Shown in pieces: positions 1 through 36,767 of a stretch of DNA of 36,767 nucleotides; within the stretch, counting starts at the first letter, position 1; each line of letters begins with the position of its first letter. Source of the DNA: Gammaproteobacteria bacterium. GTDB taxonomy: Bacteria > Pseudomonadota > Gammaproteobacteria > UBA6429 > Thiohalophilaceae. The DNA lies in contig JAFLJQ010000235.1 in assembly GCA_022712915.1 (NCBI GenBank), positions 1-36,767 of the forward strand, in the 5' to 3' direction. The position numbers and the translations under genes are program-made. The notes under the pieces are model-generated. The model did no database searches. It was not told the origin of the DNA and saw only the letters and a list, made by a program, of their open reading frames with translations.

Positions 1-95
1 TCTTCTGGACTTTCTCCTTCTTCTACTTGCTGGATCGCTTTTATCCGAATATCGGCAAGTGCTTTTCGACTCAGTTTTCTTCCATCATTATTCAT
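1..95 (-). CDS. IS630-type transposase, N-terminal part only
   Basis: This is a partial gene running off the left edge of the window; only the first 31 residues are visible. Reading the minus strand from the ATG at 95, the product begins MNNDGRKLSRKALADIRIKA and continues with a Q-Q-V-E-E-G-E-S-P-E stretch. This matches the start of the helix-turn-helix domain typical of IS630/Tc1-mariner family transposases, in which a basic N-terminus is followed by I-R-x-x-A-V and G-E-S-P. The protein would bind the element's ends and catalyse cut-and-paste transposition into TA. I cannot tell from 95 bases whether the gene is intact. The family call is by recognition of the N-terminal motif, not by alignment. 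Confidence 0.7.
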   Translation of the reverse strand, partial: MNNDGRKLSRKALADIRIKAIQQVEEGESPE

Positions 96-214
96 GACCA
101 AGATTATACATTATGTCGCATAATTAGTGTACTTGTTAGTACCGATAGAGGTAGCGCAGAGATGATCTATTCGTTGCCAGTCTAGAAATACACTGATAGG
201 GTACTGTGACAAAG

Positions 215-251
215 TCCCTTGGTAATTAGTCCGCCAGTTTCCCTTGGTAAT
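215..251. repeat. 12-bp direct repeat, possible IS end
   Basis: TCCCTTGGTAAT occurs exactly at 215-226 and again at 240-251, a 25-bp period. Closely spaced short repeats of this kind are known at the ends of IS21-family elements, so this may be a remnant of such an end. No IS21 genes (istA/istB) are present. Confidence 0.4.
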
Positions 252-354
252 GACACTAATACAATTCATGCTGATACAAGTTAGGGGCATCTCTTAACTT
301 GTATCTATTCCTGTTTCAGAAAATATGTTTGATCTAGTTTGGTGTCAATATTAG

Positions 355-404
355 GATGGGTGTCTGGGTTCATAATCTCTCAACGATAAACCCGGACACC
401 CATC
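355..404. repeat. 16-bp inverted repeat hairpin
   Basis: The left arm GATGGGTGTCTGGGTT (355-370) pairs with AACCCGGACACCCATC (389-404) with one G-T wobble and an 18-nt loop. There is no T-run after either arm, so a terminator is unlikely. It could be a REP-type repeat or an IS end. Confidence 0.6.
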
Positions 405-596
405 TCAACGTGAGTATTCCTCAGTCTCTGATCCTGAGGTATTCATCCACTTCAAAATAAATTGTCTTAATACACTCAAATATCTGCCCTTATTCCAGGC
501 AAAGAAAATGCGGGTAAAGAACTAATCGACTCATCAGCAGAAAAATGCTACGAATCCAGGCTGTGAGGTTCGGGTATTTTTTGTCTTTTAATGGTG

Positions 597-623
597 AAAA
601 AAGCATTGTTTATGCTGTTTTTT
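597..623. terminator. A/T-flanked hairpin, possible bidirectional terminator
   Basis: A run of A leads into GCAT (603-606), and ATGC (612-615) leads into TG plus six T. This gives a short stem with A and T tracts on both sides. A second weak hairpin, CGAATC/GGTTCG at 551-572 followed by T576-582, lies just upstream. No gene ends nearby, so what is terminated is unknown. Confidence 0.3.
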
Positions 624-721
624 AAACGCTTACCCGTAAAAAAGTGTATTCAGCTAGTTAGTACTTCATGCCTGTTTTTATAGGTGAATATTTATATGAA
701 GCAGATATATTTTGTTTAGGC

Positions 722-748
722 TGAACTTTTTTGAAGAATAGTCGATAA
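722..748 (+). promoter_or_regulatory. Sigma-28 (FliA)-like promoter of the chemoreceptor gene
   Basis: TGAACTTT (722-729), an 11-nt spacer, then GTCGATAA (741-748). The consensus of the flagellar sigma factor FliA is TAAAGTTT-N11-GCCGATAA, so the match is 6/8 and 7/8 with exactly the consensus spacing. The expected start of transcription near 755 leaves a leader of about 95 nt before the GTG at 850. Chemoreceptor genes are standard FliA targets, so position and downstream gene agree. Confidence 0.6.
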
Positions 749-849
749 AACATTTACCGGGCCAATATTTCTAAGTAATACGATTAAAAAAAGGATTAAT
801 TATTTTTATGGGCATAAAAAATGAATGATTAAGTAGGAGGCTGTTTAAA

Positions 850-2757
850 GTGAACTGGCTAAAAAATATAAACATAGGGCAACAGATTGCAGGTGGTTTT
901 GCCATTCTGGTATTGATTATGATCCTGATGGTGGTTTTGTCACTGAACGGGGTGAGTCGTACCACGACTATTAATAGTCGTGTTATCGATCTTCGTATGC
1001 CCACTGTTCTGGCATCCACGGAGATGGAAAATGGCGTTAACCATTCCCTTGCGGCACTGCGTGGCTGGATGATTCTGGGTAATGATAAATTCAAGCAGAA
1101 TCGCATAAAATCCTGGGAAGAAATTGATCATGCCTTTTCCAAAATGAAAGACTTTTCGAAAAACTGGACGAATCCAAAAAATATTCAACGTTTGACGGAG
1201 ATTGAATCCAGTTTGGCCAGGTTTAAAGTGGCACAACAGGAGATTGAAGATATTAGTGGTTCCGCTGAGAATACACCCGCGACCCTTATGTTGGTTACAA
1301 AGGCGGCACCGCAAGCCAAAATTATTGTGCAAAATATCACTAAAATGATAGATATAGAGGCAGGGCTTGCCGCTACGCCACAGCGCAAAAAATTACTCGG
1401 TATGATGGCAGATGTTCGTGGCACCATGGGTTTGTCTCTGGCTAATATTCGTGCCTTTTTATTAACCGGTGATCCGACATTTAGTAAACAATTTCATCAG
1501 CTCTGGACCAAGAATGAACGACGGTTTGGAGACTTGTCACGAAATACAGGATTAATGAATGGTGCACAACGCGCATCCTTTAATAAGCTCAAAAAAGCCC
1601 GCACCATATTTAAAGGGCTACCACCTAAAATGTTTGAGATTCGTGGTGGAAAAAAGTGGAATGTAGCTAACTTTTGGTTGGGTTCTAAGGCCGCACCTGA
1701 AGCGGCTAAGATTCTTGAACATTTAACCGTTATGGTGAGCAATCAAAATGAATTGGCGGCAGCGGATGTTAAGGCTGCAAAAATGGCCTCAACAAGCCTC
1801 ACCACTTTTATGATTACACTGGGAGTGATTGCCGCTGGCTTGGGGATATTTGTGGCGATGTTCATAGTGCGAGCTATTACCAAGCCATTGACCATTATGT
1901 TAGATTCGGCGGATGATTTGCGTGATGGTGATGGTGATTTGACACAGCGATTACCCGATTTTGGTAATAATGAACTGGGGCGTACCGCCAGTGCATTTAA
2001 CGGTTTTTTGGACAAGATTCAGGGGGTCTTGCTTGAAGTTCGTGAAGCGGCAAATAATATAGCCGGTGCCTCTGATCAGGTAAGTACGACCGCGCAAAGT
2101 ATGAGCCAGGGTAGCAGTGAACAGGCCGCGAGTGTTGAAGAAACCGCTGCTTCACTTGAGGAAATGAGTGCCTCCATTTCGCAAAATACCGAGAATGCCA
2201 AAGTGACGGATGGCATGGCTCAAAAGGCAACGGATGAGGCCAAACGTGGTGGTGATGCCGTTAGCTCGACGGTGGATGCGATGAATGAAATTGCGGGTAA
2301 AATCAGCGTTATTGAAGATATTGCCTATAAAACCAATCTTCTGGCGCTCAATGCAGCCATTGAAGCTGCACGTGCCGGTGAACATGGTAAGGGGTTTGCG
2401 GTTGTCGCGGATGAAGTGCGCAAACTGGCTGAACGTAGTCAGACCTCCTCACAAGAAATTGGTGAATTGGCCAAAAGTAGCGTTGAGGTCGCACAACGAG
2501 CGGGTGAATTACTGGAAGAAATTGTACCGAGTATTGAGAAAACGGCCACCCTGGTGGCAGAAATTTCGGCCTCATCTGAAGAACAGGCTACGGGTGTTTC
2601 ACAAGTCAATATTGCAGTGGGTCAGTTAGACTCTATTTCACAACAAAATGCCTCTGCGTCAGAAGAACTGGCGGCTACCGCAGAAGAGATGAATTCACAG
2701 GCAATGCAATTAAGAGAGACTGTTGGGTTTTTCAAACTTGATTCAAATACGGGATAA
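850..2757 (+). CDS. Methyl-accepting chemotaxis protein, HBM-type
   Basis: Transmembrane chemoreceptor that senses a periplasmic ligand and controls CheA at the cell pole. The visible order is TM1 (about residues 13-33), a helical periplasmic region of about 280 residues, TM2 (about 315-338), HAMP (about 336-390), methylation helices and the conserved signalling tip [20 protein letters not shown] (from about residue 494). A helical sensor of this size and a total of 635 residues fit the helical bimodular (HBM) class exemplified by Pseudomonas McpS; the ligand cannot be read from the sequence. The C-terminus lacks an NWETF-type CheR/CheB tether. Start: GTG at 850 has AGGAGG at 835-840, nine bases upstream. 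The gene stands alone behind a FliA-like promoter and before a hairpin terminator. Confidence 0.93.
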
Positions 2758-2776
2758 CTAAACGTAGTTGAAACTG

Positions 2777-2820
2777 ATCTCTGTTGAGACAAATAAGCGA
2801 ATGAACAGGGATGGTTTTTT
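2777..2820 (+). terminator. Probable intrinsic terminator after the chemoreceptor gene
   Basis: ATCTCTGTT (2777-2785) pairs with AACAGGGAT (2804-2812), nine pairs including one wobble, with an 18-nt loop, followed by six T at 2815-2820. It lies 20 bases after the stop codon. The long loop makes it less than ideal. Confidence 0.5.
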
Positions 2821-3155
2821 CACTTAACGATTTCTTCAAAATATGTATTTTTACTTACTTATCCGCCAGGGCTTCATTGCATGTGATGACCTGATGTCGT
2901 CCTTTCCCTTACGTTAGCACCTTACTTTATCCTGTATGCTGGTCCATCTGTTGAGCGTGAGGTGACTTCCCGCTTTTCTGGAGTACCCTACCTATTAGAT
3001 AACCTCTAAAAGTGGTGCGGGGGCTCTCAAACTAGGATATTCCAGGATTATGCTTCACCTTGAGGAAAATAAGACCAAAATTGAAGCGTGATCTTGGGCC
3101 TGGTAGGCCGGGATGTCCTGTCAGGGGCTGATTATCCAAACTTGTCTATATTAGG
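2821..3155. other. Gene-free stretch upstream of htpG
   Basis: About 335 bases without a credible reading frame or recognisable RNA. The only signal I can support is the heat-shock-type promoter at its right edge. Confidence 0.4.
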
Positions 3156-3184
3156 CTTGAATTTTGATCTGCCTGACCATATTC
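3156..3184 (+). promoter_or_regulatory. Sigma-32 (RpoH)-like heat-shock promoter of htpG
   Basis: CTTGAA (3156-3161) and, 15 bases on, CCATATTC (3177-3184). RpoH promoters have CTTGAA and CCCCATNT separated by about 13-15 bases; the -35 matches fully and the -10 keeps CCATNT. The leader would be about 50-55 nt. htpG is a classic RpoH gene. Confidence 0.6.
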
Positions 3185-3243
3185 TCCTGTTCAGTTTTGC
3201 TATTTAATTCGAATCACGTAATAAACAATTTAAGGAGTTCTGG

Positions 3244-5145
3244 ATGAGCGTGGAAACCAAGAAAGAGACCCTGAGCTTTCAAACCGAGGTCAAACAGCTA
3301 CTGAATCTGATGATTCACTCACTGTATTCCAATAAAGAAATTTTCCTACGGGAGCTGATTTCCAATGCCTCGGATGCCTGCGATAAGCTGCGTTTTGAGG
3401 CTCTGAGTGACGGTGCCCTTTATGAGGATGATTCTGAATTACAGATTTTGATCGACTACGACAAGGACGCCCGTACCATTTCCATTAGCGATAATGGCGT
3501 CGGTATGAATCGTCAGGAGGTGATGGACAATGTTGGTACTATCGCCAGTTCAGGCACTCGCAAATTCCTCAATAATCTATCGGGAGATCAGGCCAAAGAT
3601 TCTAACCTGATCGGTCAGTTTGGTGTAGGTTTTTACTCCGCCTTTATCGTCGCTGATAAGGTGATTTTGGAGACCCGTCGTGCCGGTCTGGGTCATGATC
3701 ATGGTGTGCGTTGGGAATCGAGCGGCGAAGGTGATTACAGTATTGAGAATATTGATCAGCCCAAGCGTGGAACCACGGTTACTCTGCATTTACGTGAAGA
3801 TGAGAGTGAGTTTCTGGAAAATTACCGTGTGCGCAGCATTATCAACAAGTATTCGGATCATATCTCCTTGCCAGTGTTCATGTTCAAAAATGATGATAAG
3901 GGAGAAAAGACCGAAGAACTGGAAACAGTTAATAAGGCTTCGGCTCTCTGGACTCGCACCAAGAGCGAGATATCAGATGACGAATATAAAGAATTTTATA
4001 AGCATGTGGCACATGATTTTGATGAGCCCCTGACATGGATGCATAACAAGGTTGAAGGCACGCAGGAATATACCACTCTTTTATATATTCCCAAGCGCGC
4101 ACCGTTTGATCTGTTTGATCGAGATACGCAACGTGGTATCAAATTGTATGTGAAGCGTGTCTTTATCATGGACGATGCCGAGCAACTAATGCCAAATTAC
4201 CTGCGTTTTATTCGTGGTGTGGTGGATTCTAATGATCTGCCTCTGAATATTTCACGTGAGATCCTGCAACGTAATAAATCTATTGATACCATCCGTACGG
4301 CCTCGATTAAAAAACTGTTGAATGTATTGGATGGTATTGCCAAGGATGAGCCGGAAAAATATACCACTTTCTGGAATGAGTTCGGTAAGGTGATCAAGGA
4401 AGGCCCGGCAGAAGATTTTGCTAATAAGGAAAAGATTGCAAAACTAATGCGATTTGCATCAACACATAGCAATAGCAATGAGCAATCAGTGTCTCTCGAT
4501 GATTATATTGAACGTATGCAGACTGGACAGGACAAGATTTATTACATCACCGGTGACTCTTATGCTGCGGTGAAAAACAGTCCGCATCTGGAACTGTTTA
4601 AGAAGAAAGGTATTGAGGTCATTTTGATGTATGACCGTGTCGATGAATGGATGATGTCCCATTTGAACGAATATAATGAGAAGACATTTGTTTCTGTGGC
4701 CAAAGGTGCCCTTGATTTGGGCGAACTGGCCGATAAGGAAGAGAAAGAAAAAACCGAGCAGGCGGCCAAGGACTATAGTGAGTTACTTGATAAGATGAAA
4801 GAGGCGCTGGGCGACAAGGTTAAGGAAGTCAGGATCTCCAATCGTCTGACGAATTCACCTTCATGCCTGGTGGTTGAAGAAGGTGACATGGCCGTTAGCA
4901 TGCAGAAAATTATGCAACAGGCGGGTCATAGCATTCCAGCCATGGAACCTATTCTGGAGATCAATGCCGAGCACCCTCTGGTAATACGTTTGAAAGAATC
5001 AGTGGCGGATGGACAATTTTCTGACTGGACTTTTATCCTGTTTGAACAGGCTTTGTTGAGTGAAGGTGGCCAATTGGAAGATCCCGCCAGTTTTGTCAAT
5101 CGTGTGAATGAGTTGCTTCTTGTTTTGACAGATGAAGCAAAATAG
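3244..5145 (+). CDS. htpG: Chaperone HtpG (bacterial Hsp90)
   Basis: Cytosolic ATP-dependent chaperone that remodels client proteins under heat and oxidative stress. At 633 residues it has the normal bacterial length. The N-terminal GHKL ATPase domain is clear: [14 protein letters not shown] (ATP/Mg Asn), [14 protein letters not shown] and GQFGVGFYS. The middle domain carries the catalytic-loop region [12 protein letters not shown], and the C-terminal dimerisation domain follows; the eukaryotic MEEVD tail is absent, as expected in bacteria. The start ATG at 3244 has AAGGAG about seven bases upstream. It sits behind a sigma-32-like promoter and ends in a strong intrinsic terminator, so it is a single-gene heat-shock unit. 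Confidence 0.98.
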
Positions 5146-5170
5146 GCAGGACTTTTGAAGTAGTGAAAGG

Positions 5171-5194
5171 GGCGGCTATAATGCCGCCTTTTTT
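5171..5194 (+). terminator. Intrinsic terminator of htpG
   Basis: GGCGGC (5171-5176), loop TATAAT, GCCGCC (5183-5188), then TTTTTT (5189-5194). A textbook G+C stem and U-run 25 bases after the htpG stop. Confidence 0.9.
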
Positions 5195-5253
5195 ATTGTC
5201 TATAATATGCTGTAGTTGTTTTAAGCTGGATATAAACCAATGGTGTCAGGGTC

Positions 5254-5454
5254 ATGATAAATAAAATAAGTGGTATAGCCTTGCTGGTAGTTGGCGGTTT
5301 GTTGATCCTGTGGGGTTATAATGAATCCCAGTCGCTGGGTTCACAATTAACCAAGCTCTATTCCGGTAACCCAACGGAGAATACGTTGTTTTATTATATT
5401 GGTGGTGGAGTCTGTTTGTTGCTGGGGGCGGCCAATTTATTGCGCAAGAAATAA
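5254..5454 (+). CDS. Small two-helix membrane protein, DUF3185-like
   Basis: A 66-residue protein of unknown function. It has two hydrophobic helices (about residues 6-23 and 46-62) separated by a polar loop with YNESQSLGSQL, and ends in basic RKK. The G-Y-N-E-S-Q-S motif after helix 1 and the two-helix layout match what I know of the DUF3185 family of small inner-membrane proteins. The ATG at 5254 is the only sensible start; the Shine-Dalgarno is weak (AGGG at 5247-5250). It follows the htpG terminator, so it is probably transcribed on its own. Confidence 0.7.
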   Translation: MINKISGIALLVVGGLLILWGYNESQSLGSQLTKLYSGNPTENTLFYYIGGGVCLLLGAANLLRKK

Positions 5455-5696
5455 ATTTCTAAAAGTTGACATTATTGTCACCCAGCCTTGTGCAATAGGG
5501 TCAATAATTGTTTTAGGCGATTGAATTGGCCAGGGTGATTTGTCCAAATTCAAGCCAGCCAGAACGGATAGTTTGTACTCCTCCCTTTATTTTCTGTTTA
5601 CATACTTACTTGATATTGCCAGATGTGGTTTTTCGCCAGTGATATGTGAATTGGTTCGCAACAAATAAACAAAGTATAAGAATTTTAATATAGAGT

Positions 5697-5768
5697 ATTT
5701 ATCTAAAAATAGTGATTTTTTTGTGAGAATGAGGAAGCTGCTGGGTGCAGAATCGTAGTGTCTATGGA
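5697..5768. repeat. Partial copy of the GTGATTTTTTTGTGAG repeat
   Basis: Shares AGTGATTTTTTTGTGAGA and a following GAGGAAGC/GTAGTGTCTATG pattern with the copies at 18959 and 26310. The outer GGG-GCCTCTA end is degraded to TATTTATCTAAAAA. It ends where another repeat begins. Confidence 0.55.
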
Positions 5769-5826
5769 GTCACTGTTGTCCCGTTAAAAAGTTAATCCAT
5801 TTGAAAATCTAAACTGCAAGGGGGGT
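5769..5826. repeat. Solo left end of the CACTGCTGTCCC element
   Basis: CACTGTTGTCCCGTTAA, then AATCCATTT, AAATCTAAAC and GCAAGG in the same order as the first about 55 bases of the full elements at 16745 and 26483. No right end is found downstream, so this is a truncated copy. Confidence 0.6.
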
Positions 5827-5943
5827 GCCTTGTGGGTGAAAAGTGCATTTTGAGAAGTACCCGATATTTGAAGTGCCTGTAATTACATATAATGTTACTC
5901 CTTTATTTAGTGACGGTTGGGCCGAGTGATTAAGGAAAATGCC

Positions 5944-6234
5944 ATGCAGCAAGAAAGGCGTGAGTTGAGAAGAATAGCGTTTGAGCGGCCAGCCAGGATT
6001 CTCATCCGAGGAGGGGAAAAGCGGTCTGTCAAATCCCATGATTTTTCCATGGAAGGGGCTGCATTTATCAGTAAAGAGCCTATTGAGATGGGTGAGGTTT
6101 TGCGTATGACCCTCAATGTTGGCCATTCCGGTCAATCTTGTATAACGAGACTCTATGGGCAGGTTGTGCATCGTAGTAAAAAGGATAGTCATTTTTTTAT
6201 AGGTATTAGTTTTCAGGTAAATAAATCCCCTTAA
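5944..6234 (+). CDS. PilZ-domain protein
   Basis: A single-domain PilZ protein of about 96 residues, expected to bind cyclic di-GMP and act on motility, attachment or exopolysaccharide. The arginine-rich start MQQERRELRRIAFERPARI carries the R-x3-R c-di-GMP-binding element, and D-F-S-M-E-G-A matches the second PilZ motif (D/N)-x-S-x-x-G. The family fold is thereby complete. I chose ATG 5944 because AAGGA (5932-5936) lies seven bases before it; a TTG at 5917 in the same frame lacks such a site. Being near a chemoreceptor and CheX, it may work in the same behavioural circuit, but that is inference. Confidence 0.85.
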   Translation: MQQERRELRRIAFERPARILIRGGEKRSVKSHDFSMEGAAFISKEPIEMGEVLRMTLNVGHSGQSCITRLYGQVVHRSKKDSHFFIGISFQVNKSP

Positions 6235-6296
6235 CAAATTGATACAGTCTGTATCTCTGCTTTTGTCATTCTCTGAAATTAAGGTTAATTAATCAG

Positions 6297-6323
6297 TGAA
6301 TTATTCCCTGTTATGTCCGATAT
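6297..6323 (+). promoter_or_regulatory. Weak sigma-28-like promoter candidate upstream of cheX
   Basis: TGAATTAT (6297-6304), 11-nt spacer, TCCGATAT (6316-6323). This is 5/8 and 6/8 against the FliA consensus TAAAGTTT-N11-GCCGATAA with correct spacing. It is weaker than the site at 722 and could be chance. Confidence 0.3.
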
Positions 6324-6461
6324 AGATTAAGCACAAGGCAATCTATTAGCCTGTCACCGGTATGCAATGCAAAAGGGAAGGACCATAAAGGTCACCAGTT
6401 GTAGCTGCTGTATTTGATGTCAGTAATGACATAATGTTAGCAATAATAATAAGGTCTTAGC

Positions 6462-6938
6462 ATGCATAGTGAATCAAAATTTGTTTTACCGGTCGTGGAT
6501 ACCTTGATGAATGTTTTTACCACCATGGTACAGATTGAACCTGAGGCGGGTAAAAGTCGAATCAAGCAAGATGATATTTCAAAGGGCGACGTCACGGGTT
6601 TGCTAAAAATGGAGGGTGACACAGCCAATGGCAGTATCTCCATTACCTTTACAAAATCAGTCGTGATTGACCTAGTCAAACGTATGCTACATATGGATAT
6701 AGATGAAATTGATGAAATTGCCCGAGATATGGCGGGTGAAATGGCCAATATTGTGGTGGGTGGTGCTAAAAACCTACTGGAAAAGCAAGGTCATAGTATT
6801 AACATGTCACTGCCTGAAGTTTTTGATGGGGAAGGGCATCGCATTGAACACAGTTTTAATGGTGAAACCATTGAGATACCTTTTTCAATTGACTCGGGCA
6901 ACTTCTATATAGAAGTTAATTTCAAAGAACATACATAG
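6462..6938 (+). CDS. cheX: CheX-family chemotaxis phosphatase
   Basis: A 158-residue cytosolic protein of the CheC/CheX/FliY class, expected to remove phosphate from CheY-P (or another receiver domain). The signature helix DMAGEMANIVVGGAKNLL contains the conserved E93-x2-N96 pair that forms the phosphatase active site in CheX, followed by a glycine-rich turn. Only one such helix is present, as in CheX and unlike two-helix CheC. The ATG at 6462 is preceded by AAGGT about nine bases upstream. No other che gene adjoins, so it is an orphan; a weak FliA-like promoter lies upstream. Many orphan CheX proteins act on stand-alone response regulators, so CheY may not be the only target. Confidence 0.85.
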   Translation: MHSESKFVLPVVDTLMNVFTTMVQIEPEAGKSRIKQDDISKGDVTGLLKMEGDTANGSISITFTKSVVIDLVKRMLHMDIDEIDEIARDMAGEMANIVVGGAKNLLEKQGHSINMSLPEVFDGEGHRIEHSFNGETIEIPFSIDSGNFYIEVNFKEHT

Positions 6939-6987
6939 TCCTGATTTAGCATACTGCTTGTCAGTCTCAAAATTCAGGCCTTGTCAA

Positions 6988-8754
6988 TTACCTCTTGTTC
7001 TGCCCACCACATTCATTGAATATACGATATTCGCATTTTGTACAAATAGACTGATCCAGCTCGTCATAGATCACACCAATAGCCTCTTTTTTTGTCAAGA
7101 AGACGTTCTCTGCTCCAAAGCGATGTAAATAATCACCTCGCTTGAGGACATTACAGACTTGTTCCTTGACCTTAACTATATACAGATCGCCATTTAGTTT
7201 TTTGCGGCGTTCTGATTCCTGCAGGATCATTTCAGCCCCGGCGATGTCGATAAAATTGATGCCACTGCCGACAATCAGTAAGTGGTTTTGTTGTGGATTG
7301 TTTTTACTGAAATTACGCAAATTGAGCTGGATGTAATCTACTGCACCAAAAAACAGGGAACCATCGATTTGAATGATTTTGAGTTGAGGGCATTCCATAT
7401 GGTTAGTTGTACTGATCATGCGACGATTGTCGCTAGTTTTGTCCGGTATCAGGCTGGTTATCCTGGGTCTTGCTGTGCGCATCAGGTACATGATCAGTGA
7501 CAGCATGACACCGACATAAATGGCGAACTCCAGCTCAACAAACAGGGTCGCAAGGAAGGTTGCGGCGAGTATCAGGGTTTCTGAGCGACTAACCTGGATA
7601 ATATTATGAATGTGATGAAAATCAATTAACCGCCAGGCGACGATCAACAGGATACCTGCCATGGCGGGGATGGGCAGGTAGGCCGCAAGGGGTGCGACCA
7701 GCAACAGGATAGCCAGCAGGATGGCGGCAGCAAAGATGGCTGCCATGGGGCTGCGTGCCCCGGCTGTGTAGTTTATACCACTACGTGTGAATGAGCCGGA
7801 TGAGGCGTAGCTGGAAAAGAAACTGCCTGCGATATTGGCAAAACCCTGGCCGATAAATTCCTGATTGCCGTTGATATGCTGCCCGGATTTGAGTGCGATC
7901 GACCGTGCAATGGAAACGGCCTCAACCAGACCGAGCAGAGCTACCGCCAGGGCACCCGAACCCAGTTGTTTAATTGATGCAAGTGAGAAGTCGGGTAGTG
8001 ATAGAGGTGGCAGGTTACGGGGTAGTTCGCCAACCAGCTTGACCTGATGGGTCTCGGCACCCAGCCAGGCGGCCAGGATACTGGCTACTATCATGGAAAC
8101 AAATAGTCCCGGCCAGCGGGGTTTAAAGATCATAAAAATAATACCGACTGCCAGGCTCACCGAGGCGATCAGCGTGGCATATGGATTCATATTACCCAAT
8201 TGGGCAAACAGTTCCAGCCAGGTATGCAGGAAGGATTCACCGGCGGGAATTGATATACCAAAGAAATGTTTGAGTTGGCTGGTTGCGATTAGCAATGCTG
8301 CCCCGGCAGTAAATCCGACCACAACGGAATGGGAAACAAAGTTGACCAAGGCGCCCATCTTGCCCAGTCCCAGGCCTAATTGGTAGGCTCCGGCGAGAAA
8401 CGTCAGGGTTAGTGCCAGTTGAATGTATTCAGGGCTGCCAGGTACGGCAAATTGACTGACGGTGGCGAATACGACTATGGAAATGGCGGTGGTGGGGCCG
8501 GAGATCAGGTGCCATGAAGACCCAAACAGGGCTGCAACCACGGGTGGCACCATGGCGGAATAGAGGCCATAGATGGGTGGCATGCCAGCGATCATGGCGA
8601 AGGCCACACCTTGTGGCAGGACAATTACCGCGCCGGTTAGACCGGCGATAAAATCAGCACGCAAGGTGTCGCGATTGACCATCGGCCACCAGCGTAAAAA
8701 AGGCATAAAACGAATGAGTAGCAAATTACACTGTTCTGCAAAGAGTTTAAGCAT
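6988..8754 (-). CDS. SulP (SLC26-type) anion permease with STAS domain
   Basis: Inner-membrane anion transporter of 588 residues with the standard SulP layout: a hydrophobic N-terminal region with the signature MPPIYGLYSAMVPPVVAALF and many membrane helices, then a cytosolic STAS domain (about residues 445-560, with FIDIAGAEMI at the usual phospho-site loop, where serine is absent). Substrate could be sulfate or bicarbonate; the sequence does not decide. After the STAS domain there is a short tail with ICTKCEYRIFNECGG, a C-x2-C...C pattern suggesting metal binding or redox sensing. The ATG at 8754 has AAGGA about six bases upstream. It converges with cheX and stands alone, 48 bases apart, with no clear terminator. 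Confidence 0.92.
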   Translation of the reverse strand: MLKLFAEQCNLLLIRFMPFLRWWPMVNRDTLRADFIAGLTGAVIVLPQGVAFAMIAGMPPIYGLYSAMVPPVVAALFGSSWHLISGPTTAISIVVFATVSQFAVPGSPEYIQLALTLTFLAGAYQLGLGLGKMGALVNFVSHSVVVGFTAGAALLIATSQLKHFFGISIPAGESFLHTWLELFAQLGNMNPYATLIASVSLAVGIIFMIFKPRWPGLFVSMIVASILAAWLGAETHQVKLVGELPRNLPPLSLPDFSLASIKQLGSGALAVALLGLVEAVSIARSIALKSGQHINGNQEFIGQGFANIAGSFFSSYASSGSFTRSGINYTAGARSPMAAIFAAAILLAILLLVAPLAAYLPIPAMAGILLIVAWRLIDFHHIHNIIQVSRSETLILAATFLATLFVELEFAIYVGVMLSLIMYLMRTARPRITSLIPDKTSDNRRMISTTNHMECPQLKIIQIDGSLFFGAVDYIQLNLRNFSKNNPQQNHLLIVGSGINFIDIAGAEMILQESERRKKLNGDLYIVKVKEQVCNVLKRGDYLHRFGAENVFLTKKEAIGVIYDELDQSICTKCEYRIFNECGGQNKR

Positions 8755-9363
8755 GCATATCCTTAACTGGTAATTGAAAGTCGATATTTTATGTTTGATG
8801 CGGGCAATAAATATGAACCGGCCCTTGCTACCCGTGCATCATGTGGGTGGATAATTTTCAGGATTTACAGTGAAATAGTCGGTTTATTGCCAGATGCAGA
8901 CTATAGAAATAGTCCGGTCTTATGCCGAGCTGACACTGAATGACATGTATTATCGTGCAACCGGTATGTTTTAGTTAGTGAATAATTGATTGCTTATATT
9001 CCTAAAAGGAATGCTTCGCCAGATGGTTAGAGGTTTGGGAGTCGTGTTCCTACTTATTATCTCAGCCCGTAAAGGCTTAGACATGAGTCGATTTACTCTA
9101 TTTGATGACGCTTTGTTGTCACCTTTTGAGATAGGGAGGAATGCTGTTTAATGTAATCCCCATTTTATTTTCATATTAGCCTGTGTCACCGTTGCGGGGG
9201 GGGGCGATTTGAAGCCCACCCTTTGCACTTTCGGGCATTATTTCTCAGTCACCTCATTCCATCTGGAAATGTTATTCTTTGTGAAATCACCTAAAAGTGT
9301 GACGGATTTGTCGATATACTTAATCAAGCACTAATTGTATTGGCGTTTATGAGGTTAACCGAT
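8755..9363. other. Gene-free region between divergent SulP and the small membrane protein
   Basis: About 600 bases with no supportable gene. A run of nine G (9196-9204) is the only striking feature. TTGTCG (9308) with TAATTG-like bases about 18 further on could be a sigma-70 promoter for the next gene, but the match is poor. Confidence 0.4.
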
Positions 9364-9555
9364 ATGAATAAATTTGATCATGTTACTGGCTTTCTGACGG
9401 GTAGCCTTATTAGCATTCTTTATGTTACTGGCTCCATCACCGGAGGCGTAGCCCACTTGCTAGTGGTGGTTGGAATTATCTTTGTTGTGACCAGTGTTGT
9501 TAGCTATTGTTCTTTATCTCCTGTTATCGAAACCTCAAGTAATAAAAATAAATAA
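9364..9555 (+). CDS. Small membrane protein, YgaP-like (DUF2892-type)
   Basis: A 63-residue protein with two hydrophobic helices (about residues 8-22 and 27-46) followed by YCSLSPVIE and a lysine-rich end. The short two-helix form with a C-x-L/P-x-x-x-I/L motif after helix 2 resembles the membrane domain of YgaP-type sulfurtransferases (DUF2892), here without a rhodanese domain. I start at ATG 9364 because GAGG (9351-9354) lies nine bases upstream; earlier in-frame starts at 9340 and 9349 lack a site. Function is unknown; the family link is tentative. Confidence 0.55.
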   Translation: MNKFDHVTGFLTGSLISILYVTGSITGGVAHLLVVVGIIFVVTSVVSYCSLSPVIETSSNKNK

Positions 9556-9620
9556 CCTTAATAGTGTCTTCATAATTTTGTGCTTGCTATAATCCACCTG
9601 CTTTTAATGAGGTAGACAGT

Positions 9621-9932
9621 ATGAGTATGCAAATACAGATAGAAGAAAAACTTGCTAAAGAGCTGAAAGCTCAACATCTTGAAGTGGTAAATGAAAGCAA
9701 TAACCACAACGTCCCGCCCGGTTCCGAATCGCACTTTAAAATCGTAGTGGTAGCACCTGATTTCGAGGGTAAAAGTTTGATCAATCGGCATCGCATGATT
9801 AACAGTATTCTGGCGGATGAACTCAAGAACCAGATCCATGCCCTGGCCATGCATACCTATACTGAAGAAGAATGGAACAAGGCCAGTGGTGATGCCCCTA
9901 TGTCTCCTCCTTGCATGGGTGGTGGTAAATAG
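9621..9932 (+). CDS. bolA: BolA-family protein
   Basis: A 103-residue BolA protein. BolA proteins partner monothiol glutaredoxins in Fe-S cluster handling, and some act as stress-induced regulators. The core is clear: [15 protein letters not shown], the helix [13 protein letters not shown] and the conserved H-A-L-A-M-H-T-Y-T end strand. The SHF and RHR segments hold the histidines used for cluster or metal binding. A short tail with PPCMGGGK adds a cysteine. ATG 9621 has GAGGT seven bases upstream. It ends in a hairpin terminator and converges with glcE. Whether it is the BolA1 or IbaG subtype I cannot settle. Confidence 0.88.
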
Positions 9933-9960
9933 TGACTGTTTTAATACCGATAATTGATTA

Positions 9961-9987
9961 ATGTCTGTGTATCAGACATGGATTTTT
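9961..9987 (+). terminator. Intrinsic terminator of bolA
   Basis: ATGTCTG (9961-9967), loop TGTAT, CAGACAT (9973-9979), then GA and TTTTT (9983-9987). It lies 28 bases after the bolA stop. Confidence 0.65.
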
Positions 9988-10060
9988 AATACTGGCGGGT
10001 AACATAAAGCGGAACAGGCGTATTGATTTAAGTAGTCTACTGGTTTTGGTTTGCGTGGTC

Positions 10061-11125
10061 TTAAAAATCAGAGTACATGCGAGTCGGGTTGAGAATGCAG
10101 TTTGGATCAAAGGCCAGTTTGAGGTTGAGATGTAACTGTTTTAACTTGCCTGACAGGGGCTGAAAATATTCTTCATTGTTATCGCCATGGCGAAACAGGG
10201 TGGCATGGCCCTGAGCGGTGATGGCCTGTTGCCGAATGGTTTCGGCATCCATGTCTGATTTGATCCAGCGTTGTGCTCCACCCCAATCGATAAATGTTTC
10301 CCCGTTTATGTTCAGCTTCGTAGTATTGGCAGGAACAGATAGACGCCATAAAGGTTGTTCGCTATCAAAGAAGGCTAATTGTTGTTCGCGTAGTTTGTAC
10401 CAGAACTGTTCACCGTCATTAAGTTCATCACCTTGTATACTTTGCATGGCCACTTTGATGGCCTGCTTAGTACCCGATAGACGGGTGTAAAGATATTGCC
10501 CGTCATGGCAACTGGCGGATAAGGGCAGGGGCTTGCGACCATAGTTGAGCATTTTTGCCAGAGCCTGGTCGGCGGGTAGTTTGTTGATAAGGGTGGTTTC
10601 AAATGCTGGACGGGGTAACACCTTTAAGGAGACTTCAAGCAATATCCCCAAAGTGCCGAGTGAACCGGTAAGTAGACGTGAAAGATCATAACCGGCAACA
10701 TTCTTCATGACTTCACCACCGAAATGGAGCTGCTCACCTTTGCCATTGATCAGTTTTGTGCCGAGTACAAAGTCTCTTGCTGCACCGGCATAGGGGCGTC
10801 TTGGGCCTGATAGGCCACTCGCAATGGCTCCACCAAGGGTGGCCCTGTCTCCAAAGTGAGGTGGTTCAAAGGCCAGCATTTGATTGTGTTCGGCCAAGGC
10901 GTTTTCAATGAGCTTTAACGGTGTACCTGCTGCCGCTGTGATCACCAGTTCAGTCGGTTCATAGTGGATAATGCCACCGTGATGACGGACATCAAGCAGT
11001 TGGCCATTGATTTGTCGGCCATAAAAATTCTTGCTGTTACCTCCATGGATCTTTAAGGGCGTGCGTGTTTGATAGGCATGTAGAACAATATCCTGAATAC
11101 GCTGGTTTTGTGCTTCTACAGACAT
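10061..11125 (-). CDS. glcE: Glycolate oxidase FAD-binding subunit GlcE
   Basis: Second flavin-type subunit of the membrane-associated glycolate oxidase GlcDEF, which turns glycolate into glyoxylate and passes electrons to the quinone pool. At 354 residues it has the usual GlcE length and the FAD_binding_4 (PCMH) fold only: KIHGGNSKNF near residue 25, T-A-A-A-G-T-P-L near 63 and FGDRATLGGAIASGLSGPRR at 91-110. It lacks the long substrate-binding C-terminal half of GlcD. It is the last gene of a three-gene minus-strand run, seven bases after the kinase gene. The Fe-S subunit GlcF, normally adjacent, is not in the window; the next gene downstream is bolA on the other strand. Confidence 0.93.
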   Translation of the reverse strand: MSVEAQNQRIQDIVLHAYQTRTPLKIHGGNSKNFYGRQINGQLLDVRHHGGIIHYEPTELVITAAAGTPLKLIENALAEHNQMLAFEPPHFGDRATLGGAIASGLSGPRRPYAGAARDFVLGTKLINGKGEQLHFGGEVMKNVAGYDLSRLLTGSLGTLGILLEVSLKVLPRPAFETTLINKLPADQALAKMLNYGRKPLPLSASCHDGQYLYTRLSGTKQAIKVAMQSIQGDELNDGEQFWYKLREQQLAFFDSEQPLWRLSVPANTTKLNINGETFIDWGGAQRWIKSDMDAETIRQQAITAQGHATLFRHGDNNEEYFQPLSGKLKQLHLNLKLAFDPNCILNPTRMYSDF

Positions 11126-11132
11126 GTCTTGA

Positions 11133-12695
11133 TTAGGTTTTGTTTATAGTGGAGGCCAGTTGTCTGATATCAATGTCTTGTTCGGTATCCAGTTGAATTA
11201 GATTAGCCATTAAATTATCGCTGACTGCTTGCCAGTTTTGTAGCTGTTGTTCGAGTACATTGACCGTGGCATCAGAATAATCCTCTTTACGTTGATGAAT
11301 TCGATTGCGTAGTGTCTCGGGTCTGGCTTTAAACTCAAGTATATGAAAAGGGAGAGTCATTTGTTCAGCAATTTTCTGAAATAAAGTAATTTGTTGTGGG
11401 TCAATAAAGGTGGCATCGACAATGACCTTGTAACCTGCCGTTAGTAATTCTTCCGCCAGTTCTGCTAGAGATTGATAGACGTGTTGTGTCATGTCCTTGC
11501 TGTATAAATCAGGACTGTTGTTGTGTAACCTTTTACGTTCAACATCAGAGCGAATTCTGATTGCGCCTATCATTTCCAATAATGGTTGCGTGTATGTTGT
11601 CTTGCCTGTTCCAGACACGCCGCGGGTAAGTATTAATATCGGTGTAGATGCTTGGGTGTAGTTTTCCGTTAGTTCAATATAGGAAAGAAAATCTTTAAGT
11701 GTCTTATCTTGTTCCTGTTGAGTGAGGTGGGTTTGGTCTTGGCTTTGATCCTGGAATTGACTAAGCCGAATGGCATCGACCTTGACACGTACCAGGGCAC
11801 GGTAGACTTTATAAAATGTGAGTAGCTTTAGCCCCTCGTAATCACCTGTTAGTTCCAGGTAACGATTCAGTAAGCGCCATGCAAATGGACTTTGCTGACG
11901 ATCTTCCAGATCCATGATCAAAAAGGCGATATCGTTAATGGTATCGATCCAGCGCAAGTCTGGATTGAATTCTAGACAATCGAACAATACTACTTTTCCA
12001 TCCAGCAAGGCCATGTTACGTAAATGCATATCACCATGACCTTCTCGAATAAAACCATTTGATTTACGTTGTCGGATAATCTCTTGCAAGGGAGTGAATT
12101 GTTTTTTACACCAGTTTTCCAGTGTCTTTAAACGAGGCTCATATTGATTATGTTTGAGACTATGGTGAATATGTTTAAAATTTTCTATAACCGGTTGGTA
12201 GACCTGTTCGGTCAGGCCATAAATGGAATGACTTGCGGCACGTTCGGTTGTTTGATGAAAGTTAGCAACGGTCTCGGCCAGACTGTCTATATGGTCAGTT
12301 GTGAGTTGTTTGTTTGCCAGAACTTCATCCAGTTGAGCTGACTGGGGGAATTGTTTCATTTTTACGGCATATTCAATGGCCGGGCCATGGCCATTCAAGG
12401 TCGGCTTTTCAGGGCTACCCGTGAGGCAAACAAGCTCCAGATAAAGTTCAGGTGCAAGACGCCGGTTAAGCCGCAATTCTTCTTCACAAAAATATTTGCG
12501 TAATGCCAGGGTGGAGAAATCCAGGAAACCCATGTTGACGGGTTTTTTAAATTTATAGGCATATTGACCTGTTAATAAAATCCAGGAGATATGGGTTTGT
12601 AAAACGGTGAAATGGTCAATCGCGTGTGTATAGAGTGATGGCTGTTGCAGGTTTTGCAGCAAAATTTCCTGCGCTTGCAGTGATGTCTTGTCCAT
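11133..12695 (-). CDS. APH-like kinase / P-loop ATPase fusion protein
   Basis: A 520-residue two-domain protein. Residues 1 to about 340 form an aminoglycoside phosphotransferase-like kinase with the catalytic-loop motif HGDMHLRN (220-227) and a metal-site strand VVLFDCLEFN. Residues about 350-520 are an AAA_33/zeta-like P-loop domain with Walker A GVSGTGKTT (359-367) and an R-S-D-V-E-R-K-R segment. The fusion is a known conserved architecture often annotated as a bifunctional aminoglycoside phosphotransferase/ATP-binding protein; its substrate is not known and antibiotic resistance should not be assumed. It starts two bases after the glcD stop and ends seven bases before glcE, so the three are almost surely co-transcribed. 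A small-molecule kinase role linked to glycolate is possible but unproven. Confidence 0.85.
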   Translation of the reverse strand: MDKTSLQAQEILLQNLQQPSLYTHAIDHFTVLQTHISWILLTGQYAYKFKKPVNMGFLDFSTLALRKYFCEEELRLNRRLAPELYLELVCLTGSPEKPTLNGHGPAIEYAVKMKQFPQSAQLDEVLANKQLTTDHIDSLAETVANFHQTTERAASHSIYGLTEQVYQPVIENFKHIHHSLKHNQYEPRLKTLENWCKKQFTPLQEIIRQRKSNGFIREGHGDMHLRNMALLDGKVVLFDCLEFNPDLRWIDTINDIAFLIMDLEDRQQSPFAWRLLNRYLELTGDYEGLKLLTFYKVYRALVRVKVDAIRLSQFQDQSQDQTHLTQQEQDKTLKDFLSYIELTENYTQASTPILILTRGVSGTGKTTYTQPLLEMIGAIRIRSDVERKRLHNNSPDLYSKDMTQHVYQSLAELAEELLTAGYKVIVDATFIDPQQITLFQKIAEQMTLPFHILEFKARPETLRNRIHQRKEDYSDATVNVLEQQLQNWQAVSDNLMANLIQLDTEQDIDIRQLASTINKT

Positions 12696-12697
12696 AT

Positions 12698-14179
12698 TTA
12701 GAAACGTTCCAGCTCGGGGTGAGGGAGTTGGCCGTGATGTACATGCATGGCTCCCAGTTCGGCACAGCGATGCAGGGTGGGTACAGCCTTGCCGGGATTG
12801 AGCAGACTCTCGGGATCAAAGGCGTGCTTGACAGCATGAAATTGTTTTAACTCCAGTGCCTGGAACTGTACACACATTTGATCTATCTTTTCGATGCCCA
12901 CGCCGTGTTCACCGCTAATGGTGCCGCCGACCTCAATGCAAAGCTCCAGTATTTTGCCGCCAAACTCTTCAGTGCGCTCAAGTTCTCCTGGCTTATTGGC
13001 ATCGTACAAAATGAGTGGATGCAGATTGCCGTCACCGGCATGAAACACATTGGCGACCGGTAAATTATATTCCTTTGACCATTCATTAATGCGTTTTAAA
13101 ACGGTGGCCAGTTGCTTGCGGGGGATAGTCCCGTCCATGCAGTAATAATCTGGTGAGAGTCTACCGATAGCGGGGAAGGCAGCCTTGCGACCCTTCCACA
13201 TCAACTCTCTTTCGGTATTGTCTTTTGCGGTGCGTAGTTCAGTGGCACCGCTTTTTTGTAACAGGGAATGAACGATCAGGATCTGTTCCGAAACTTCTTC
13301 GTTTATTCCATCCAGTTCACAGAGCAAAATAGCCTCGGCATCTTCTGGATAACCGGCGTGAACAAAGGCCTCGGCCGCCTGAATCGCATATCGGTCCATC
13401 ATTTCCAGACCCGCCGGGATAATGCCGTGGGCAATGATGTCAGCCACGGCATTGCCCGCCTTTTCAATATCATCAAATGCAGCCAGTATGACTTGTGCGC
13501 GTTCTGGTAAGGGCAGGAGCTTCACGGTGACTTCGACAATAATACCCAGCAGGCCTTCCGAACCCGTGAGCAGGGCGAGCAGATCATAACCCGGTGAATC
13601 GAGTCCACCGCCACCTATGGTCACGCGTTCCCCATCCATGGTAATAATGATTAATTGCTGGATATTGTGCACGGTTAAACCGTATTTAAGACAATGCACG
13701 CCACCTGCATTTTCTGCGACGTTACCGCCGATGGTGCAGGCAATCTGTGACGAAGGATCGGGAGCATAATAAAGACCATGTTGCTTTACCGCCTCACTGA
13801 TGGCGAGATTACGCACGCCAGGCTGGACACGGGCGGTACGGGCAACAGGATCGAGCTCAATGATTTGTTTAAATTTTGCCAGACTCAATAACAGGCTTCC
13901 ATCCTGTGGCAAGGCTCCTCCCGATAAGCCCGTACCGGCACCTCGGGCAATCACGGGGATCTGCTCTGCATGACAAAGTCGCATGATGGCCTGTACCTGT
14001 TCAATCGTATCCGGCAGGGCGACAACCCAGGGCAGTTCACGGTAGGCAGAAAGGCCATCACATTCGTAGGGACGGGTGTCTTCACTGTCGAATAACACTG
14101 ATGCGCGTGGCAATATGCGTCGCAGTTGCCTGACGAACGGTGATCGGCGTTTATTGACCTTGTGTATTTTTGCTACCAT
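12698..14179 (-). CDS. glcD: Glycolate oxidase catalytic subunit GlcD
   Basis: FAD-linked subunit that oxidises glycolate (or D-lactate in close paralogues). The 493 residues contain the PCMH FAD-binding motifs VIARGAGTGLSGGALP (76-91) and D-P-S-S-Q-I-A-C-T-I-G-G-N-V-A-E-N-A-G-G, and the C-terminal FAD_oxidase_C domain with the metal/substrate motif HAGDGNLHP and SGEHGVGIEK. It is the first gene of the minus-strand operon, with the kinase fusion and glcE directly after it, which favours glycolate oxidase over D-lactate dehydrogenase. The Shine-Dalgarno before ATG 14179 is weak. A 141-bp MITE-like element sits about 40 bases upstream and may separate or alter its promoter region. Confidence 0.93.
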   Translation of the reverse strand: MVAKIHKVNKRRSPFVRQLRRILPRASVLFDSEDTRPYECDGLSAYRELPWVVALPDTIEQVQAIMRLCHAEQIPVIARGAGTGLSGGALPQDGSLLLSLAKFKQIIELDPVARTARVQPGVRNLAISEAVKQHGLYYAPDPSSQIACTIGGNVAENAGGVHCLKYGLTVHNIQQLIIITMDGERVTIGGGGLDSPGYDLLALLTGSEGLLGIIVEVTVKLLPLPERAQVILAAFDDIEKAGNAVADIIAHGIIPAGLEMMDRYAIQAAEAFVHAGYPEDAEAILLCELDGINEEVSEQILIVHSLLQKSGATELRTAKDNTERELMWKGRKAAFPAIGRLSPDYYCMDGTIPRKQLATVLKRINEWSKEYNLPVANVFHAGDGNLHPLILYDANKPGELERTEEFGGKILELCIEVGGTISGEHGVGIEKIDQMCVQFQALELKQFHAVKHAFDPESLLNPGKAVPTLHRCAELGAMHVHHGQLPHPELERF

Positions 14180-14219
14180 GTTATTTATTCTACATCAGGC
14201 TAAACAGATTAAAACTATA

Positions 14220-14360
14220 GGGTGCCTCTAATAATTTGATCAAGACGATGATGGCAAGGCACAAAGGGGCGAAAAAACGCAGTTTACACGCAGTAAATGA
14301 GCATTTTGAGCCCGTTTGTAACGCCGCTAGCACGGCTTTAGCGAATTATTAGAAGTGCCC
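14220..14360. mobile_element. 141-bp MITE-like element with 4-bp flanking repeats
   Basis: The ends GGGTGCCTCTAATAATTTG and CGAATTATTAGAAGTGCCC are imperfect inverted repeats of each other (16 of 19). The element is flanked on both sides by TATA (14216-14219 and 14361-14364), which looks like a target-site duplication. It codes for nothing. The interior (CAAGGCA, CGCAGTTT, GTAAATGAGC, TTTTGAGC, AACGCC) is shared with 32772-33039. It fills the gap between divergent glcD and the small membrane gene and ends just before the latter's ribosome-binding site. Confidence 0.75.
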
Positions 14361-14381
14361 TATATAACGAAGGAACATGAC

Positions 14382-14765
14382 ATGCGTAATCTTCTATTAG
14401 CTCTGGGTGCTGGAGTTGTTACCTGTTTATTTATCTATGTGCTGCCCTATGGTCGGGCATTGGATATGGTTGGTTTGTTACTGGGTGTGGTTGCGGCCAT
14501 CTACATTGGTTTTGCTATTGTTGATGGTCGGAATAATATTATCTATCTGGAATGCTCTGTTGCGGCGGTATTTATTTTGCTTGCCCTGTTGGGTATGTGG
14601 GGCAAACCGGTGTGGTTGGTGGTGGGGTTTTTTGCTCACGGGGCGTGGTGTTTGTTGCATTATCCCGGCAAGATGGGCGCAAGGGTGCGTAAGGGGTATC
14701 CATCGGCCTGTGTCGTATACGACTGGATTATTGGTTTTTATCTGGTTTATTGGTTAGGTTGGTAG
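14382..14765 (+). CDS. Small integral membrane protein of unknown function
   Basis: A 127-residue protein with four probable membrane helices: about residues 2-20, 24-43, 48-68 and 72-85, plus a final WIIGFYLVYWL hydrophobic end. No catalytic motif is visible apart from a conserved-looking FFAHGAWCLLHYP segment. I do not recognise a named family. ATG 14382 has AAGGA (14370-14374) seven bases upstream; the longer reading frame from 14355 would begin inside the MITE-like element and is unlikely. It is followed ten bases later by hslR and so may be co-transcribed with it. Confidence 0.7.
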   Translation: MRNLLLALGAGVVTCLFIYVLPYGRALDMVGLLLGVVAAIYIGFAIVDGRNNIIYLECSVAAVFILLALLGMWGKPVWLVVGFFAHGAWCLLHYPGKMGARVRKGYPSACVVYDWIIGFYLVYWLGW

Positions 14766-14775
14766 TATCGAGTAT

Positions 14776-15159
14776 ATGGAAAAGTTACGTATTGATAAAT
14801 GGTTGTGGGCGGCCCGTTTTTATAAAACACGCGTCCTGGCAAATGAGGCGGTGGGCGGAGGCCATGTGCATTTGAATGGCTCACGGATCAAACCGTCTCG
14901 TGAAATTAAGGTCGGTGACCGGTTGGAGGTTAACAAATCACCCTATACCTTTAAGATCACCATAGTGGCATTGGCGACAAAGCGCGGCTCCGCCACTCTG
15001 GCACAAGGCCTTTATGAGGAGAGTGAGGATAGTCGTCAACGGCGTGAGGTCGTACAGGAACAACGCCGTATCGAAAAGGCTGCGAATCCTGGCCCAGCTA
15101 AACGGCCAAACAAGCGAGATCTGCGGCAGATTATCCGCTTTGTTAATAAGAATCAGTAG
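14776..15159 (+). CDS. hslR: Ribosome-associated heat-shock protein Hsp15
   Basis: Hsp15 binds free 50S subunits that carry a stalled nascent chain, through its S4 RNA-binding domain, and helps recycle them after heat stress. The S4 domain is plain: RIDKWLWAARFYKTR at residues 5-19, then GGHVHLNGSRIKPSREIKVG, followed by a basic C-terminal region rich in R and K that also belongs to the family. Its 127 residues match the usual length. It lies between the small membrane protein (10 bases) and a Nudix gene (8 bases). I see no heat-shock promoter directly upstream. Confidence 0.93.
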   Translation: MEKLRIDKWLWAARFYKTRVLANEAVGGGHVHLNGSRIKPSREIKVGDRLEVNKSPYTFKITIVALATKRGSATLAQGLYEESEDSRQRREVVQEQRRIEKAANPGPAKRPNKRDLRQIIRFVNKNQ

Positions 15160-15167
15160 GAGACCCC

Positions 15168-15608
15168 GTGCCAAGACCCGAAACCCCGCTGTTGGCAGCC
15201 GATGCTATTATTGAACTGACCGATCAGCCTGATCGGCCTATTGTTTTAATCGAACGCAAATATGTTCCTTATGGATGGGCCATTCCTGGTGGCTTTGTTG
15301 ATGTGGGAGAGCCACTGGAAAAAGCGGCTATACGTGAGGCATTGGAAGAGACTTGCCTGATGATAAAACTAAAGGCCCTGCTGGGTATTTATTCCGATCC
15401 TAAACGGGATGAACGTGGTCATACCGTCACTGCCGTTTATGTGGCAGAGGCCTGTGGTCAGCCGAGGGCGGCTGATGATGCTATAAATTTACAGATTTTT
15501 ACAATCGATGTATTTCCTATGCAATTGGCCTTCGATCATGCTCAAGTTCTGGCAGATTACTGTCGTTACCGTAAGGAGGGAATGCTTACTCCCTTGAGGA
15601 ATATCTGA
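15168..15608 (+). CDS. Nudix hydrolase
   Basis: A 146-residue Nudix protein that would hydrolyse a nucleoside diphosphate linked to another group, perhaps ADP-ribose. The Nudix box runs from G42 with E48, R56, E57, E60 and E61 all in place (GFVDVGEPLEKAAIREALEE). The glycine that normally follows is a cysteine here (E-E-T-C-L instead of E-E-x-G-U), which is unusual. Start is GTG at 15168 with AGGAG just upstream, eight bases after hslR, so the two are probably one operon. Substrate cannot be told from the sequence. Confidence 0.88.
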   Translation: MPRPETPLLAADAIIELTDQPDRPIVLIERKYVPYGWAIPGGFVDVGEPLEKAAIREALEETCLMIKLKALLGIYSDPKRDERGHTVTAVYVAEACGQPRAADDAINLQIFTIDVFPMQLAFDHAQVLADYCRYRKEGMLTPLRNI

Positions 15609-15693
15609 GCTGTGGGTATTTAGTCTGCTGATTCGCAATGGAGGCCCAGGCAGACACAATATTAGAGATTGCTAATATAACTCGGAGATGCAA

Positions 15694-16095
<402 letters not shown>

Positions 16096-16356
16096 TTTTC
16101 ACTTTATCGTGCTGCGTGGGAATGCCCATGCAAATGTATGCACCTGTCCCAATTAAATTCCTGATTAATACCTGCGATGTATTTAAACGAAATGTGAGTT
16201 TGAATCGAGCGAGTATGATAGATGTTGCTGGCTTGTATAATCATATCTAACCGTTTAAATTAACTCGAACGTAAAGATATCAGAGATAAGGAATGGAGAT
16301 AGTAGACTGGGAAGTGAATATTAAAAACTTCAGGCATTCAGCTCAGGAATAATACC

Positions 16357-16398
16357 ATGCAGTCAGATAGGCATAGTGGTTTTGTGCATTGGGGATGA
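16357..16398 (+). other. 13-codon upstream ORF or broken N-terminus
   Basis: An ATG at 16357 with AGGA eight bases upstream opens a frame reading MQSDRHSGFVHWG and stopping at TGA 16396-16398. That stop overlaps both possible start codons (16395, 16398) of the next gene. It may be a translational-coupling leader, or the true N-terminus of that gene split by loss of one G in the GGGG run at 16391-16394. Confidence 0.4.
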
Positions 16399-16739
16399 TG
16401 ATCTTTCCGCAAGCATTAAAGGCCTGGCAAACCCCCGAGTTTAAAGATGTCCTGAAAGAGGAAATCGAACGGCTGGATCCGTCGCTATTGCCTTTACAAC
16501 AAGGTTTATCGCAGAGCAGTTATGTTGGTGATGGTAAATTCAGTGTGATGATGATTCGTATTTCAGATGAATCAAATTTTATTTACATCAAGGCCGGTAT
16601 TTTTTATGGTGGTGTGATCGCCGGTTGTAATTGCGCGGATGATCCGACACCGGTTGATGAACAGCCGGAATACTGTGAAGTTGAGTTTATCATTAATAAA
16701 TTAACTGCCGAGACGAGCGTGAAACTGCTTTCAGATTAA
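16395..16739 (+). CDS. Conserved hypothetical protein
   Basis: A 114-residue soluble protein beginning M-M-I-F-P-Q-A-L-K-A-W. It shows a polar N-terminal half and a strand-rich second half with the cysteine cluster A-G-C-N-C-A-D-D-P-T-P and a later E-Y-C-E-V. There is no signal peptide or membrane helix. I have the impression of a small conserved proteobacterial family but know no name or function. The start is uncertain: ATG 16395 and 16398 lack a good ribosome-binding site of their own, while the overlapping short ORF at 16357 has one. A MITE-like element begins five bases after the stop. Confidence 0.6.
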   Translation: MMIFPQALKAWQTPEFKDVLKEEIERLDPSLLPLQQGLSQSSYVGDGKFSVMMIRISDESNFIYIKAGIFYGGVIAGCNCADDPTPVDEQPEYCEVEFIINKLTAETSVKLLSD

Positions 16740-16744
16740 ATAGG

Positions 16745-17052
16745 ATCATTGCTGTCCCGTTAAGCATTTAATCCATTTTAAAGATCTAAACCGCAAAGGA
16801 TCGCAATGTTATTTTGTTTTATATTAGAGGAAAATTAGAGCTTATCTGAAGACTTCAAGCTCATTTTTTATAAATTACCGAATTTATTCTTTCTTTGCGC
16901 CGCTTTGCGCCGCTTTGCGCCGCTTTGCGATCTTTGCGGTAAAATGTGTTTTATGAACAATTTTCATGTCTCATGCTCATTTCAACCTCCTCAAGCCGTT
17001 AAGTACTCGGCAGACACATGATTTTTTAGATTATAAGCGGGACAGCAGTGAT
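16745..17052. mobile_element. 308-bp MITE-like element, ATCAYTGCTGTCCC ends
   Basis: The left end ATCATTGCTGTCCCGTTAA (16745-16763) and the right end around GCGGGACAGCAGTGAT (17037-17052) are inverted repeats. The interior matches 26483-26772 nearly base for base over long stretches, including AATCCATTTTAAAGATCTAA near the left end and CTCATGCTCATTTCAACCTC near the right. It has no transposase, so it would need one supplied elsewhere. A 10-bp unit CGCTTTGCGC is repeated three times at 16901-16930, absent from the other copy. Confidence 0.75.
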
Positions 17053-17054
17053 AT

Positions 17055-17083
17055 AGGGTGGGCACAGCTTTTGTGCCCACCCT
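17055..17083. repeat. Perfect 12-bp hairpin of REP type
   Basis: AGGGTGGGCACA (17055-17066), loop GCTTT, TGTGCCCACCCT (17072-17083). It lies two bases beyond the MITE-like element and 48 bases after the ettA stop on the minus strand. There is no T-run, so it could be a REP-like repeat or a processing/anti-exonuclease hairpin for ettA mRNA. A further small hairpin GCCTTC/GAAGGC is at 17114-17130. Confidence 0.6.
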
Positions 17084-17131
17084 TCACTAATAAATATTTT
17101 TTCGTGTCTTTGTGCCTTCGTAGTGAAGGCT

Positions 17132-18799
17132 TTATCTATCCAGTTTTTTATATTTAATCCTGTGTGGTTGATCGGCTGCTGCCCCCAGTCGGCGTTTGCG
17201 GTCGGCTTCGTAGTCGGCATAGTTGCCTTCGAACCATTCTGCGTGACTGTTACCCTCGAAGGCGAGGATGTGGGTGGCGATACGATCCAGGAACCAGCGA
17301 TCATGTGAGATGACGACTACGCAGCCGGGGAATTGCAAAATGGCTTCTTCCAGGGCGCGCAGGGTTTCGACGTCAATATCGTTGGTGGGTTCATCAAGCA
17401 GCAGAACGTTACCGCCACTCTTTAACAGTTTGGCAAGATGTACGCGGTTGCGCTCACCGCCAGACAGGTTGCCGACCAGCTTCTGTTGATCCGTGCCTTT
17501 AAAGTTAAAGCGGCCGACATAGGCGCGTGAATTGATCTCGAAATCGTTAACATTCATGATGTCATGGCCATCGGAAATTTCTTGCCAGACGGTTTTTTTG
17601 TCATCCAGTGCATCACGGTTTTGATCGACGCAGGCCAGTTGCACGGTCTCACCTAAACGCAGTTCACCACTGTCGGGTTGTTCCTGGCCCATTAACATGC
17701 GGAACAGGGTGGTCTTACCTGCACCGTTCGGGCCGATGATGCCGACAATGCCGCCCCGTGGCAGGTTAAAGCTGAGGTCGTCAATGAGCAGACGATCAGC
17801 AAAAGCTTTTTTGACGTTGTTTGCTTCAACCACCAGTTCACCCAGACGTGGCCCCGGTGGGATAAAGAGTTCATTGGTTTCGTTGCGTTTCTGGTGTTCT
17901 TTTGTTGCCAGTTCTTCAAAGCGTTGCAGGCGAGCCTTACTTTTGGCCTGTCGGCCTTTGGCGTTGGAACGTACCCACTCCAGTTCCTGTTTCATGGCCT
18001 TGCTGCGAGAGGATTCGGATTTTTGCTCCATTTCCAGACGTTTTTCTTTTTGTTCCAGCCAGGAAGAGTAATTGCCTTCCCAGGGAATGCCTTCGCCACG
18101 GTCGAGTTCAAGGATCCAACCGGCGACATTATCCAGGAAGTAACGGTCATGGGTCACGGCGACTACAGTGCCGGGGTAGTCATGTAAAAATCGTTCTAAC
18201 CAGCCAACAGACTCAGCATCCAGATGGTTGGTGGGCTCATCGAGAAGCAGCATGTCCGGTTTGGAAAGCAGCAGTTTGCACAGCGCGACACGGCGGCGTT
18301 CTCCCCCGGAAAGCTTGGTGACATCGGCATCCCAGGGCGGCAGGCGCAGAGCTTCGGCTGCAATGTCCAGGGTTCGCTCTAGATTATGACCATCGGTGGT
18401 CTGAATGAGGTTTTCAAGTTCGGCCTGCTCTTTGGCCAGGGCATCAAAATCGGCATCGGCTTCGGCATAGGCAGCATAGACGGCATCTAATCGAGTCAGG
18501 GCCTGCTTGATCTCACCCAGCGCCTCTTCCACATTGCCGCGTACATCTTTGTCGGGATTAAGTTGCGGCTCTTGTGGCAGGTAACCGACGTTAATGCCGG
18601 GCTGTGGCCGGGCTTCACCATCAATATCGGTATCGATCCCGGCCATAATACGAAGCAGAGTGGATTTACCGGAGCCGTTCAGACCCAACACGCCAATCTT
18701 GGCACCGGGGAAAAAGGACAGGGAGATATCTTTGAGGATAAAACGCTTTGGTGGCACGATCTTGCTCACCCGGTTCATAGTATAAATATATTGTGCCAT
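17132..18799 (-). CDS. ettA: Energy-dependent translational throttle protein EttA
   Basis: ABC-F ATPase that binds the ribosomal E site and gates the first steps of elongation according to the ATP/ADP ratio. It has two ABC cassettes without membrane segments: Walker A GLNGSGKST (39-47), signature LSGGERRR and Walker B LLLDEPTNHLD, then Walker A GPNGAGKTT, signature LSGGERNR and LLLDEPTNDID. The charged Arg/Lys-rich linker between them and the C-terminal K-R-R-L-G...R-I-K-Y-K segment are typical of EttA. Starting at ATG 18799 (MAQYIYTM) gives 555 residues, the length of E. coli EttA; the frame stays open 27 codons upstream but that part does not look like EttA. Confidence 0.95.
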   Translation of the reverse strand: MAQYIYTMNRVSKIVPPKRFILKDISLSFFPGAKIGVLGLNGSGKSTLLRIMAGIDTDIDGEARPQPGINVGYLPQEPQLNPDKDVRGNVEEALGEIKQALTRLDAVYAAYAEADADFDALAKEQAELENLIQTTDGHNLERTLDIAAEALRLPPWDADVTKLSGGERRRVALCKLLLSKPDMLLLDEPTNHLDAESVGWLERFLHDYPGTVVAVTHDRYFLDNVAGWILELDRGEGIPWEGNYSSWLEQKEKRLEMEQKSESSRSKAMKQELEWVRSNAKGRQAKSKARLQRFEELATKEHQKRNETNELFIPPGPRLGELVVEANNVKKAFADRLLIDDLSFNLPRGGIVGIIGPNGAGKTTLFRMLMGQEQPDSGELRLGETVQLACVDQNRDALDDKKTVWQEISDGHDIMNVNDFEINSRAYVGRFNFKGTDQQKLVGNLSGGERNRVHLAKLLKSGGNVLLLDEPTNDIDVETLRALEEAILQFPGCVVVISHDRWFLDRIATHILAFEGNSHAEWFEGNYADYEADRKRRLGAAADQPHRIKYKKLDR

Positions 18800-19222
18800 T
18801 TTAATCTTGCTTTTTGGGTTAGGAGTGAAGGTCTGGATTGTACGTTGGATAGCGGGACAGAAACAAATTGCTCTGACCAAAATATTTTTACTATCCTCTA
18901 GTAGGCTGCCATTGTTTGAAATTAATATCTTGTGCCAAGATAAAATACGAATGATATAGGGGCATTTCTATAAATGTGATTTTTTTGTGAGAGCAAGGGA
19001 GTGTCGTGTACAGAGCTGTAGTGTATATGTAATTTGAGCATGGCACTGACGCGGCTATCTATGTGAGATAAGGCCATATAACCTGATTAGTTTTGGTGTC
19101 GGGGAATATTTTCGCCTCTGGCCATCTTACAAAGGTAGATTTTAGACTTGAAATTAATATATTTGCTTATATATTAGGAAATGCTAATATTCTGATGTTG
19201 TCCGCTTTAAAAGGAGCTTGTT
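18800..19222. other. Intergenic region between divergent ettA and the RND operon
   Basis: No gene is supportable. It must hold promoters in both directions, but none is clear. A partial repeat lies at 18959-19066; the remainder is A/T-rich. Confidence 0.4.
18959..19066. repeat. Partial copy of the GGG-GCCTCTA repeat superfamily
   Basis: Begins GGGGCATTTCTATAAATG and shares a 23-base identical block (18976-18998) with 26327-26349. Further in, TTTGAGCATGGCACTGACGC parallels the interior TTTTGAGC...AACGCC of the element at 14220. A matching right end is not seen. Confidence 0.55.
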
Positions 19223-20230
19223 ATGGTACATGTCTGTCTCATCCTGAAAAAAGGGTTTTTTGTCCTGTTTTTTATGTCCATTGGGCAAAACCTTTTAGCG
19301 GATGAACTACAAACCGTCATGGCCAGGTCTGTTGTTGCACCTCTGGAACGCACTATTAACGGTATTATTGAGGCGGTTCATCAGGCGACGGTATCGGCCC
19401 AAACCTCGGGACAGATCACCAAAATCCACTTTGATGTGGACGACTATGTTAGCAAAGGGGACATCCTGATTGAGTTTAGTGGCAAGGGTCAACGTGCGGC
19501 TTTTAATGCTGCCCAGGCTAATCTAAAAAATGCCACTGCGGAGCATGAAAGGACTAAGGATATTTATGCCCAGAGGCTGGTGGCCAAGGCCACACTGGAT
19601 CGAGCAGAGACACAATACAAATCAGCCAAGGCCCGGTTTGAGCAAGCTCAGGAGTCACTTGAATATACTCAGGTGCGTGCGCCTTATAGCGGTATTGTGG
19701 TTAAGCGGTTTGTTCGGGAGGGTGAAAATGCCCGTGTCGGGCAGGAATTGATGAGTGGTTTATCACTGGAGTCGCTACGGGCGAAAGTGTCTGTGCCGCA
19801 GGAAATGATCCATGGCGTGCGTCAGTTCAAGCAGGCTTATCTTCTCTATGGCGATAAGCAACGTGTTGCAGCCGAATCTATGCGTATCAGTTCTTATGCC
19901 GATGCAGAAAGTCATAGTTTTGCGGTACAGGTTTATTTACCCAAAGGTGATTACGCTGTCTATCCGGGCATGTATGCCAAGGTGGTCTTCGTCATGGGTG
20001 AAGAAGAGGCGTTAAAGATCCCGGTTGCTTGTGTGGTACATCGAAGTGAAGTGACGGCCGTCTATATTGTTGATGACAAGCAACGTATTTCTTTTCGTCA
20101 GATTCGTGTGGGCAAGCGTGATATTAATGGTCAAATTGAAGTGTTGGCTGGTTTACAGGTCGGTGAGCAGGTAGCGACTGATCCGGTTTATGCCGGGGTG
20201 TTGCTTAAAGAACAGCAGGCTTATCAATAA
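19223..20230 (+). CDS. RND efflux periplasmic adaptor (membrane fusion protein)
   Basis: Adaptor linking an inner-membrane RND pump to an outer-membrane channel. The 335-residue protein begins with a hydrophobic export signal (about residues 7-27, probable cleavage near L-L-A-D). A biotinyl-lipoyl-like half motif V-S-A-Q-T-S-G-Q-I-T-K-I and its partner V-R-A-P-Y-S-G-I-V-V-K-R bracket a coiled-coil hairpin rich in A/K/E; the beta-barrel and proximal domains follow. ATG 19223 has AAGGAG about seven bases upstream. Its TAA stop overlaps the ATG of the pump gene by one base (TAATG), indicating translational coupling. No outer-membrane factor gene is nearby. Confidence 0.9.
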   Translation: MVHVCLILKKGFFVLFFMSIGQNLLADELQTVMARSVVAPLERTINGIIEAVHQATVSAQTSGQITKIHFDVDDYVSKGDILIEFSGKGQRAAFNAAQANLKNATAEHERTKDIYAQRLVAKATLDRAETQYKSAKARFEQAQESLEYTQVRAPYSGIVVKRFVREGENARVGQELMSGLSLESLRAKVSVPQEMIHGVRQFKQAYLLYGDKQRVAAESMRISSYADAESHSFAVQVYLPKGDYAVYPGMYAKVVFVMGEEEALKIPVACVVHRSEVTAVYIVDDKQRISFRQIRVGKRDINGQIEVLAGLQVGEQVATDPVYAGVLLKEQQAYQ

Positions 20231-23200
20231 TGGCTGCGCCACTGGGTATTTCCGGGCGTATTGCACGTGCGTTTTTGACCAGCGAGATCACACCTTTGTT
20301 GGCGCTGGTGGGTTTTTTGCTGGGTGTGTTTGCGGTGATGGTCACCCCGCGAGAAGAAGAGCCACAGATCAATGTCACTTTTGCCAATGTCTTTATTGCC
20401 TTTCCGGGGGCCTCCGCCAAGGAAGTGGAGGAACTGGTCAGTACTCCGGCAGAGCAGATCCTTTCCGAACTGGAAGGGCTGAAGCATGTGTATTCTGTTT
20501 CACGTCCCGGTATGTCTGTTCTGACGGTGCAGTTCAAGGTGGGAGAGGATCGTACCCAGGCCATTGTTCGACTCTATAACGCCATTTATTCCAAGGGGGA
20601 CTGGTTGCCACCGGGACTGGGTGTGTCACAACCGATCATTAAACCTAAAGGCATTGATGATGTGCCTATCGTCGGCCTGACTTTGTGGACGGAAGACGAT
20701 AAACGCGGTGCCTCTGAACTGCAAAAGGTCGCCCGTGCTATCGAGGTGGAGCTGAAACGGGTTAAGGGCACCCGTGATATCTATACCCTTGGCGGGCCAG
20801 AACAGGTGGTTCATGTGCTATTGGATGCTGATGCCATGCGTGCCTATAACCTGGCGCTGGATGATCTGCGTTTTGCCCTGCAACAGAGCAATGCGACGCA
20901 ACCCTCCGATACTCTGGTGAATAATAACCTGGAACTGGAGGTGCAGGCCGGTCAGTTTTTGGCGACAGCGGAAGAAGTAGGGGATTTGGTGGTGGCGGTA
21001 CACAAGGGCCAACCAGTCTACTTGCGTGATGTGGCGACGGTTCGCCGCGGCCCGGATCAACCTGAGCAATATGCCTGGTTTGGCACTGGCCCGGTTGCTA
21101 GTCATAAGGGGATTGCGGTCAAAGGCGAGTATCCTGCCGTCACCATCGCGATTGCCAAACAACCCGGCAGCAATGCCGTTGACATTGCCAAACAAATTAC
21201 GCTTCGTATTGAACAACTCAAGGGCATTGTCATTCCTGAGGGCATCAATGTCACCGTCACGCGCAATTATGGTGAAACGGCTGATGCCAAGGCCAAACAA
21301 CTTATTGGCAAACTAATTTTTGCCACTATCTTTGTGGTGTTGCTGGTCATGGTGACACTGGGTAAACGTGAGGCCTTTATTGTCGGGGTGGCGGTGGTGA
21401 TCACCTTGTCCATGACTCTGTTTGCCTCCTGGGCCTGGGGTTTTACCCTCAACCGTGTTTCACTCTTTGCGCTGATTTTTTCGATTGGTATTCTGGTGGA
21501 TGATGCCATTGTGGTGGTGGAGAATATCCATCGTCACATGCAATTAGGAGGGAAGACCCTGCAGGAAGCCATCCCCGGTGCGGTTGATGAGGTGGGGGGG
21601 CCAACCATTCTTGCGACCTTTACCGTGATTGCGGCCCTATTGCCCATGGCCTTTGTCACCGGCCTGATGGGGCCCTATATGAGCCCCATTCCGATTAATG
21701 CCAGTATCGGTATGCTGATTTCACTGGCGGTGGCCTTCATCGTGACACCCTGGTTGGCAAATAAAGTGCTGCATCAGGGTCACACAGCTGGGGCACCTTC
21801 TGTAGATAAACCACGTTCGTTTGGCCGATTTGAACTGTATTATCAACAAAAGATTCGGCCTGTTGTGGATGGCATGAGCAACCGTGTTGCCGGTTATCAG
21901 AAGGCCCACCCCAAACTGGATGCCGTGCTTGTGCGTATAAAGGGATACGTTGAGGCCAGCAAACAATTAACGGCAGGGGAAGAGGGGTTGCTGCCCCTGT
22001 TTGAAAAAGTCGTCGGGCCGTTTTTGGTGGGTGAAGAAGGAAGAAAACGTCGCCGCAAGTTGTTATTGGTCGTGCTTGGTTTGATTGTTATCTCGGTAAG
22101 TCTTGTTGCGGTTAAGTTAGTGGTGCTGAAGATGCTGCCATTTGATAACAAGTCAGAATTTCAGGTGCTGGTGGATATGCCGGAAGGCACCCCGCTGGAA
22201 CAAACCGCTCGTGTCCTGTCGGAGCTGGGTCGTTATCTTTCAACTGTGCCGGAAGTGACGGATTATCAGGTCTATGCCGGGGGAGCAGCCCCTATTAATT
22301 TTAATGGCCTGGTTAGGCAATATTATTTGCGTCAGGCACCTTATCTGGGGGATATCCAGGTCAACCTGACCGACAAGGGCAAGCGGCATCGCAAAAGTCA
22401 TGAGATTGCGCAGAGTGTGCGCCAACCGTTGTTGGACATTGGGCGACGTTTTAATGCCAATGTCAAAGTCGTCGAGGTTCCGCCCGGCCCGCCGGTCATG
22501 TCACCTCTGGTGGCAGAAATCTACGGTGCTAACTACGAGGGTCAGTTAAAGGTGGCCAAACAGATTCGTGCCGTCTTTGAGCAGACACAAGATGTTGTTG
22601 ATGTGGATGATAGCCTTGAGGCCGATGCGGCAAAACTTATTTTGAGAGTTGATCAGCAAAAGGCCGCCTTGCTGGGAGTCTCTCCTCAAGCAGCCGTTCG
22701 AGCGGTCTCGACGGTGCTCAGTGGTGAAGATGTCAGTTACTTGCACCCCGGTAGTCTGAAGACGCCCTTGCCCATTCGGCTCGAATACCCTGTGGCAGAC
22801 AAGGCCCGCATTGATGATGTGTTGGGCATACAATTGCGTAGCCATTCGGGTCAACTTGTGTCGCTTACAGATATCGTTCAACGCATCGATACTCGCCGCG
22901 AGCAGTCGATCTACCATAAAGATATGTTGCCGGTGGTCTATGTTACCGGGGATATGGCGGGTGATCTGGACAGTCCTTTATACGGCATGTTTCGTATTCG
23001 CAGCACACTTAATGATACCCCGGTGGCTCATGGTCGGCCCGTCAATCAAGCTTTGATTTCTCCGCCGGAGAATCCCTATGAATACAGTCTGAAGTGGGAT
23101 GGGGAATGGCAGGTAACCTATGAAACCTTCCGTGACATGGGGATTGCGTATGGTGTTGGTTTGATCATGATCTACCTTTTGGTGGTGGCACAATTCCGTT

Positions 23201-23619
23201 CTTATCTGGTGCCGATTGTGATCATGGCACCCATTCCCCTGACTATTATCGGCGTCATGCCGGGTCATGCCCTGTTTGGTTCGCAATTTACGGCGACGTC
23301 CATGATCGGCATGATTGCCCTGGCGGGGATCATTGTGCGTAATTCCATCTTATTGGTGGATTTTATTAACCAGCAGTTAGATGAGGGGATGAGTTTTGAG
23401 AAGGCCGTGATTCGTTCCGGGGCAGTACGGGCCAAACCGATTATATTGACGGGGCTGGCGGCCATGTTGGGTGCTTTGTTTATCCTCGACGATCCGATTT
23501 TTAATGGGCTGGCCCTGGCGCTTATCTTCGGTATTCTGGTATCGACTATCCTGACTTTGGTGCTGATTCCGGTGATGTATTATGCCGTGATGCAGAAATC
23601 TCTGGGTACAAAAGCTTGA
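20230..23619 (+). CDS. RND family efflux pump, inner-membrane subunit
   Basis: Proton-driven exporter of 1129 residues with the RND duplicated design: TM1 near residues 21-38, a large periplasmic loop, a block of helices near 365-520, a second loop and a last block near 970-1120. The TM4 segment SIGILVDDAIVVVENIHRHM carries D424 and D425, the proton-relay pair of AcrB-type (HAE) pumps, rather than the pattern of heavy-metal pumps. The protein is about 90 residues longer than AcrB; the extra length lies in a charged cytosolic stretch between TM6 and TM7 (about 515-620). Substrate is unknown. It is translated directly from the coupled adaptor gene, and no dedicated TolC gene is present. Confidence 0.93.
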   Translation: MAAPLGISGRIARAFLTSEITPLLALVGFLLGVFAVMVTPREEEPQINVTFANVFIAFPGASAKEVEELVSTPAEQILSELEGLKHVYSVSRPGMSVLTVQFKVGEDRTQAIVRLYNAIYSKGDWLPPGLGVSQPIIKPKGIDDVPIVGLTLWTEDDKRGASELQKVARAIEVELKRVKGTRDIYTLGGPEQVVHVLLDADAMRAYNLALDDLRFALQQSNATQPSDTLVNNNLELEVQAGQFLATAEEVGDLVVAVHKGQPVYLRDVATVRRGPDQPEQYAWFGTGPVASHKGIAVKGEYPAVTIAIAKQPGSNAVDIAKQITLRIEQLKGIVIPEGINVTVTRNYGETADAKAKQLIGKLIFATIFVVLLVMVTLGKREAFIVGVAVVITLSMTLFASWAWGFTLNRVSLFALIFSIGILVDDAIVVVENIHRHMQLGGKTLQEAIPGAVDEVGGPTILATFTVIAALLPMAFVTGLMGPYMSPIPINASIGMLISLAVAFIVTPWLANKVLHQGHTAGAPSVDKPRSFGRFELYYQQKIRPVVDGMSNRVAGYQKAHPKLDAVLVRIKGYVEASKQLTAGEEGLLPLFEKVVGPFLVGEEGRKRRRKLLLVVLGLIVISVSLVAVKLVVLKMLPFDNKSEFQVLVDMPEGTPLEQTARVLSELGRYLSTVPEVTDYQVYAGGAAPINFNGLVRQYYLRQAPYLGDIQVNLTDKGKRHRKSHEIAQSVRQPLLDIGRRFNANVKVVEVPPGPPVMSPLVAEIYGANYEGQLKVAKQIRAVFEQTQDVVDVDDSLEADAAKLILRVDQQKAALLGVSPQAAVRAVSTVLSGEDVSYLHPGSLKTPLPIRLEYPVADKARIDDVLGIQLRSHSGQLVSLTDIVQRIDTRREQSIYHKDMLPVVYVTGDMAGDLDSPLYGMFRIRSTLNDTPVAHGRPVNQALISPPENPYEYSLKWDGEWQVTYETFRDMGIAYGVGLIMIYLLVVAQFRSYLVPIVIMAPIPLTIIGVMPGHALFGSQFTATSMIGMIALAGIIVRNSILLVDFINQQLDEGMSFEKAVIRSGAVRAKPIILTGLAAMLGALFILDDPIFNGLALALIFGILVSTILTLVLIPVMYYAVMQKSLGTKA

Positions 23620-23832
23620 TAAGTTCTATATGGCATTTCGGGGAATCGTCCGCTACACTCATGATTTCGACAAGGCTAAGGGAACTGGGAATCTGGCCAT
23701 TATCCACTGCAACACATCTGCGTTTTGTTCCCGTTTGTATCAATACTTGTGTAGTATTGGCCAATATTTATATAAATGCGTATATTGAAACAGATCCTTA
23801 ACCACAACCGCTAATGCAAGATAAGTGTAGAT

Positions 23833-24765
23833 ATGGCAGATCGTCGATTACAGGTGTTTTACTCCGTTGCTCGCTTGCTAAGTTTCACCAAGGCAGCTGA
23901 AGAACTTCATATGACCCAGCCTGCGGTAACCTTTCAGGTTCGTCAGTTGGAAGAGCAGTTCAATACACGATTATTTGATCGAACCCATAATCGCATCAGT
24001 TTGACCGATGCTGGTAAGCGTGTTTATGAATTTGCTGGCCGTATCTTTGAGCTGTATTCAGAAATGGATAACTCAGTACGTGAATTGACGGGAGATGTTA
24101 GTGGTGTATTGATCCTCGGTGCCAGTACCACGGTGGCGGAATATATGCTGCCATCGCTGTTGGGTAATTTTAAAGAAAAAAACCCGGAAGTGATCATTCG
24201 TCTCAAAGTGGGCAATACCGATGGTATTGTCACTATGGTGGAGAATAATACGATTGATTTGGGTGTGGTCGAGGCGCCGGTCTACAATAAGAATCTGGTT
24301 GTGGAAAAATGTCGAATGGATCAACTGGTGGTGATCGTGCCCCCAAACCACGAACTGGCGAAGGAAGAGGTTATTTCCCTGGAGACCCTTATCCAGTATC
24401 CCTTTATTTCTCGTGAAGAGGGTTCAGGCACCCGCGAAGTTATGATGGATCATATGAGTGGTGAAGGTCTGGATATCCGTGATTTGAGTATCGCTATGGA
24501 ACTGGGTAGTTTGGAGGCCATCAAGGGTGCGGTTGAGGCTGGTATGGGTGTTTCTATCCTGTCGCGTGCGACCATTATCAAGGAACTGAAGCTTGGCACG
24601 CTGGTAGCTATTAATCTTAATCCACCCATCAATCGTCCTTTCTCTTTTGTGCATCAAAAACAGAAATTCCGTGTCCGAGCCATGGAGGAGTTGTTGAACT
24701 TTGCACGCAATTATTGTGAAGAGCACAAAAATGATGAAATTGCACATAACTATAATGTTTCATGA
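23833..24765 (+). CDS. LysR-family transcriptional regulator
   Basis: A 310-residue LysR-type regulator. The N-terminal winged helix-turn-helix is clear (residues 4-63, with S-F-T-K-A-A-E-E-L-H-M-T-Q-P-A-V-T as the recognition part), followed by the linker helix and a two-lobed effector domain from about 90 to 295. Overall it resembles the CysL/CbbR/selenium-associated branch of the family, e.g. in the effector domain segment EEGSGTREVM, but the effector and target genes cannot be read. Its stop overlaps the next gene's start by four bases (ATGA), so it is co-transcribed with the unknown protein and the permease rather than divergent from its target. Confidence 0.9.
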   Translation: MADRRLQVFYSVARLLSFTKAAEELHMTQPAVTFQVRQLEEQFNTRLFDRTHNRISLTDAGKRVYEFAGRIFELYSEMDNSVRELTGDVSGVLILGASTTVAEYMLPSLLGNFKEKNPEVIIRLKVGNTDGIVTMVENNTIDLGVVEAPVYNKNLVVEKCRMDQLVVIVPPNHELAKEEVISLETLIQYPFISREEGSGTREVMMDHMSGEGLDIRDLSIAMELGSLEAIKGAVEAGMGVSILSRATIIKELKLGTLVAINLNPPINRPFSFVHQKQKFRVRAMEELLNFARNYCEEHKNDEIAHNYNVS

Positions 24766-25133
24766 CTGATAGCCTTCGGACAAGGCCTGACATGAAACAA
24801 CAAGAAAAACAGTTACTCAACCACTTCCACAAACTCGGTAAAGAAGATGCACAGGCTGTGTTAAGCTTTGCCGAGTTTTTGGTGGCTCGCAGCTTACCTG
24901 CGGAGCCAAAAGAACCCCTGGTGGTTAAGAAAATTGAACGTCCCACAGAAGAATCTGTCATTGCAGCGATTAAACGACTGTCAGCCAGCTATCCCATGCT
25001 TGATAAAGACAAAATGTTGACTGAGACATCGTCCTTGATGGCGCAGCATATTATGCAGGGACGGGCGGCCAATGAAGTCATCGATGAGCTTGAGCAGATC
25101 TTCGAACGCCATTTTGATACATATCGAGAGTAA
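24762..25133 (+). CDS. Small soluble protein of unknown function
   Basis: A 123-residue, highly charged, mostly helical protein without signal peptide or membrane segment. The segment LLNHFHKLGKEDAQAVLSFAEFLVAR (split by eye into a helix pair) has the F-x-x-L-x-x-x-D...L-x-F-x-x-F-L-x-x-R pattern seen in small proteobacterial proteins that sit beside AI-2E-type permeases and in some antitoxin-like helices. I do not assign a function. The start ATG overlaps the LysR stop; an internal ATG at 24792 (MKQQEKQ) is an alternative. The stop is 11 bases before the permease gene, which points to one operon. Confidence 0.75.
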   Translation: MTDSLRTRPDMKQQEKQLLNHFHKLGKEDAQAVLSFAEFLVARSLPAEPKEPLVVKKIERPTEESVIAAIKRLSASYPMLDKDKMLTETSSLMAQHIMQGRAANEVIDELEQIFERHFDTYRE

Positions 25134-25144
25134 CTGGACCAGAC

Positions 25145-26230
25145 ATGTTTGAAGTCATCACTAAGTGGTATAAACGGTATTTTTCTGATCCTCATGCAGT
25201 GCTGCTGGTATTGATGTTGATCGTGGGCTTCACCATTGTGTTGACCATGGGTTACATGTTGGCCCCGGCATTGGCAGCCATTGTGATAGCCTATTTGTTG
25301 GAGGATCTCGTCAAGCTCTGTCAGAATAAGGGAAAAATGAGGCGTCTAACGGCTGTTATTCTTGTTTTTAGCGGCTTTATGACTTTTGTTCTGTTTCTTT
25401 TCTTTGGTATGGCGCCTTCGATTATCACCCAGATAAAAGATCTGGCGCGTGAGTTGCCCAATTATATTGTCCAGAGCAAGGCGGCAATTATGCAATTACC
25501 GCAATACGGTTTTGTGACCACACAACAGGTCACTCAATATGCTGAAGCGATTGATGATGAAATTGCCCAATTCGGTCAGCAGTTACTCACTTCATCTTTG
25601 TCATCTATCCCGGATGTGATCACCATTCTCGTGTACCTTATTCTGGTGCCGATGTTGATCTTTTTCTTTCTCAAAGATAAGTGGGTCATCCTCAGCTGGT
25701 TGTCGCGTTTCATGCCACCTGAACGTCGCATGACATCACAGGTATGGGAAGAAATGGATTTGCAGCTGGGTAATTATGTGCGCGGTAAATTCAGGGAAAT
25801 TATAATTGTTGCCTTTGTTTGTATGGTGGCCTTTGGTTTGATGGGCTTAAAGTATCCCATCCTGCTGGCTGTGTTGGTGGGTTTGTCCGTGCTGGTGCCG
25901 TATATCGGTGCGGCGGTGGTCACCATACCGGTGGCCTTTATTGCCTTTGTGCAATGGGGCTGGACATCGGAGTTTGCCTATCTGATGGCGGTCTATGCCA
26001 TTATTCAGGCCCTGGATGGTAACTTGTTGGTGCCCTTGTTGTTTTCCGAGGTCGTCAACATTCATCCGGTGGCGATTATCGTCAGTATCTTGGTCTTTGG
26101 TGGGCTATGGGGATTCTGGGGCGTGTTTTTTGCCATCCCTCTAGCGACGTTGGTGGGGGCGAGTCTGCGTGCTTTTGCCCTGGCCCCAGAACATACAGAA
26201 CAAGCCGAAGCTGCCAGGGATTCAGGTTAG
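25145..26230 (+). CDS. AI-2E family permease (PerM-like)
   Basis: Inner-membrane protein of 361 residues of the AI-2E exporter superfamily, whose members export autoinducer-2 or act as Na+/H+ antiporters or as uncharacterised permeases. Hydrophobic segments lie near residues 18-48, 70-90 and 155-175, then several between 220 and 350. The family stretch around GNYVRGKFREIIIVAF, followed by V-G-L-S-V-L-V-P-Y-I-G-A, is present, as is the late P-L-x-x-x-V-x-I-H-P segment. Substrate is unknown. It is the third gene of the LysR-unknown-permease operon and is followed by a hairpin about 150 bases downstream. Confidence 0.88.
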   Translation: MFEVITKWYKRYFSDPHAVLLVLMLIVGFTIVLTMGYMLAPALAAIVIAYLLEDLVKLCQNKGKMRRLTAVILVFSGFMTFVLFLFFGMAPSIITQIKDLARELPNYIVQSKAAIMQLPQYGFVTTQQVTQYAEAIDDEIAQFGQQLLTSSLSSIPDVITILVYLILVPMLIFFFLKDKWVILSWLSRFMPPERRMTSQVWEEMDLQLGNYVRGKFREIIIVAFVCMVAFGLMGLKYPILLAVLVGLSVLVPYIGAAVVTIPVAFIAFVQWGWTSEFAYLMAVYAIIQALDGNLLVPLLFSEVVNIHPVAIIVSILVFGGLWGFWGVFFAIPLATLVGASLRAFALAPEHTEQAEAARDSG

Positions 26231-26309
26231 AGTGCACTTCTAGCAATAGTGGTTATTACAGCAGACTTATTTATGCTTTGCATTATGTAATGGATCCCTC
26301 ACGGATATA

Positions 26310-26385
26310 GGGAGCCTCTATAAAGAGTGATTTTTTTGTGAGAGCAAGGAAGCACCGCGCGGACGACTACATAATAAGGATTGTT
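26310..26385. repeat. Partial copy of the GGG-GCCTCTA repeat superfamily
   Basis: Starts GGGAGCCTCTATAAAGAG, the clearest form of the outer end, and shares a 23-base identical block (26327-26349) with the copy at 18976. Both copies are preceded by GATATA. No right end is visible. Confidence 0.55.
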
Positions 26386-26400
26386 CCATACAATCCTTTT
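26376..26400 (+). terminator. Hairpin, possible terminator of the permease operon
   Basis: AAGGATTGT (26376-26384), loop TCCAT, ACAATCCTT (26390-26398), ending in TTTT. It is 146 bases beyond the permease stop, so the link to that operon is uncertain. A second hairpin CCTCCA/TGGAGG follows at 26407-26422. Confidence 0.4.
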
Positions 26401-26482
26401 GCATTTCCTCCATTCATGGAGGTCAAAGCAGGAAACTGGATAAAACATAACGCCAGAATCCTAGAACCACAATGTATATAAC

Positions 26483-26772
26483 ATCACTGCTATCCCGTTT
26501 AATATTTAATCCATTTTAAAGATCTAAACCGCAAAGGGCGCAATCGATCGCAAGGTTATTTTGTTTTAGATTAGAGGAAAATTAGGGCTTATCCGAAGAC
26601 TTTAAACTCATTTTTTATAAATTACAGAATTTATTTTTTCTTTCTTTGCGTCTCTTTGTGAGCTTTGCGGTAAAATGTGTTTTTTTATGTCTCATGCTCA
26701 TTTCAACCTCCTCAAGCCGTTAAGTACTCGGTAGATAGATGAGTTTTAGATTGTTAATGGGGCAGCAATGAT
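26483..26772. mobile_element. 290-bp MITE-like element, second copy
   Basis: Left end ATCACTGCTATCCCGTTTA (26483-26501) and right end TTAATGGGGCAGCAATGAT (26754-26772) are inverted repeats with few mismatches. The interior is the same as at 16745-17052 apart from small indels. No coding capacity. Two diverged copies within 10 kb indicate a family that has spread in this genome. Confidence 0.75.
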
Positions 26773-27054
26773 TATTAATAATGGATTTAATATGGATTGG
26801 AAAGAAAATCCCTGTAAATCAGAAATCTTAATAAGATATGCCATCACGGATGGGTTATTTATTAAGTGAAATGGGTATGTAAGAAGGTTAAGTTAAAATC
26901 TAAAACAAAATTTTTGATATCGTTCTCACGAACTGCATGGGAAGGTATAACGAACTCATTTTAATCTATACGTCACCAAACTGGAATTTTATATGCGTTA
27001 CTGCGCAGGGCATGGGGGTAATAGATGTCGGGGGTGTGCTTTAATTTAATGTTA

Positions 27055-27085
27055 CAGAGGGGATGGTGTTACACCATCCCCTCTG
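27055..27085. repeat. 31-bp near-perfect palindrome
   Basis: CAGAGGGGATGGTG (27055-27068), loop TTA, CACCATCCCCTCTG (27072-27085): 14 perfect pairs. It lies about 100 bases downstream of the minus-strand beta-helix gene. It could terminate or stabilise that transcript, but there is no T-run. Confidence 0.6.
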
Positions 27086-27183
27086 GTTTGACTTGCGTTA
27101 AATGCTTTTTTGAACTTGCTTATCGCAAATGTAGATAATGTTTGTCTTAATGAGCAAGTGTTAACATAAGTGGTTAAACAATA

Positions 27184-27990
27184 TCAGGGTGCATGGTTTA
27201 ACCCAAAAGTACAGCTCGGGCAAGGGTATATATTAGTACCCGGGAAGCCGTTGCCGTTGCCGTAGGCGGTATTTCCGTCAATCAGGCTGTTGGGCGTGCT
27301 TATAATACCAGCGCCGTAATTGTCATAGACTGTATTGCCTACTATGGTGCAAGCGCCGCTATAACAATTTATTCCGGTAATGTAGTTATCATATACGACA
27401 TTGTTTTTGATATTTGATCCTGCTCCGCCAGATATACCTACTCCGGTATTATTGTATACTTGATTGCCCATCACCGTAGACCCTGATCCAACCTCGATTC
27501 CATTAACGAGATCGTGAATCACAGTATTGATGACGGTTACTGGAGTGTTAGAAATAATTCCTCTCGATCCACCTGATATAACACATGATTCTATGTAATT
27601 ACTGCTTGCAGAGGAGTTAATACCATCGAAGTTTTCTATCAGATGAAGGTTAATTGCCCGAAGATTGGCCGAGGGGTAGCTGTGGATACCATCGCCAAAA
27701 TTTCTAATGGTTCCGTCTTTCACGAGTACATTGTTATTAACAATGATACCATCGTAGGAGTTGCTACCGCCGCCCGTGATAGTATGCCCCCTAAGATCGA
27801 TGGTGACATCTTCTGCACTAATATCAACAGTAATGCCATGTCCGGCCGATGCGAGGTCATCTGTCAGATAATATACGCCAGAGCTTGTAATGTTAAAGGG
27901 TAGGGTGGATATGAGGGTGTCGGCCCAGGCCGTGCTGATGTTGAGACAGAAGAGTATGCCTAGACTTTTTAACAGGGTCTGTGATTTCAT
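27184..27990 (-). CDS. Secreted right-handed beta-helix protein
   Basis: A 268-residue exported protein. The first 23 residues (M-K-S-Q-T-L-L-K... to A-W-A) form a Sec signal peptide. The rest is a run of parallel beta-helix repeats of about 20-24 residues, visible as recurring units such as I-V-G-N-T-V-Y-D-N-Y-G-A-G-I and I-K-N-N-V-V-Y-D-N-Y-I-T-G-I, with N/G-rich turns (NosD/PbH1 style). Such folds serve as carbohydrate-active enzymes or surface structures; I see no catalytic motif. Four cysteines near the C-terminus (C-Y-S-G-A-C, C-P-S-C) may form disulfides. AAGG lies about ten bases before ATG 27990. It stands alone between repeat-rich regions, so recent acquisition is possible. Confidence 0.78.
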   Translation of the reverse strand: MKSQTLLKSLGILFCLNISTAWADTLISTLPFNITSSGVYYLTDDLASAGHGITVDISAEDVTIDLRGHTITGGGSNSYDGIIVNNNVLVKDGTIRNFGDGIHSYPSANLRAINLHLIENFDGINSSASSNYIESCVISGGSRGIISNTPVTVINTVIHDLVNGIEVGSGSTVMGNQVYNNTGVGISGGAGSNIKNNVVYDNYITGINCYSGACTIVGNTVYDNYGAGIISTPNSLIDGNTAYGNGNGFPGTNIYPCPSCTFGLNHAP

Positions 27991-28678
27991 TAGTATTTTT
28001 CCTTGGTTTGTTTATGTTTATTTTTCCTGAAATGGTTGCTTGTCAATAAACAACCGTTTAACTCTATAAGCAGTATGTTGTTATTGCAAGTGATGACGCC
28101 GCATTTTTAGAATGCGCAAGGTGTGATTAATCGTCTTGTTGATTTATTGATATTATCAAGCTGTCATTTTTAGTAGCTTAAAAAACCAATTATATCTTCA
28201 TTGTGTTGACGTTATTTTGCCTGTGAATCATGGGTTAAAATAACTTTATCATTTATTTTGAGTTGAATCTGGGCAGATAAAAAGGTGTGTTATGCGCAAT
28301 GAGAGTTGTATTAAAAATAATTATTTTTTTGTTTAATGTTTGTTGTAAACAGAGTCATTCAGTTAACATAAATGATGTGCGCATCACAATGTTGCTGTGA
28401 TGTGTATCCATTGTTGTGTAGGTTTGATGTTATTTTTAAGTGTTGCGACCTTGTTTATATAAAGTTTATGTGTCATATCCATATGATGTCTTTGATGGGT
28501 ATGTCCAGGTCTGTGGTGAAATGTTTTGGTCATGGGTTTGAAAGCTGATTTATGCTCATTATTCAATGTTGATGGTTTATTCTTCGTTTATTAATGCCGG
28601 TATGTTGCGGTTTTTTCTCAAGAAATCACATGTAACTCCGCTAGTGATGTTAGCGCCTTAAAATGAAGAGTTGTTAAC
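27991..28678. other. A/T-rich gene-free region upstream of two divergent secreted-protein genes
   Basis: About 690 bases, visibly richer in A/T than its neighbours, with no supportable reading frame. It must contain promoters for the beta-helix gene and the carbonic anhydrase gene. A 7-bp hairpin CATCACA/TGTGATG is at 28382-28402. I recognise no RNA gene. Confidence 0.45.
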
Positions 28679-29434
28679 GTGAAGCCCTTAAATAAAATAC
28701 CCTTGTTCGTGATGTTTGTTTTTTGCCTGTTGCTTGTTCAGCAGAGTAGTGTTGCGGGTGGAAAAACCCATTGGGGTTATACAGGCCATGAAGGGCCGGC
28801 ACACTGGGGTGGGCTTGTTTCGGATTACCGTGTTTGTAAATCGGGTCGTGAGCAGTCGCCTGTTAACATCAATGGAAGTACTACGGGTCGTAGTCAGTCA
28901 ATTATTTTTGGTTATTCAACCAGGCCCAATAACATTGTTAATAATGGACATACGATTCAGGTTAATATGAAAAAAGGGTCTCGTATTACGGTGAATGGCA
29001 AAATATATCAACTGCGCCAGTTTCATTTTCACTCACCATCTGAACATCAAGTGAATGGGCAACATGCTGCCATGGTCATTCACTTTGTGCATCAGGCGGA
29101 TGATGGTCAATTGGGTGTGGTGGGTTTGTTGTTGGATAAAGGCAAACCCAATAAAATAATCGAGCAGCTTTGGCAATATATGCCTGAAGATCACGGTGAT
29201 GAAGCACCATTGCCTGCCACGGTGGATATTAAAAGATTATTGCCGCTGAATCGTGCTTTTTATAATTACAGTGGTTCTCTTACCACTCCACCTTGTTCAG
29301 AAGGTGTCAACTGGATGGTGCTTAAAGGGCGAGCCAGTGTGTCACGAGCGCAAATCAGAAAATTCACCAAGCTCTTTCCGCGCTCTATTCGACCGGTACA
29401 ACCCATTAACCATCGGACTATTTATTCCCGATAA
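28679..29434 (+). CDS. Periplasmic alpha-carbonic anhydrase
   Basis: Zinc enzyme that interconverts CO2 and bicarbonate, here exported: residues 1-26 are a signal peptide (hydrophobic core F-V-M-F-V-F-C-L-L-L-V, cut near V-A-G-G). The alpha-class active site is complete: zinc ligands H116, H118 (F-H-F-H-S-P) and H135 (V-I-H-F), the gatekeeping S-L-T-T-P-P-C-S-E-G with Thr near 202-203, and H91 at the proton-shuttle position. C53 and C206 would form the usual disulfide. Length 251 is normal. Start is GTG at 28679 with a modest AAGAG upstream. In the periplasm it would speed CO2/bicarbonate exchange, useful for inorganic carbon uptake or pH control; it converges with the nuclease gene, 19 bases apart. 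Confidence 0.95.
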   Translation: MKPLNKIPLFVMFVFCLLLVQQSSVAGGKTHWGYTGHEGPAHWGGLVSDYRVCKSGREQSPVNINGSTTGRSQSIIFGYSTRPNNIVNNGHTIQVNMKKGSRITVNGKIYQLRQFHFHSPSEHQVNGQHAAMVIHFVHQADDGQLGVVGLLLDKGKPNKIIEQLWQYMPEDHGDEAPLPATVDIKRLLPLNRAFYNYSGSLTTPPCSEGVNWMVLKGRASVSRAQIRKFTKLFPRSIRPVQPINHRTIYSR

Positions 29435-29453
29435 GATATTGCTGCGCGCTGAT

Positions 29454-32330
29454 TTAATTATCTTGCCACACTTGCCGTCGACATAAGGTCTGCATATCAC
29501 AGCGGCCACATTTTTTGTCGTCGGGCCAGGCGGGCATCCCTTCACCATTTTGAATTTGTTGCATGATAGTTTGCAGGCGTTGTTCTATCAGTGTGAGCAT
29601 TGCATCAAGTTCTTCGCCTTCAAGTATGACGGCACTGTTGACGTTATCAGGTTTGTCGAGTTTCAGGTATTCCACGCGGGACACGGGTTTGGTCATGGCT
29701 TTGCTTAGCATGGCATAAAAGGGCAGCTGTACGGCTTCGCCATGCATGACATCTTTTATTGAAGGCACAGCACCGGTTTTGTAATCAATGATGGCCAGTT
29801 TGTCATCTGCCTGGTCTATGCGGTCTAGTCGGCCTTTAATGTTGAGCTTGGGCGTGAGTTCGATATCACAACTTGCTTCGGTTTCTTTTACCTGCCATTC
29901 GATAGTCCGTTTGATTTGCCAGTCGACGTAGTGGGGGATTACTGATTGCCATAATTGCAGCCAGGCGCGGTGGGCAAAGTTTTCTTCGAGGTCTTGTTTG
30001 AATAAGCTGTTTGAAATTTCATTCAGTAACTGAACGGCTTGAGCGCGGTTGTTTTTTGTCAGTCTGTCCTTAAATGGCCCCGGCATATTTTCGACATCGC
30101 TGTGAAAGGCTTGCAGACAAAGGTGCACACGTTGACCGTAGTCGGCTTTGGCCAGGGCATCACGAATGTTTTCGGGGGCGGACAGTTTAAGGCAGCGCGC
30201 GGCATAAAAGTGATAGGGGCAGTCCATTAATAATTGATAGTCGCTGGCTGTGATGGTCGAAGGGACATGGGCCTCGGCTATGGACGGTCTGGGTTGTTGC
30301 GCGATGTCTGGCAGGCTTTTATCATCGCAACGGATGACCTGGCTGTGGGGGGAGGCGGTGATTTGTTTAAGTTCGGCGGCATCAAGTTCTTGGCCCCAGG
30401 CTAGCGTGTGAAAGGATTGCAACTGGGCCAGCCAGGGACTGGCCGAAACTGGTTCACCATTTTGTTCATGGCGCAGGCTGATCAATATCTGATCGGCGCT
30501 TTCCAATAGTCGACGGAAATACTCGAAGCGCAGTTGCCGAAGTTCACGGGATGTAGTGAGCCCAAGTTCGTGCCGTACTGCCTGGTTAAAAAAGGGGGAG
30601 ACACGGCTTTGACCGGGTAAAAATTCTTGTTCGGCGCTGGCAATGATCAGGCCATCGAAAGATTGCAGGTTGCTTTGTGCCAGTCCCATGAGTTGCACCG
30701 GGCTGCTGCAATCAGTCGGTTTAAAATAGGTTTGTTCTAATTGGCGACCTAACCAACTGCGGAAGTCCAACCAGTTTAGTTGCAGTTCAAGCGGTGCAGC
30801 ACTGCGTGTCAATGTATCTATTATTTGCAAAATGCGTTGTCCCGCGGCGTCGGCTTGCAATGCGGGTGTGATGCCGAGCAGGGCCAGAGCCTCGGATAAA
30901 ATGCTGATGTATTTGTGTGCCAGGTGTCGGCCGTTTCGCAGTTCTTTAAATGGTGCGGCGACCTGATCGAAGCGATCGAGGACGGTCAACAGGGTGGGGG
31001 ATACCTCGGGCATCCAGTCTGGTAGACGGGCCTGGCGGCGAAGTAAGTGACGGCGATAGCGTGTTAGGCCACGGGCAATATTCTCGTGCAGGATGATATC
31101 CTGTTCGAGGCGAAAGACGGACATTTCAACATCACTTGTGTCTAAATCATGAAAGATAAATGGGCTTTTCAGTAAGTCGAGAAAAGGGCTGTGGCTGAAA
31201 TCTTCCTCCAGGCACTGCAACAGAGCCTCCAGTGTGGCGGCGGCGCTGGTGGTGGAGAGGGCCCAGCCGGAGGCGTCTTCGAGGGGCACATCGGCCCGCT
31301 CCAACAGGGCGCGCAGCCGTCGGGCCAGACGGCGATTTTCTGTGACCACGCCGATACGTTGTTTGCCCTGTAATAGCCATTGGCGGATCTGCACATCGAT
31401 GGCATGGGCTTCTTCTTCGTGACTTTGTGCACTGTAGACGGTCAGTGTTTTTTGCAGGGGGCTTTGCGGGATGGCGGCCGCAAATTGTTGCGCCCGTTGG
31501 CGGAGAGATTGATCTTTAGTGTCGAAGATGGCATCGAGACATTGACTGTATGACGAGCCGGTCTGTGTTGTGTGCTCAGCGGCCGATCTGATCTGCCCCA
31601 TTATGGTGATGTTGGATAGTTGTTTTGCCTTTGTCTGCCAGTCTTGTTCCGCCCTGGATAAAAATGCATAACCTGCCAGATAGATTATTTGTCCGTCAAG
31701 ATGTTGCAGGGCATGATTGAGCGCCAGTACATAGGCCATGCTGGAATCTATTTGTTGCTGGTCTTGCAGTTGTTGTTTCCAGCCGCGCCATAGGCTGTAG
31801 ACGATTTTGGCTTCATGGCTGAAGGGGGGCAGGCTGGTATCACTGATATGGTAGGCTGCCGCCAGTTGTTGGCTGAAGTCCTGTAACGTATCCGGTAATT
31901 GGATTTGGTTAAGGGTTAATTCGTCAAATAATTGCGACAGGCTTTCGGTCAGCGACCAGGCGTTGGCCCCACCAAGTAGATCGGTTTGTTCGAGCAGGGC
32001 CTCGACCAGTTGTAGTTCACGGCTTTGATCATCACAAAGCTGAATCTCTTCTGGCAGAAATTGCCGGATCCATTCTCCCAGGGTCAGAATATGCGGCCCC
32101 AATAACGCCGGATGCCCAGCCGCCTGTGCGGCAGAGAGTAATTGTCTGCGTAAATAGCGGGCGGCGGCATTGTCGGGCAACAGTACCGTGACCTGATTGA
32201 GATCGGGTAAGCAGCCTTGTTGATCACGAATGACCTTTGCCGCCAATTCGGCAAGGGGATCGCAGTGATAGGGGATAAGAGGCGGTGGCGGGGAAGCTGA
32301 TGTTGAATGCGGTGTCATATCGGCATTCAT
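29454..32330 (-). CDS. RecB-like PD-(D/E)XK nuclease, probable DNA repair protein
   Basis: A large protein (about 958 residues from the chosen start) of the AddB-like class annotated as probable DNA repair protein. The middle resembles an inactivated UvrD-type helicase (no Walker A is visible). The C-terminal nuclease has G-R-L-D-R-I-D followed by I-I-D-Y-K-T-G, the PD-(D/E)XK catalytic residues. Cysteines bracket this domain (C-P-Y-H-F-Y upstream; C-G-R-C-x5-C near the end), the pattern of the 4Fe-4S staple in AddB/Dna2 nucleases. The reading frame opens at 32414 inside fdxA, but ATG 32330 (MNADMTPHS) with GGGAA upstream and 19 bases after fdxA is more likely. Co-transcription with fdxA is likely. 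Confidence 0.87.
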   Translation of the reverse strand: MNADMTPHSTSASPPPPLIPYHCDPLAELAAKVIRDQQGCLPDLNQVTVLLPDNAAARYLRRQLLSAAQAAGHPALLGPHILTLGEWIRQFLPEEIQLCDDQSRELQLVEALLEQTDLLGGANAWSLTESLSQLFDELTLNQIQLPDTLQDFSQQLAAAYHISDTSLPPFSHEAKIVYSLWRGWKQQLQDQQQIDSSMAYVLALNHALQHLDGQIIYLAGYAFLSRAEQDWQTKAKQLSNITIMGQIRSAAEHTTQTGSSYSQCLDAIFDTKDQSLRQRAQQFAAAIPQSPLQKTLTVYSAQSHEEEAHAIDVQIRQWLLQGKQRIGVVTENRRLARRLRALLERADVPLEDASGWALSTTSAAATLEALLQCLEEDFSHSPFLDLLKSPFIFHDLDTSDVEMSVFRLEQDIILHENIARGLTRYRRHLLRRQARLPDWMPEVSPTLLTVLDRFDQVAAPFKELRNGRHLAHKYISILSEALALLGITPALQADAAGQRILQIIDTLTRSAAPLELQLNWLDFRSWLGRQLEQTYFKPTDCSSPVQLMGLAQSNLQSFDGLIIASAEQEFLPGQSRVSPFFNQAVRHELGLTTSRELRQLRFEYFRRLLESADQILISLRHEQNGEPVSASPWLAQLQSFHTLAWGQELDAAELKQITASPHSQVIRCDDKSLPDIAQQPRPSIAEAHVPSTITASDYQLLMDCPYHFYAARCLKLSAPENIRDALAKADYGQRVHLCLQAFHSDVENMPGPFKDRLTKNNRAQAVQLLNEISNSLFKQDLEENFAHRAWLQLWQSVIPHYVDWQIKRTIEWQVKETEASCDIELTPKLNIKGRLDRIDQADDKLAIIDYKTGAVPSIKDVMHGEAVQLPFYAMLSKAMTKPVSRVEYLKLDKPDNVNSAVILEGEELDAMLTLIEQRLQTIMQQIQNGEGMPAWPDDKKCGRCDMQTLCRRQVWQDN

Positions 32331-32349
32331 GTTTCCCGCAGGGTGATGC

Positions 32350-32673
32350 TCATTTTTCGAGATATTGCAGCTTGTCTTTGACACCATCCCATTCTTCAGC
32401 ATCGGCAGGAGCATCTTTTTGCTCGGTGATCACCGGCCAGTCTTTGGTCAATTCGGCATTGATTTCCAGATAATTTTCCATTCCGGCGGGGATATCATCT
32501 TCGGCAAAAATAGCACCGGCAGGACATTCCGGTTCACACAGGGTGCAGTCAATACATTCGTCAGGATCGATCACTAGAAAATTAGGGCCTTCGTGAAAAC
32601 AGTCCACGGGACAGACTTCAACGCAGTCGGTGTATTTACATTTGATGCAGTTATCTGTCACCACATAGGTCAT
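32350..32673 (-). CDS. fdxA: Seven-iron ferredoxin FdxA
   Basis: Small electron carrier with one 3Fe-4S and one 4Fe-4S cluster. The 107 residues carry the two cysteine sets of the FdxA family: C9-x2-C-x4-C17-x3-C21-P and, in the second half, [12 protein letters not shown]. The long acidic C-terminal tail is usual. A clear AAGGAG precedes ATG 32673 (seen as CTCCTT on the plus strand). The mutS-fdxA order on one strand is known in Pseudomonas and relatives. Here a 268-bp MITE-like element lies between the two. Its redox partner is unknown. Confidence 0.95.
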
Positions 32674-32771
32674 CGGAAACTCCTTTGGATATGTTTATTC
32701 AGGTTGAATAGAAATCGCTTGGCATTTTAATGGTAAATCGTGCCGTTGGGTAGTGCAAGATTGTTGCTCAA

Positions 32772-33039
32772 GGGCAGCTCGAAAAATTCAATTAAGCAGG
32801 TGATGACAAGGCAGAAATAAGCGACAAAATCATCAGGAATGATTTTGGACATGCAATAGCATGGCTCTGAAGGGGCTCATCATAGGGATGTGATGAGCAA
32901 AAGGCGCAGTTTTGTACATGGGAGACCTTATTTCGCGAAGCCCATGGATGGGCGGGAGCGAATTATTTCTGTGTAAATGAGCTTTTTGAGCTTGTTTTTA
33001 ATGCCACCAGCGCGGCTTCAGTGGATTTTTAGAGAGCCC
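32772..33039. mobile_element. 268-bp MITE-like element with TCAA flanking repeats
   Basis: Begins GGGCAGCTCGAAAAATTC and ends GGATTTTTAGAGAGCCC, imperfect inverted ends of the same type as at 14220-14360. Both sides carry TCAA (32768-32771 and 33040-33043), a likely target-site duplication; the right TCAA includes the mutS stop codon. Compared with the 141-bp copy it has two extra internal blocks, one containing the hairpin GCTCATCA/TGATGAGC (32875-32898). It encodes no protein. Confidence 0.72.
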
Positions 33040-35601
33040 TCAAGATTGTTTTTCGAGTTGCTTGATTCGATACAGGACTTCCAGTGCTTGTTTGGGGTTG
33101 GTTTCATCGGGATCAATTTGTGCCAGATAGTCCATCAATAAACCGGGATAGTGCGTTTTAGTTTCTGTTTTACCGGTATCCAGCGTTGTTGTTGAAACAT
33201 GGCCATCATCTTCCAGTTGGCGCAGTTTGATCTGTGCACGGCGTATAACCATATCCGGCACCCCAGCCAGGGCCGCGACTTGCAGACCATAACTCTTGTT
33301 GGCCGGTCCCGGTTTGACGCTGTGTAAAAAGACAATATGTTTATTGTGTTCTGAGGCATCAAGATGGACATTATGGACTTGCGGAAATTGTTCAGACAAG
33401 GCGGTTAACTCGAAATAGTGTGTTGCAAACAGGGTGTAGGCCTTGATTTGACTGGCCAGTGACTCTGCACAGGCCCAGGCCAGGGCTAGACCATCGAAGG
33501 TACTAGTGCCGCGACCGATTTCATCCATCAGTACCAGGCTTTGCTCGGTGGCATTATGTAGGATATTGGCGGTTTCGGTCATTTCTACCATGAAGGTCGA
33601 ACGGCCACTGGCCAGATCATCGGCGGCACCAATGCGGGTAAAAATGCGATCAACTGATCCAATACGGGCTGATTTGGCCGGGACATAACTGCCTATGCAG
33701 GCTAGCAACACAATTAATGCTGTTTGGCGCATATAGGTCGATTTTCCGCCCATGTTCGGCCCGGTGACGATCAACATGCAGTGTTGTTGATCCAGTTGAA
33801 TATCATTGGGTGTGAAGGGGGTCTTTTGTGCATGTTCGATAACCAGATGTCGACCGGCCTTGATATCAATGCCTGGTTTATTGTCCAGTTGTGGTGCGGT
33901 CATATCGAGCTTCAAGGCCCGCTCGGCCAGGTTGGACAGGGCATCGAGAGTTGCCAGTGCCGAGGCGGTTTGTTGCAACTCGTCAAGCTGGACGATTAGC
34001 TTATCAAGCAGGGCATCGTAAAGCATTTTCTCCCGTGCCAAAGCGCGCTCGCTGGCGCTTAGCACTTTGTCTTCAAGGGTCTTTAACTCGGGAGTGATAT
34101 AGCGTTCGGCGGCTTTAAGGGTCTGGCGGCGCTGGTAATCTGTGGGCACCTTGTTGCTCTGCAGGCGAGATACCTCGATAAAATAACCGTGTACCCGATT
34201 AAAGCCGACCTTCAGATTATGGATGCCAGTGCGTTCTTTTTCCCTGTTTTCAATGTCCGTCAAAATTTGTCCGGCATTTTCTCGCAGGGTGCGTAGTTCA
34301 TCGAGTTGGGTATCGTAACCTGGTGCGATGACACCGCCATCACGGATCAACAGTGGTGGTGATTCAATCACGGCGCTTTTTAAAAGCTCATGCAATTCGG
34401 GGTAGGTGGTGATGTGTTGAGCCAGCGTGGACAGTAGACCATCTTTCCCTTCTGGCAGGTGCTGCTGTAGTTGGGGCAAACGGGCCAGGGCTGCACGTAA
34501 TTGATTCAGATCACGGGGCCGGGCTGATTTAAGGGCGATACGGGTCAGGATGCGTTCGATATCGCCAATACCGTGCAGGGTTTCATGCAGTGATTCATTG
34601 TCAACATCATCCAGCAAACTAGCAATGGCTTGTTGCCGAGCGTGTAGGATGGTGTGGTCTCGAAGGGGGCGTTTGATCCAGCGGCTTATCAGGCGACTGC
34701 CCATGGGGGTGGCGCAGCGATCCAGTACGCCGAGCAGGCTGTGTGCCGGATTGCCTGACAGGCTATCCACCAGTTCAAGGTTGCGGCGCGTCGCCGGGTC
34801 GAGAACAACACTGTCGCTGTGTTGTTCAATATGCAGGTGGCGAATATGAGGCAGGCTGGCCCGTTGCGTATCACTGACATATTGCAGCAGGCCACCGGCA
34901 GCGATCACGGCCAGAGGAAAGTCATCGCAACCAAAGCCTGACAGGTTTTGGGTTTTGAACTGGCTGGATAACTTTTGTTCGGCTAGAGCAAAGTCAAACT
35001 GCCAGTCGGCCAGGGCCTTGCTGCTCAGGCAATCATTTTGTAGATTTTGCACGTTAAGGGATTCGGCGTGAATTAATTCGGCGGGTTTGAGCCGTGCCAA
35101 TTCGGTTTCCAGGGCCGTTAGTGTATCCAGTTGGCTTACTGTAAATCGGCCACTGGCGAGTTCCAGTGCAGCCAGACCGTATTGTTCCTTATATGTATGG
35201 ATGGCAACGATTAGGTTTTCCTGCCGCTCTTCTAGCAAGGCCTCATCGGTTATGGTGCCGGGGGTGACGATACGAACCACCTGACGCTCAACCGGTCCCT
35301 TGCTGGTGGCAGGGTCGCCAATTTGCTCGCAAATGGCGGCGGATATGCCCTGGCGAATGAGCTTGGCTAGATAGTTTTCTATCGCATGGTAGGGTACCCC
35401 GGCCATAGGAATGGGGGTTCCCGCAGATTGGCCACGGGCAGTGAGGGTGATGCCGAGCAATTTGGCCGCTTTTTGAGCATCCCCGTAGAATAATTCATAA
35501 AAATCACCCATGCGGTAGAACAGCAGGGTGTCAGGATATTCTGCCTTGATACCGAGATATTGACGCATCATCGGCGTATGTTGTTCGATCACTTTTACCA
35601 T
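33040..35601 (-). CDS. mutS: DNA mismatch repair protein MutS
   Basis: Recognises base mismatches and small loops and recruits MutL. The 853 residues match the family length. The mismatch-binding N-terminal domain contains RMGDFYELF with the F-x-E wedge; the connector, lever and clamp domains follow. The ATPase domain has Walker [10 protein letters not shown] (about residues 612-620), Walker [14 protein letters not shown] (about 690) and the following [12 protein letters not shown] 35601 ([12 protein letters not shown]) aligns with the known MutS start although the ribosome-binding site is weak. The stop codon coincides with the flanking repeat of a MITE-like element. Confidence 0.98.
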
Positions 35602-35990
35602 CGGGTGGAGTGTAGCGAAAATAGGAGAGGAATGACCAGCAGTAGATTTGTTTTCAATAAAATATACGGGCCGACACAGGAAAAAAAGAAAGCCGCGAAG
35701 GAATTAAGCTGGGCTCTCATACTAGTATTAAAATGGAATATAAAAATTAACTGAAGGATGTTGTGATGGTGGTTAGTCAAAACATCTTGTTTTTGATTGT
35801 CGGCGTCTGACCAGATTCAACTGGGTTTGAAACTAAACCAAAACCAAACAAGATACCCAGTGCGCCGAGTTAAATCGCGGTAGGTGTCAACATACTTTGC
35901 GCTTAACCTTATCATTTAAGCCGCTACTTTCATCACAGTATCCTGTGGTTGTTCATTAACTGGATTGAGCTTCACCACTGTTTCATGAGC
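35602..35990. other. Gene-free region upstream of mutS, probable IS debris
   Basis: No gene is supportable. A weak stem ACTGGGT/ACCCAGT with a long loop lies near 35820-35862. GTATGTTGACACCTACC on the minus strand (about 35879-35895) resembles the right-end region of IS3-type elements and lies downstream of the transposase remnant at 35991, so it may be the tail of that insertion. Confidence 0.4.
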
Positions 35991-36239
35991 TCAGTTCCTG
36001 AACTTACCAGACCACCGTTCCGGGTGCTGTTTTTTTGCTTTTTCATACACTCGTTTTCTTTGTTCCAGGATAGCCACATCTTCCCCACTGTGACGTTGTG
36101 TCGGTGTCACATATTTCAACCTACTATGGCGATGGGAATAGTTATATCAGTCAACAAAAGTCGATACCCAATGGCGCGTCTCATCAAGACCTGAAAACGG
36201 TTTTGATGGATAGGGCGGTGCGTATTTCAGTGTCTTGAA
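35991..36239 (-). pseudogene. IS3-family transposase remnant, C-terminal end
   Basis: The minus strand reads F-K-T-L-K-Y-A-P-P-Y-P-S-K-P-F-S-G-L-D-E-T-R-H-W-V, then an in-frame stop (TGA), then Y-N-Y-S-H-R-H-S-R-L-K-Y-V-T-P-T-Q-R-H and ends near H-P-E-R-W-S-G-K-F-R-N. This is the end of the IS3-type rve integrase domain (usually F-V-x-W-Y-N-x-x-H-R-H-S); the stop replaces the expected Trp of W-Y-N. Two more stops stand directly before the visible part, and the upstream catalytic region is missing, so this is a dead fragment. Confidence 0.82.
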
Positions 36240-36310
36240 TTATTAGACCACAACACTTTACATTTACTTGGGATAGCGTGACTTTCAATTTTCTAATATA
36301 CGCATTCTGT

Positions 36311-36344
36311 TTGGCCCAGGACACCAGTTGGCCCAGGACACCAG
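36311..36344. repeat. 17-bp tandem duplication
   Basis: TTGGCCCAGGACACCAG occurs twice, back to back, at 36311-36327 and 36328-36344, without mismatch. It is non-coding and lies between the transposase remnant and a terminator. Confidence 0.85.
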
Positions 36345-36458
36345 GGTAATATTAACCCATCAGCTTTAGCTGCTGATTGTTGAGTTTTTCTTACCATCGT
36401 CTGCACTTACTGCCCTTCTTTATTATTAGTCTGAGTGAAACCGACATAGGTGAGTTAT

Positions 36459-36489
36459 AAAAAAACGGCCACTTAAAGTGGCCGTTTTT
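36459..36489 (-). terminator. Bidirectional intrinsic terminator
   Basis: AAAAACGGCCACT (36461-36473), loop TAA, AGTGGCCGTTTTT (36477-36489), flanked by A-runs and T-runs on both strands. It lies 24 bases beyond the stop of the CARDB-domain gene on the minus strand and most likely ends that transcript. Confidence 0.9.
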
Positions 36490-36512
36490 ATTTACAAGGG
36501 TTAAAGGCCGCC

Positions 36513-36767
36513 CTATTGGACGGTGATGGTTGTTGTGTACAGCAACGTATTGTTACCCTCGTTGGTCTCGTTAACCGCATTGGTGCGGTCAGCGATCATG
36601 CCCAGATAATAGGTGCCGGGCGCAAGCGTGGTGGATGGGGTAAAGCCGCTATTGTAGGTGACGCTCTGGCCTGCCCCGAGGTTGCCGATGCTGCGTGAAG
36701 ACAGAAGTAGATCATCGGTGGTGACCGTGGCGTCGGTGGAGAGGTAGAGGCCGTTATACGTGGTGAG
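36513..36767 (-). CDS. CARDB-domain protein, C-terminal end only
   Basis: A reading frame entering from the right edge and ending at TAG 36513. The visible 84 residues read like a cell-adhesion-related (CARDB) immunoglobulin-like domain: G-L-Y-L-S-T-D-A-T-V near the start, G-A-G-Q-S-V-T-Y, L-A-P-G-T-Y-Y-L-G-M-I-A-D and the typical N-E-G-N-N before the last strand T-I-T-V-Q. Such domains are usually found in tandem in secreted or surface proteins. Its DNA is visibly richer in G+C than the rest of the window, which hints at a different origin or at selection on a repetitive surface protein. It is followed by a strong terminator. Confidence 0.72.
   Translation of the reverse strand, partial: LTTYNGLYLSTDATVTTDDLLLSSRSIGNLGAGQSVTYNSGFTPSTTLAPGTYYLGMIADRTNAVNETNEGNNTLLYTTTITVQ

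Follow-up and report, generated by a model that had tools for sequence, protein, structure and literature searches.

The gene for a two-domain kinase that lies between glcD and glcE in a gammaproteobacterium of the family Thiohalophilaceae is best explained as a lineage-specific guest of the glycolate oxidase (glc) operon, retained for its own function. We put the probability of this reading at about 0.68, and the position of the gene between the two glc subunits probably does not reveal the job of its product. The reading draws on two observations: elsewhere the kinase is found away from glc genes, and in a sister species the kinase and glcE are intact beside a glcD that has been reduced to a scar. 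The window analyzed here is the whole stretch of 36,767 nucleotides (contig JAFLJQ010000235.1 of assembly GCA_022712915.1).

The gene is a member of a widespread, uncharacterized family of kinases that combine an APH fold with a P-loop domain. Synteny and trees show that, within the Thiohalophilaceae, it took second place in the native operon of one lineage (glcD-kinase-glcE-glcF). The native operon has since been eroding in the window's genus: the window lost glcF by deletion, and the sister species lost most of glcD. The kinase frame has been kept intact throughout, and the gene is presumably co-transcribed with the glc genes and probably translationally coupled to them. Its product probably phosphorylates a small metabolite, with both domains taking part.

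The three genes are tightly packed (Table 1). Only 2 bp separate glcD from the kinase gene (12696-12697) and 7 bp separate the kinase gene from glcE (11126-11132). The earlier note had described this packing of an APH/AAA_33 fusion between glcD and glcE, and its coordinates, strand and gaps are exact. GlcE is an equivalog match to its model (512 bits vs. a cut-off of 284). GlcD falls slightly short of two strict equivalog cut-offs, including that of NF008408 (897 bits), as do nearly all of its relatives, and no family fits it better. The window encodes GlcD and GlcE in one operon, with the kinase inserted between them.

Table 1. Features of the native glc locus and its flanks in the window.
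Feature	Position	Strand	Basis
BolA-like gene, convergent, downstream end of native glc locus	9621..9932	+	named by inspection; position conserved in G018, G017
glcF remnant, most of gene deleted	9933..10060	-	one-frame match to G018 GlcF
glcE, glycolate oxidase FAD-binding subunit, 354 aa	10061..11125	-	NF008439, 512 bits
Two-domain kinase, APH-like + AAA_33 P-loop, 520 aa	11133..12695	-	Pfam matches, conserved catalytic residues, model
glcD, glycolate oxidase FAD subunit, 493 aa, first gene of native glc operon	12698..14179	-	NF008408, 838 bits; TIGR00387, 556 bits
MITE-like repeat in divergent glcD/DUF6010 intergenic region	14205..14365		repeat search of own genome
DUF6010 membrane protein, divergent, opens conserved flank of native glc locus	14382..14765	+	synteny
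Hsp15-like RNA-binding protein, synteny anchor	14776..15159	+	synteny

A conserved flank, a divergent block in the order DUF6010-Hsp15-Nudix-thioredoxin, identifies the native glc locus. On the other side, the BolA-like gene occupies the same place after glcF in the congener G018 and after glcE in the sister species, G017. The MITE-like repeat is ~160 bp long with inverted ends and has 52 matches in its own genome, the best of which are 92-95% identical; it is absent from the shorter glcD/DUF6010 intergenic regions of both congeners. The window also encodes an alpha-type carbonic anhydrase (28679-29434, PF00194).

The locus resembles the E. coli-type glcDEF system in that its GlcD and GlcE match curated models; most relatives, like the window's own genome at another site, have a complete glcDEF. 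It differs in the kinase placed between glcD and glcE and in having only a remnant of glcF, with no intact glcF in the window's operon. In G018, an intact glcF follows glcE, ahead of the convergent BolA-like gene. The window has a 128-bp gap at this place, in which one frame reads TTQTKTSRLLKSIRLFRFMLPASIKN... and the second half of that frame aligns to residues 130-148 of the G018 GlcF (BLOSUM62 score 52, a score reached by 0 of 1000 shuffles). The second, complete glcDEF of the window's genome (G000) is found on contig C185 at 48938-52688 (locus L167), with its glcF at 51477-52688 (637 bits). The earlier description of glcF as missing holds in part: no complete glcF adjoins the operon, but a decayed remnant does, and a complete set lies on C185.

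The kinase itself consists of an N-terminal APH-like domain (residues ~1-345) followed by a C-terminal AAA_33 P-loop kinase domain (~350-517) in a single frame. It shares its domain order, length and conserved catalytic residues with the proteins annotated as "bifunctional aminoglycoside phosphotransferase/ATP-binding protein" (COG2187 + COG0645), and differs from them in its placement inside glc. We take Synechocystis slr0207 and M. tuberculosis Rv2004c to be members of this family. Rv2004c has been treated as an antigen (PMC5483032). In an alignment of 55 relatives, the catalytic residues of both domains are conserved: H220-G-D222, D239, E242 and lysines 48/50/51 are invariant in the N-terminal domain, as are G359, G364, K365 and D384 in the C-terminal domain. 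The predicted structure is a confident two-domain model (pLDDT 93.2). The domains are fused at 46 of the 80 kinase loci found in a wide genome scan, and some of the others carry them as neighbouring genes, an arrangement that supports joint action of the two domains. A separate AAA_33 gene lies near an APH gene, several upstream, at loci L112, L117, L119, L121, L122, L127, L131, L136 and L144. Neither a substrate for the family nor a kinase inside glcDE is described in the literature searched.

How often the kinase sits with glc was surveyed in 40 genomes of the window's family; an order-level survey gave the identical 40. The kinase is present in 30 of them; in six, from four genera of this one family, it is part of the native glc locus or adjoins it. 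The order glcD-kinase-glcE-glcF is complete in G018 and G026. The window has glcD-kinase-glcE, G025 has glcD-kinase followed by the end of the contig, and G017 and G016 have kinase-glcE. Elsewhere in the family, the flanks read show no glc gene next to the kinase. The earlier note had named, as signs against a shared purpose, a fusion found mostly away from glc and a placement unique to one genome. The first is what we see; the second is not, and the packing, being common to other genera, is more than the accident of a single genome.

The DUF6010/Hsp15 flank, in whole or in part, also borders glcDE in genera g4 and g14, where the kinase is lacking. In the GlcE tree, the kinase-linked GlcE of the native locus groups with that of g4 and g14, albeit at a weak fork (80/80), and those from the extra glcDEF sets of G000 and G017 are placed elsewhere, with different relatives. 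The copy on C185 was acquired separately from the native one. In the kinase tree, the sequences from genera g1, g11 and g12 join in a single clade (100/99), and adding the G016 kinase to this clade is not rejected (p-AU 0.68). A single clade of the six glc-linked kinases plus two from g17 is neither shown nor rejected (p-AU 0.19). Identity between the kinases of the three or four glc-linked genera is only 47-67%. A single insertion followed by losses would be the simplest account.

In G017 (locus L147, contig C461, reverse strand ~4230-4085), glcD is a 47-codon in-frame scar that retains its start and the LERF-stop end; the kinase follows almost at once, and both it and glcE are intact. The G017 assembly is a draft that is 75% complete, which limits the certainty of this scar. 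In G016 (L151), which is 91% complete, a kinase-glcE pair is present and glcD is not found at E 1e-100, possibly being unassembled. No trace of a decayed glcD, glcE or glcF turned up in searches of G016 and g17. Compared with G018, the window's kinase and GlcE do not sit on lengthened branches, which argues against general decay. The glcD scar of G017 and the glcF remnant of the window show the native operon eroding gene by gene in the window's genus, with the kinase frame intact in both.

Alternatively, the kinase could serve glycolate metabolism by phosphorylating glycolate, glycerate derived from glyoxylate, a by-product, or a compound that accumulates in photorespiratory glycolate oxidation. 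Such a role would fit the way the kinase gene is closely and consistently packed between the genes for two subunits of the same enzyme, and the host is probably an autotroph: its genome encodes two RuBisCO large subunits, so glycolate salvage makes sense in it. The kinase and glcE also co-occur above chance among 323 genomes sampled across the class, in which the kinase is found in 158, glcE in 168 and both in 110 (odds ratio 4.2, p 6e-10, relatedness not corrected for). However, among the 93 genomes of the sample with listed positions for both genes, the two are close only in the window's genome, the next nearest pair being 147 kb apart, and glc lies nearby at only one of the 80 loci of the genome scan, namely that of G018 (L067). 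The kinase occurs in genomes without a true GlcE match, such as G022, glc occurs in G006 without the kinase, and 58 of the 168 genomes with glcE lack the kinase. Moreover, the kinase has outlasted the local glcD in G017 and glcF in the window. We consider a role in glycolate metabolism unlikely, and this distribution does not support the shared purpose with glycolate oxidation proposed in the earlier note.

Some features nevertheless count against the guest reading. The kinase has been kept between glcD and glcE across three or four genera, for longer than a neutral gene order might survive. After both partial losses of glcD, in G017 and G016, glcE is what remains next to the kinase. The two genes also co-occur above chance in the class.

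If the kinase is a guest with its own function, its surroundings elsewhere suggest a role around the SAM/SAH cycle. Its commonest neighbour is the gene for S-adenosylhomocysteine hydrolase (ahcY), found at 17 of ~110 loci in three phyla (Chloroflexota, Gammaproteobacteria and Woesearchaeota), at 15 of them on the same strand and within two genes. Dehalococcoidia have the order kinase-ahcY-metK, two genera of the Thiohalophilaceae (g15 and g18) have kinase-ahcY-pcm, and a woesearchaeon has ahcY-kinase; in family f40, ahcY is one gene further off. The kinase lies near ahcY, often together with metK or pcm, at L095-L106, L112, L122, L126, L134, L163, L164, L210 and L211. The gammaproteobacterial ahcY at these loci is a paralogue separate from the main ahcY. 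The gammaproteobacterial and Chloroflexota kinases are only ~33% identical, which makes a recent shared transfer unlikely. Co-occurrence of the kinase with ahcY was dropped as evidence, as nearly all genomes of the class sample carry ahcY (280 of 323). The ahcY-linked loci are a minority, and the window's own locus is not among them. There are other neighbours, named by inspection: in several gammaproteobacterial families, for instance, the kinase lies beside a gene resembling those for penicillin-binding proteins, and in Nitrospirota beside one resembling that for uroporphyrinogen-III synthase. This variety indicates a loose gene context in the family.

Because ahcY is the most recurrent genomic partner, our best single guess, and a tentative one, is that the kinase acts on a SAM/SAH-cycle product (adenosine, another nucleoside or a ribose derivative). 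A combined explanation, in which a SAM/SAH-cycle kinase (acting, for example, on adenosine released by S-adenosylhomocysteine hydrolase) stays in the glc operon since it is needed when RuBisCO oxygenation is high, seems quite improbable to us.

The fold of the protein bears on the remaining alternatives. A search of the PDB with the predicted structure returned PSTK, gluconate kinase and polynucleotide kinase (PNK) for the C-terminal domain, and choline kinase, N-acetylhexosamine kinase (NahK) and APH for the N-terminal domain. The window's kinase shares its folds with these enzymes and with ethanolamine kinase, but it is only 9-21% identical to them in fold alignments, no full-length match covers both domains, and the substrate cannot be read from the fold. 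A sequence search of solved structures found no relative.

Regulation of the oxidase by phosphorylation of a Glc subunit or another protein is very unlikely. Coupled translation across the short gaps could plausibly yield equal stoichiometry, but the close fold relatives of both domains are kinases of small molecules, tRNA and nucleic acids, and glcDEF runs without a linked kinase in most genomes. Even less credible is the aminoglycoside resistance implied by the generic annotation. The Pfam APH match (2.4e-5) barely exceeds its cut-off (24.7 vs. 23.2 bits), none of the NCBIfam APH resistance models is matched, no solved relative is found by sequence, and the gene is chromosomal in half of the class. 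The suspicion in the earlier note that this label misleads is borne out. A zeta-type toxin acting on UDP-GlcNAc is just as improbable, as the Zeta_toxin match (1.5e-6) is far weaker than that to AAA_33 (2e-33), the fold search ranks PSTK, gluconate kinase and PNK first, the domain is fused to a second intact kinase, and the genes on either side are glc subunits, with no epsilon-type antitoxin gene beside the kinase.

The guest reading of the window's kinase cautions against inferring function from tight packing: a kinase gene separated by only 2-7 bp from the genes on either side can still be a guest confined to one lineage. The remnants of glcD and glcF represent operon erosion caught underway. 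The kinase family is common, being present in about half of the class sample, and its recurrent ahcY neighbourhood makes the substrate question testable. If true, a role in the SAM/SAH cycle would give a function to a large orphan family that is now labelled as resistance.
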